NCBI GenBank assembly: GCA_037783545.1
Contig: JBBELK010000162.1
Location: 1,674,001 to 1,738,000, forward strand
Length of the DNA: 64,000 nucleotides
Source: Henricia sp. BOLD:AAB3569
Taxonomy: Eukaryota > Echinodermata > Asteroidea > Spinulosida > Echinasteridae
Direction: 5' to 3'
Each line of letters starts with the position of its first letter. The first letter of the stretch is position 1. Under the pieces are notes generated by a model, which saw only the letters and a list, made by a program, of their open reading frames with translations, was not told where the DNA came from and searched no databases. A program made the translations under genes and the position numbers. This document shows, in pieces, positions 1-64,000 of this stretch.

Positions 1-296
1 CGCACATACTGCGTGTGCGCGCGATCCATAAAAAGGCATCGCGTGGAACACGCACACGGAGTACACAGCGCCCATGCATTTTGGACCGCGTAGATGCGAA
101 CCAAAAATAAGTAAATCGTTTGCAAACGATCTAAATAATTTCATCTTTACGGATTATTTTCTGGTAAAATTATATTATTTTGAGCGGAAACCTTTCAATG
201 GATAGTTGCTATTAATTCAAGCTTTACTTTCAGAACTTTTCCCCTGTAAACTCGTCGATTACTTTTTGGGGTCATTGCAAATGATCCACTGGGCCT
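1..296 (+). repeat. Left arm of a ~300-bp inverted repeat, TTAA-ended element
   Basis: This stretch reappears in reverse complement at about 1051-1355 with only scattered differences. Its right end reads CAAATGATCCACTGGGCC followed by TTAA (297-300). That matches the right end of the TTAA-flanked elements at 5189-5487, 35426-35789 and 42790-43110, so I take it as a diverged member of that family or a composite of two copies. The left end lies outside the window. No coding potential is recognised. Confidence 0.7.
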
Positions 297-1050
297 TTAA
301 AGACAGCTCCGGTGGAATGGCTTCTGAAAGAATCAGTTCCCATGGTGTGCTCCCGACATGTTATGCACCTAGAGTTACATATAAAGGTTTCATGGAGATT
401 TGGAGGGTTGGTGGAATTATTAGAGAGACTGCGGCTCTAACTATAGAAGGTCTCGCAGATTGGGATGGTGTCTGTAAACTACCAATGGCTCTTCTAGTCC
501 AGTCAATTTACTATTTTGCCTATAACTATTGCAATAGCAATCATTCTAACATAAATCGAGGCCACAACATTCAATAAACAACATATGAAAAATATAATTG
601 TTTCTTCTGGGTGGAAAGGTGTTTTTGAAGCAGTTTTTGAATACAAAAAATAAGAATTAATAATTAGGTCTGGTAACGTTCCTCAGTCTAGCAGTTTGAA
701 CGTACAAATAAGATGAAGCGAAAAAGTGAATGCAACAACAAGCTAATTTTGGTGAGTTTTACCGATTTACACAAAAAAGGTATTTATGAATGGATGCGTA
801 GCAATACGACCACTTGCGAGCAGACGAGGGCGTCTCAGAAACTAGTCAGTTCAACCTACAGTTGTGCTCAAAATTATTCGTACCCTTGTAATTTTGAATC
901 ATGTTAATAAATGAGTGAGTTTTGTCTGGCTTACTTATGTCAAGTATGTGACAAACAACTGACAGAAAGAATAACAACAAATGACATTTTCTGTAATATA
1001 TTATTTTGGGGGTATTTTATTGACATATGTCCATAATCATTCATACCCTT
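297..1050. other. Spacer between inverted repeat arms
   Basis: This is the non-repeated centre of the inverted pair 1-296 / 1051-1355. Short open frames here look like nothing known and I do not call a gene. Positions about 685-800 match 2985-3092 almost base for base (shared word CAGTTTGAACGTACAAA), so a fragment of the 10459-11057 element family sits inside the spacer. Confidence 0.6.
685..800 (+). repeat. Fragment of a dispersed TIR element (family of 10459-11057)
   Basis: About 110 bp nearly identical to 2985-3092, and similar in reverse complement to about 10690-10770 inside the complete element at 10459-11057. Shared words include AAGCGAAAAAGTGAATGCAA and AATTTTGGTGAGTTTT. It is a fragment without termini, embedded between the arms of the surrounding inverted repeat. 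Confidence 0.7.
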
Positions 1051-1355
1051 CAAGGCCCAGTGGATCATTTGCAATGACCCCAAAAAGTAATCGACGAGTT
1101 TACAGGGGAAAAGTTCTGAAAGTAAAGATTGAATTAAAAGCAACTATCCAATGAAAGGTTTTCGCTCAAAATGATATAATTTTACCAGAAAATAATCCGT
1201 AAAGATGAAATTATTTAGATCGTTTGCAAACGATTTACTTATTTTTGGTTCGCATCTACGCGGTCCAAAATGCATGGGCGCTGTGTACTCCGTGTGCGTG
1301 CGTGTTCCAACGCGATGCATTTTTATGGATCGCGCGCGCGCACACGCAGTATGTG
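1051..1355 (-). repeat. Right arm of a ~300-bp inverted repeat
   Basis: Reverse complement of 1-296. It starts at AAGGCCCAGTGGATCATTTG and runs through the shared AAATCGTTTGCAAACGAT palindrome into a GC-rich alternating purine-pyrimidine end (GCGCGCGCGCACACGC). The flanking TTAA of the + arm is TTCA here. The two arms could pair into a ~300-bp hairpin. Confidence 0.75.
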
Positions 1356-1605
1356 CGCCACAGAGTGCATGACACAAGCCACATACATTGTAGTACCCGA
1401 TCAACTGAGAACGAATATTTGAAACACCCCGCCAAGACCAGGAAAATGCATATGGATTTTCATTGTTTTTTTAAACGTGGTACATTTGACAAAGCTGAAA
1501 TTTCTTCGGAGGAGTTTGTTGATGTCGTTCTTTTGATTTATAATGGTTTTATTCGCATAATCGCTCAAAAAAAGATCATCTACATGGCCTTTAATAAAGT
1601 CACTC

Positions 1606-2592
1606 TTAATAATCAATAGAAAAGCCTTTTTGTATCACTGCCTCCAAACGGTTTCTGTATCGGCTTACAATGCTTTGGCATGTTTCCACCGGGATTTTCG
1701 CTCACTCCTCCTTCGCAAAAGTCTCAAGGTCATTGCGGTTGGAAGGCTTCCTTGCCATCACCCGAGTCTTGAGTTCCCTATATATATTCTCGCTCGGGTT
1801 GAGATCCGGGCTTTGGCTAGGCCACCCCAGAACGTCCACATGGTTGTCCTCGAACCATTTCGTGACTGCCTTGGCAGTATGTTTGGGATCGTTGTCCTGC
1901 TGGTAGGTCCAATGCTAGCAAGCTGGAGTTTCTCATCAGCGGACTGCTTGATGTTTTCATCGATTATCTTAATGTACTGCTCCTTTTTCATGATCCAAAC
2001 CACTTTGACGAGATTCCCAGTCCCATTTGCGGAGAAGCATCCCCACAGCATGATGCTACCACCTTCATGCTTGACGGTTTGGACGTTCTTTGGATTGTAC
2101 GCTTCCCCTTTCTTTCGCCAGACATAAGCAACATCCATGTGCCCGAAAAACTCCATTTTTGTCTCGTCTGACCACAGAATCGATGACCAAAAGCTTGGAT
2201 CCTTGTCCAGGTGTTCTTTAGCGAAGGCCAGACGAGCTTCCCGATGTCTCTGCCTCAGGAGTGGGCGTCTTTCTAGGTCGGCGGCCATGGAGACCTCCCT
2301 GATGCAATGTGCGCTGAAGTGTCTGCCTGGATATCTTGGTCCCAGACTCGCCAAGGCTGTTCAGGAGACTCTTCATGGTGATGCGGGGATTGTTGATGGC
2401 TTCTCGGCACACTTTTCTTGCCAGACGAGATGACACCTTCGACTTACGACCACGCCCTTTAATGTTTCTCACTGTGTGGAACTCCTTGTACTTCATATAG
2501 TTATGCTCTGAACGGTGGAAACTGCTTCGAAAGGGCCTTGTAGCCTTTCCCGTGTTTGTGGCCATTGACAATAGTTCTCTTTTCTTTGCCAT
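1606..2592 (-). pseudogene. Tc1-like transposase, frameshifted pseudogene
   Basis: This encodes a DDE transposase of the Tc1 branch of Tc1/mariner, which in live copies cuts and pastes elements into TA sites. Read on the minus strand, it starts MAKKRELLSMATNTGKATR and has an N-terminal helix-turn-helix region ending ISRQTLQRTLHQGGLHGRR. The catalytic domain follows: ILWSDETK (first Asp), [11 protein letters not shown] (second Asp) and [15 protein letters not shown] (Glu), i.e. a DD34E-type spacing. The total span of about 329 codons is close to the usual ~340. It is dead: the frame shifts near 2270 and again near 1915, and a TGA replaces the expected Trp codon in the EEWAKIP region. The ATG at 2592 fits the family start. 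I could not define terminal inverted repeats with confidence. Confidence 0.92.
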
Positions 2593-2775
2593 GCTGACCA
2601 GAAACTGAGAATGAAGGCATCATCTATCCTCACTTTATAGCCTACAAGCAGAGTGCTATTCTATTACATTCTTTAATTTAAATTTAATTCATAAATACCT
2701 TAGACAGTTTACGCATCCTCATTGGCTGAGAACACATCAAGTGAGCGGTTTGAAACAAATGATAATAACTAGTGT

Positions 2776-3092
2776 TTAAAACTAGCTGGCTCGCGTTGCT
2801 GCCTGCGCCCTATTAAGCGTATGGAACTCGCACACGCAACGCAGAAACTGCACGCTCCCGACAGCAAAATTTGCACTGTGCATGCGACATCTACCGGTTC
2901 GTCACAGTGCGCATACACAACACCCCTGCATTTACGCGTAACGCGCGGGATCGAACAAACAACTCGCCGCACGCGCACGCACAGCTAGCAGTTTGAACGT
3001 ACAAACAAGATGAAGCGAAAAAGTGAATGCAACGACAAGCTAATTTTGGTGAGTTTTGCCGATTTACACAAAAAAGGTATTTATGAATGGGA
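2776..3092 (-). repeat. Truncated copy of the 10459-11057 TIR element
   Basis: This segment is the reverse complement of much of 10690-10980. Both contain ACGCGTAACGCGCG with a neighbouring CAACACCCCTGCAT, and both carry the AATTTTGGTGAGTTTT segment. The terminal repeats of the complete copy are missing, so this is a truncated relic lying directly beside the Tc1-like pseudogene. Confidence 0.7.
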
Positions 3093-4806
3093 TTGAATGG
3101 TCTTTAAACGTATGTTTAGAACCATCCAAACTTTTGAACAACAAAAAGGAATCACTGGAATGTCGAAGGCAGGTGCATTATCACAACAAAATTGCCTAAA
3201 TGCTTACATTTTGTAAGGGGTATGAATAATTTTGAACAGGCACAAAAAGCAAATCTGGACATTACTTTATGCAAATGTCTGAGCCAAAAACATGTGGTCT
3301 TGTGCAAGGCTACAGTGAAAGTTCCTTCACAATAGTTTTTGGGAGTAAGGAAATTTGAAAAATGTTGAGTATACGACTGTACGCTCTGTTGGGTAGTCAT
3401 TTCCAGAAACAATGAGCCTGCCTGGGTTGCCAGGCTTCTGGACTTTAGGCTAGAGATAGAATCTGGCTGTCCTGTTAAGAGGAGAGAGAAATTTGTGAGC
3501 TTTCTTAGAAAGTCAGTTGCGGTCACGCATGTTGTCTAAGGTGCGTTGGATTCCCTTTGAGAAATGTACCTGTATAGGATCGCAATTATTAATTAGTCCG
3601 GTCATTGTTGACGGTCCATGACGACAACAACAACAGAGCCTTTGTCTGCTGGTTTGATGATGATGATGATGATGATGATGTCGCTTTCGCAAAAGGACAT
3701 CAAAAGTCTAATTATGTTTTTGGTTTATCCCTTATTTATCTACCCGGCAGGAAGAACAAGTTTGAACCGACAGGAGAGCATGTCAAAATTTGCTTAGTAA
3801 TTTTTTGTTTTGTTTAAACATAAATGTACAACATTTGAATTTATTACAGTTTTAGAAATGATGATGTGTCTTTTAAATGCATAATATCGGAACTCCAACC
3901 ACATGACCATACAATGTATACACTCAAAAACTACCGACGGCCCAGCTGTTCTAATGTATCATACAACATAAAAAGAGGAAGCTGTGAATGTATGATTTAT
4001 GGTCATCATATTTACATTTATGGGGTCATTTATTCATGAATACTGTCAAGTTTTGACGGACCTGGCTTGGAGGGGGACCATGGGGGACTTATATCAATTA
4101 TTAGCGTCAAGAGAGTTGTGGGAGGTTAGAAAGTACGGGCGAGAGAAAACCGGTCTCGCCGTGGCGATGGCAGCAAAGCATGGTCGTCGAAGCGCGACAG
4201 CAAGAGCCACTTTGGCCCGGTATTTAGTGTCGACTTTTACGCTGTGGGGACACGTGAACCCAAGCAGTGGGTCGTTTTGGTCGAAATAAACATCATTATT
4301 TACGGTATCGGCGCAAACCTACCGTATTCGTCGGGCTCCGAGATCAATTTCAGTTTGTAATTAGAAAATCTGAAACAGAGAATAACACCGAAAATGCCGA
4401 AAAGGGTGAGGGTTAAAGTGAATGTATTTAAATCGAATAAATAACCCCGAAGACTCATTACATTTTCAAGGAGGAACAGTCTGTCCTTTTCTAAGATGGT
4501 GTAACCACGTGTAATCAAGGCTCAATCCAATTGCTTTGAAGCTGCCTCTTTCTGCCTCTTCCGGGGAAGATGTTCAACTATAGTATATTGTTCATTATTA
4601 CTTGGTGCTCCCAAATTGTGCTTTTACCTATTTCGCTTTCTACGTTTTCAGGAAAAGACCATAGACCCCACTTGCTTTAATATTCAATTTGTTGATTGGA
4701 CTTGCATTACCATTGCCGATTTTTGTTATATAGTATAGTACTGACTACTAAGGTATCATCGGTAAAGTCCCATTGTGTCCGGTTGTTTGAACCATTTACA
4801 TCTGCA
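3093..4806. other. No gene seen
   Basis: AT-rich, mostly unique-looking intergenic DNA. The short open frames lack recognisable domains, codon bias or conserved motifs. The only structured element I noted is a TGA/ATG trinucleotide run at 3655-3681. Confidence 0.6.
3655..3681 (+). repeat. (TGA)n microsatellite
   Basis: About nine uninterrupted TGA triplets. A small open frame across it would encode poly-Asp, which I attribute to the repeat and not to a gene. Confidence 0.95.
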
Positions 4807-4901
4807 GATGGTTTTCGAAAACAATGGTGCAGACAATGGTTTTCGGAGAACATGGTGAAGACATAATGGGTTTTCGGACACAATGGTGTAGACACAATGG
4901 A
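4807..4901 (+). repeat. Degenerate minisatellite, ~30-35 bp unit
   Basis: Three imperfect units of the form GGTTTTCGGA.ACAATGGTG followed by AGACA.AATG lie head to tail. The two flanking repeats in the same direction give overlapping open frames that I do not regard as coding. Confidence 0.75.
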
Positions 4902-5188
4902 CGTTTATAAAATGTGATGTGGATATATGGGAATGCAGTAGATGTAGACCTGCCGAACGGGTAATGAATGTATACTTTAAAATTGCAGGCCAAAACCTAA
5001 CCCAAGTTGGGCTCGTTACTAAACGAAGTGACGGTTTGACGTCCAACATGGACTAGCCAAAGCCAAAGCTAACGCTCAAAGTAATCCTCAAATCGTTGAT
5101 AGAAATCAGTTAGTTAATAAGACGACTTTCGGTGGTTTTTTTTATCATCGGTCTGTGCGCACTTGTTGCGTTAACACAAGTCTCTTAA

Positions 5189-5487
5189 AGACAGATGACA
5201 TACATTGTAATTGGAAAACTTTTAACAAGAAAAACAGCATTGCACAACTTAAGAATAATGTTGATAAACTGCCTTGTGGAAATTTCAGCTACATATATAG
5301 ATGCAGTAATACTTCAGAAAACCTGAAAAATCTATGCATGGTTTTTGTGTATGAATGAATGGTAAAAGTGTTGTCTGCAGACAATTTAAAAAGCGTCTTC
5401 AGTCAGCAATTTCTCCCACAAAGGTACCGTTTTACCGTCAACTTGCGAAGTAAAATGTTGGGTAACTGCAAATGATGCTTTAGTGCT
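5189..5487 (+). mobile_element. TTAA-flanked non-autonomous element, family A
   Basis: Bounded by TTAA at 5185-5188 and 5488-5491. It starts AGACAGATGACATAC, contains the family words AAACTGCCTTGTGGAAATTTC and CATGCATGG/TTTTTGTGT, and ends GGTAACTGCAAATGATGC. Related copies are at 29708-29912 (-), 34790-34993, 35426-35789, 35794-36026 and 42790-43110 (-). TTAA flanks are the target duplication typical of piggyBac-type transposases. The terminal inverted repeats are very short, so the superfamily assignment is an inference. Confidence 0.8.
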
Positions 5488-5590
5488 TTAAGTGTAGTTT
5501 TGTTCTCAGCGCTGATAGCAATACCTCTTCACGCAGATGAAAAACGGATAGCGAAGGGTAAGGATTTTGGAGTTTAGCTAAAACGTTAAG

Positions 5591-5839
5591 GGTGGATTCA
5601 CACTGAGCTTTGTCATGCGTAAATTTGATGCGCCTAGCTTTGAGAAATAGCAATATGAAGGGAATTTGGAGTGAAATGACGTTCAGAAAAACACAGAATT
5701 ACGAAATACTTGACGTCCAAACTGATTCTGTGATTTTTTCATTGCGTTGCTTCACTTCAAATTCCCTCCAGCAGACCGATGTTCCTCAAAGCTACGCGCG
5801 TCAATTTTACGCGCGAAAAAGCTCTGCGTGAATCCACCT
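5591..5839 (+). mobile_element. Palindromic MITE, family B
   Basis: Starts GGTGGATTCACACTGAG and ends GCGTGAATCCACC, so the termini are inverted repeats. The centre is also self-complementary around AACACAGAATTACG / CTGATTCTGTGATTTT. Relatives lie at 23311-23525, about 45595-45757, 46400-46635 and 54302-54512. No coding capacity. Confidence 0.85.
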
Positions 5840-5840
5840 A

Positions 5841-6122
5841 TAGGCCGTATTCCTGAACGTGGAGGGCGCTGTCAAGTGGTCCGCGCCTGGTCCGCGCCCA
5901 TCGTGCGTTATGTTCGAACACAAAACGCGCTACGCGCACACGCCTTCTAAACGTTTATTTTGAATGGAAATCTGTGCGCGCGACACAGGTCTGCGCGCTT
6001 CGCGTACGCGACCTTTCCCCACGTACGTATGCACGTACCCCCACTTTTCTACAGTCGTCTATGGACATTTTCCCCCAAATCATCTTGTTCGAGCGCCCTC
6101 ACGCGTTCAGGAATACGGTCTA
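5841..6122 (+). mobile_element. MITE with 19-bp terminal inverted repeats
   Basis: Left end TAGGCCGTATTCCTGAACG and right end CGTTCAGGAATACGGTCTA are inverted repeats with one mismatch. The repeat continues imperfectly as GAGGGCGCT / GAGCGCCCTC. It abuts the preceding family B element directly. The interior is GC-rich with many CGCG words and no supported reading frame. Confidence 0.85.
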
Positions 6123-6403
6123 TTGATCACGTTCACAGACGCCATCTTCGTATGAAAACATTCTACTGCGTATTAAACGCCATAAAGTACGCGCACGCAC
6201 ATCCTGGAACATGTTCCAAACACGCGCGCGTGTTGCTCGAAATTTATTCGAAATACGGCGCAACCGATGCGCGTCACAACAAAATACGCTCAAACTCACG
6301 ATGCACGTGGCAATTTGTAGGAAGTGACGTCATTTGAACGTGATCAATTACCGTTCTTGACCCTATTCACATGCATTGGTAAAACGCACGTGTTGTATAC
6401 GCA

Positions 6404-6568
6404 GCAGCCGATTTCACGAATCCTTACGCACTGCGTAAGCCCACTTGCGCAACTTTTTATTGCATAAGCTGCGCCACATTCCTGTGATAATTATACACGC
6501 AAGCCTATGGGGCTGATACCATTTTCAAAATTTGCGCAAGCTACGCAATTTTTCGTGAAATCGGCTGC
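6404..6568. mobile_element. Short foldback MITE (GCAGCCGATTTCACGAA ends)
   Basis: The termini GCAGCCGATTTCACGAA and TTCGTGAAATCGGCTGC are perfect inverted repeats of 17 bp. The interior is built of TTGCGCAA-like words. A longer relative with the same ends lies at about 60669-61325, inserted in the foldback element. Confidence 0.88.
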
Positions 6569-7317
6569 AGGTGTTATCCGTGCGGTGTAAACTCATTACA
6601 GTGGTGAATAATAATTTCACTTTTTCTATTTACCGTACTTCTATATACACCTGTCATGCAAATTTACAGGTTTTGCTCGCGTGCAGGACGTGCCTCTATA
6701 ACTTTACGTAAATTACCCCTAATATTGACCCCCATTCCCCTCTACCTCTCAAATGCCATCTCCTTCTAGTTTGCTGGAGGTCTGTGTATGACGTGCAGGG
6801 ATCGTTTCTTGTCACTTTTTTGACAAACTATATCACGTGTCCTAAAATCTAGGAAGCTATAATTATAGGTTTACCTAGGGTGTAGTGAGGGTGGCGCCCT
6901 AAGTTCTCTTTTTACATGGAATATACCCTCCATGACAAACCATACCATCCCCTTTCTGTACTTCTCGGCACCACGGACTAGATGAACGGAGCATTTGTAT
7001 TACCTTTTTTACAACTGTGAGAGTATGACGTCAGGGTAATTGGCACTAAGCATTCGCTGGTAATCTGAAACGTACATTGCCAAACGCACAAAGAAACATT
7101 TTACTGGGTTAAGTGTAGACACAGTAACCATGGCAACACACAAAGAGTGACATTTTAATTCTAGTGCTCTATCAGTGTCTTTATAAAAGTTGCGTTCGTT
7201 TAGCTTACACGTGTAGCACGAACATATATCAGCGCGTCCGATTCGCCACACGTAATGATACTCGTCTATATAGTTATTGCAAACTACAGGGTGGACCCAT
7301 CGTTCATTTTTGACTTG
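6569..7317. other. No gene seen; relic of a TIR element at ~7030-7160
   Basis: Mostly unique intergenic sequence. About 7030-7160 matches the central and right part of the element at 48169-48333: both contain CATTCGCTGGTAATCTGAAACGT and later CCATGGCAACACACAAAG. It is therefore a partial copy of that MITE. Confidence 0.65.
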
Positions 7318-7770
7318 TAAGGGTGCACCCACATAACAGGCAGAAATCGGTGCGCCGAGCTTATGAACAGTTTGCATTTTTCTGTAATATTAGAGAGAGG
7401 TCGACATGTGCGTTCAGACGATCGTTGTTAACTTATAAGTAAGTCGTTGGTAGTGGGCGCTCGTGAGTAATACGTCACACCTACCCGCGATCACGCTGGC
7501 GCTCCCACTGCGACCTGAAAAGTATGAAAGCGTGAGGCAAAGCGCAGTAGGGTCTCTGAGAACGATTCGGTGACGAGTCAAGGATGAAAGAGGGTCGCCA
7601 TGAGCTACCTTGAGCGCCAAACCTCGGCACTTGTTTTGGGCATGCTCAAAACAAGCGCAGCGGGTCGGCGCTCTGACGGGTGCACCCAAGTAAATAGGCA
7701 GAGATCTGTGCGCCGAGCTCATGAATATTTTGTATGCCCTCAATTTCTTCTTTATTAGGGAGAGTTGCGA
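7318..7770. repeat. Direct repeat pair flanking a 270-bp block
   Basis: 7318-7402 and 7674-7770 are similar direct repeats (shared GGGTGCACCCA, AGGCAGA, TGTGCGCCGAGC / GTGCGCCGAGC, ATGAA). Between them, 7403-7530 begins GTTCAGACGATCGTTGTTAACTTATAAGTAAG and resembles the left end of the element at 58723 and, in inverse orientation, parts of 11080-11200. The block is probably a transposon end caught between duplicated flanks. Confidence 0.6.
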
Positions 7771-8310
7771 GCTGAACGAGTGTAGAATATGACTATCGTC
7801 GCGATGTGGGGTATTTTTTCTTCCAACTATAAACATTTTAGACACTGTAGCTCCTAAAAGTGGCCCTATTTTGCCCAGTAGCGTATGTGCCTTTGTTCCA
7901 AAATGGATGCAGGTCTGATTAGCAAGTTTCACTACTTGTAGGGGTAGTTTTGTTTCAAGTGGAAATTAGGGAATAAAAGTGACGGATTACCCCCATACAA
8001 TTGAACAGAATTGAAAAGATGAGAAACCAGTGAGTATTCTGGTTGTTGTCCTGGGAAGCAGAGTGAGTTGTGAGTATTTTTGAATGATTTTTGAAAATCG
8101 GGCATTTAGCATTGGTTCCTACTGGAGCCCTATTTACTGGTGTGCAACCTGTAGAGAGCGGTGTAATGACCCAGTACAGTTGCCATGGCAGCGCAGAGCA
8201 AACTACATGAGCGTATCGTGGACGTAGCAACAACGCACTGGAGCGACCTGTGGTTGCAGAAATCGTCCCCTGCAACTGATGTGCGACTGCTGTACGCTCA
8301 TTGGGCTCTC
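7771..8310. other. No gene seen
   Basis: Unremarkable intergenic sequence up to the 3' tail of the retrotransposon. No domain or repeat was recognised. Confidence 0.5.
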
Positions 8311-9943
8311 AATACTTTTTATTATTATTATTATTTGTGGTTTATTAAAACACTGCTTATAGCAGCCCACAGGCTGAATTACAAGTCAGTTTACATACAA
8401 ATTTCAATAAAAATTAGATGAAGTTACAATCACAAGAAGTAAAGTAAAAACAAAAATATAGTATACATATCAAAAATTGCACAGAAGAACAATACATGTA
8501 CTATACTAAAAAGAACCGGTAATTTCATTGGGCTGGTGGGAGTGAACTGAGTGCGTTATTAACAAGTCTGTTGAAATATGGGACTGGGCTATTATAAAAA
8601 CGGGTTGTTTTACAAGTTGGAACATGAAGTGTTCGTTTGGACCGGAGATTCATAGTATGGGTGCTTTTTGATTTGACAAACCACTCATTGAATTTGTTTG
8701 AGTTAAAGGATTTCATTGCAAATTTATTACAAAGGAAGGTTCTACGCTTGTCCAAAGGTTCCAAACCAAAACTGGTCAAAGCTTGTTCATATCCAGTATA
8801 TTTTTGACCCAATATAATGTGGCACACTCTTCTTTGTACTGATTCCAATAGATTAGAAAGAGTTGTAGTGATGCCCGAGTGCCACAATGGGGCAGCATAT
8901 TCTATAACAGGCCTAATATAACCTTTATACACAGTCACAAGCTCTTTGTCAGTTAACCCTGTCATTTTAAGTTTCCTAAGCATGAAAAGTTTCATGTTGG
9001 CTTTTTTAACAATCTCCATGACATGGGCATCCCATTTTAAGTTGTTTTGCAATGTAACACCTAACAACTTCACACTGGGAACCTGTTGAAGATGAACATT
9101 GGAAATGGAATATTGAACAAAGGGAGGATCTTTTTTCCCACAGTACACCTGCATGGTGTTACATTTAGAAGGGTTCAATTGGATTTTGTTTACCAATGCC
9201 CAGTCATTGAGATTGTTTAAATCTGCTTGAATCCTGCTTACACCAGTAATGTGTCTATTTTCGCTTAGAGTAAGATCATCTACATATTTCCAGCATTTAT
9301 TCTGAGTACAGTCAACGGCGTTATTAATATAGGCAAGGAATACAACAGGTCCGAGTTTAGTACCTTGGGGCACACCCCCAGAAAGAGTATGCCAATCAGA
9401 AAATGTTTGTTTATATCTAACCCTTTGTTGACGACCAGTTAGGAAACTAACAATCCATTGCACAATAGCAGGCGATACACCCAACTCCAACAGTTTGTCA
9501 ACAGCAATTTCATGGTTTACCAAATCAAAGGCTTTTGTAAAATCTGTGAGCACCAGGGTACTAACATTATTTGGAACGCAAGCACCAGAGACTAGGTTAT
9601 GATAAACATCAACCAGGCAATGGGTAGTGGAGATTCCTTTCTGGTTGCCATATTGCCTTTTATCGACATTGGGTTGGATAGAGTTCATGATCCATTTACA
9701 AATAAAACCTTCAGCAATTTTTGCCAGTAATGGAGTCAAAGAGATGGGCCTAAGTTTATGTAAAGTAGGCGGGAGTTGTTTCGGTATGGGAACAATATCG
9801 GCTTGTTTCCACTGAACCGGAACGCTGCATTGAAAAAACGATGCATTGATTATTTCAGTAACTGGTGTACTAAGCTCATACGCAAATTCTACGAGCAATT
9901 TGGCTGGCAAATTATCGGGTCCTCCAGATTTACTGTTGCGCCG
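8311..9943 (-). mobile_element. 5'-truncated non-LTR retrotransposon (jockey/CR1 group) with open RT frame
   Basis: An open frame of about 470 codons on the minus strand (8525-9943) encodes the reverse transcriptase part of a LINE. It begins within the pre-RT block KSGGPDNLPAKLL and continues through WKQADIVPIPK, motif A TDFTKAFDLVNH, motif B GGVPQGTKLGP and the catalytic box KYVDDLTL. It ends with the thumb and C-terminal region typical of CR1/L2/jockey-type proteins (FLCNKFAMKS, TRFYNSPVPYFNRLVN). The endonuclease domain and any ORF1 are absent, since a stop and unrelated sequence come just upstream, so the copy is 5'-truncated, the usual result of target-primed reverse transcription. A ~210-bp 3' UTR ends in an AAT-repeat tail at about 8311-8335. 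The frame is free of stops, which suggests a fairly recent insertion. Confidence 0.93.
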
Positions 9944-10240
9944 TTACTGCACTTCCACTATGCTTTATGGACTTGTTTCCACTCATTTTACGTCCACACT
10001 GCAGTGCCACTGAGAATATGAAGCTCGTAATACGTCCAAGGCATTGTTCCGACGTTTGCAATTGGTTCACAGTGCGTTCTTATTACGATCCCATTTTGAA
10101 CCGCTGAGTCCCCCACACAGATTTTGGCAAATACAACTCCATCATCTGCACAAATCAGTGTGCATCTGCTCTTCACCATGGCCGCATCAGGCAGAATGTG
10201 CTAATTGTACAGCAGTTATCCTAAGGTCGCAGGATTTATA

Positions 10241-10410
10241 TGCGTCGTGCATGCGCAGTGAGCGAGTTGCAAACGTTTTGAGAGCGTATAGTGAGAGCGC
10301 AGCAAGAGCGACTTGGACGCACAGAGAGCGCACATAGCCCAATGGGAGCGCAGTGAGAGCGTACTGAAGATCAAACTGGGAACGCATAGGGTCGCAGTGA
10401 GAGTGTAAAA
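10241..10410 (+). repeat. Degenerate GAGCGCAGTGAGAGCG tandem stretch
   Basis: Several imperfect repeats of GAGAGCG(C/T)A(G/T)(A/T)GTGAGAGCG type follow one another. The unit is short and variable. Open frames on both strands here reflect the repeat. Confidence 0.6.
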
Positions 10411-10458
10411 AGCGGGTACTGTAAGCTACTATTAAGCTACCTGGTGCATGTCATTTCA

Positions 10459-11057
10459 CAATAGACCGATCCAGTAAGCTCCGCCCATTTTGGAATTGAC
10501 CAATCACAGCCTCAGGTTCAGGTATAGCCAAAAAGTAGATCGCCATTTTGGCTACCTGATTCCTAAAAATTTTGTGCACAGAGCTACGGCGAAATGCAGC
10601 ACGAGTGACGCAAACTGAACACCACAAACATCATTTTTATCGGCGTAGAGGACCCTAGCCGGTTTAAAACGGATTGTATTAGACTATCCAAACCTACTTT
10701 TAATCCCTTCATCAATGTGGTTTTGTGTAAACAGGAAAAACTCACCAAAATTGGCTTGTCGTTTTGCTATGTTGTGCATTCACTGCGTTCTAGATGTGTG
10801 TCGAGATGTTTTCGTTCGATCGCGCGCGTTACGCGTAATGCAGGCGTGTTGTAGATGTACGCACACGACCGGATACCTAAGTGCACATTTTACTTTCAAG
10901 CGTGCAGTTTCTGTGTGCGTGTGCGTGTTTCAATACACGCTGACCAGGGCGCTGACGCACGGCACGGCCACGTGACTCTACTGCACACGTGCCTCACATG
11001 TGTGGCATGTTGCTAGGCAATTTCTAAATGGGCGGAGCTTACTGAATCGGTCTATTG
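10459..11057. mobile_element. TIR element of ~600 bp (CAATAGACCGAT ends), family F
   Basis: Left end CAATAGACCGATCCAGTAAG and right end CTTACTGAATCGGTCTATTG are inverted repeats. They continue as CTCCGCCCATTTT / AAATGGGCGGAG, giving ends of about 30 bp. The interior has no supported gene. Truncated relatives are at 2776-3092 and 685-800. It is presumably a non-autonomous DNA transposon mobilised in trans. Confidence 0.85.
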
Positions 11058-11139
11058 TTGGCGATGTCACTGCGCTTTGGTGAACAAAGTCCGGGAGCGC
11101 AAAGCGGTCGCCGGCTGATCGCGGGTAGGTGTGACAGGG

Positions 11140-11360
11140 GTATAAGCTCGTAAGTAGTGACCGTGTAGACGCACTTACTTACAAGTTACCAACGACGATT
11201 TGCCCACGAGAAATCTTATGAGTATCGCGCTACTTACGAGCGCGCACAGTTGGTATATGGGCCGTTTGCATGCTTGCGCGTCGTTGTTAAAGCACCGTGT
11301 GGACGCGCGTCGTTGTTAAATTTACCTTCGAAGGTAGTGCCCGTCTGAACATGGCTATTA
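11140..11360. mobile_element. Uninterrupted copy of the ~220-bp element G
   Basis: This copy reads continuously through TACCAACGACGATTTGCCCA, GAGCGCGCACAGTTGGTATA, GCGTCGTTGTTAAAGCACCG and CGTCTGAACATG. The same sequence occurs at 58723-62362, where it is split by two insertions. The intact copy therefore serves as the empty-site reference for the nested transposons there. Confidence 0.8.
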
Positions 11361-11459
11361 CCTCCCAAGTGCCATCCAATGCGTTTGGCAATATTGTCCT
11401 AGTTCATGTACACCTGTTCGGCGCAGTCATTGCACTGCACTGTACACCGTATGGAGTAA

Positions 11460-12270
11460 CAATCCAACAAAAGTCAGTATGTATGCTGACGACACCATGA
11501 TTATGTTTGAAGGGACTTCCCCAGATAATGTTAAACGTGACATGGTGGACGGGATCAACCAATTTACTCAATGGCTGACTAGTCATAAACTAATTCTTAA
11601 TGTGAGTGAAACTAAATATATATTTTTTGGCTCCCGTCCACGACTGTCCGCATTTAGCGATGTACAGGTCTCTGCCAATGGCACTGTTGTCGAGCGCGTA
11701 ACACAATATAAATATCTCGGGGTTATTCTTGATGAACAGCTGACCTGGTTTGAGCACGTAGATTACATTGCCAAGAACATCTCTCAGCGAATTTGGTTCT
11801 TGAGACGATCGGCCAAACCATGTCTTCCTGATCGAACATTTAAAATGCTGAGCACAGCCATGGTCATACCACTATTTGATTACTGTGACGTGGTTTGGTC
11901 TAATTGCGCACGCATCTATTCTGATAAACTACTAAAACTTCACAATCGTCTTAAAAGATTAATATTAAATGCTCACCCAAGAACCCATATCACTGACTTA
12001 CACCAAGAACTCGACTGGACATCATTACTATATCGCTGGGAGTGTCTTAGGATGTGCGAGGTGTACAAATGTCTTAATAACTTATGTCCTTCTTATCTCA
12101 AGACACGTTTCCAAACGCCATCACGTTTTAAATCAAGCGAATTTCTACATCTGCCAATTGCCCCCAAAACAAATGCCGCCAAGTGCACATTTCAGTACCT
12201 CGGGGGACCCTGGGATGGAACAAGTTAAACAGCTAGAATCCCCCCATCCACATTTTTTTAGTTTTTCTGT
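11460..12270 (+). mobile_element. Non-LTR retrotransposon fragment, RT from the YADD box onwards
   Basis: An open frame starts exactly at the catalytic box SMYADDTMIMF and continues for about 245 residues. It includes KLILNVSETKYIFFGSR, YKYLGVILDEQLTWFEHV, and the thumb/C-terminal region with FDYCDVVWSN and TFQYLGGPWDG. A one-base shift near 12210 moves the expected WNKLNS continuation into another frame. Everything upstream of motif C is missing. The lineage looks jockey/CR1-like but differs clearly from the copy at 8311-9943, so these are two distinct families. Confidence 0.88.
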
Positions 12271-13619
12271 TTATCATGGTTTATGTTTCTACAACGCGAT
12301 TACAACGTGTTTTCCGCCAAAAACCGACAGTCTTTTGTTTAAAACGCAATTCAGTTCCGACCCTCTTCACGCGAAACAGGGGCGTGACGTCATCCTGAGA
12401 AGAACTCAAAACGGCCTGTGTAGTATTGAATGGAAAACATACGAAGTGTATGTTCATCATGCCTGTTTCGTCCTTGTAATTCAAATTACAAACGTGGAAA
12501 ATACTTTCTGTACTATGACAACAATTTATTGTTATCTTTTTGTGAACAAAAAATGAAGTAGTGGCTCACAATGATGCTCTTTTGAAGTAAATTTTAGTGA
12601 ATCGCGGCCGTTGGTTTTGACACGAACGGCCGTATTGAAATTGAACAATAAATATTAACTGGGTATGAATTTAGGAGTTGAATTCCACATCTTGTTATGA
12701 GCTGTAAACCACGAAACAGTGAGAGTTTGATGGGAAAAAAAGACGACTGAGACAAAGTTATGATTTTTACTGAAGCCAAACACATGAGTGCCACAGCGGC
12801 AGTTGGCAAACGGTCGAGCGTTGCGTTGTACTTGGTCAACTTCAACTTCGACCGTTGTTAGCGACTTGGAAAACAAATCAAAATATCTATTTTGAGTTAA
12901 AACCACTTTCAAACAACAGACCAGCTGCAGCAGATTTCAAAAATACCTTTGTTGCAAAATTTCATCAAGCGGTTGCTGTTTTATGCTTGTTAAATTGCGT
13001 CCAATTTACGAGCGGAATCGTCAATGAAATGCACCTATCAATTGTTGCTTTTCTGTAGAAGATAACCATTCACGCGCGCGCGCAGTGCCCTCTGTTGTCG
13101 CGCTTACGCACAGACCGCTCGCCGCGTCATTTTGTGCATTACTTTACGCAGTAATTTATCATTTATTTATCTCAGAAATGCAACATTTGCGACAGAAGTG
13201 CAAGTGGGAAGTATATCTTAGAATTTGATGATCTGTTGATTCCAGGAGGTAATTTCATTCAAATCTTTGTTCACTGTATATACGAAAACAAATACCCTTT
13301 TTTCATAGTGTCTGGTAAAACATACAACCACGCAACTACTGGGCATATCTCTGGCTTTTTGGACCAAAACAATTCTTCAAAAAACACCATCTAACAGAGA
13401 CGGTTTTCCGTGTAAGTTTTTTGCGTGTAAACGTATGGAGCTAACAATCGTGTTGACTTCTCTTTCTCAGGATTGCGTCACGGGGTCACGCGCATATCAT
13501 TAATACCTAATGAGCGTTTCAGAAATCGCAAAAATCTCATTTTCGAAAAGCGCACTTTTGCTTGCAATTTATCCACTTAAAACCGACAATAAAAAAAATA
13601 AAAAAATCCACGTCGGCAA
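12271..13619. other. No gene seen
   Basis: Intergenic sequence with moderate AT content. A small inverted word pair (CGGCCGTTGG / ACGAACGGCCG) lies at 12604-12632. A CGCG-rich patch lies at 13070-13130. No conserved frame was recognised. Confidence 0.5.
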
Positions 13620-14088
13620 GAGGGATGTTTGGACTATCGAAAAAAGCCTAACTGCTGGATTTTCCTTCAAGGGGGATTCTATAGCTCTTTAACAGCAGCT
13701 CAGAGGCATGCCAAATCCTTAGCGTGTTTTAAATCTCTCTTTTAAAATAAATTGATACTGTTTTCGTGTTAATTTATCATTTGTATTTACGTTTTATCTT
13801 ATAACTGTAGTGTTCACTTGATAGTATTTTTATCAAATATTCTGTTTTATGTACATATATATATATCTTATGGTTTTATCATATTTTAACCGATTTTAAA
13901 TTCATATTTGTCTTGTTTTAATATCCATTTATTTGTGTTAGTTTTAGTTTTATACGTGGCTGTTTATGATTTTACTTCCTTTTGTATAGTCTTGTTTTAG
14001 TCCTTGTAACAGGGCCCTTATGGATAGCAGTTTTTAAACTGATGAGGCCACCCTGTATAAATGAAACTGATAATAATAATAATAACTT
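13620..14088 (+). mobile_element. 3' end of a non-LTR retrotransposon
   Basis: Positions about 13683-13745 translate, in one frame, as a typical LINE C-terminus (SSLTAAQRHAKSLACFKSLF). The preceding AGFSFKG segment is one frame away, so the copy is frameshifted. It is followed by a ~340-bp AT-rich 3' UTR that ends TGATGAGGCCACCCTGTATA and an AAT-repeat tail at 14070-14087. That tail arrangement is typical of this class of elements. Confidence 0.85.
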
Positions 14089-14599
14089 CCACGGGAAAGT
14101 TCGATGGCAGTAAAATCCCGTCGCGTCAGCAATATCTCGATATTAAGGATGTTATCTCCATCTCTTACATATTGATTATGCGTGTACATTCTCTACCCTA
14201 ATATCACTTAAACTTTCTTGAATTTGTACAAGATGGTCATCGTTCAACGAAATTAGCCTTTCGCGTGTAATATTTGCATAATGGCTAGCACCGGCGCCCC
14301 GAATTCTTCACTTTCATAGACAAATGGAGGTGCAGTTTAGAAATTCACATACCATGCTATTGTTCCTACGTGGTGCAGGCTATTGCCTAGCAATGAACCG
14401 TCTGGTATCGATTTTGATTTTGTACTTCACACCTGCCGCATGCACCACCTAGCAACAAACATTTAGTCTGGTCAAGTGGATCCTAAGTGTGCATGTGAAA
14501 GGAAGTGCGACAGTATACCAGACGCTATTCATGCGAAACACGCAAAAGGGGAATTGGTGTAAAAGCAACTAGAGTACCAGTACATATACCTATCTCGTA
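14089..14599. other. No gene seen
   Basis: Unique-looking intergenic DNA between two retroelement copies, with no feature I can support. Confidence 0.5.
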
Positions 14600-14875
14600 G
14601 AATCAGGTTGGCGTAGCGGTTCTTTCCTCGCCTTCCACCTGTGTGGCTCTGGTTCGAATACCGCCCGCGTCAGTATGTGGATTGGGTTCTCAGTCCCTGC
14701 TTGATTGTTTTCCCCCACACATTAGTGTGTGGGGTTTTTCTCCCACCTCTAAAACTGAAATTTTCTTCCTGTTCTCTCGCACTGAAGTGGCTACAGGGCA
14801 ACGACTTAGATCGGCTAATCTCAGCAACTAGATCCCTGTCCGAAAGAAGAAGAATACGAAAGAAGAAGAATAGTC
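14600..14875 (+). mobile_element. tRNA-derived SINE
   Basis: A pol III A box (TGGCGTAGCGGT, 14609-14620) and a B box (GGTTCGAATAC, 14651-14661) lie about 30 bases apart, as in tRNA-type promoters. A non-tRNA body follows, with a CCCACACATTAGTGTGTGGG hairpin, then a GAAGAAGAAT-type tail at 14841-14872. The overall length of ~275 bp suits a SINE. The tRNA part lacks a paired acceptor stem, so it is not a tRNA gene. Confidence 0.85.
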
Positions 14876-15284
14876 ACGTTGCGTGATTTATTTGTTGTTG
14901 GTTTTTTCCCCCTTTTCAATATGCAGAAGTAGACACGAACACTCCTGGTCAGCAGCTTGGCGGGCTTTTACGTCTGACACTAGACCCTTACGGACTGGGA
15001 ACACGGTTTGTTTGTTTGATCGTTTTAGCAATGTAGTGGAAGCCAACGATGTCGCTTGGTGGCGTGTATAGAATGTGAAGGAAGATGTTTCTGCTACTTT
15101 TTTTTTCAATTTCTTTGTTCTAGTTTCGAAGTTTTGGGGTGAAGATGGGGGCGCTAGACGAAAAGTAGGGGAAAGGTTGTGTTTTCAGGGGTTTATTTTC
15201 GCCGAGTCGCTCGGCGCTTTAATAGCATTGCCGATATACCCGTGTCTTTATGATTCTTTAATTGTTTTAATTTGTTTGCTGACA

Positions 15285-17165
15285 ATAAGGCCGCCAAAAA
15301 TGGTCCAAAATCATATATTGGCCAAATAATATAATGAAAGCACTTATAAAATTGCTAGTTATGTTTTTGACCCTCGCAAATTTATTTCTAAGGTCCTCTT
15401 TTTTCTATCATGCTTCCAAATCAAAATGGCGGCCAATATGGCTGCCAAATGTGGCCAATATGAGAAAAATGATATACATGTATAATGGACAAAAAATATG
15501 ATAAACGCATACATGTACATTAAATGCAATCCCCAGAATTACCTACACTCTTTTAGGGTGCCTTTTGTGATCCTGAAGCATATCTGGAATGTTAACAATA
15601 AAATAAAATGCTCTGGAGATATCTATATGGCGGCCAGTATGGCCACTAATAAGTCCAAAATTCAAAAGATCATATATTAGCCAAATAATGACAAAATCAT
15701 TTATAAAATTGCCAAAACTTTTATTTATGTTTCTTACCCTCGCAAATTATATTTTTGAGGTTTTCAAATTTTTGAGGTTTTAGTGGAGGATCATTTCAGC
15801 GAGGAAGGGAAAACGCACTATATATCCCAGCCAGCACAGCAGACATTGTTCTCACATATAGGCCTCTTTTGGCAGCCATGCTGATCGCAATTATGAAATA
15901 TGAAGTAAAACAGGGATAGCGTAAAAATGATTTTTGAGGGTAGAAAACATATTGGCTGCAGCCATATTGGCCGGCATCTTGGATATCTCGAGGGCCGCAA
16001 GTTTTTTTCTCTGTTAATATCCAAAGGTTGTTATTTATTGGGGAGGGTGTGTGTGGTTGGGGTGGGGGTGGGGGAGGTCCATTTAATTCATTCATTTAAC
16101 ATATTTTGGCTGATATGTATCACATTTGGCCACTTTTGGCAGCCATATTGGTTGTGAGCTCAAATTTGAAGCATGATAGAAAATAAATTTGTGAGGGTCA
16201 AAAACATATAAATAGCAATTTATAAATGCTTTTTCATTTTATACTATTTTTGGCGGCTATTTTGGCCACCATCTTTATCTCCAGAAGATTTTATTTTAAT
16301 AATATCCAAAACTGTTTCAGGACTCTAAAAGCCACCATAAAAAGTTGGTGAGGTTAGTTCAGCGGGAGGGGGTTGCATTCAATGTATGCGTTATTTGTTG
16401 GTCATTGTATATTATTTTTCTCATATTTGGCCACTTTTGGCAGCCATATTGGTCGCCAATTTTGAATTTAGAGCATGATAGAAAACAGGGGACATCAGAA
16501 AAAAATTTAACTGTCAAAACATAACTAGCAATTTTATAAATGATTTTATCATATTATATTTTGCTGATATATGATCTTTTTCATGTTGTACATATTAGTG
16601 GCCATACTGGCCGCCATCTTAGATATCTCCAGAGCATTTTATTTTATTGTTAACATCCCAGATATGCTTTAGGATCATAAAAAGCCCCTTAAAGGGTGTA
16701 AGTTAATACTGGGGATTGCATTTAATGTACATGTATGCGTTTATCATATTTTTTTGTCCATTATACATGTATATCATTTTTCTCATATCGGCCACTTTTG
16801 GTGGCCATATTGGCCGCCATTTTGATTTGGAAGCATGATAGAAAAAAGAGAAATAAATTTGCGAGGGTTAGAAACATATAACTTTTGTTAAATATGTGTT
16901 TATCGTTATTTGTGTCCATTATATATCATATTTCTCATATTTGGCCACTTTTGGCAGCCATATTGGCCGCCATATTGGCCGCCATTTTGAATCTGAAGCA
17001 TGATAGAAAAAAAGGGACCCCAGAAATAAATTTGCGAGGGTCAAAAACATATAACGAGCAATTTGATAAGTGCTTTCATCATATTATTTGGCCAATGTAT
17101 GATTTTTGACCATTTTGGCGGCCATATTGGCCGCCATTTTGAATATCCCGAGTGCATGGGTTTTG
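15285..17165. repeat. Inverted satellite-like array rich in GGCCATATTGGCCGCCAT
   Basis: Degenerate tandem units of about 300-400 bp each contain GGCCACTTTTGGCAGCCATA, GCATGATAGAAAA, AAATTTG(C/T)GAGGGT and AACATATAA. From 15285 to about 15950 the units lie in reverse complement. From about 15950 to 17165 they lie forward (landmarks near 15974, 16270, 16615 and 17135). The array is therefore a large inverted repeat of tandem units. Simple frames through it are not coding. Confidence 0.85.
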
Positions 17166-17410
17166 TTTTTCACTGTTAACATCAAAAATGTGTTTTAGGA
17201 CCATAAAATGCACCTAAAAAAGTTGGTTTGGTTTAGTACTGGGGGTGGTGCACGGGGAGTCCCCCATAGATACTCGAGTACATGTGTATGGTACAAAGAT
17301 TATTGTTACCAAATTGTATCCGTACAATGGCAGAACATATAAATTTATTGAAAGAAAAGAAGAATTATCTGAAGTTTTGAATAAGTAAATAGAAGCAGCA
17401 AATAACAAAC

Positions 17411-17740
17411 TTAAAGACACAGAAGCATTTGGCATGGATGATATACCAGCATACGCCTTAAAAGCATGAGGTTTAACGCGGTTGCTGAGAAGATCATCAG
17501 AGAAGTCCAGAGAGTAATTTCCAGAGCGAGCTCGCCTGGTAAAGTGAAGTGGTTGATGTACTCTGGAATATGAGATATGCAGATGACACGACACTTCTTG
17601 CCAACAACAAAGACGAGCCGAGTAATATGGTTGAGCAACTTAGAACAGCAAACATGGACCAAGGACTCTTGATCAAGAACTCAAAGAAGTTTCATGACTG
17701 TTCATGGGGAAAGAAAGATCAAGATCGAAGAGGATGAAAT
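17411..17740 (+). pseudogene. Decayed reverse transcriptase fragment (RTE-like)
   Basis: Two pieces of a non-LTR reverse transcriptase remain. An early block reads AFGMDDIPAYALKA. After stops and a probable deletion comes the catalytic box NMRYADDTTLLANNKDE, followed by EQLRTANMDQGLLIKNSKK. The RYADD context and the following GLxINxxKTK-like helix are reminiscent of RTE-type elements, but the fragment is too short for a firm lineage. Confidence 0.75.
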
Positions 17741-18013
17741 CGATAATGTAGACAAGAGGGAGGCACTGAGACAAGGACTATGACCAGCGAGAAAGGCGAC
17801 AACAGACCTCGTGGGATTAAAGAAGTCTAAAGATCCGAGTGTAAGTCAGTATTTGTTTTTCATGTAGGCCTACATGTCCAGCATAATGAATATAAATCAA
17901 ATTGTTAAGCCTGGTGGTTCTTTGTTTGTGCTGAGAAGCTTGCCAGAGTTGAGTTTTCCCATGAGATGTGACTTTAAAGTCGGGCAACATAGCCTACGTA
18001 GAATAAAACATAA

Positions 18014-18165
18014 AGTTTATAGAGGAATTTTAAATCGTCATCTAAAACGAGAGTGTCAGTGCATGCTTTCATTTGTGAAAGAATTTGCAAATGGAATGAC
18101 GCATGACGTAATGCTATGGATCAGCATCCAAGACGAGGCTTCCAGTGATAATCTGAAATTCGTAA
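18014..18165 (+). repeat. Degenerate dispersed repeat, partner at 41446-41580
   Basis: The stretch AATTTTAAATCGTCATCTAA through GAGGCTTCCAGTGATAATC resembles 41456-41560 (AATTTCAAATTGTCATCGAA ... GAGGCTGCCAGTGCTAATT) in the same order and spacing. A 134-codon open frame covering 17877-18278 here is not conserved at the second copy, which argues against a gene. Confidence 0.6.
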
Positions 18166-18857
18166 AGGAAAGTTTAATTGTGATAAATATTCCACGTGCC
18201 ACTGAAACCGTTGTTAAGCAGCTTCCAATGATTTTCCAGTCAATGGTATTTCAGACGAAGAACAAAATATTAATGTAAATTTCCCTTTTCGTTTAAACTG
18301 CAAAAAAAAGGGGGAAAAATGTACCGCTACAAAACTAGACTTATCACGGGAGCATATGTTGGGCAGCGTTGGGTTTTGTTTGAAACGTTCAATCAAGACA
18401 AGATGGCCCCATGCCCACGCCAATCCCTCGCCGCCACACAAACACGTGTTTTTCCACTCATCTCGTAGTCAAGCGGAGACGCGACAAAAAGATGGTTCCA
18501 TCCATCAAGCCTGGAATTTCAAGAACAGATTGGTCCACACGCCTCTTGGGATTTGTGTATAATAACCAACACTTCTGTCGTCCCGTAAATTATCCCGGAA
18601 ATCATCTTTCCCTCGGATGAAAACTTAAAAAGGTGATTTTGCAGAGCATACGCTTCATAAATAATTACCTTTTTACTTTGATACAATCAATAAAAAAATA
18701 ATAAGAAATAAAACAATTATAAAAGTTAATATAAACAAAGTTACAGCATGGGTGCGCGTTAAAATGTCATATCTGCAATTGTACCATGCACATGAATTAC
18801 ATCATGTCCGCATTAATTTATTTCATAAGTTAAATATGAGAAAACCGAATCAGGTTA
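18166..18857. other. No gene seen
   Basis: AT-rich intergenic sequence. The open frames at 18214-18620 overlap on both strands and show no recognisable domain. Confidence 0.5.
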
Positions 18858-18949
18858 CACTATGAGCAAAAACATGTACATGTTCATTGTAACCCCATTG
18901 TTAGTAACAATGGTGTGTGCCCAATTTCCATTGTTAGATGTTCATAGTG
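18858..18949. mobile_element. 92-bp mini-MITE, copy 1
   Basis: The termini CACTATGAG(C) and (G)TTCATAGTG are short inverted repeats around an interior containing CCCCATTGTTAGTAACAATG. A copy of identical length and more than 90% matching bases by eye lies at 47582-47673. It is very short for a transposable element, so it is probably a trans-mobilised MITE. Confidence 0.85.
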
Positions 18950-19248
18950 TTAATGCAGACATTATTCGCATTATAGAAGCCATCTTTCCATTCGTGTTCG
19001 CGGAATCGTAAACTGCTGATGAAAACGTAAACATGCCACGAAATAACAACGTGTATTCAACTTAAAGAGGGTGATCTACACTTTTAAATGGTGTGAGATC
19101 TATGTAGGTACACGTCATTAGGTTTTAGTAACAGAGGAATATTTATGGATTGTGCCAATTTGAGCCGTGATTTTCCCCAAGTCGTTAGGCTCCATGAGCC
19201 AATGTCCGCAGGTTTTCCATATGGTCAGCTATTTCGCGGGGGAATTAA

Positions 19249-20058
19249 AGGGACACACCGGCTTACTGTTTACATAATGTACCGATCTAGCATCATTGAC
19301 AATAAATTTTCGACGGTCGTAGTAAAAAAAATCAAAATCAAAATGTCACGTAATTAACTAGAAATGTTTAAAATTAACAAAAGAGACAAATGTTGGGCTA
19401 TACGCTTTACCAGCCGTCGCGATGTATTATGTATCATGCGTTTGTAAATAAAGGTGGCGTTCGATATGGGTCGACACGTGTTTAACCTCGATTTCTTTGT
19501 TTTCCCTGACTCATCACATCTTGCATGATCCCTCAGGTCAGCGCTGACTCGAGGAAACAACTCGAACGCAACTTTTTGGTGTCTTTAGCGCCCGCAATAG
19601 GCCAATGCTGTTTTTTCTTCGGTATTATTTATCGCCGCGAAGCGAAGACACGAAAATCTGAGAGATTCTTTTGTCCATATCAACACCCAGAAACCCTTCT
19701 TATGAAATCTGTTGGCAGATTTGTGTACAAATTGGAAAATACGGTATGTACATAGTGTTCGTAGGACATTATTTTCCAACAAGAAGAGAAACCAACCACG
19801 AATGACAAAAGCAACTCGCACTTCGCGCTGGTTTCTACGGCTGGAAACTAAACTAACTCCAAGACCACGTGATTTATCCAAACCATTATCTGGTTCGGAT
19901 AAATCACGTGACCTTGATTTGTTTTGAAAAATGCTCAAAAACGGCCAAATTTGGTGGTTTCTTTTCAGGTTCTCTTCAGTCTATTTCGGAAAGACTTTTA
20001 GAATCATGTATGGGTCTATTTCGAGCCCAAAATACCACAACAAATCCGGTATGTCCCT
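19249..20058. mobile_element. TTAA-flanked TIR element, family C, 810-bp copy
   Basis: TTAA at 19245-19248 and 20059-20062 flanks ends AGGGACACACCGGCTTA and AAATCCGGTATGTCCCT, which are imperfect inverted repeats. A perfect internal hairpin, CACGTGATTTATCC / GGATAAATCACGTG, lies at about 19865-19912. Relatives are at 59756-60124 and, in reverse orientation, 61518-62280. TTAA target sites point to mobilisation by a piggyBac-type transposase, none of which is encoded here. Confidence 0.9.
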
Positions 20059-20062
20059 TTAA

Positions 20063-20765
20063 GGATTACAGAATATTCTGCAATCAGTTGTTGTAGTGGT
20101 AAGTGTGTCTTTGAGAAGTGTAGTAAATGACAATTATTGACTTTTAAAAACATAGATATTCTTTCAATGCAAGAATGCAACACTTGCAGTGTACGGGGCG
20201 CGTGTGGGGTAGCCCTAAATAATTTAATGGTTCCCCGAAAATGTAACCTCTCTCGGTCAGCCAACAAAAGATACACGTAGTTTCTTAATATGTAGGCTCC
20301 CCCTATGTCATAAGACATATGTTAATGCAATCGGAATTGTCACAAGGTGGCCGTTAACTCCCCATTTCCAAATTCAAACCAATTAAGAACTTCCAAACGA
20401 TCACCCTGCTTCGGTCGATCAGTCGAATGACATATCCAGTCACAAGTCCCTTGTATGCTATGCCGACAGCTAAAGCCCGAACCGAGTCTATTTTAGTGCG
20501 CTGCTGAAAGACGGGGTAATGAATTCACACTTGTCCATTCCGCCTGGTTTTTGGCCTATCAAGTGCAGTAACTGACGAGCTGCACAGACTGTTATCTTCA
20601 TATTGAAACAGCATACGCAACGATGATACGATCAGCTCATGGACGCTGTTCTATGTGAGTGGCTGATTGACATTTCTACTGTCCTGCCAATACAAACTGG
20701 ACCGTGATTGACTAAAATGTCGTTAAAGAGCAAAAAGTTTCCTAAAATTATTCAATTCTCCTCTA
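20063..20765. other. Repeat-poor stretch, no gene seen
   Basis: No internal repeats, no homopolymers and balanced base composition, about 5 kb upstream of engrailed. It does not resemble any other part of the window. It could hold regulatory DNA, but nothing in the sequence alone proves that. Confidence 0.4.
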
Positions 20766-21035
20766 AATTGACTCTAGCCGTTTCTTTTCGTTTCGTTTCG
20801 TTTCTTCTTTTTTTTTTTTTTTTCATGACAAACTCGTTTCGTTTCGTTTTATGTCGTTTCGCTTCATGTCATTTCGGTTCGTTTGGTTTCATGTCGATTC
20901 GGTTCGTTTGGTTTCATGTCATTTCGGTTCGTTTCGCTTCATGTCATTTCGGTTCGTTTGGTTTCATGTCATTTCGTGTCGTTCGGTTTCATGTCATTTC
21001 GTTTCGTTTCGTTTCATTTCGTGTTATTTTAACAA
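20766..21035 (+). repeat. TTTCG-rich minisatellite with a strict 25-bp period
   Basis: CATGTC recurs at 20865, 20890, 20915, 20940, 20965 and 20990, exactly 25 bases apart, within units of the form TTCATGTCATTTCGGTTCGT. The array is flanked by plain TTTCG pentamers at 20783-20803 and 21001-21020, which suggests the 25-mer arose from the simple repeat. A 110-codon frame through it only translates the repeat. Confidence 0.95.
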
Positions 21036-21951
21036 AGTAGCCCGATCACTTGTCAATATACTGTTCTCCCTGCGGGGCCCTGAAATGTTTTGTTTTCATG
21101 TATTTTCTTGGTATTCCAGCAGTATGATCAAACATAGGAGTAATTGGTTATACGGGTTCTAAGCCTACTGTATGCTTGGAATATAGATGTTGCACGCCGC
21201 ACATATATACTGGATATCGATTAGGCTACTGTACATGTCGTTAGTGCATTTGACATTACTGCTTGGGTCGCATATCCAGGCCTGATGTTTTTTTATGTAA
21301 TAGCAGTGAAATCTCGATAAGCCAAACTGTCAGTAACTCAAAGGAAGATTCTATTCTCTTCAAATTTAACCCATATCTCATGTTACTACATTTTTCTCTA
21401 TTTAATTTTTGGTTGACGTTTGGAAGAAAGAATGTCTTTCCAAGAAAAAATGATCATCCGTAACCATTTATCAGGGATGGCATATTTCGACGAAATGCCC
21501 CAATCCCATAATTTATACAACTTCCTGTACGGGTGATTGTCCTTTATCAAACTTGATTTCTTGAAGGGTCGTCGTACTACCCCCTTTTTTTAGACTATGG
21601 CCCCTAGAGTGTACCTTCAGGCGTTGACAAAAACGGAAAGATTCGCCTCTCTTTGCCAATTGGAGACTTCCGCACATGGAAAAGAAATGCGACCCAGGGG
21701 CGTGAAAACATCATCGATCTTGCTTATCCGCGCTTCCTTTGTCTCGGGCAAAAAGTCTCGATTTGTGAAGGATCGGTCCAAGTGCTTCGCGCATCGTTTA
21801 AAGGACTGCATTCCATTCATCAGTTTTCTTCCACATAGCTTGTATGTAGTCGTATTCACAAATATTACTTATGCCTTCAAACGTGTAATTACTAAGGTGC
21901 GACAGTGCCACTTAAATCAATCATCAACAAATCGGCAATGGTACTCATCAG
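21036..21951. other. No gene seen
   Basis: Intergenic sequence with no recognised domain or repeat. A frame at 21597-22103 runs into the G tract below and is not credible as a gene. Confidence 0.5.
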
Positions 21952-22158
21952 TGGAGGGGGGAGGGAGGGGGGGGGGGAGGGGGGGGGGGGGGGGGGGGGG
22001 GGTGGGTTGGTGGGGGTGGGGGGGGGGGGGACGGCAAGGGGTGACGCAACACATTGGAAAGGGGCACGCGAAGCATCTCACACATACAATCGTACAAACC
22101 TAAAGTCCCATTTGCACACCTCCACCCCCCCCCCCCCCCCCCCATTCCCCCTCCCCCA
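21952..22158. repeat. G-tract / C-tract inverted pair
   Basis: A nearly pure G run with a few A and T (21952-22030) is followed about 95 bases later by a C run (22125-22158). The two can pair, and the G side could form a quadruplex. Lengths are likely to vary between individuals or assemblies. Confidence 0.9.
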
Positions 22159-23310
22159 CTTGGCAAATAAGTATGATCATGCGCACTCTGCCGAGAACGT
22201 TTGTTGAGCTGGAACAGCAGGTCCATTACCGAACAGCATCTCCAATATCTTTTGAAAAATATCTGAATGTTTGTGAAAATGTTCCATCCAATGAAACGTA
22301 AATTTACCATGGTTTTACAAACACGACGTAAATATGTTCGTTAATGCTTCTAATCCCAAGAGACCATTTGTGTCACTGTCAGATTGAGCCATCGAAAGTA
22401 CAGACAGTACTTACGCACAGAGACTTGCCGCCCGGGTCTAACCTTCATTGATAGTGCACGGATTGTCGAAGAGGACGGATCTATAAGATAATGGGCGTAT
22501 CTCTGTCTTCGCCTCAAAGACGGGGTGACACAAAGTTGGGTGGCATCGCTAGGGTGCGAACGAAGTTCTGAAAGACACATCACTGACCGTTCAAGAGTGG
22601 AGTAATGGAATGGGATGTGGAAATTATTCAATAAATAGCCTCGGGATTCACCAAAATAAAAATTCGATGTGACGTTAGGCCAATGACCGTCCGAAAAGAG
22701 GGTAGAGTAACACCCCACCCCCACCAAGCTAGATGAAATTAGTGCTGACTTCCGGGGATTGGGGGGAGGGGGGTAAAATAATGCTCTTCAGTTGTTTACC
22801 GGTACCGAACAATCCTTCAATGCAAGTGGGTCATTCCATAAGTTGAGCGGTGTCTGTGTATAGTATCGGTATCAGTTGTGTTAATTACATACTTAACATT
22901 TACTCACATGGACGTGGTATACGTTTGGAAATTTCCAAACTATCCGCGAATGCAAATTATTCGAAAAGTCGAAATTTTACCAAAACAAATACCAAAAAAA
23001 TTAACATGTTGATAATTTTAGTAAATTGTAATGGACCGATGCAATAATTCCTCATGTAAATTGTAATTCCTTGGAAAAAGTACTGTATAGTCTGTAAAGC
23101 TGTAACCTTGGAGTTCTCAGTTGCTCTCTTTATTGTCACTGCAAATTTGTAAAACTTGACACCATTTTTATTATCACTAATTATTGCTAACCGGAAAGAA
23201 GCAAACATATTAGACAGGCAACTGCACATTCAGACCAAACACGCAAAGTCAGACTTGGGCAAGTCTACGCCTTACCGTGATAGCGAATAACGAAATACAA
23301 TACATATTTA
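22159..23310. other. No gene seen
   Basis: Ordinary intergenic sequence with several short overlapping open frames, none with a recognisable domain. Confidence 0.5.
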
Positions 23311-23525
23311 AGGTGGATTCACACTGAGCCGTTTCGGACCGTAAATTCGACGCGCGTCGCTTTCAGAAAACAAGGAGGAAAATCGGACTGAAACAACGCA
23401 CTGAAAACCACAGAATCATGACAAATACTTTCCGTCCAACTTGAATATGTGGATGGTTTTCAGTAGGTGGTTTCACTCCAAATTCCATCCACACCGCTCT
23501 TTCTCAAATATCGCGCAGTATACTC
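23311..23525 (+). mobile_element. MITE family B, truncated on the right
   Basis: Starts AGGTGGATTCACACTGAGCC and carries the family centre with ACCACAGAATCATGAC. The closing GTGAATCCACC end is missing and the copy stops near ATCGCGCAGTATAC. It contains the CGACGCGCGTCG palindrome shared with the copies near 45.7 and 46.4 kb. Confidence 0.75.
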
Positions 23526-25678
23526 TGGGACATATGTATACTTGGGTCGAAACACTGATACATGTACTATGACGCCTTTGAAGCTCGCCACAACGCAGAA
23601 ACTTGTCCGTATACGATCCTTAACTTAGTGACACAATTGGTAACATCGCGCCCCGTGTGTCACATGCAGACGACTCTCGTTAAATTTAGAAAGTTCGGGT
23701 ACAATTCTCTAACTTCCCGATTATCGCTGGTGGATCTCTCTTTTTTCGGGTCCACGAAAAGTGCAAATGTGTTTGACATTGATTGATCAGAAACGAACTT
23801 CTAAACCCTGCGAAAAGTGCACAAGATCTTGCAGACATTTCGGGCAAAAGAGAAAGTGACGGACGTGGCAAATGGTGCATTATTTGACGGTCGAGTGTAG
23901 CACATGTGCCGCCATTTAGTTTCTTTTGCAAACGTCGTACCGTCTGTTTTTCCGCTTCTGCATTGTGCAGTGATCTGAGAAGAATTGTTTGTGCAGTTTG
24001 GTGGCTTAGAAAACGCATTTTCTTTAAATACATTTTCAAAATACATCTTAGTGAACCTTCTTGATTTAAAATTTGTGGGAAAACAGACCCTGTACAAAAA
24101 TTTATTTTATATAAAACAAATTCAAGTACATGTATTTCGTTTTTAGTGGACCGCACAAACTGTTATCAGTTTCTATACGAAATCCTACGACCGCTCATAG
24201 ATATCTGGTCTGGAAAACTATGCACCATTATACCTGGAGTATTCTGTTGCACAATTTGTATCATGGCTAACAAAACATTGGTAATACAGAGAAATACCAT
24301 GTAACCAAGTATTTAAGCCACGCAATAGACACCATACGCATTTCTCATTAATTTAATATACGCGTTCGTTTTCATGTTTCAGCTGATCGTACGCGGAAAA
24401 TGGATAAATGTACAGGGTTTGTTCCGATTTGAAAATGTAAATTCATATAATGAATGACTGTATCCAACCTTTAGCATATTCTAAATCACTTTGCCGAATA
24501 CAATAGCACATTTTCAGGGACACTAATGTTTTACAAAATAGTTTATTATGGGGTGATTATTGGGCTGATTATTTCCCCTTTATCTCCTCGATATATGTCG
24601 GGTTAATATTTGTTCGTGCGCCGCTATTTTCGCAAATGTAACACACCCGACGACAATGACGACTCCTTCTATTAATTGGACACAGTTAAACCACGTGACA
24701 CGAAGTTTTCAGCCAACAGTCCCCCGAACTCTGGTTGGTCAACCACTGCAGGCCACGGACGGACACCGTGACTGCAGTACGGAGGGAAAAATGTCGGTAT
24801 AAGCGCTGCACCAGGCGCGAACTACACCGTTTGATGTTGAGTGGTCTCGCCCAGTGATGACGGTCCTGCGATTATAACTCGGCGTGGTGACGGTCCGCGA
24901 ATTTTCCCAGAACTCTGTGTTGTGTGGAGCAACATGTACCGTTCAATGTAAAATACATGAAGCCCCGGTCTGCCCGCAGACGAAGACTTGTTGGCGCGAA
25001 CAATGCGGTGAGTTCTTGGCGCGCCCGCTTTTCGTAACTGGCACCGTCTAGACAACAAGACGCATTCCGCCGTTAGTTTTGCTGCTGCCAATTTCTAGAT
25101 TACATCAATATTCTTGTTGAGGCGGAATGAAGCCATCTAGTTCGATGATATGAACGAAAGCGACAGATCACTGGAAACACAGAGTTTGTTTACTCAAAAA
25201 CAACTTGCTCAAAAACGACAAAGAAAGGTGGAGTTCCACGGATGTACTCTGTCAAGGAGCATTAGTGCGTAACTGGGGACAAATGACGTTAGAGGTTTGC
25301 ATTAACACATGATTTCTCCTGATAAACTTGACTGAGAAAAACAAGAAACGATCATCTAAGTAAATGTCAGTTGGTCTTAAGTTGGTCATCTGTCTGAATT
25401 CGGAAGTTTTTGTTGGGGTTGCATGACCGGCTAACGACCTGACAGCCAAAAACACTAGGGAGTGGAGTTTAAGCACATTTTTAAAGACTGGGATTACAAA
25501 CGCGACTATTAAAGCGAGGAGTGTCGAATCGGTACAGTCTTTGCAGGTTCGTTAGACCGGCAACCATTGCCGCAGGTCGCTGGTCTTTGGCAGTCGGGAA
25601 CCCACATAATCAGTTTAAGGAACCGGCCTGTATATGAAGACTCCCGGAGACTCCGGTAAGCTGTGATACGCATCCAGC
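23526..25678 (+). promoter_or_regulatory. 5' flank and probable 5' UTR/promoter of engrailed
   Basis: This 2.1-kb stretch is comparatively poor in repeats and becomes GC- and CpG-richer from about 24640 to the start codon. Candidate core elements are CCAAT-type words in inverse orientation (TTGGTC near 24736) and AT-rich TATAAG near 24798, but I cannot fix a transcription start. Immediately upstream of the coding region, an in-frame TGA at 25664-25666 limits how far the protein could extend. Short frames on the minus strand here are unsupported. Confidence 0.4.
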
Positions 25679-26009
25679 ATGTCTACGTATAGTGAGCCCG
25701 AGAGGCGCCCCGCAAGTGCCGACGACGACAGCGGGCGCGACTCGGTGAGCGATCTCTCCATACAGACCAAATTCACCAACTTCTTCATCGACAACATCCT
25801 TCGTCCGGACTTTGGACGATGTGCATACGAGGAAGATGAGAAAGAACGAAGCGAAGATGGGGCGGAAAAGGCAAATGAGATCATTGTGACAAAGCAGTTG
25901 AACCAAGGCGCGAAAATCAGAAACACCGAACTAAACGACAAAGGGCCGAAGCAGGAGCAGTGGCCAGCCTGGGTCTACTGCACGAGATATTCCGACAGAC
26001 CATCATCAG
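25679..26009 (+). CDS. en: engrailed-class homeobox gene, coding exon 1
   Basis: Encodes residues 1-110 and the first base of codon 111 of a 245-residue engrailed transcription factor, a nuclear repressor that acts in segment, neural and skeletal-domain patterning depending on phylum. The ATG has A at -3, and an in-frame TGA lies 12 bases upstream, so this start is well placed. An acidic Ser-rich leader (residues 1-30) precedes EH1, FFIDNILRPDFG (35-46), the motif that recruits Groucho/TLE co-repressors. An acidic/Lys linker follows, and then EH2, WPAWVYCTRYSDRPSSG (95-111), whose Trp residues contact Pbx/Extradenticle. The exon ends CAG with donor GTAATG, a phase 1 junction inside the Gly codon of EH2. 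The N-terminus is very short: vertebrate proteins have long low-complexity leaders here. Confidence 0.97.
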
Positions 26010-28734
26010 GTAATGATTTACAGCCAGTATATATGATTTGTAAATCTACTAAATTATGAAATATTGATTTCGACTGTAAGCGAATGGTAGAATGAATGAT
26101 CATGTGAAAACACGGTGAATGACGTGCTATTATTTTCAGTTAGGGTTCATTCGATTACACGCTTATCTTTCGAAGTGCATGGTTGTTTAGTTTCATCTGG
26201 AGAAGACGCAGGGAACCAAAATATAAACAATAATTATAATAATATTGTCCATATTTCTTTCCCAGCACACACGGACATAATTCTTTGAACTTCTCAGTTT
26301 TGGATTAAACAGCATTTGTTCTAACCTCGGATTCACCAATAAAGACAAAGGCTGACGCTTTGTTCGTGTATAATGCTGTATTTTGATAGTAAACATTTCC
26401 AGTTAAAAAAATCGAACAACCCCTACCCTGGGAAAGTATGTGTTCTTACTAATTCCGATCATTGCAGTTAAATGAGCCCCGATGCAATAAGCAGTTTCAC
26501 AAGTTCCATAAATTGAAAACAGGCTAAACTTAAAATTATGCAGTTTTATTACCAAACACACTCATTGTCAAATTTAAGTTTGTTTTATTTTAATGTGTCA
26601 CAGTTAGTCGCACATAAAAATGCAGTTTTCTTTATTTATAATTTAATTTTTACCAACATTATTGTTCTTCAAACATCTTACCCAATACTCATTTTCAGAT
26701 TTCAGATTTCAAGAATCGCCTCAAAATATGAGGCGATTCTTGGCTCGCTCTTGCCTTGGGATAAGAAAAGAAATAACCACCCAAAGTTAAACACGAATGT
26801 CGCAACATAATACCTTTGAAATCGTTTTGCCAAAACCTTCCAACATCAAAATGGCCATGAAAAGATTTTATAATTTAAGAATTTAAATGGTCACGCTTGG
26901 CTGAGCATGCAGATATTTGTACGATTGGTAATTCTTCAGCTTTTCCTATAACACTTTTTTTCTGAACACTTTTTTCTTAACACGATTATTTCTCTTGTAA
27001 ATAAATCCCTGAAATAAGTTTGGAAACGTGTTTTCAATCACCTATATCTCGGTTATTAGTGGCCCGTTCGTGTTTTGATGGATACCTCTAGAAAGCCATT
27101 AGTTTCCATAACGAAACAACATTATTTTGTAATAATGCGGTTACAAAATAAGTTTGTTAGTGCGGTGCGGGTGTGTCCCAAACAGAATGTGCTGATATTA
27201 TGCGTGCCATTAGGGAATTGGACATATTTAACGTTCAATGTTATCAATACCGTATACAAAACAAAGACATAATCGACCAAGCAGGGAAAACAGATTTCCA
27301 AACATGTTGGTGGGTTTTGAATGGTTTAAGTGGGGCGTCAATTTATTCTGTTTGCTTTATTTTTCATGCAATTTAATTTTTTATAGTAAATCCATTTTTG
27401 ACAGAACATCCTTTCGTAAAAGCTAGAAAAGTTTCAAATGCACGAAGGACAAAAATATATCGTCGCTTTTTCGAGGGGGAGATTCCACGAAGGTCTTAAA
27501 GCCCATCACCCAGATTATTGGCCATGGCCACGGGCAGTCCTTCCGTAGGTATACATGTAACAGAACTACCCATCAAATACAAAAACAACTGCAGCAGTGC
27601 TTCTCACTGTTGAAATTCCTACCCTGTATTTTAAATTGTGACCAGGCCATACTTGTCCTCATAATATTTACTTAATTTACAGAAAATGATCTCGCTGCCT
27701 CTTTAACTTTGTTGCTTAATTTCACCTTCGATTGAATAACACTGCCTTCGTGTTATTTGATAACGTCCGCTCAGTAATTGGTCTTTTTATTATTAATGAC
27801 TTATTAAAGATTTAGGCATTTTGGTGCAAGGGTCAAATCACGTTAATTGAACCATATCACTGCGATTGACTTCGTATGATACACTAATTTGAGAAACTAA
27901 TTTTCTCTTGTGTTGGGTAAAACCACGTCACATATCATACTGAGTACTTCCTACTTGTAAATACACGGATGCCGTAATGTCTATAGAATTACGATAACGG
28001 CTTGGAAAACGTTGTGGGTTTTATCCCGGCCGTGCTACTTGCGCGCTCACGAGTAAAGTGCGCTTGCTTCATACTTCGGATGGGATATCAATTCCCTGGT
28101 CCAGTGCGTTGTATAATGCATGTAAAACGTTTCAGGGCAGTGTTTCTGGCATTTGATCTCTCTATGAAAGATCAGTGTTTGCCATTATTGTGCTACCCAC
28201 ACGGCAAAAACAACATAACATAGGCCTACCCAATATTAGACGTAAGCCACATTATACATCCTATGTAAAATCTTAGAAAGACTGAGGTAGATATTAAAAC
28301 TGAAAGTGGTCTGGTAGAGTATTTTAATCGCAAGATGAACGACAGATGGTCGACTTATATAGGCCCATTAACTGCCCGTAAACGGGCTCCCTTGCGTATT
28401 TTAGTCCGCATTGTTATTTTCCCATTTTAAAGCAATAGTACAGCAGAACCTATACCGGTTGGCCTAAGAAACTAACGCAACGTCAAAATCTCAGCTTTTC
28501 GCCCACAATGAAAATAAGGAAAGTCTTGGCCTTTTTTTCGGGCTTGAACTGTCTACGACAAAATTATCCCACGCGTTAAAGAGATACGTGTATTCAATTT
28601 GATACAGTCCCTGCTCTGGCGTTATTCTTCCCTCTTACTGCATCCCCTTCGACATGGTAAGTTAAAGTAAATTTAAAAGCTAATACCGGTACCTTAAAGT
28701 TTATGAAATAAAAGGCCAATACAGCCTTTGCACG

Positions 28735-28848
28735 GCAGCCATGACAGGGGGCAGTCACATTTTTACCAAGTGTCATGCATGAGTAGGTGCTTTGTAGTTC
28801 TATTGTTACATAATTTAAATAAGAAAACCTGCCCCCTGTCATGGCCGC
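28735..28848. mobile_element. Short palindromic element
   Basis: CCATGACAGGGGGCAG (28739-28754) and CTGCCCCCTGTCATGG (28829-28844) are perfect 16-bp inverted repeats enclosing about 75 bp of AT-rich sequence. No second copy in the window was found, so it is either a small MITE or a simple hairpin. Confidence 0.75.
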
Positions 28849-29707
28849 CGGTGCAGAAGCTCTATTGTCGCCGAGGATGTCATGTAATATTAACAATAAC
28901 ATCACGGATAGAGGCATTCCGTGCTGTATTAAATTATCACTGCTATAATACCGTTCCGCTTTCGTCATCAACTATCTGGCAATTTTGTTACGATCAGGAG
29001 TTTGAGATTTAGACGATTTTCAGTAGGTAATATATTTATTTTGTTTCCACGGCCTCAGGTTATTTTCCGTATTTATTGTAAAATTTCAGCTCTATCAACA
29101 CAAAAGGTGATGCCTCAAAAATCAAACTATAACTTCGAATCGGCAGCGTTATGGACTGACTTCGTCTATTGTTTAATTTGCAATGGGATGTTAAAAAATA
29201 ATTTTGGATAAGCCCTTTTTAAAACTTTGCAACTTTGCACAGGGGCGTAGAAACCGGGTCAGTTGGGTCGGCTAGGGCCAGTCCTATAATTTGCCAAATA
29301 TCACTTTTGTTTCCGAATCTATGTTTCCTTTCCTTGTGATTCCTCACAGCTTACAGCAACTGTTATGCTCATCATTAGTATTAGTTAGAGCAACGTAAAT
29401 TACTTCATATGCTTAGTGGTTTGCCGTAATTTGAATTGCACTTCATTATTCCTTTCTACATATCTCAGCATGGCCAGTCTATAATGTCAAACTGCTTCTG
29501 ACGAGCCTGTTGCAACTATATATGCTACTGAGCATGCACCAGGCTTCAGTTCGATCTCATCGGTTCAAACGAAGATTGCCAATATAACAATAAAAGGCTA
29601 AATAAGTGAGGGTGGGTTGGTCTTATTGTTTTTTTCTCTGCTGGCCTTCGCTTCAAACCCCAAATATATCATTTGCAGTTACCCACAATTTTACTTAAAA
29701 TTTTACT

Positions 29708-29912
29708 TTTAAAAAGTTGCCTGCATGCAGACAACTTTTTTACCATTCATTCATATACAAAAACCATGCATGGATTTGTTAAGGTTTTCTTAAGTATACT
29801 TCACCTATGTGGCTGAGATTTCTACAAGGCAGTTTATCAACGTTATTCTTTAGTTATGTAATGCTGTTGTTTCTGTTTTTCTGTTTTCTTTTTTTTTTCA
29901 TGTAGTTTGTCT
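29708..29912 (-). mobile_element. TTAA element family A, partial copy
   Basis: In reverse orientation it starts at TTAA (29913-29916) with AGACAAACTACATG. It includes the family words AAGGCAG/TTTATC and CATGCATGG. The opposite terminus is lost near 29708. Confidence 0.75.
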
Positions 29913-30083
29913 TTAAATGGGCGTCGCGAGGGCGATTAGTGGAGAGTTAACGATCATGACAGTATGGCATGCCCCGGAAATATTTTACAAGACTCGTGAG
30001 CTTGAGAATTCACAAAGTGACTTATTCACAAAAGTGGTCGATTTTACAAAACTCGTGACCTATTCACAAAATTGGTAAATTAA

Positions 30084-30119
30084 AGATAAATAAATAAATA
30101 AACAAATAAATAAATAAAT
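30084..30119 (+). repeat. (ATAA)n microsatellite
   Basis: A run of ATAA tetramers with one ACAA interruption. It may be the tail of a decayed retroelement, but I recognise no body upstream. Confidence 0.9.
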
Positions 30120-33100
30120 GTTTCAAGCATGTTTAAAGGGGAACTTAGACCAACGGGTATTAATGGTTTCATTTGTCGATGTAATTTCAAGCATTCGATT
30201 TAATCCACAACATGTCGCATCCGTGTGTTGACTTATAGAAAGCTGTGTTTAAAGTAGTATAGCCATGCGGTTTCTGATAGCGCATGCCGCTCTCACCGGG
30301 TTTAATAGGCAACGGTGGTATGACGTTTTTGCGGAGTTTCCGTCATTGATTGCAGCACCACACTATTTTGTTTTGTTTTTTAAGCAGGGAAGAATTTGTT
30401 GTTCCCCATGGTACAATTTTTGAAACTAAATACATTATACCAATCGAACATAATTAAATATATATATATATATTATTCCAGTCAAACACATTTCAAAGCT
30501 TTAATAAATAACGTACGATTTCCAGATTTGTAAAAGAATGTTAACCCTGCGATCGACAAAGGTGCTCATCTCAGAGGCACTTAAAAAAAATAATATTAAT
30601 TACAAAAAACCCTGAGGGCTAATTTTGCTGAAACTAGGCCTACATGTAATCCTCAGTTGAAAAGCCTATCATTTCAGATTCTGTCCTTTTAATGTTGACT
30701 TCAACCCCTAGTTTGTGTACAAACGTACGTTTTTTACTGTAATGCAATACTCTGCGTGTAAATACACCCATGTTACCGCTTCCCCAGTGACAGAATATAA
30801 AGAAGAGATGTTTACAAGTCAATAACCTTGCAGAGGATTAGCCCCAGGGGTTGGCTGGGTCGCTAAACCGCCTCTACGATGAGCCCCTTGGTGCTTACGT
30901 GTCATTTTATGGGCGTGGTACCTCAGACGGTTAAGGTGTACAAAGCTATTGTTTCGGACTACAGTAATTTCGCCCTTTGTTTTGCCACAATAATTTTCTC
31001 CCATAACTTTGTTTATACATAACTGTTAATATTACCGTAATCAAACGTGTTATTGTGCTAGCAATTTACTGTTGCATTGAATATCCAAAACAAATAATTT
31101 AAAGGTTCGAGACACAGCATACATTGTTTTTGTCTTGTATTAGTTCAAACACGCAAATGAATATATAACCTTCGTTCTGTCCAAGTACATGTACGAAAGA
31201 ATTATGTCAAATGTCAACTTTAGTGGACGGACTTTAATTCCTTGTTATTGTAAACTCACAATTCTTTCAAAACACTCGCTTAATCATATTTCCCTAAAAG
31301 TTGGCTTAACGTGATTCAGAAGCCCAATCCTTTCCCACTCCAAACACCATTTTCTTTAAAGGTTAAATCATTTGCTTGGAAAATATAAACTCGAAGCAGA
31401 TTGTGCCTATACTGAAATCAACCAACAGATCGCTCGTAGGGTCAGAAATAATTAGGCCCGAGCAAGTTGACAGGAGCCAGGTCGTGGGGCCTCGTGGCTC
31501 ATATCACGGCGGGACCGCAGTCAGTGTATGCGACAGACGGTCATGTTCGCGGAAAATTGAATTTCCGATATATTATTAGTTTTGAGAAACAGCGTATTTT
31601 ACTCCTTCTACCCTGCTCAGCACACGCCGAAAATCAAAGACTTCAACACACGTTTACTGCCAGCGATATACACAGTAAATGACATGGCATATAAAACGTA
31701 CTGGAGGTGGCCAGTAAAGGCAATCTCTATATTAAACACCGAGTACAAATCTTATAAATAAATTCACGGACACTTACACCTGAAATTTAGCACCGCTTGT
31801 ATTGTTTAGTTAACACATCTTACAAGACCATACGGCATGCCGGTAATTCCTATTAATTATCTACAATGAATAGTTATGTTAAGCTGCGCAAGGCGAGTAA
31901 AAGTTTTATTTGCATGTCACAAAAATACCAATCCCAGCCCACAATTAGGTGAACTGCGGTGTCTGTAGCAGCAGCTGAAATGTATGTGACATTGTAGATA
32001 TAAAGCACAGTACCATTACATATTACTTTAAATTGTGATTGTATATTATATATTTTTTGGTCTGAATTTATTTTATTTTTATTATTATTTTTACCCGTTT
32101 TTACTGTTGGCAGGGGTCTGGATGTGCACGTCTTTTGATGACTTTTTCTTTACTTGTGTAGCCTATATCCGAGACAGCCCCTTCTAACTTTTATTGCCAG
32201 TTTTAATGTCTGCATATTAAAAAAAATAAAAAATAAGAATAAATTACTAATATTGTCGAATTTATCATAAATTTGCAAGCCCTTACACCGGCCCACTATA
32301 AGGTCAAGTACATCGTCACAAACGCTACTTTTTTTAACAAAGCATAGTATATCATAAAGTTATTAAAAACCAACATAACGAACACAATCCAAAACTTTAT
32401 CTTCTATTGTGTAAAAGATCGTTCAGCGGCAATCAATCTGTAAGGTGGATTTTGAAATATGTTTCATTTTATGTAAAAACCGAATTCTTATCAGCTTTAC
32501 TACGTGTAGGCTCCACGCATAGACTATATTAATGACTCTCGAACAATATTGATGTCTGCTCAATATTAAACAAACTAGTTAAAGTCCCTTTGGTTGCATC
32601 ACGGTAACACCTGACAAGACAAGCTCATCAATTCACTCGCTAAGGCGTTAAGACAGAAGTGCGACCATCATGAAACCATCTGTGACTAAAGTCACTTCGA
32701 AACAGTTGACACTGTTATTCTTCTTCGGGTTCTTGGGGGACGGACGAGAAAGCCAATTACTGCTTGCGGTGGTTACGCTTATACGCTGCGCAGCGGAGCG
32801 AAGCGGTGTAAAGCTTCTTCAGCTATATACCGTGCAGAGAAAGCATTCGTGCCGGCTGCCGCAACCAAAACGCTCCAGTGATTAAGTCAATACTTGCTGC
32901 ATCATTACCCCGTTGATTTAGCCGTGATAAGGCCCGTTCGACTCTATTAGTTATGGACAGATGTCTGCGCTGAGTTAATATCTCCAGTACCCTATAAAAT
33001 ATACGTTGGTAAAGCGGCGGCTGTTTATGATATTAAGATGAGACCGAGTTTAGACCGTGCATTCAGGCGAGGCGAACGGGGCAGAGAGAGGGGGTGAAAT

Positions 33101-33559
33101 TCACGGGTATTGGGTATCATTCCCAGGCGAGTTCGGACGACGCGTTAACCGCCCGGACTTCAGAAGAGGAATTAATGTCATTTGGGCCTGTTCGTATATT
33201 GCACTCGTAATTACAACTCGATTATTGCTTTCTACGTCACCTTGATGAAGTTAACAATCCGCGTACTGATGAAACATGCGCCTGTATCACTCCCATGCAA
33301 TAAAGCAAAATCTGCTCTAACTTTATTTACAGTAAGCGTGGCCTTATAAATCCATCATTTATTTTGCAATCTGGCATTATATCGTCTCTCAAATTCTAAT
33401 CTGGGACCTCATGCATAAAATTAACAACATAATCACATGTGTATAAGGTAAAACTACATATACACCTCAAACAGATTCTATACTGAATGGCGCTCAGCTG
33501 AATGTAGTTTCACTTAATGAGATTGTGTCTAAGGCCTCTCGACGACTGTATATTTTATG

Positions 33560-34265
33560 TATTTTGAAGAAATTTTGTGCTTCAATCCACGATTTGGTCA
33601 CTGTTTATATAACATATATATCAGGCCAACATTAGAGTACGCTTCACCAGTTTGGCATACTGCCATTACACAAAGTCAGTCAAAGAAAATCGAATTTGTA
33701 CAAAAGAGAGCTTTCCGAATAATGCTCTGATGGCAAGAAATGCAGTTACAGTGAATGCCTTGAATTGACCAAGTTACAGTCTCTGACAGAGCGAAGAAAT
33801 AATTTGTTTCCTAACTTTAGAATGAAATTGTTAAACTCAAAACGCCATAGACAGTTACTACCACCATCAAAATCTGTAAACTCACGGGTCTTGCGCAACA
33901 TGTCAGGGTTGACAAGAGTGAAATGTAACACAGAAAGATACAAAAAAATCTAGCATTCCCCAGCTTGCTAACATTTTGTAAATTGGGGGAGGGGAGGGTG
34001 GGGGGTGTGTGGAGGATAAAAGGTGGTTGTTCTTGGAATGTTTCAAATATCTTATAATCTGTTCAATTAATTACTGTAGCTTGGATAGTTTATATTATCT
34101 CATTAGTATTTTTTTGTTAAACGTTTAATATTATTCTTTACTCGTACCCAAGTTATATTCTCTTATATTCATCGTTTACCCCATGTAAGGTGGCCCGGTC
34201 AGCAGCAGCTGTTGGTCATTGTAATTGGAATAAACCATTGAATACAAATAAATAAATAAATAAAG
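33560..34265 (+). mobile_element. 3' fragment of a CR1/jockey-type LINE
   Basis: Starting near 33605, a broken frame gives IYIRPTLEYASPVWHTAI, KIEFVQKRAFRIM and, after a stop/shift, LTKLQSLTERRNNLF. It ends with TRVKCNTERYKKSSIPQLA, i.e. the thumb and C-terminal tail of a LINE reverse transcriptase. A ~250-bp 3' UTR follows, with a G-rich patch at 33984-34011, the phrase GTAAGGTGGCCCGG and an AAAT-repeat tail at 34247-34265. The copy is 5'-truncated and inactive. It lies in the same orientation as the gene. Confidence 0.85.
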
Positions 34266-34789
34266 ATACATATGTACATCAAAACGAGTTCCCATAGATA
34301 CAACAAAAAGAAAAAGGAAATACATGTACCGACAAAACTAGGAAATCAATGTTTCAATTTTTTATTTGTTTCCTGAAATATGTTTATTCGACTATATGAC
34401 AAGTATGCCATTGCAAAAAGTCTTTCTTTTTCAGTTTTTGCCTAAACAAATTAAAACGGAGAACAATAAATTATTCTGTTTTCTTCCCTGTAGTTGTTTG
34501 ATTCAAAATAATTGAACATCTTTTCTTGGTGCGAATCTGTGCTGTGCATTTCCCCTTGTCCAGATTTATGGTTAAAATCAATTGAAACTTAAAAGTATCA
34601 TTCAAAACTGGTTTGCACATTTACCGTTTGAAAATTTGATGCAATATGAATGTACCGATACAAGAAACCCATTTCGTTATGAAATAAAGTACGCATATTC
34701 TTTCGAGCGTAGTTTGTACTTACAAGATCTGCCTGAAACATATAACATTCAAAAGATACATTATTATCATGTGCAGATGAAACGTTTTT

Positions 34790-34993
34790 ACGAATTCCAG
34801 GAGCAACAGCATTACATAACTAAAAAATAATGATAATAAACTGCCTTTAATTTCAGCTACATACTTCAGAAAAACCATAAAAATGCAAATATTTTTTTTG
34901 TGGTGTTTGTTACTATTGCTATCAACACTTTTAGTTGTGTGGTTTTTTTTTTAAAATAATACCTTGGGTCGCTGCAAATGATGTAATGGGGCT
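34790..34993 (+). mobile_element. TTAA element family A, partial copy
   Basis: Contains GGAGCAACAGCATTACATAA, AAACTGCCTTTAATTTCAGC and the right end GCAAATGATGTAATGGGGC followed by TTAA (34994-34997). The left end is not recognisable. Confidence 0.75.
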
Positions 34994-35425
34994 TTAAGTG
35001 ATCAAAACTACGTGAAATTAATTCGTGTACGGGAATCAGTTTTTGAAACTCGTTTTGCCCCAAAAGGCATGTACCGATCGACAATAACTAGAAAAGTAAA
35101 AGCTGTACACATTTGATATGCACCATCTTGCTCTACTTTGAAATATTGAAGTCATCAAGGTGCCCTGCCTCTAGAGCGCGGGAAGTACAATGCACTGTAT
35201 TCGTCACAATTCGAATTAACAAAAACTAATGAAGCGTCCTAAATATCTGCCATCCCAAAGAGATAAAGACTTCAGAGCGGACCGCTCTGTACTTATTTGC
35301 ATTTTGATTGCCAACATCCATCAAAATAAGGGAGGTTTTTTTGTTCGCTCATTACACGGCCTTGGCAGAGATTTGTCACTCGGTGCACCACAGTTTGAAA
35401 GACTTTGTTAGTTAATCACCGTTAA

Positions 35426-35789
35426 AGACAAATTACATGTGACTGGAAGACTTTTAAAGGCATACGTATCATTTGCAAGATAAAACATTTTACAGATTCA
35501 TTTTACAGAATGTTGGTAAACTATAGCCTGAAGAAATTTTAGTTACTTAGATGCATCAACGCTTCAGAAAACCTTGAAAATCTATATATGGATTTTGTGT
35601 ACAAGTGAAAAGTAAAAAAAGTCCCGTGCACTGGACCTTTTTAGAAAACCACCTTCGGTTGTCAATTTCCGGCATGAAATACCATTTTGGAAGGAAATAA
35701 ATTCATGTTGTGTTTGTTACCATTGCTATCAACACTTTGAGTAAGGTTTTAAATTTCCTGTCAACTCATTGCAAATGATACAATGGCCT
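35426..35789 (+). mobile_element. TTAA element family A, full-length copy
   Basis: Flanked by TTAA at 35422-35425 and 35790-35793. Starts AGACAAATTACATGTGACTG and ends GCAAATGATACAATGGCC. The body carries CTTCAGAAAACCTTGAAAA and a CACCTTCGGTTGTCAATTTC segment. A partial sister copy follows immediately. Confidence 0.82.
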
Positions 35790-35793
35790 TTAA

Positions 35794-36026
35794 AAACTGC
35801 AGGAACAACAGCATTTATGTTCATTACATATGTTCATACTAAATAATGTTCATAAACTGCCTTGTAGAAATTTCAGCCACATAGATGGAGAAAACCTTTA
35901 AAAATTGCATGGTTTTTGTGTTGAATGAATGGTATAAGGACATCGTTACACGATTTTTTTCCAGTTGGTTTTTCTTGTCAACTCGTAAAGTAGAATGTTT
36001 GGTAACTGCAAATGATGTACTGGAGC
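35794..36026 (+). mobile_element. TTAA element family A, partial copy in tandem
   Basis: Begins inside the family sequence at GGAACAACAGCATTTATG and runs to GCAAATGATGTACTGGAGC. The closing TTAA has become TTGG. It follows the previous copy head to tail. Confidence 0.7.
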
Positions 36027-37172
36027 TTTGGCTGGAAACTCGTACATGTCGCGGCTTCCATTAAAACAGAAACAAAGTTGCATGGTGTTGTAAGTGAGAA
36101 TGACGGCGCAGATGATGCGTGGGAAATTTAGCTTTGTTTACCAAATTCTGTTCAATTCTTGTGCTACACTCAGTGGGTCATATTTCTTGATCCTTGTATA
36201 ACAATAATATACGGATACAGCACTTGTTCAACGCAATGTTTCTTGGGTGTTCTTCTTCTTTTAGTTTTGGAAAGTTTATCACCCCAAGAATATAGTTTCA
36301 TTAGAACATTGTGATTTTTCGCTCAACATTTTAACAGGGATGTGGTTTTTCAGGTTTTTTCCTGAAATCGGGTTTTTTAGCCAAAAAACATGACTCTTGT
36401 GAAACGTGTGATTCACACACGCCGTAATGGCTTCACGCTGCGCACTCGCAATTTCAGGTTTTTCTTCTCAAACATCCAATCACATCCCTGATTTAACAGA
36501 CAAAATGGTCAACAACGCCGTATGTACATGTATTCTTTCTCTATAGGAAGAAACCGTATAAACAGTATAATCTATAAACCTAAAATCCATTCTCTGGGAA
36601 GACGCTGGATTTTATCTCACGGATTACCTGTTCGCTTCAGGCTACCAGGCACGTCGTGGATGCCCGTCAATAGCGGCCAGTCTTTTTCTTCCATATACAA
36701 TCAAAACAAAATGGACAGTACTAGGAATTTTTCATTATCAACATCACTGATGTGGATACTTTTGCATTCAAATTTTAAAAGCCTAAATTTATTGTGGGTG
36801 ATAAATTCCCAATGAAAAAGCGGTCTAACGAAACGCTGCTTTGAAAGCAGTGACTTTATTAATTCATGCATGCACACATTTACCCCGAAAAGCCGGATTT
36901 TGTTTGTATTATTTACAATTTTGTACATGTTTATGTAAATTATGTTAATGCAAATTATATAATGTGTTTTTCGATGCTCCATATTATCTTCACAACATTC
37001 GGTAAACTCCGATACACCGATTAACGACAAAGCCATTTTCAATCGTTTTCACTGAATCAGTGTATATAGAATTGCTGACTGAGATGGTGCCAGATTATAC
37101 CTTGGACCGCATACATGAAACGCATTATTCGCTTAATTACACACTTTATTGCAATTTTTACATTCAACTTAA

Positions 37173-37533
37173 AGGAGCGTGACCAGAGTTTCTGGAAAAT
37201 AGTTTTCGATGTAACTTACCAATATTATCAAGTAACTCCCATACACACCTCCCATGTCCCAAAAACCCGAAAACATTCGCAATTTCCAGTAAAATATTGA
37301 ACAAAACTATCGAGTCGGCTTTCAGCGTATAAACGTTGATACTGGAAATTTAGTTTACAAATAATCGGTGGATTTTCGACGATATCCTCGGAAATATGCG
37401 GCCTAGAAGCGCGGGAGTTTCAGTTTCGTAATCAGAAAAATATAACGGATGTTATGATATAAAAATCTCATGACCCATAAGGTAAGTCCCGGGGAGTTAT
37501 GGGTAAAAAAAAAGGTGATCTGGTCACACTCCT
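37173..37533. mobile_element. TTAA-flanked TIR element, family H
   Basis: TTAA at 37169-37172 and 37534-37537 flanks AGGAGCGTGACCAGA and TCTGGTCACACTCCT, 15-bp inverted repeats with one mismatch. The 361-bp interior is non-coding. The ends differ from families A and C, so this is a third TTAA-inserting non-autonomous family in the window. Confidence 0.88.
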
Positions 37534-40116
37534 TTAAGGTATCCACCAAAGTTGCCCGGTGTTGACAATGAACTTTATTTCATCGTTTGGAGTTTCTATA
37601 AATATATTGTTATATTATCTCTTTCAGTGCAATGTGGTCGATTCAAGAAAGAAAGTCCACTGAGCTATCCACAATACTCAATACCGGTTTTGGAAACCTT
37701 TAGTAATTCTCAAAGTTCACACTTGTCGCATAAAATCGTCCGTAACTTTCCATGTGCCAATATGTCACTGCATTGGAGTGACTTTACCTCCTATAAGGCC
37801 ATCGATTAACGCGGCTCGCTTCCCGAACTCGTGGTCATAAGGTCATTTCACACTCGCGCTGAAGCTGTTCCGTCGTGGTGATTTCTAGACCACAAATGTC
37901 TCCTTTTTCGGTCGTTTTCGTAACTCATTTTCGCACACGTGTCTATACACACGTTTATAAAGCCCTCGTGTGCCATTTGCAAACATTTGAAAACGAAAAT
38001 CTAAATTTATTTTGCAGTATAGCGTATTGATGCATGTATGATTACAGTTTTAAATGTAAGTTTTGTGCCGTTGTTTGGGCCCGGAAAAATAGCGACTGCA
38101 GAATTGTGGGCGTTTCTACACGGCAGATAAACAATACACAATGCCCTCACTGGCGAACAAGTTTTTGAACTTTCCGGCATCTTGACAACTTTTTATACCT
38201 TTAGTGGTAAAAATTTCTTGAAAAATTTGAATCCTTTCAAAACTTTAGGTTGTTTTTGTTAGCAAAAGTAATGATTTCAAAGTTGCCAAAATGGCACTAT
38301 ATTGTGCAAATTTTGGACCTTCATGTTTTGTTTTCAAAGGTTGATTTGAATGGAGGAGGGCATCAATAACCCATATGAATAAACAGAACTTCAATAAGTG
38401 CTGATTTGTGGTGTATGAATATTGTGAGAAAATGAGCAGATCGAACGTTTGAGCCACAGTTGTGGGCAGATATTAGACAAACAGATGAAAATGTCCAATT
38501 TATCATGTCATGTAGGTAAGGTATTATCGTAATGTGATAACAAAATTGGGTTTTTTGAGCACACGTCATATGCCTGTTCCTATATCCATGTATCCTGCAA
38601 AATCCTAAGAAAAGAAAGAATACCCCGTTTTAGGGATGTCTATAATCGTTCAGAATAACACAAAAATCAAATTCTAGCAGAAAATAATTGTGTTTTTCCA
38701 AGATTTAATATGTAGGCCTATAATGTTTCTTTGGAAGCCTTTAATTTTTCCAGGAAAACTCCGAATGTGCTCATAACATAACATCATAAAAGCACCTAAT
38801 CTCGAGCAAAATTCCATTTTTGCCAGAACACCATAGCAACCACTTTGAAGGCTTATTTTACAAAATGTGAAATTGTTGGTGCCCAAAATCTACAATTTCG
38901 TGAAGCTAAATACCAATCAAAGTCAGATTTTAAAATAGCGAAAATTACAAATTCGAATTTGCTGCAGGGTACGAAGCAAAACATGAAGCATTCCCTGGAC
39001 GGCGTCTAGGTAGCTAAGGATATATAACTGGGATCCGTTCTGCGGAAGGTCAAGTTCCCGCCGCACCTGTACATATTACTAATTGTGTAGGCCACATAGG
39101 AACGTGCACAACGATCGTACACTGTAAACAACTAGTGTTGAGTCACAGGTGTTTTTCTGTTGAAAAATTCAAAATCGAACTTTTACTGTTTTTGGAATTT
39201 TCTTCCGTCTGTGTACATTTTAAAAACATTTTTTTTCTGTTTGAATACAGACGATTTGCCGTTAAGTTACAGGTTTGTTCAGGAACAAGACACTTTGGAT
39301 CTTCACCCGTTAAAATACAGCCATGTTACCGTTCAGAAACGGAGAATATTCTGTTATATCCCGTCGATGTTCCCTGGTATACAACATCAGTCGAGCTCTT
39401 ACAGTTTTTTCCAACCGCTTACACACGATACGTGCAACAAAAGCCACAATATTCGAATGCAAACACACGCCGTTCGCAAACGTTCACCCTATGCGCAAAA
39501 CGTAAAGTACATTATGGTTGTTTTCGCACCAACTGCCATACAGAAAACGTCCAGTGCAAGCCACTTAACGGACAAACGTTTACTTAACACGGATCTCTTT
39601 TGTGTGCATTTATGACACTATTTTCAAAAAGTAAAAGCTTGTACCAGTTGAAATAGTTCTTACCTCACACAAATAAATCCAAACAACACACGAAGTCGAT
39701 CAGTTATCACGAGCGAAAACACAATATTACTGGATTATATTTTGAGATGAAAATGTATATTAGATGAGAAGGCCTTACAGGATCTGAAGGACATCCAGAA
39801 AAGAAAGGTAAAGAGGAGGGAAGGGAGAAACTAAAATGAATTTGTTTTTCCTTTCATGACAAAAGACCCATCACCCTTATTGATACATAGACCGGCACGG
39901 TCATCAATTTTGATTCAGGAAAACAACGCTGCCCAGAATGTGAACCGGATGGAAGGCCTTTCACTTGTGAAGTTGGTTTGTTTTAAACAATGAAAAGTTT
40001 TCATACACATGTCAATCAGCTTCAAATCACCATTGTATGTCTCAAATACGATATGTCAATTATCTTACGCAAGTTATCGACCGTTGTGGAATTGTTTTCA
40101 AACATTTTTTTTTCCT

Positions 40117-40168
40117 GGGGGGGGGGGGGGGGGGGGGGGGGTGGGGGGGTGGGGGGGGGGGGGGGGGC
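40117..40168 (+). repeat. G homopolymer tract
   Basis: About 52 bases, all G apart from two T. It is expected to form a G-quadruplex on the + strand and to be length-unstable. Confidence 0.95.
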
Positions 40169-41445
40169 TTGTAATACCACAACATTCTTCGTTATGCAAT
40201 GTCGTGGGTTTTTGAATGATTGCCATTCAGGCTGGAAAATGTTTCATTACTGTACCAGTGTATATCCGCTACTTGAGACTGTCGCTTGAGACTTCTGATC
40301 GATTTCCCGTATATACCTGTCATGTCAAGATACAGAAGCATTACGACGTAACTTTGCTACTTTTCTTGGTAAATGTTTACCTGTTTGATTCTCTAAATAG
40401 GAATTGTGTATATTGCACGATAGTGACCACAGAAATTGAAAGAAACAAATTCTCGAAAATACATCATTGAGCTTTGTGCGTTAGCATTGCCTCTCCTGTT
40501 TTACGCAGCTTGCCACTGTTGTTTATTTGTTTAAGAAGTGCATGCGCACATTTGGCAAACGTGTGTGCTTTAGAACCATGTGTTTTTAATTTTGAAAGCA
40601 ATGTTTTATTTTGATATCAATGTTATTAGTTTAGGGCTCGTGTAAATTATTTCTCGACGCGTGTTGGGTTTAAAGTGCATTTAAATATTGCTGCGCACAC
40701 CGTGTGTAAGCGATTGGAAAAAACTGTAATTGAAACTATCAGATCTCACTCACGGAAACTCTGATGAACAGAAAACACGTGTCGGGCCCCGTTGAATTTT
40801 CCAGGGTGAACAATCACCTCCCCACCCCTGTCACTACGCGAACGTGAATCAATTTCCGTAATGTTGCTGTTTAACTCCTGGCTCTCTATACTGCTATCCT
40901 GTCAACGGGCCTGCTGGCTCGAGAGGAACCCTTCCTGTGCACAAGCACCGACCGTATCGCACAAAACCAAGAAAATGTAACATGAACGCCTACTGGCGCG
41001 AATTTATCAATTTCCCTTTTTTTCTGAGCTTTTTAATAAGAAACCACCGTGATGCCACAACACAGTTTATGTCTGAGTTCTGCTCGTTGATCGTGCTCGA
41101 TGCTGTCACTTTTCTGCTTGAGTTCTTGGTATACGTATTAAAACATCTGGTCACAACCTTTCCCGGGTCAACTACAGAAAACTTTGGTAAAATGGTGACA
41201 AAATGACCCAGCAATTTGACTATTTATAAAGGTGTTTTTGTGACCCAGACAAGTGTCACCTTTAACTAAGAAAGAGGGTTGGGTTAATTCTGACCCAGAT
41301 TTACCCGGGAATTATTTGTTTTGTTTTGTTCTTGTTCTTGTTGTTTGTTACCCTGTGACTGTGGTCGCTGAGATGTAAGTGAATAGGTATAACACTTGCT
41401 CAATGTATTTGCTTTAAATTTGGGAGGTGTTTCTAACTGCAGCAC

Positions 41446-41580
41446 TTTGCAGAGAAATTTCAAATTGTCATCGAAAACGAGGGTCTCGGTGCTTTCCTTT
41501 GAGATAAAATGTAGTGATACAATGGCTCAGCATCTGAAACGAGGCTGCCAGTGCTAATTTCAAATGTGTCCGCCTGTTGG
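41446..41580 (+). repeat. Second copy of the 18014-18165 repeat
   Basis: It shares the order AATTTCAAATTGTCATCGAA, CTTTCCTTTGAGA, GAGGCTGCCAGTGCTAATT with 18014-18165, and both lie in the same orientation. It is degenerate, and I cannot name the family. Confidence 0.55.
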
Positions 41581-42789
41581 AGATATATGGCACGATCTTA
41601 CGCAAAAGTCCAAAGTTCTGTGAAACGAATTCCAGTAAAGTGCAATAAGCGGACTAGGGATAAATAAAAGAAAACCCGTAGCTGCAGTCTGATGTGAGTT
41701 TCTGCCGGTTTCCGTCAAGTTCAATAATGCATCCAAGTTTATGCAAGTTCATGCGTTTCCTGCTGCATAAATAAAAGTGATTGATCGTTGACTGCAAAAA
41801 CTCGCGTCATGTTTTTCTTTCCTCTAGGCCTAAAAAAAAATCTTCGCAACTGGCCGACGCGAGAGTTTGGTGCCGTCGCAACTTGTAAATGGCTTGGGTT
41901 ATACGTTACGGAGCTACACACATACACCGAATCCGTTGTTATTCTCCCTCCTTTGCTAAATATTTGACGATTCGGCGGGCCGATCGTGATATACGGTACT
42001 TCCATCCATCACCCGGTGTTGTTAGAATGATGTTTTAGACAACTGGGAACCCTGCTCACGACCGTAGGTGTCGCGGACTGGTCTAGCTTGCCGAAGCTCC
42101 ATATACGCACGCCTGCGGTGTGGCGAAAGTATACCGCAACTCCCTGGCGGAGGTGTGCACTGTATCCACAAATGTGATACAAACGGCGTTTAATTTGTGG
42201 ACTTGTTACTTTTTCGTCTTAAATTGTCAATATTGCCCATTTTAAAAGCTTGTATACAGAATATTCAAAATAAAAATAAACAATTGTGAAGTAGGCCTAC
42301 ATTATTTGAATGTGAAATAACGGTGCATATAATTTAGACAGTCATGTAATTTTTATCAATTTTCAGAGGTGGTTGGCAGATCGTCGTTAGTAACACCTGA
42401 ATTTGTTTCTTATACTTACTCCAATTTACAAACTTTAATTAATCCACATGCACGTTATTTCTCATCGAATTCACATAATTGTGCCTGTTCAAGCCAGCTG
42501 GTCTTCGTTCCCTCGCCTGACAATCTCCCGATAATTATGAGTTACTTAGTTTGATCTATACAGGGAACTAGACAATGAGGAATAACTTCCAGCATTTATG
42601 AACACGTCAGAGTTTTGAGATTCTCAACACGGCTATAATCTCATGTCTTTGTGAAATTTACAGGAAAGGTCAACATCAAAAAAACATGATAAGGGGTCAA
42701 ACAGTTATAGATAAGAACGGAAGGCAAATTGTTTTATTGAAATTTATTTTCAGTGTTTAATCGGCCTAAACGCAGACAATAATATTTAA

Positions 42790-43110
42790 AGTCCAGTACA
42801 TAATTTGCAATTACCCAAACATTTACTTCACGAGTTGACAAGAAAAGCCCGTTGATGGTAACAAATACCACTTTATTTTTTCCCGTGTAAAATTGTATAC
42901 CTTTGTGACAGAAATTACCAACTGAAGGTGTTTTTTCTAATCGTTTGCCGCGATTGTTACCATTCATTCAACGCAAAAACTATGCATGGATTTTTAAGGT
43001 TTTCTGAAGTGTGGCCGGAATTTCCACTGACAAGGCGGTATAAAATATTATTCTATACATACATGCTGTTGTTATTGTTTTTAAATGTTTTCCAATCATG
43101 TCATCTGTCT
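42790..43110 (-). mobile_element. TTAA element family A, full-length copy
   Basis: Flanked by TTAA at 42786-42789 and 43111-43114. On the minus strand it starts AGACAGATGACATG, contains CATGCATAG, and ends TTGCAAATTATGTACTGGAC. The opening 14 bases equal those of the 5189 copy, which lies in the opposite orientation. Confidence 0.82.
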
Positions 43111-43861
43111 TTAACCGATGAAGCAGCGTCACAACGGTAAATCACACCTTTGCCGTTCATGGCGGGAGATTTTTGTGTTGATTTATTAATGCAGTCAGAC
43201 ACTGAGCCTGATTTCTTCGGTTGAGGTGGGTGGGGATTGGATGTGAGTCATACCATAGGGAGTGTCCGGCAAATAATGCTTTGCTCTTGATATACTGCGA
43301 CTGGCGTAGGCTACATATTGCTGTTAATGTTGCGCTGATGGTGCATGCTGTTGCTGCTGTTGTCGTTGCTGCTGCTGTTGATTATGCTGTTGTGGCTTGT
43401 CCGGCTGAGTTACTGGTTTATCCAGTTTCTTACCAGTTGGTGTCGTTCTCATCAATGTGCCGAAGCCGTGGTCCTCGTTGATCACGTATTTATGTCTTTA
43501 CACTATAAATATGCAATTTTAAAGTAGTTTCAAATAATATGTAGGCCTATTCACAGTTTTGAAGATGTTTCTGCCCACTGCTATGTTTATAATAAAACAC
43601 GTGCTGTTTCCAAAGGGAACTGCCGCATATTTACACGTTTTTTGCTGTTAAAGTTGCACTGTCCGATTTTAGGCCGATTTGAGCGTCAAAATCTTTGTTA
43701 AAAGTTAAATTGCTATTTTTCTAGAATATAAAAAGTTATCAGCTTTCATTTGGTACCAAGAACTTTAAAATCCATCAAGGATTAATGCCAGTCGATTAAA
43801 ATCAAGAAATAATAAAAGACAGGCCCTGTCTTTTATTTGACAGGGTTATGACGTAAAATGT

Positions 43862-43929
43862 ACATGTGCGCGTACGTGTGTACATTGTACACATACATGT
43901 ACTATGTACATGAGCGTACGCGCACATGT
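43862..43929. repeat. Perfect 15-bp inverted repeat around TGTACA palindromes
   Basis: ACATGTGCGCGTACG (43862-43876) pairs with CGTACGCGCACATGT (43915-43929). The 38-base loop itself contains TGTGTACATTGTACACA. Just upstream, AAAGACAGGCCCTGTCTTT (about 43817-43835) is a second perfect palindrome. The stretch is strongly hairpin-prone. Confidence 0.9.
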
Positions 43930-45594
43930 TAAACATGTGAAGGCCTAAACTAATTTTAGTGAGCGAGTTGCATCAGCTTTGACCGAGAGGATAAGATTTA
44001 AAAGTCATACAGAAAAAATACTTAATTTCACTATATCTGCCACTTTCGACTGGTGTACTCCAATGTCAAGGAAATTGTTTATGTCAGAGGTCCCTCTGTA
44101 CCACTCTGATGCATGAGTTGCGCAAAACGATCGAGAGGTATGCAATGACATTAGGGATGATCCTGCGTTCCTTCAGAAGCTTTTGGCGATTGTATCGGCA
44201 TTGGAGGCCGCCACGTCTAAAATTTCACAGTGTATGTTGGCTTTTTCCATCCACAAAATCGATGTTACCAAAAGTGTAGGTTTTACTTACTGACTTCATT
44301 TCAAAAGATTTGAAAGTTAGGCCAAAGTACAGTAGCATACGTCAACAGACAAAAGTCCGCCTATTCTCGAATGGCATAGCCTACTCTCTCGGTGTCCATC
44401 AGAGAATTTTAGCATTATAAGCCCCGCAGATCCTCAGACCGATGCGATGGGACGAACAGCTGTCTGGGTGGGCCTGGGTGACCCAGCCTGTCTTCGTCCC
44501 ATTGCCCGCCCGGTCACCCTCCCCACGCCAGTAACTTTGCTAGTGTGCCCGCACCAGACTGTTAAAGTACAGACAGACCCGAACCAAAGTATGGACCAAG
44601 TTGGTCGTACAACCATTCCCAAAACCCACGCGCTGAGAAATGTGGTAATCGCGTTAGTGCCCCGCGGTGCAGAAGCAACAATCAACCCCGATTTCTTCCC
44701 GTTCTGTTCTCGAAAACTCCCTTACGCGATTGGTAAGCGTTATTTTTGGGGTGGTCTCCTCTAAAACACGGTCGCTACACTGACAAGTAGAGAACCGCCG
44801 CAGGTGGAAATCCGTCCCCGTATGTTTTTGAAGTCATGCCGGTCGAAATTGCTGCGGATGTGAAACACCTCCCGGAGTAATCAGAACGCTGTTATCATCT
44901 TGTGTCCGGAGGGGCACCACGTGGGAATTGGCTGAACAGGGAGAGACAGCAATTCACCCTGCCTCTCTCATCGCAATCTACGCTTCGGTGGCAGTGACAC
45001 AGCTGCATAGCCCGGCTTATTATTGCAAGTCCACACATAGTGACATACAACATCATAGTTCCCGGATTCTCGCGGCATACTTCTTTCCCGCTCTTTCTGT
45101 CCGGCGGGTGTACCAAAAATAAAACCTTAAATGTTTAACGTCAAGAATGTATCTTTCAGGATGAGGGTTTATCCTCGTCAGCACTATCATGCCCCCGTTT
45201 GATTTCGCAAACTCCTGGTTCCTGAAACATGTTTTCAGAAGGTGGAAAGAAAACAGAAGCCATGGGCAGATTCATTTCACGCGTAATGGTGCGTCAAAGT
45301 TGGATTCCAGTTACAAACAACGCAAGTTCTCTGTAGGCCCTAATGTCATACATGTATATGCATCAGGAAAAGGCTGCATGAGGCTATATTATGATAAACA
45401 AAAGGGAAAGAAATACTGAGAAGAAACACGACGACCAACCGAAAATGGTGGCATAATTATCAGGTTTGTTTTCACTGTCACCTCCATCGTGTACTATTCC
45501 AGTCATTTTCAATCGTAGGACCTTTTTAAAAATCAGAACCCTGCGGAATTTGAACATATCGATCGTCTTCCACTCCTCACTAAGCAGGGAGTGA

Positions 45595-45757
45595 GACTCT
45601 TGCTGCGTTCGGTTACGGCATTGAAAACTCCGGAGTAAAACAACACGCTCAAAACCACGAAATCAACTTGGGCGGAAAGTGTTTCATTTCGTTGTTTCGC
45701 TCCAAATTCCTCCGCTGCCTTTTCTAAAAGCGACGCGCGTCGGAATTATGATTTAAG
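45595..45757. mobile_element. MITE family B, fragment
   Basis: Carries the family centre AAAACCACGAAATCAACTTG with GGCGGAAAGTGTTTC, and the AAAAGCGACGCGCGTCG end segment. It lacks GGTGGATTCACAC termini and is abutted directly by the tandem element that follows. Confidence 0.65.
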
Positions 45758-46062
45758 GGGCGTTCACACTATCGCAGAAGAATCAAACTGTGCCATTGGT
45801 TTGTACACAATCTGGTTTGCCGCTTGTGCGCGGCCTATCTATCGCGACGCGCAAAACGTTTTGAGCTGGGTCAAAGTTCAAATTTGTTGAACTTTGACCG
45901 CGTTGCGCTGACCTTTCCAACGCGCAGCCAATGAGGTATCAGAGAAGCCCCAAGTTACCAGAGTGGAATTTTCTATTTTGGAAAGATCGGCGATTGGTAC
46001 CTCATGCAATGTGGTGAGCGCAGCGCGGCAGTGTGATTTTTCCGCGATAGTGTGAACTCCCC
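45758..46062. mobile_element. TIR element, tandem copy 1
   Basis: Termini GGGGCGTTCACACTATCGC and GCGATAGTGTGAACTCCCC are inverted repeats. The interior holds TTGAGCTGGGTCAAAGTTCA and GCGCAGCCAATGAGGTATCA. It is followed after 11 bases by a second copy in the same orientation. Confidence 0.88.
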
Positions 46063-46073
46063 TTTACACTGAA

Positions 46074-46399
46074 GGGGCGTTCACGCAAGCGCACACTATC
46101 GCGGAAAAATGGCTTTACGCGCGCCTGTGCCATTGATTTGTAAAGAAGCTGGTTTGCCACTTGTGCGCGACCTGTCGCGTCGCGCATAACGTTTTGAGCT
46201 GGGTCAAAGTACAAATTTGTTGAACTTTGACCGCGGTGCGGTGACCTTTCCATCGCGCAGCCAATGAGGTATCAGAGAAGCCCCATATTACCGGTGTTGA
46301 ATTATTTATTTTGGAAAGATTAGCGATTGGGAGCTCATGCATGCAATGCAGTGAGCGCAGCACGACAGCGTTATTTTTCCGCGATAGTGTGAACGCCGC
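46074..46399. mobile_element. TIR element, tandem copy 2
   Basis: Same ends and interior words as 45758-46062, with scattered substitutions and an extra block after the left end (GCAAGCGCACACTATCGCGG). Two complete copies head to tail, 11 bases apart, suggest a tandem duplication or repeated insertion in the same target. Confidence 0.88.
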
Positions 46400-46635
46400 T
46401 TGAGCCTTTTGTGCGCAAATATATGACACGCGTCGCTTTAAAAAAAAAATGGTTTGGATGGTATTCGGAATAAATGGGGCACTGAAAATCACAGAATCAA
46501 CTTGGGCGGCAAGTATTTTTTTTGTGATTCTGTGATTTTCACAGTGCATAATTCCACTCCAAACTCTCTAAAAACCGAGTTACGCGCATTGCATTAATGC
46601 GCAAAAACGCTGAATCCACCAGTGTGAATCCACCT
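46400..46635. mobile_element. MITE family B, lacking its left terminus
   Basis: Contains the family centre with a hairpin ACTGAAAATCACAGAATCA / TGATTCTGTGATTTTCACAGT and ends AGTGTGAATCCACCTT. The left terminus is replaced by the end of the preceding tandem element. Confidence 0.78.
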
Positions 46636-47581
46636 TTTTATATGTTCTGAAAACGGGGTTCCAAATACGCCCATGTTATCGTTTGCAAGTCTCGACGTGC
46701 GCTTGAGATCATGGTTCCAATCATCCATTCCAAAGTATAGTCTGGCACCGTCCAAATCAGCAGTTTACATTGTAAAAAAAACTGACTTGGGGCACATGAT
46801 TGAAAATGTATTCCTTGTGAATAAGGTTTAGCACGTCAGCACTCCTGTGTCGACCACAGGGGTCAAACATAATACAGTAAAAACCTATTCTGGTGAAGTG
46901 ACATTCAACAGAATCGGTGGTAAAATAATGGCATTCTACGCATTGTTTGACAGTACTACATGTTTAATAAAAGTCAACACTCGCCGCATTGTTTTTTGGG
47001 CAGCCGGTGCTGGCAGATAGATTGGGCAACGATATTTTTTATGATTACTTAATGGCTGTGGATGGTGCAGTTTTCACACCCCATAAGCATACTGCTAGCT
47101 AACGTTAGCCATGTGCGTGGGTTTCAACAAATATTAAAAACGAGGGGTTTTACTGGCGTTGAATCGAGTCGACGTCCGATATTGAACTCCCTGCAGGACC
47201 GGGCAGGTAGCGTTTGGTCCACGGGCGATGGCAAGCCGACAGCTCCCACGGGACTACTTTGCGCCGGCCGCTTCAAGACGGGCCCTCCGTGATATTCCCT
47301 ATTATTGCTCTTGGGTCTTAGTACCGTATCTCTCTACGCCTGTTGCCCTGTCGATAGATGTACAGTTGGTCTCACGAAACAGAAAGCTTCTTGTATAGAG
47401 TACAAGCGCTAGTGTGCACGGATAGCAGCACCATCATGTTTACTTTGCAAACAAGGTTCTTGTTCAAATCGAAAGGCCAGACGTTTTGCGAGACAACTTC
47501 ATTTGGAGAAAAGATTGTTTTGTGATGGAAACATAAATTCTCTCGCTGGTACTCATCAATATAAAACTGTAAATGGACATG

Positions 47582-47673
47582 CACTATGAGCAAAAACATG
47601 TACATGTTCATTGTCACCCCATTGTTAGTAACAATAGTGTGTGCCAAATTTCCATTGTTAGATGTTCATAGTG
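47582..47673. mobile_element. 92-bp mini-MITE, copy 2
   Basis: Same length and nearly the same sequence as 18858-18949, with the CACTATGAG and TTCATAGTG ends. The flanks of the two copies differ, which supports two separate insertions. Confidence 0.87.
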
Positions 47674-47810
47674 ATGGTTGAAACAAATTCCAGCGAAACA
47701 AAACAAAATAAATCTTTTGAACGAAGATTGTTCTTGTAATATTACATGTAATTGATTAAAGCTTTTAATTGTGTTGCCAAGAGATCGAACAACGAGTGCC
47801 TAAAGCCCGA

Positions 47811-48030
47811 AATTGGGATGAGAAAACAATCGTAACAGCCCTATTTGGATTCAAACACGAGACCTCTGACTCACCGGACAGACGCTCTACTAGTTGAGCT
47901 GGTAAAACCCGACGGAGTACCAACTGCATGTGTCTTTACCTCAGCTGGTAGAGCGTCTGCCCTGTGAGTCAGAGGTCTCGGTTTCGAATCCCAATAGGGC
48001 CCTTAACGATTTTTCTCTCATCCCAAGTTT
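47811..48030. mobile_element. Inverted pair of tRNA-like SINE fragments
   Basis: The + half (about 47935-48030) has an A box-like CTCAGCTGGTAGAGC, then GTCTGCCCTGTGAGTCAGAG and a B box-like GGTTTCGAATCCC. The minus half (about 47811-47912) reads CAGCTCAACTAGTAGAGC, GTCTGTCCGGTGAGTCAGAG and GTTTGAATCC. Each half continues into AATAGGGC and CTCATCCC. No acceptor stem can be formed and the B box carries an extra T, so these are tRNA-derived repeats, not tRNA genes. Head-to-head pairing creates a ~90-bp stem. Confidence 0.8.
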
Positions 48031-48168
48031 GTTTGTTTCATTTCAATGGTGATCAGGCACCGTACCAGATGTTGCGTTCGTGCCTAAAACCCGGTTCCTC
48101 AAGGCTTCAAGCAAATTGCAAAAGCAAGGCAATTTTGACGTCACACAGTAATATTCGAGCGGCGGAAT

Positions 48169-48333
48169 AGACTACTAAAGTGTGACGTCGGTTGCCATGG
48201 TTTTTGGGTCTAAACATTCGCTGGTAATCTGAAACGTCCATTGGTATAGCGCAGGGAAACAGTTCACTGGTTTTAGTGTAGACCCAAAAACCATGGCAAC
48301 ACACAAAGGGTGACGTTTTCACTTTAGTAGTCT
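48169..48333. mobile_element. MITE with AGACTACTAAAGTG ends
   Basis: AGACTACTAAAGTG and CACTTTAGTAGTCT are perfect terminal inverted repeats. Inside them GTTGCCATGGTTTTTGGGTC pairs with GACCCAAAAACCATGGCAAC. A partial relative lies at about 7030-7160. Confidence 0.9.
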
Positions 48334-48441
48334 GTTCCCCCCTCCACCAACCCCCCAAGTTGGAAGTAGTTTTACCTGGTGCGAATCTATGCTGCGCAAT
48401 TAATGACGTCATAATCGTTTCGCTTTTCGCAATTAGCCGGG

Positions 48442-48582
48442 GCTATATACTCCCCATCTTGTGGGGCAGTTTCTTTGTTGAGAACATGCATGGTTGCTCA
48501 TATTGTCCTTACATTGTTGAACCGGTTAAAGTAACAAAAAGTGCCCCACAAGATGGCAGCTATTCGATACGGTCTATATATA
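48442..48582. mobile_element. Palindromic MITE, relative of 56633-56731
   Basis: CCCCATCTTGTGGGGCA and TGCCCCACAAGATGGCA are inverted repeats. The right end, ATGGCAGCTATTCGATACGG, is shared with the element at 56633-56731. The left outer end is shortened. Confidence 0.8.
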
Positions 48583-49585
48583 GGCGCCTTGATGGGGGTT
48601 TCCCCCGGCGATAGACATCCAATCTTTGCGTCCCCACGTCATTTACGTAACCTTGCTCTTGATGATTAGCTGAACAAAAATGATGGGATGTAATTTATGA
48701 CAGGTGCCGTATCCCATTGACTTGCGCACCACGAACGCAGTCTGGACTCGAATGCATCACCAACAGAATTAAATGACCGAGGTATCGAGTTCAAACCACT
48801 ACTGGATCTCGGCACCACGTACGGTTCAAACGAATAACGGTCTAGGTATGTGCTCAAGTATAGCAAGCCCACTGCCATATATGCTGCCACATATGAGACC
48901 GAGAGACTCTCCCCCTACTACCGCCCCTATACCTCAACACATTCTTCCCTTTTGTTAACGTACGACTCCCTCTAAAACCTGAAAGGGAATTCCTTGGATG
49001 TTTAACACACAATAGGGGAACTGGTCACTCGGTCTTATATCTTGCACCAAATGCACTGCCAAGTTGTCTCGCTTTCCCCGACTAGTATGCTGACACTTGC
49101 TAAGTCTCACCCCAGGCCCAGATTATCTAGGGTGTCATGGACTTAACCGTCATACACCATCTGCAGAACCGGGGTCGTAGACCCCCTTGCACAGTATACA
49201 CCTGAGGAAAAGTTATACTCTTGTTGGGGATTGTTAGGCTAAGGCCTGACTTTCTTTCGGCTTTTAAATAAAGAACCAAAGACAAAAGAAAAAGGTAAAT
49301 GTCTGAAACCAGATTCGATCGTTTTAAAAGTTATACGTTGAGCGCGTGGTTTGCGAATCCCATCGTATACGGGGCAAGATTAAGAATGCGCGCCAATTTA
49401 TTAGTACAGTTTTAGGGAAAGGTGTGATCTGTGGGCATTTTAGGACGGCAGGAATAATAATGTGGAAACCTGGCTTTGCTCAGCTCATCATGACCAGACC
49501 ATACGATAACGGTAATGTTCTTGTTTTCCCGTGATCTATATACGAACGCAAACATGAAATAGTGAGTGTTTTTATTTAATAGTAG

Positions 49586-50182
49586 GGAGGTTTATATAGA
49601 TGCATTTAATTCGCGAACGTGAACGTGAAATACTTTGAACACTTCGCCATTATTCTGAGGAGATCTTAGAAAGTTGGCGGATCCAGGGTATGAGGGGGGT
49701 GGGGGGGGGTGGCGTGCTGAGGGGACTATAGCGACCACAACCCTAAACAAAAATGTAAAAAAGAGACGGAAGGAAGAAAGAGAGGGAAGAACGCTCTCCC
49801 CTTCCCATAGTATATGGTAGTAGTCCAGGTAATATCACGTTTTTAACATTGGGACGGGAGTTTTGAAAAATGTTTGGCTCTCAGCGCACCCCCCCCCCCC
49901 CCCCCCCCCCACCCCCCCACCCCCCCCCCCCCCCCACCCCCCCACCCCCCCCCCCCCCCCCCCTCCCATGCCCCTCCCCCTAACAAAAATGTTCTGTATC
50001 CGCCTATGTAGAACATATTTTTGAAAACAAAAACCTACATTTTTGAGTTTCGTGGCGAGAAAAAGCTTTTGATGTGACCAAGATTCGAGCCCGAGTTCTA
50101 AGATCTCCTCATGAGGTGACCGGTGCTGAAAGAATTTAGAATTTCGCGTTCATGTTCGCGTTTTACGTGCATCTAAACCCCC
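49586..50182. mobile_element. ~600-bp foldback element with G/C tracts inside
   Basis: The left end GGAGGTTTATATAGATGCAT, continuing with TTCGCGAACGTGAACGTGAAAT, pairs imperfectly with ATTTCGCGTTCATGTTCGCG ... GTGCATCTAAACCCCCC on the right. Inner arms GGCGGATCCAGGGTATGA + G-run and C-run + TGTATCCGCC also pair. The long C tract is at 49888-49980. The element is non-coding. Confidence 0.82.
49888..49980 (+). repeat. C homopolymer tract
   Basis: More than 80 of about 93 bases are C, broken only by a few A and T. It forms the right inner arm of the surrounding foldback element. Exact length in the assembly may be unreliable. Confidence 0.95.
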
Positions 50183-50574
50183 CAATATTTCCCGCACCAC
50201 CCACCGCAGAAAAGTCAATCATGTATCTTTAAAGGGTAACAGCAGCAACAGTCGGCTATACACTTGCAGACGTCGCGGGCAGTTTGGAAATGACGGAGAG
50301 CCGACATTTTGATGAATTACTGTGGAGGAAATAGCCACAGTCTTGGCAGTGCCGATACGATGAAGATTTGCCAGCGCATTGACAGAACATGACGTGGCCT
50401 GATTGCTGGGGAAATAGAAACAAATGATTGGGAAAACACTCATGAATTATCCACATTTTGACTCGGGGAAATATTACAGTGTAGAAGTTGGTTCTATATT
50501 TTTTGGAGAAATAAGAACTGAAGGCTGCGTTGTTTCTGTTAGTTTTTTCGTACTTTTTTTCTCTTCCTCTTACG

Positions 50575-51760
50575 GTGGAAACTCGAATTTGGTACGAACT
50601 TCAAACTTGGTACCAACTTAGAACCTGGTCTGAGTGTGTGCATATTGTTGTGACGTCATCGTGACGTCATGAAATGTCAAAATACAAGATGAAAATGACA
50701 AAAATATGCATTTCTTAAAATGTTCCCCCTCCAAAACCACCTGACCCAGGGTCTTCATATTTGACAGACATATAGATCAGATCATAGTCTACTTTTTTTT
50801 CGTGTAGGCATTTTCATCTGACCTATCCTTCCTGAGTTAATTGAAGGTCAAAGTTCAGCCAATTAAACAAAAAACAATTCTTGAACTATACTTGATCTTC
50901 ATGAAACTAGGTACAGACATTGGCCCCTTGACAAAATTACAACTGCATGTATGACGTCATGTTGACGTCATTTATACTTATGTGACGCCATTTTGGTTTT
51001 TCAAATCCCCCACCCCCCAAAAAAATGCATTTCAACATTAAATCAAAAAACAAAATTCGTCTCAAAAACCTTGTGACCAAGGATCTTCATATTTGGCAGA
51101 GTGGGCATTTTGTCTGACCCTTCCTTCTTAGGTCAATCGAAGGTCAAAGTTCAGCAAATTCAAAAAATCTTTTTGTTTAACAAAATGCAGACTAACTGGA
51201 GAACGGAACAAGGTATGAACTTCAAATTTGGTACACTTTTACACCTTAGACTAGGGATCCCGGCGTTTGTGTGCTGACACTATGACGTCATCGGTTGGCT
51301 TATTATATTATTTAAAAAAACCAGTTTAACTTGAAAACGGAACAAGGTATGTACTTGAAACTTGCATGGTCCTAGGTCTTAGACAAAGGATCCCGATGTT
51401 TGCGTGACTTAACGAAGACGTCATCGGCGACCTAATTATAATAATTTGAAAAAGTCTTAAAAAGTGGATTTTTGGACAAAAACAACTAAACTCGAAAACG
51501 GAAGAAGGTATGAACTTGAAATGTGCTACAGTCCAGGGAATCTTGCAGTTTGTGTGACTTCATGATGACGTCATCAGGTATATAATTATAATATTTTGAA
51601 AAATCACAAAAAAATACATTTTTAGCAAAGTGCAGCCTAACTGGAGAACGAAACGTGGTATAAACTTAAAACTTGGTATAATCTTGTATCTCAGACTGGG
51701 TATCCTGACTTTTGTTTGACGGCAAGGTGTCATTGGCGACCTCATTATAATCATGATGAT
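50575..51760 (+). repeat. Degenerate ~150-bp tandem array with repeated TGACGTCA
   Basis: The segment AACGGAACAAGGTATGAACT or close variants recurs near 51193, 51336, 51496 and 51647 (spacing 143, 160, 151), with a weaker copy near 50575. Each unit continues into a GGATCC(C/T)G-(T/C)GTTTGTGTG segment, a TGACGTCATC site and a CTAATTATAAT block. Perfect TGACGTCA palindromes, the CREB/ATF consensus, are at 50651, 50662, 50952, 50963, 51283 and 51566, with a one-mismatch site at 51416. Confidence 0.85.
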
Positions 51761-54301
51761 ACTTTCATTCAACCTCTCTCCTTAACCGACCCCGAACACC
51801 TATATCTTGTTCAATGTGTTGTTTATATCGTTAAGCTAAGTTCTTACTTCTCCGCCGAACTCACTCGCCGCATACTCGCCGAGTGTAGTCGCTGCGGAGT
51901 TTTCACACGTTCATACAAGTCCGCTTTGCGCTAATAAGTCGCCGAGGTAAAAATCGGGCACACGGCGCACTCAGCTGTCGTGTTGCGCCGATGCGGCCCC
52001 GTATACTGTACAATCAACCGTTAGCTTTCGTGTATTAATCTCTCAAAAATGCACCCCCACCCCGCTCTTTCAACGCTCCCTCTCCATTCAAAATCATCGG
52101 GGAACAAGCAGCATATGGGTATTTCCATAAAAACAGGAGCCAAAGTGTGACATTTTGATGCATTTGTAAAAATGGCAATTTCTAATAAAATTAAATGTAA
52201 AATAATGTCTTAAAAATATTAAGACAATTTTTTCTTGCGATTAAATTTGAAGTCTTTTTGACCAGTTTCGTTCTGGAAAAGGTATTAGCTGATTCTACCC
52301 ATCAGCTGTCGAACCTAGACTTTATCGATTCAACTTACATTATGAGCGAAATATTTCAAATCGTTCTCGCTAAGTTTTGGGTATAGTATATCAACAGATA
52401 AAAGTGATGTTCGATTCATGAGCTCATATTATTTATATGTCGAGGGTAATTCTGAAGTCACGACGTAAGGGGGATAGTGTCCCGTTTTTATGGAATTACC
52501 CATTATGGCAATCCATGATTATACAAATTCAGGTAATTCCCCAGTTCTTTCATTAATCGCTCATTCTCATGTGACGAAAACGCTTTTTTTCTTGACAAAA
52601 ACAAACCATTTTATATGGCACCAGTATATACACATGTGAACCTCTGCTGCCAGTTTATTGCAAAGTTGGCATAGGCCTATACGTGTCACGTCGTGTCGGG
52701 GTCACGCGCAAAGCGCAAAAAGATAAAGTAATTTGGTTTATCTCGAACAGAACAGGAAGGGATTGAGCGCGAGCACAGTATAAACGGGTGGAAACGACCC
52801 GTTAGACTGGTTCCCGTCCACATATTCCACACAGGAGAATTTAAGGACAGGTAAAGGGCGCTTCATCTTGATCTGTAATTGGTCGTCTTTGCGCGTGCGC
52901 ATTGTGTTTTTTATACATGTATTTAAAAATTGGCCAAGCCGTTTGCTTTAGGCAATGTACTTTATTTACATAATTGGATATGTTCGACACGCACGGCCAA
53001 GTTGCAAATGCAAAATCTGCGCACTTACTAAAACAATAAAAATAATAATAATAACCACGTGACGGGCAGAATTCTGCCCGTCATGGCTGCCCTTTACCGA
53101 TCCCTATATTTTCGCAATAAGCGAACCAATCTATAGGGATCGGGAACCAATCTAACGACCCGTGCGCTCAGATGCGGACTGACCGCACACTGTTGAACTT
53201 GTTCGACCCCGGACAAAATTTTAGTTCCGCATGTGGGTCGCCGAGCAAGTATGAATTGGGCTTTAAACGCGAGAAATACACTGCTTTGCTTAATCGGAAA
53301 TTGTAATCCACAATCTGTCATAGGCCTACGACACTATGTACAAAACAAATTAATGGCAACATGTTTAAACATAGACCATGCGAGCTACATCTAGATTACT
53401 TGGGCCTGTAAAATGATATTTAGCAATGATATGCTATTGCTGTGCAACTACTACCTCCCATTACAGTCATACAAAACATATTTGTAAGTTATTTTGGCGT
53501 TAAAATACGAGCATGCACATTCATTAACAAAGTTATGAGGTACATTTAGCATGCACAGGAGAGTCACACTCATTGTACACAAAAGATTATCAGTTTTTCT
53601 CCAACTTGCTGGACGTTTTGTAACCCTTAGCTGTTTCGTTTTATTTTACATTATTGCCTTTTGTAAACCATGTGAAAAAAAATGGGGGTGGAAACCGCAG
53701 CATTTTGACAATTCCACTGTGATTCCTTATGTTTGTCTTTACTCTTGCGTGTTCCTACAGCGCTCGCTTTCTGTGAGTGTCTGCGAAGAAATTTTGAAAG
53801 TTGAAAAATGCTACCTTTTATTCATTTCACATAAAATTTGAAACTATTAATGTCTCCCTCAGCAAATAATGCAGCAACGACGTAAAGATATTTTGTTGCG
53901 CTATTTAAGCTTCCATCATTTAAGCTTCCGGCGGATGATGTTTGCACGTGGGTGTCGCATTGCCATTGCCCTATAGTTGTCGTATGTAATTGTCTGTCCC
54001 GCCTGAATGTCTTTTTTTCTTGAGGGTGGGGTATTAGAGGACAATCTTTGTGGTAGGACGGCCTTGTAGAGGTGCTGGTCACCTGTTCCTCCTTGCCACG
54101 CACTGGCTTGGTATTTTATTTATTTTTTTTACATTTGATGTATATTTTAATTTCTACATTTGTATATTTTTATTAGCATTTCCTGTATTTTTTATGCCAG
54201 TGCAAAGTGTAATAACAAACAAAAAATAAACAAGCCTGCAAGCCAATCGTGTGCCTCATTGTGCGCGTCATCGTGTCACAGGACGCGCGCATGCACCTTG
54301 G

Positions 54302-54512
54302 GGTGGATTCACACTGCAGTTTTTTTCGTGCGTAAATGATAAAAAGCTTCGTGCTTTTTGAGAAAAAGCGGCGTGGAGGGTAATTGGAGTAAAACGACAC
54401 ACTAAAAACCACATAATCAACTTGATGGGCAGAAAGTGTTTTTGTGATTCTGTGATTTTCAGGGCGTTTCTTCACTCCACGTTTCAGCCTCTGACTGAAG
54501 TGTGACCACTTA
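54302..54512. mobile_element. MITE family B copy
   Basis: Starts GGTGGATTCACACTGCAG, contains AAAACCACATAATCAACTTG and GTGATTCTGTGATTTTC, and ends in a decayed AAGTGTGACCAC. It lies about 0.5 kb before the homeobox exon. Confidence 0.8.
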
Positions 54513-54812
54513 TTACAAACGTATTCATGACGACATTCTATCCTCACTTAAGGCAATATTTGAAAGTCGAAAGCAATGCTAAGTGGTTGTGATAGGCATG
54601 TAATCTGTCTGAAAGTGCTTGCAACAAATGTATCGTTCCGTATAAAGCATTTAAAATGCCTCATATGCCAGAGTATCCCACTGCGTTGGCACCAGTTTAT
54701 GGTTGTTTTACCCTTATACTTTGTACCATATTCATATACGGAAGGACAGTTTAATGTGTGTCCCTATAGAAAGTAAACTGCTGATTGGAAAAGTACCGAA
54801 CTATTTTATGCG

Positions 54813-54910
54813 TTTCAATCATCGTCTAAACAGCGAGATTTAGAACGCCTGGAACCTTTCCAGTCAGCAGTTTGTACTCCATATAACTGATTCAGGGGAC
54901 ACGTTTGAAC
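54813..54910. repeat. Fragment related to the element at 63445-63593
   Basis: AACTGATTCAGGGGACACG continues into TTTGAAC, as at the right end of 63445-63593. The left end (GTTTCAATCATCGTCTAAAC) is decayed. It sits just upstream of the splice acceptor. Confidence 0.6.
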
Positions 54911-55037
54911 AGTCCTTCTACTTGTTAACTCAACGCGAGTGCAGTTTGGTCTCTATTTATGTGGAGGATGGTTTCGGGAGCATAATTTTTTTTCCGTGGA
55001 GATATTCGTTAAGATATATATAATTTTTTGTTGCCAG

Positions 55038-55444
55038 GTCCGAGGACTCGCAAGATCAAAGCCCGATCTCCGCTTCCTAGCATCTGCGCCGACGTAAGCA
55101 GCGTCGCCCCGAGCCGGCGAGACGAGAAGCGCCCTCGCACGGCCTTCAGCGCCCAACAGCTCCAGCGTCTCAAACATGAATTCCAGCAGAGCAACTACCT
55201 GACGGAAGAGCGCCGCCGTGGCCTGGCCGCAGAGCTGCGGCTGAACGAGTCCCAGATCAAGATTTGGTTTCAGAACAAACGGGCCAAGATTAAGAAGGCC
55301 AACGGCGTGCGCAACTGCCTGGCAATGCAGCTGATGAAGCAAGGGTTATACAACCATTCCACAGTGGCCATTATGGGGATGGATGGTGAGGTCTCCAAGA
55401 CGAAGTCCACTGGAGAGAAAAGCACGAAACGGCCGTCACCTTAG
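55038..55444 (+). CDS. en: engrailed-class homeobox gene, coding exon 2 (homeodomain)
   Basis: Completes the Gly codon split by the intron and encodes residues 111-245 before TAG. EH2 continues as [10 protein letters not shown]. The 60-residue homeodomain is residues 140-199 (55124-55303) and opens [20 protein letters not shown]. Helix 3 contains [15 protein letters not shown], with Trp48, Phe49, Gln50, Asn51 and Arg53 all present, so specific TAATTA-type DNA binding is expected. Directly after it, [20 protein letters not shown] (200-219) is the EH5 block diagnostic of engrailed. A Ser/Thr/Lys-rich tail of about 25 residues ends the protein. The homeobox is more GC-rich than its surroundings, as expected for coding DNA in an AT-rich intron. 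I see no frame damage. Confidence 0.97.
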
Positions 55445-55937
55445 TTACCACCTCTTTCTCAACGCGCTTCTATTCCCAACTGAAATGCAGGAATGCAATT
55501 GTTCTCTTGTCCAACTTAAGGACAGCAACACAAACCTGTCCCCCTTCGTGTTAAGAAAACGATGTCCTCGGAATAAAACATGTCCTCGGATTAAGAACAT
55601 CATGTCCTCTGAATACAAACATCAAGTCCAAGGAATACGGAAGCCACGTTCTTGGCAAAAGAACATCACGTTTTCCGAGTGCCCAGTTTGTTCCCACAAA
55701 ATGTAATTCTGACCTGGCAGGGCTCATTTCTTTAAGAATTCTTGGAACTGTATTTTGCGTAAATGTTTATGGTTTTTTAGTAAAAAAGAATATCACAGAA
55801 GGAAAATGCATGTGGTCACTTTCCGAATCGACGAACTCTTACTGCTGTTGATCACTTTGCTGCTTCTTCTCCTTCTGTTTTGGATGTGCCACTACTATCT
55901 TCGAAACAGGAAAACATCGCGTCCATATTCAATGGAA
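55445..55937 (+). other. en: Probable engrailed 3' UTR with short tandem motif
   Basis: Non-coding sequence directly after the stop. Between about 55560 and 55680 a degenerate ~22-bp motif (ATGTCCTCGGAATAAAAC and variants such as ATGTCCTCTGAATACAAAC) repeats four to five times. AATAAA at 55572-55577 could act as a poly(A) signal, but it lies inside this repeat, so the true 3' end is uncertain. A CTTCTTCTCCTTCTG stretch is near 55863. Confidence 0.5.
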
Positions 55938-56327
55938 GACTTTTTGAGACGCTCGGTGGCAGCAAACAAACTGGGGCCAATTTCATAAAGCAATTAAGCA
56001 GAAAAATTTGCTTAATCAAAAATTTCTTTGCTTTATAAAAATGAGTCAATAGTCAAAATTGCATGTCAACTTGTGTTTTTCACAAGAATATCTGCTATTC
56101 TTGCTAAAAACACAAGTTGAAGTACAATTTTTATTATTAACCCATTTTTATAAAGCACACAAATTTTTGATTAAGCAAATTTTTCTGCTTAACTGCTTTA
56201 TGAAATTGGCCCCTGGTCCTTTACCATTGGTTACGTCATGTTGACCACGCGCACTTCAGCTCAAACGTGACGTAAACAATGGAAAAGGACCAGTTTGTTT
56301 GCTGCCACCACGAGTTTCAAAAGTCTC
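55938..56327. mobile_element. Palindromic element carrying a nested palindromic element
   Basis: The outer ends, AGACTTTTTGAGACGCTCGG and a matching CCACGAGTTTCAAAAGTCT, include a perfect 20-bp pair GGTGGCAGCAAACAAACTGG (55955-55974) / CCAGTTTGTTTGCTGCCACC (56290-56309). Right of the insert, TCCTTTACCATTGGTTACGT pairs with ACGTAAACAATGGAAAAGGA. The left arm is cut after AACTGG by an inner element (about 55975-56213) with ends GGCCAATTTCATAAAGC and its inverse. CTGG is repeated on both sides of the insert. Confidence 0.9.
55975..56213. mobile_element. Inner palindromic MITE (GGCCAATTTCATAAAG ends)
   Basis: The ends, GGCCAATTTCATAAAGCAA and CTTTATGAAATTGGCC, are inverted repeats. Long inner arms pair as well: TTAAGCAGAAAAATTTGCTT with AAGCAAATTTTTCTGCTTAA, and ACTTGTGTTTTT with AAAAACACAAGT. 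The terminal GGGCC-AATTTCATA theme recurs in the element at 63617-63874, so both may use the same transposase. Confidence 0.9.
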
Positions 56328-56632
56328 CCGTTGCGTTGAAGCACTATGCATGGAATGAAATCGAAACTAGTGTGAGCCCCTTTTAAACGAAATACTTACT
56401 ACGTTTCTTGAAACTTTCTAAGAAATTATTTATTGAGCTCTCGCCCAACTTGCCTGTTTCAGGAGGACGCACAATAATTTATTTTAAAATGGATACCAAC
56501 ATTGGTGCGTTTCTGCATCTGTATGCATATTTAATTTGGGGGGATTCAGCCGTGAATTTGTAACAAAATTGTGGTAAATAGAGACTTCTTAAATTTTAAA
56601 AATACTGCCAAATATCCAGTTTGTCCAAATTT

Positions 56633-56731
56633 TAGACCATATCGAATAGTTGCCATCTTGTAGGGAAACTTTTGTTGTTTAAATTGGTCAACAAACTGCC
56701 TTACTATATGGCAGCTATTCGATACGGTCTA
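56633..56731. mobile_element. 99-bp MITE (TAGACCATATCGAATAG ends)
   Basis: TAGACCATATCGAATAGTTG and CAGCTATTCGATACGGTCTA are inverted repeats with few mismatches, followed inside by CCATCTTGTAGGG. It resembles the element at 48442-48582. Confidence 0.85.
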
Positions 56732-58114
56732 TATAATTGACATGTATTGAAATGATCGTTTATTTGAAGTTTGTTGTCTTGGTATATGGGGTGGGTATGC
56801 ATGGCGATTGGGTTCAAGTGTACATACACCAGCAAATACATGGACGTTCAGTTGCATGAATTCATCTGATGTACTGTCACTATTAAATTGCCACTGCGAT
56901 CGATGTTTACCGAGCAACAACAAAAGCGCGAAAGATTTCTAAACTTTTTGATTAAAAAAGTCAATCCGAAATTTTAGCACAGTAACTTCATGTAGTCGTG
57001 CGTAATAATGCTGCCATGTGAGAATTTCGATGTCAACATAATTAAAAAGAAAGACATTTTCAGATTTTGATTAAACTTGTTTCTGCAAAAAAATATTTTC
57101 GCTTCTTTTGTTGCTCAGTATTTATTTTATACTAAGACGACGCAATGTAAATTTTGAAAACATTCAAGGATATTTTTTTGCGACGAAGATCAGTTCAAAA
57201 TTTGTCTTTATCAGGCGTATAAGTATATATTGTGACACTGAAAGTATATATAACCGCCGAACCCCGAATAGGACGACACTTTTGGCTAGAATCCCGCCGG
57301 TGACCACTAAAACCACAAAATTCTCGGTAAAAAGATCGTAAATGGACACTAATTTTCTCCTGAAAATCTCTATAAAACAATTTTTTGCAATCTAGACGAA
57401 AATGGTGCGTACCCTAATAGAAATGGTTACAAACCTAATAAAAATGGTTTTTGACCTAATTAAGATGCTTTTTGGAGCCATTGTTGTTAGGATGACCGAT
57501 GACCGGTCGTCCTAACGCGACCGGTCGTCCCAACACTATTGTTTAACCCCAAATCGGTCTTCCTATTCATGAATTAGTAGTAATATGTTATACAAAGCGT
57601 ATATAATTGGGAGATTTTGGCTTAAGTATTGATTTCGAGAAAATATCCCCGATTATCGGAATATTGAAGCCATTACTGTACTTTCTGATAATACTGTGTA
57701 CATGTACACATTTCATTTGTTGGATGGTTGTTTTTAATCAATGAGGATAAAGTCTAAAAATTGACAAGCAAAAAGTTAAAATAGATACGTAAAAAGATAA
57801 GAGGTACATGTATTTCCTAATCGGACCAAACGCATGTATTTACGTTATTTATTCTCTCAATGTTTTTTTTTATCTAAGCAGATATAAATAAGACTTGTAC
57901 AAAATATTCCTTTTTTTGGAACTCCATATAATTATGCTGTGCCTTTGGCATTTAAACACACACGCATTCACCAATCGGTAACTCTCTTGTGCTCCTCTTT
58001 TGTTCGAACCTGTTCATGGGAATCCAGGGGAATTTGTTTTCAGTGTCTTCAACAATCTTTGAAACAAATCTGAATGTGTTGCACCGTAATTAAACTTACA
58101 ATTAGACTTATTGA
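56732..58114. other. No gene seen
   Basis: AT-rich flank. A short doubled motif GACCGGTCGTCC(T/C)AAC lies at about 57504-57535 and three AAATGGT(T/G)-type units at 57400-57450. Neither supports a gene. Confidence 0.5.
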
Positions 58115-58300
58115 AGAATGGCGGACACATTAGTGGGCGCTCTTTGATTTGGGTATAAATTGGAATTAATTGCAAAATACCTGCGTTTTTAAATTTGCAC
58201 CTATGTATTGCAATTACAATGTAAATCTTCTTTTTTTAAAGAAATACAATTGTTACAAAATTCATACCCAAATAAAATTTGTTCCGCCATACTTGTAAAA
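58115..58300. mobile_element. Imperfect palindromic element
   Basis: GAATGGCGGACA ... TTTGGGTATAAATTGG on the left pairs with AAATTCATACCCAAATA ... GTTCCGCCATAC on the right. The interior is AT-rich and partly self-complementary (ATTGCAATTACAATGTAAAT). No second copy was noted. Confidence 0.65.
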
Positions 58301-58644
58301 GGCTAGTGCTCTTTTGCGACGGAGGATGACGTAAACCGCGAAACCAGCTTCATTAGTCGAATACATGATTACCTTGTTTCCCGACACAGCATTCTGTGAA
58401 GTACAAAACAACTAAGGGAGCAAACCATATTTTTTTATATTTTTGGCCAAGACTAACCATTTTTTCCCACCTTGATCGGACAGTATAGGGTTCTTAAAGT
58501 TATTTCTTAATGAAATTATTACCGCATGCGCCATAATCATGTTTTCCCATCGATAACGATGAATATTGTGAAATGATTAAAAATAACAATTTTTGTTTAT
58601 CAATTTTATTTAATTCTTAACAAATTTTATTTAAATGACGTAAG

Positions 58645-58722
58645 TAACTTGTATGACCACCGTGGGCATTCACACATTCCAAACAACGATTAAACATATA
58701 GATCGATTGGTCTATCATTAGG
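58645..58722 (-). pseudogene. Tc1/mariner transposase, last ~25 codons
   Basis: On the minus strand this reads MIDQSIYMFNRCLECVNAHG then GHTSYL, matching the RRCQAVIxAxGGHTxY ending of Tc1/mariner-type transposases. The preceding part of the protein is 3.6 kb away at 62363-62436, separated by inserted elements. The fragment is unrelated in sequence to the Tc1-like copy at 1606-2592. Confidence 0.75.
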
Positions 58723-59755
58723 TTGTTAACTTATAAGTAAGTCATTGGTTGTGGGCACTCGTGAGTAACCAACGACGATTTACCCACGAGAAATCTTATG
58801 AGTAGCGAGCTGCTTACGAGCGCGCACAATAAGCCAGTTGCGTGATAGATTTGCATAAATCCTAGAGTCCTGCCTCTGCGCTATGGCGCTCGCATATAAG
58901 AGAGTCATGCACCAGACTGCCAGGCCGTTGGCAACGGTTGCCAAGTGGCAAGGGGGTGCACGCTAGAACATGTTAGCCTCGCACATTACTCTATGCATTT
59001 TGAAGCTGTACCATCCGAAATTAGGCCTACATGTTGAAATGAGCATGTTGAAACATGTACTCGCCTTGAAATTTCGTCAAAATAACGAGTTAGAACGTCT
59101 AGTTTGACTCGAAATGGACGTTAACTTTGAAAGCTGGATCGTTCCCAATCTGGAATCTGTGCATGATAAATGCAAGAAAAGAGTAACGATTCCGGGTTAT
59201 GAGACTGGTTTAAAGTTGCCGATTGAACGTCGAACCCGAACGAAGGGAGACGTATATACACTATACAGCAAACTTGACTTGAAATAGGGGAAATAAGATG
59301 ACATGCAGCTGGTAGATATTGCCACAATATGATAAAATTAATATCGCCGTTGATTGTTTATCCATTCGACGGAACATCGTAAGAAATTGGCGAGTTTTAT
59401 ACTGTTCCAGAACGCGCGTTCAACATAACAGCGAGCGACTCTCGTTTTGCGTATATGACCGGCATATTTTAAATACACCTTCCGAAGCCCAAATAAAATC
59501 GCGAGAAATGCATCAACGTATACGCAACTTAATCAATTGGATATATAAATACCGTACACCCTCGCCACTAATTCTTTCTAATATGACATGATAATGCCCC
59601 CTAGAAATTGTAAATTTGGTTAAGAAACATGATTTGGTTAGGAAACATGAATTTTCCCCAAGTTGCTGCGAGAACATTTTTGTATACACGTTTGCTACTA
59701 AATTTGGAAGAATTAATGGCGAGGGTGTACGGTATTTATATCTTCACCTGATTAA

Positions 59756-60124
59756 AGGGACACACCGGCTTCGTTGGGCTATTTTGGGCTCGAAATAGAC
59801 CGATACATTATTCTAAAGCGCTTTCCAGAGTAAATTAGATATCCTGAAAAGACGCCGTCAAATTTGGCAGTTTTTTAGCATTTTTCGAAAAGTCACGTGG
59901 TCTTGTGAGTTAGTTGTATTTCCAGCCGTAGAAACCAGCGCGAAGTGCGAGTTGCTTTTGTCATTCGCGGTTGGTTTCTCTTCTTGTTGGAAAATAATGT
60001 CTCGTTTGTTAATTTGAAACATTTCTAGTTAATTACGTGACATTTTTTTCACAACGACCATCCAAATATTATTGTCAAGGATGCTAGATTGCTACATTGT
60101 GTAAACAGTAAGCCGGTGTTCCCT
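59756..60124. mobile_element. TTAA element family C, internally deleted copy
   Basis: TTAA at 59752-59755 and 60125-60128 flanks AGGGACACACCGGCTTCG and GTAAGCCGGTGTTCCCT. At 369 bp it lacks the middle found in the 763- and 810-bp copies. It was inserted in the spacer of the foldback. Confidence 0.9.
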
Positions 60125-60668
60125 TTAAGTCGCGTACGTTGATGCATTTCTCGCGATTTTATTTGGGCTTCGGAAGGTGTATTTAAAATATGTCGGTCAT
60201 GTACGCAAAACGAGAGTCGCTCGCTGTTATGTTGAACGCGCGTTCTGGAACAGTAAAACTCGCCAATTTCTTACGATGTTCCGATCCGTCGAATTGATAA
60301 ACAATCAACGGCGATATTCATTTTATCATATTGTGGCAAGATTTACCAGCTGCATGTCATCTTATTTCCCCTATTTCAAGTCAAGTTTGCTGTATAGTGT
60401 ATACGTCTCCCTTCGTTCGGGTTCGACGTTCAATCGGCAACTTTAAACCAGTCTCATAACCCGAAATCGTTACTCTTTTCTTGAATTTATCATGCACAGA
60501 TTGGGAACGATCCAGCTTTCAAAGTTAACGTCCAATTCGAGTCAAACAAGACGTTCTAACTCGTTATTTTGACGAAATTTCATGGCGAGTACATGTTTCA
60601 ACATGCTCATTTCAACATGTAATTTCGGATGGTCCAGCTTCAAAATGCATAGAGTAATGTGCGAGGTA

Positions 60669-61325
60669 CTCCAGCAGCCGATTTCACGAAACTTTACGCA
60701 ATTGCGCAAGTCCACTTACGCCATAAACTATTGCGCAACTTGCGCAATAAGTTGCGGCGCGTTTCACGAAAGTTGCGCCACGTTTGGATATGGCGCAACT
60801 CGCCCACTTACGCCATAAAATGTGGCGTAACTTGCGCAATGGTTTTTGGTGGCGTAAGTTGGAAAAATGTGTCGTAGGACAGTGAAAAGTGGCGATAATG
60901 CAGCTAGCTACACGTGCTTATTTACCGTATCGTCAAAGAACTGAACCCCAGCCTTCCGTTAGTAGAAAACGGCCTTTATCAGTGAAATCTTCGACGCGAC
61001 GCATGATGACCGAGCGACGTGACGGCAGCCATGATGACAGTGCAACATTTGTGAAAAACAACGACGTATGTTTTATGTATGACTATTTTATCAAGCGCAA
61101 ACATCCAATAGTTGTTGATAAACTAGAAATTAGCCTCGTCCTAGAAGTTACAAGTGCTAAAGTGAGAAAATAAACGTTGCGCAGCTAAGGAGAGTTTCGT
61201 GAAATCGATCTTGGGTTTATTGCGCAGCTACGCCATAAAGTTATGGCGCAAGTCTTACGCCATGGCGCAAGTTGCGCAGTGTTTCGTGAAATCGGCTGCA
61301 GGTACCGTATACAGACTTTCGCGCC
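60669..61325. mobile_element. Long copy of the GCAGCCGATTTCACGAA foldback MITE, inserted in the right arm
   Basis: The ends CCAGCAGCCGATTTCACGAA and TTCGTGAAATCGGCTGCAGG are inverted repeats. AGGTA occurs at 60664-60668 and 61326-61330 on either side, which looks like a 5-bp target duplication when compared with the uninterrupted left arm. The 165-bp relative is at 6404-6568. A 94-codon frame at 60889-61173 inside is unrecognised. Confidence 0.85.
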
Positions 61326-61517
61326 AGGTAACATTGCTCTAGCGTGCACCCACTTGCCACTTGGCAACCGTTGCCAACGGCCTGGTAGTCTGGTGCACGA
61401 CTCTCTTATTATGCGAGCGCCATAGCGCAGAGGCAGGACTCTAGGATTTATGCAAATCTATCACGCAACTGGCTTATTGGTATATGGGCCGTATGCATGC
61501 TTGCGCGTCGTTGTTAA

Positions 61518-62280
61518 AGGGAACACCGGCTTTGTTGGGCTATTTTGGGCTCGAAATAGACCCATACATTATTCTGAAGCGCTTTCCAGAGTAAATAAGA
61601 TATCTCCTGAAAAGACGCCGTCAAATTTGGCAGTTTTTTTAGCATTTTTCAAACATTCAAGGTCACGTGACTTTTCGGAACCAGATTTTGGTCCCGAAAA
61701 GTCACGTGGTCTTGTGATTAGTTGTATTTCCAGCCGTAGAAACCAGCGCGAAGTGCGAGTTGCTTTTGTCATTCGCGGTTGGTTTCTCTTCTAATGTATT
61801 TTCCAACATGTACACAAATCTGCCAACAGATTTCATAAGAAGGGTTTCTGGGTGTTGATATGGACGAGAGAATCTCTCAGATTTTCGTGTCTTCGCTTCG
61901 CGTTCGCGGCGATGAAAAAACAGCATAGGCCTATTGAGGGCGCTAAAGACACCAAAACGTTGCGTTCGATGTGCTTTCTCGAGTCAGCGCTGACCTGAGG
62001 GATCATGCAAGGTGTGATGAGTCAGGGAAAACAAGGAATCGAGGTTAAACACGTGTCGACCCATATCGAACGCCACCTTTATTTACAAACACATGATACA
62101 TAATACATCGCGCGACGGCTGGTAAAGCGTATAGCCCAACATTTGTCTCTTTTGTTAATTTAAAACATTTCTAGTTCATTACGTGACATTTTGATAATTG
62201 TTTTTCACAACGACCATCGAAATATTATTGGCAAGGATGCTAGATTGCTACATATGTAAACAGTAAGCCGGTGTGCCCCT
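61518..62280. mobile_element. TTAA element family C, 763-bp copy
   Basis: TTAA at 61514-61517 and 62281-62284 flanks AGGGAACACCGGCTTTG and AAGCCGGTGTGCCCCT. The intact element G at 11140-11360 has a single TTAA at the matching site (GTTGTTAAAGCACC), so the empty site is known. An internal hairpin, GTCACGTGACTTTTCGG / CCGAAAAGTCACGTGG, parallels the one in the 19249 copy. Confidence 0.95.
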
Positions 62281-62362
62281 TTAAAGCACCGTGTGGACGC
62301 GCGTCGTTGTTACTGGGACTGTCGTTGTAAACTTTACCTTCGAACGTAGTGCCCGTCTGAAC

Positions 62363-62436
62363 ATGCCTAATGTAATCTTTAGGAAGAGCTGCCCATTCCT
62401 CTACAAGGGCTGTCCTGAGATCATCGATTGTCCTTA
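62363..62436 (-). pseudogene. Tc1/mariner transposase, C-terminal region (upstream part)
   Basis: On the minus strand it reads VRTIDDLRTALVEEWAALPK followed by DYIRH, the block that precedes the C-terminal GGHTxY segment in Tc1/mariner transposases. Element G interrupts the frame at this point and the protein's last codons are at 58645-58722. The N-terminal domain is not in the window, because a minisatellite-bearing segment replaces it from 62440. Confidence 0.75.
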
Positions 62437-62439
62437 CAC

Positions 62440-62870
62440 ACTAAAAAATAAAGGTGCAAATATCCACCTTTTGGGGTGCAAACAAATGCAACACCACCAG
62501 CACCTTTTAGGGTTCAAATTTGCACCCTTAAAAGGGGGTGCAACTTTGCACCCCATGTAAAGGTTCAACTATGCACCTTTAAGGTTCAACTATGCACCTT
62601 TAAGGTTCAACTATGCACCTTTAAGGTTCAACTATCACCTTTAAGGTTCAACTATGCACCTTTGTAGGGTTCAAATTTGAACCCCTGGTTTTCAAAAGGT
62701 GCAAACGTGCTCCTAAAAATTTGCTGGATTCTTTCTAGCTGGGGTTCAGTTTTGCACCTTAGGGGTTGAAATGGGCACCCCACGGGTTCAAATGGGCACC
62801 TTAGGGGTTCAAATGGGCACATCGCGATGGTTGAAATATGCACTTATTTTACAGAGAATACAATGATATT
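62440..62870 (+). repeat. GGTTCAA/TGCACC repeat block with a 21-bp minisatellite
   Basis: The core AAGGTTCAACTATGCACCTT repeats with AGGTTC at 62561, 62582, 62603, 62624 and 62644 (21, 21, 21, 20 bases apart). On both sides degenerate GGTGCAAA / GGGTTCAAAT(T/G)(T/G)G words continue the theme, in inverse orientation on the left. Peptide repeats in the open frames are a consequence of the DNA repeat. Confidence 0.93.
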
Positions 62871-63444
62871 GCATGGTTTTAGTGAATTTTGAAACGCATT
62901 TCAGTGCTTTTTATTTCTCAAAAAAGGTAAAATGCACGAAGTATTCAGAATATCAAAGATTAACTCATTAAAAAAACTCGTATCATAACTACAAGTACAT
63001 GCAGCAACTGTAATGGTATTCTATAGCATTACAACAAAGAATAATTATATTCATTGGCGAATGAAGCACACGCCAAGTGGGGGAACACCAAATATAACCT
63101 TTTAGTTACTGAAAATATAGATATATGACTATACAACACCCGTACTTGTATACATTGGCAAGTCGCAAGAAAGTCAACAGCTGTCTTGAAGAAAATGTAC
63201 AACACATGTTGTACATATGAGTTGGCAAGTAATACTGTTGTGACTGAGATAATAACCATAAATACAAGACACTTAACACTATCATAAGACCAACATAGGA
63301 CCCCCAATCTAAAGGCAAGTCACAAGATGAACTACCACAAAATCATCTCTTTGTCATTGTTCACCTTGTGACCTGTAAAAAGTCTTGTGATGGTCTCGAC
63401 TACAACACAAATTAACAACCTACAAATAACATTATCACACATTT
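62871..63444. other. No gene seen
   Basis: AT-rich sequence. Two overlapping minus-strand frames (63029-63318) have hydrophobic stretches but no recognisable family. Confidence 0.5.
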
Positions 63445-63593
63445 TAACGGTTCAATCGTGTCCCCTTAATCAGTAGAAAGCAAACCCCTCGTGTTTAGAT
63501 CGAGGTTTGGAATGGCTACGTTTAATACCGTCACCTTTTCAATTAACCATTTGCACTTTATAGAACTGATTCAGGGGACACGATTGAACCATT
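63445..63593. mobile_element. ~150-bp TIR element
   Basis: AACGGTTCAATCGTGTCCCC, continuing TTAATCAGT, pairs with ACTGATTCAGGGGACACGAT, continuing TGAACCATT. The repeat is about 28 bp with few mismatches. A decayed relative is at 54813-54910. Confidence 0.87.
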
Positions 63594-63616
63594 TCAACAC
63601 GTGAATAGAGTCTATC

Positions 63617-63874
63617 CAGGGCCTAATTTCATAGAGCTGTTTAACAGCCCATTTTCCCGTTAACCGAGCGTCAGGCTATTTCATAGACATCGTTAACGAT
63701 AAGCAACTGAAAACCTGCCTTAACCGCAGTGACGCAACAATGGCGGTTTCCAAGCGCGCTCATGCTTAAGCACGCCACGACCGTGAAACAGCCTTAACGT
63801 TAGCCCAACTTTTCTGCTACAGTAAGCACACGTTTTCAGCTAGCACTTTAGCAGCTCTATGAAATTGGGCCCTG
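63617..63874. mobile_element. 258-bp MITE (CAGGGCCTAATTTCATAGAG ends)
   Basis: CAGGGCCTAATTTCATAGAG and CTCTATGAAATTGGGCCCTG are inverted repeats with a one-base length difference. The interior contains GTTAAC-type words in both orientations. The ends resemble the inner element at 55975-56213. Confidence 0.88.
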
Positions 63875-64000
63875 ATGGTTTCACAAAGATAATCATGTAC
63901 ATGTACTATAGCAAAACATGTGGAATTTAAACACATTCCTATTTCAATGTAAAAATCTAAAAATGTGTTTACAAAGTTGCTACATAACAAATACAACTTA

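Follow-up and report, generated by a model that had tools for sequence, protein, structure and literature searches.

Which element at this locus interrupts which, and how much of the order of insertion can be read from the nest that they form? Chronologies built from transposon nests, in which it is recorded which element interrupts which and interruption matrices are compiled, are established according to the available text of the source (PMC5657132). Order is taken from interruption here too; the difference is that a single locus is used, which yields only a partial order. The window, i.e., the whole stretch of DNA analyzed, comprises 64,000 nucleotides (C162:1674001-1738000), and comparisons were made with its own genome (740,731,340 bases in 2104 contigs). 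A sequence-only reading had described a five-layer nest at 58.6-62.44 kb. The nest and its list of parts stood up to analysis, but the levels number four and the nest extends beyond the window end. We consider the region very probably nothing more unusual than non-autonomous DNA transposons nested in one another. Its parts, and the related copies elsewhere in the window, are as follows.

58617..58719, minus strand: last C-terminal part of a Tc1-like transposase relic, open frame ...MFNRCLECVNAHGGHTSY... to stop
58720..62368, plus strand: element G, ends AGG...CATGNCT, delimited by family alignment
58828..61478, no strand assigned: foldback, ends AATAAGCCAG...CTGGCTTATT, 2651 bp with its inserts
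58828-59582 and 59702-61478 (interrupted), no strand assigned: foldback arms, with the middle at 59583-59701, from arm alignment and family copies
59756..60124, plus strand: TTAA-B, second TTAA element, in the foldback right arm, 369 bp, TTAA at 59752-59755 and 60125-60128
60675..61298, no strand assigned: GCAGCCG-ended MITE, in the foldback right arm, 624 bp, CAG at 60672-60674 and 61299-61301
61518..62280, plus strand: TTAA-A, first TTAA element, in G, 763 bp, TTAA at 61514-61517 and 62281-62284
62369..62436, minus strand: preceding part of the Tc1-like relic, VRTIDDLRTALVEEWAALPKDYI frame
62437..64000 (part within the window), no strand assigned: left end of a TA-flanked element in the Tc1-like relic, inverted ends and TA
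6405..6567, no strand assigned: short relative of the MITE, CAG at 6402-6404 and 6568-6570
7406..7470 (approximate boundary), plus strand: further left end of G, from window comparison and family alignment
11143..11357, plus strand: left-truncated copy of G, from family alignment
19249..20058, minus strand: free TTAA-family copy, 810 bp, TTAA on both sides (19245-20062 with TTAA included)

Inverted arms, TTAA repeats and MITE ends exceed chance in the window. Scanned over its whole length, the window has 10 pairs of inverted ends with TTAA flanks, compared with 0.64 on average and at most 2 in controls; of the ten, five belong to other inverted repeats and three to the foldback arms. An Rfam search of the window at gathering thresholds gave no matches, and none of the four loci returned by scans of viral contigs and of genome contigs outside the window's genome resembled the window.

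The outermost level is a decayed transposase, two pieces of which flank G. It resumes outside the window, at window-equivalent ~67.5-67.8 kb, in a fetched locus (L065) that extends 5 kb past the window end. There it carries the segments FMQDNARP, HTARV and SPDLNPVEH, which together with LRTALVEEW stand in the order expected of Tc1-like transposons; unlike these, the relic has frameshifts and is interrupted by two or more inserts. We take it to be Tc1-like on this motif pattern and a DDE_3 match below cut-off. The pieces within the window had no relatives in Pfam, NCBIfam or PDB, and the relic with its L065 part included gave a DDE_3 match of 15 residues (E 0.029, 14.7 bits versus a cut-off of 28.6). 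The TA-flanked element, ~5.1 kb in size (5076 from flanks), has its far end at window-equivalent 67512 in L065, ~3.5 kb beyond the window and thus out of sight of the sequence-only reading. Its two ends are inverted copies of each other, identical over 28 bases with TA counted in (62435-62462 and 67487-67514), and both sit within one Tc1-like relic.

Element G separates the two relic pieces in the window, as had been claimed and as is seen in the reading frames and in comparisons of G sequence. Its own sequence in the nest is confined to 58720-58827, 61479-61517 and 62285-62368, split by the foldback and TTAA-A, and by alignment this copy is without 16 bp beside the left end and ~43 bp internally. 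G is multi-copy: 41 matches were listed in the genome, one being the window's 11.1-kb copy (40 of 596 candidates were scored). Both ends were recognized in 22 of 29 fetched loci, where the element measures 275-298 bp in 21 and 255 bp in one. The window's copy at 11143-11357, which had been offered as intact, begins ~60 bp inside the family element and still spans the insertion sites of the foldback and TTAA-A.

We infer that G inserted into the Tc1-like relic. Its flanks there are ATT (58717-58719) versus AAT (62369-62371), with no exact duplication, and removal of G leaves the transposase frame one base off. Across the family, 20 unique two-ended copies were compared (7 of the 29 fetched loci, with one end not recognized, were left out). 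Six of them have an exact 3-bp duplication around G, and in 300 shuffles the best count averaged 3.4 and peaked at 7; the signal of a 3-bp duplication is weak. A 9-bp duplication, ATC[A/T]TTAGG, was also considered and rejected, its final bases being G's own terminal AGG in the family alignment; 27 of 3000 random site pairs were as good with the left edge within 1 base, and 34 of 400 with looser edges.

The remaining junctions were examined by joining the flanks and comparing them, ungapped, with fetched family copies; the loci counted include duplicated regions with shared flanks. The proposal that both the foldback and a TTAA element interrupt G held, with joined flanks closing in 27 of 30 loci in each case. 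Mismatches at the foldback site numbered 1-4 in 32 bases in these 27 loci and 6-13 in the other three, and at the TTAA-A site 0-4 in 44 bases and 6-18, respectively.

TTAA-A, TTAA-B and the free copy belong to one family. All three are flanked by TTAA, and AGGRR is present at all six of their ends. TTAA-A and TTAA-B differ at 12 of 366 aligned positions; the free copy differs from TTAA-A at 68 of 749 and from TTAA-B at 41 of 368. AGGRR ends are a signature of T2-MITE/Kolobok elements in the available text of PMC6004289, and the window family resembles these in having TTAA on both sides together with such ends; it differs in that no transposase was found and its assignment is by ends only. On this basis the three copies fit a putative Kolobok-like type.

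The foldback, too, has relatives throughout the genome. With an arm query (58827-59532), for which 40 of 1731 candidates were scored, 43 matches were listed, including two from the window itself; by sequence comparison the foldback, like G, is a family dispersed over this genome. Two inverted arm pieces were found in 18 of 28 fetched loci, the window's excluded; the remaining 10 may be clipped by the 1500-bp flanks. In five independent copies with both ends, the element is 1949-2167 bp long. Compared with L006 and L021, the window foldback is without ~470 bp of the middle, and its identity to L006 is 95.6% across 1604 aligned positions. In alignments of the window foldback to L019, L030 and L034, gaps are scattered, and the size of the missing middle is taken from L006 and L021 only.

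These copies bear on where the foldback has its center. Within the window alone, both arms stop at TTAA, and 59533-59751 looks like a hairpin with inverted ends and TTAA flanks, as if a spacerless palindrome had been struck at its central TTAA by two TTAA elements (this hairpin and TTAA-B), or as if two arms had been joined head to head at TTAA. In other foldback copies, however, the arm continues via the inner TTAA into sequence like the window's 59533-59751; the run is unbroken, with the TTAA intact, in 22 of 25 other distinct arm ends, and in three the TTAA is altered without an insert. Moreover, 564-1096 bp lie between the TTAA sites in all seven loci measured. The genome copies thus refute the palindrome, to which we attach next to no probability, and its figure of ~3% for two central hits is void too. 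Because the other copies run unbroken through the TTAA, 59533-59751 is to be read as the innermost 50 bp of each arm with a shortened middle between them. TTAA-B, which had been assigned to the foldback spacer, lies within the right arm; the TTAA that it occupies is intact in those 22 arm ends. Its empty site is visible in the window's left foldback arm, and its joined flanks showed 2-6 mismatches in 44 bases in 21 of 28 loci and 9-22 in seven.

The extent of the other right-arm insert was likewise decided by copies elsewhere. If 60669-61330 is excised, the window arms match except for a 1-bp difference at the cut, as would be the case if the insert comprised 26 bp besides the MITE and had AGGTA on either side, with the left arm as an intact empty site. 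The 26 extra bases, however, are arm sequence: 30 of 30 other arm copies recognized in the fetched loci have the long form, in which two anchors stand 64-66 bp apart, and the short, 32-bp form occurs only in two loci, both of which are the window's own left arm. The family arm alignment and the count of arm forms refute the larger insert, which we regard as having hardly any chance of being correct, and rule out a MITE with an AGGTA(C) duplication. The left arm, which had been taken as intact, therefore carries a 32-bp deletion. A different deletion at this site was observed in the other arm of L030.

The insert is thus the GCAGCCG-ended MITE, which had been placed correctly in the right arm; it has CAG on both sides and a relative at 6402-6570. 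At this site the foldback family reads GGTACCTGGAATACC, where the window's copy holds the MITE with a CAG on each side of it. Joined flanks gave one mismatch in 40 bases in 1 of 28 loci and 7-10 in the other 27, owing to a length difference of 2 bp close to the junction. PIF/Harbinger-type MITEs have a 3-bp CWG duplication. A 3-bp duplication of this kind, CAG, is present at both copies examined (two only).

Assembly misjoins of dispersed repeats could also be invoked for some junctions. Every part of the nest is a repeat and the assembly has duplicated loci with shared flanks, yet the junctions coincide with element ends that have TTAA, TTAA, CAG or TA on both sides, a pattern that misjoins would not yield time after time; we consider misjoins very improbable.

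The nest of transposons itself is directly observed, and so are the flanking TTAA, TTAA, CAG and TA; for four of the sites, family copies that are not interrupted there are seen as well. Most fetched copies of G and of the foldback are uninterrupted at the insertion sites used in the nest, so that these sites can be closed; the duplications are TTAA, TTAA and CAG. Empty-site alignments had been proposed from references within the window; the sites do close, but closure of the MITE site needed other genome copies, and both proposed references are damaged. Target duplications, for which each junction was to be checked, were found as TTAA, TTAA and CAG, but none is seen at the foldback, and at G there is the mismatch of ATT and AAT.

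The idea that nesting gives an order was right, but the order is partial. The Tc1-like relic precedes G and the TA-flanked element, G precedes the foldback and TTAA-A, and the foldback precedes TTAA-B and the MITE. This is a partial order of four levels with no ordering within a level, and three pairs have no order: the foldback and TTAA-A, TTAA-B and the MITE, and G and the 5.1-kb element. In the mechanism we propose, a decayed Tc1-like element would have taken in G and, separately, the ~5.1-kb TA-flanked element; G would then have taken in the long-armed foldback and the Kolobok-like TTAA-A, and the right arm of the foldback would then have received TTAA-B, a shorter member of TTAA-A's family, and the CAG-duplicating MITE. 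Each element would have moved by cut-and-paste with transposase made elsewhere.

Dating of the layers from arm divergence, which had been suggested, is unsound. The window arms differ at 17 of 686 aligned positions and by 9 gaps, and the inner arm ends differ as in the window in six of the seven loci showing both ends; in the seventh, L032, the two ends are of one type. As the arm ends differ alike in other loci, part of the arm difference is older than the insertion, and arm divergence is no insertion clock.

The target site of the foldback is mildly odd. In G the flanks join AA to TT; with the foldback taken out they read GCGCACAATTGG, compared with GCGCACC[A/G/T]TTGG in the family, and a duplication is not seen. 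Among nine two-ended foldback loci, the window included, none has an 8-10 bp target duplication; an adjacent exact match of at least 3 bp is present in one (L070, where the longest, 4 bp, was found), and matches of 2 bp in two. The foldback has the long terminal inverted repeats around a middle that are a feature of foldback elements, and no coding capacity was seen in the window copy. In its long inverted arms, non-coding window copy and variable-length middle it resembles Tetris and Galileo, foldback-like DNA transposons, as far as the available text on Tetris describes them (PMC4079207). It differs in that no tandem repeats were noted in the window's foldback arms. Tetris, a foldback of the Mutator-like kind, has target duplications of 8-10 bp in that text (PMC4079207), in contrast to the inconsistent ones of the window's family. 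Conceivably, though we think it rather unlikely, the family makes no target duplication of fixed length when it inserts, perhaps entering between AA and TT, and so would use an integration chemistry different from that of the described foldback elements with their 8-10 bp duplications. With nine loci, and with erosion that could blur duplications, the missing consistent duplication is a lead rather than a finding.

We see no function of the nest beyond its record of a partial insertion order. Its main value is a corrected annotation and a caution: both references within the window that had seemed intact are damaged, and the apparent center of the foldback was misleading until other genome copies were compared. 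A foldback family that has no consistent target duplication merits a proper survey.

The decayed Tc1-like transposase that probably received G, the short dispersed DNA transposon, is further split by a TA-flanked element that runs past the window end (window numbering is extended beyond 64000), and three other features with inverted ends or arms lie in the window:

62437-67512, element of ~5.1 kb, inverted ends, TA on both sides
1-1357, second long inverted repeat, arms of ~300 bp (95%) around a middle of ~750 bp
37169-37537, additional TTAA-flanked element, 361 bp, with AGGRR at each of its two ends
55964-56222, near-palindrome, 127-bp arms (87%) and a 5-bp gap

The inverted ends of the TA-flanked element are 26 bases long and identical to each other, and subterminal repeats resembling GGTGCAAA are numerous at 62451-62816; no transposase frame was recognised within the element. 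In the resumed relic, at ~67.6 kb, about 35 codons unlike transposase lie between the HTARV and SPDLNPVEH parts and are perhaps one further small insert.

A decayed Tc1-like transposase frame (1758-2360) lies next to the second long inverted repeat, and the near-palindrome contains inverted ends with TTAA flanks. Another left end of G, at ~7400, is bracketed by an imperfect direct repeat (copies at 7310-7400 and 7670-7770).

Among the loci of this genome that match the foldback arms, five (L006-L009 and L013, on contigs C517 and C54) have the same flanks, as do L010 and L012, and L023 and L024 (C333/C305). The same-flank loci, which lie on two contigs or at intervals of ~90-100 kb, point to large duplications or to the presence of both haplotypes in the assembly.
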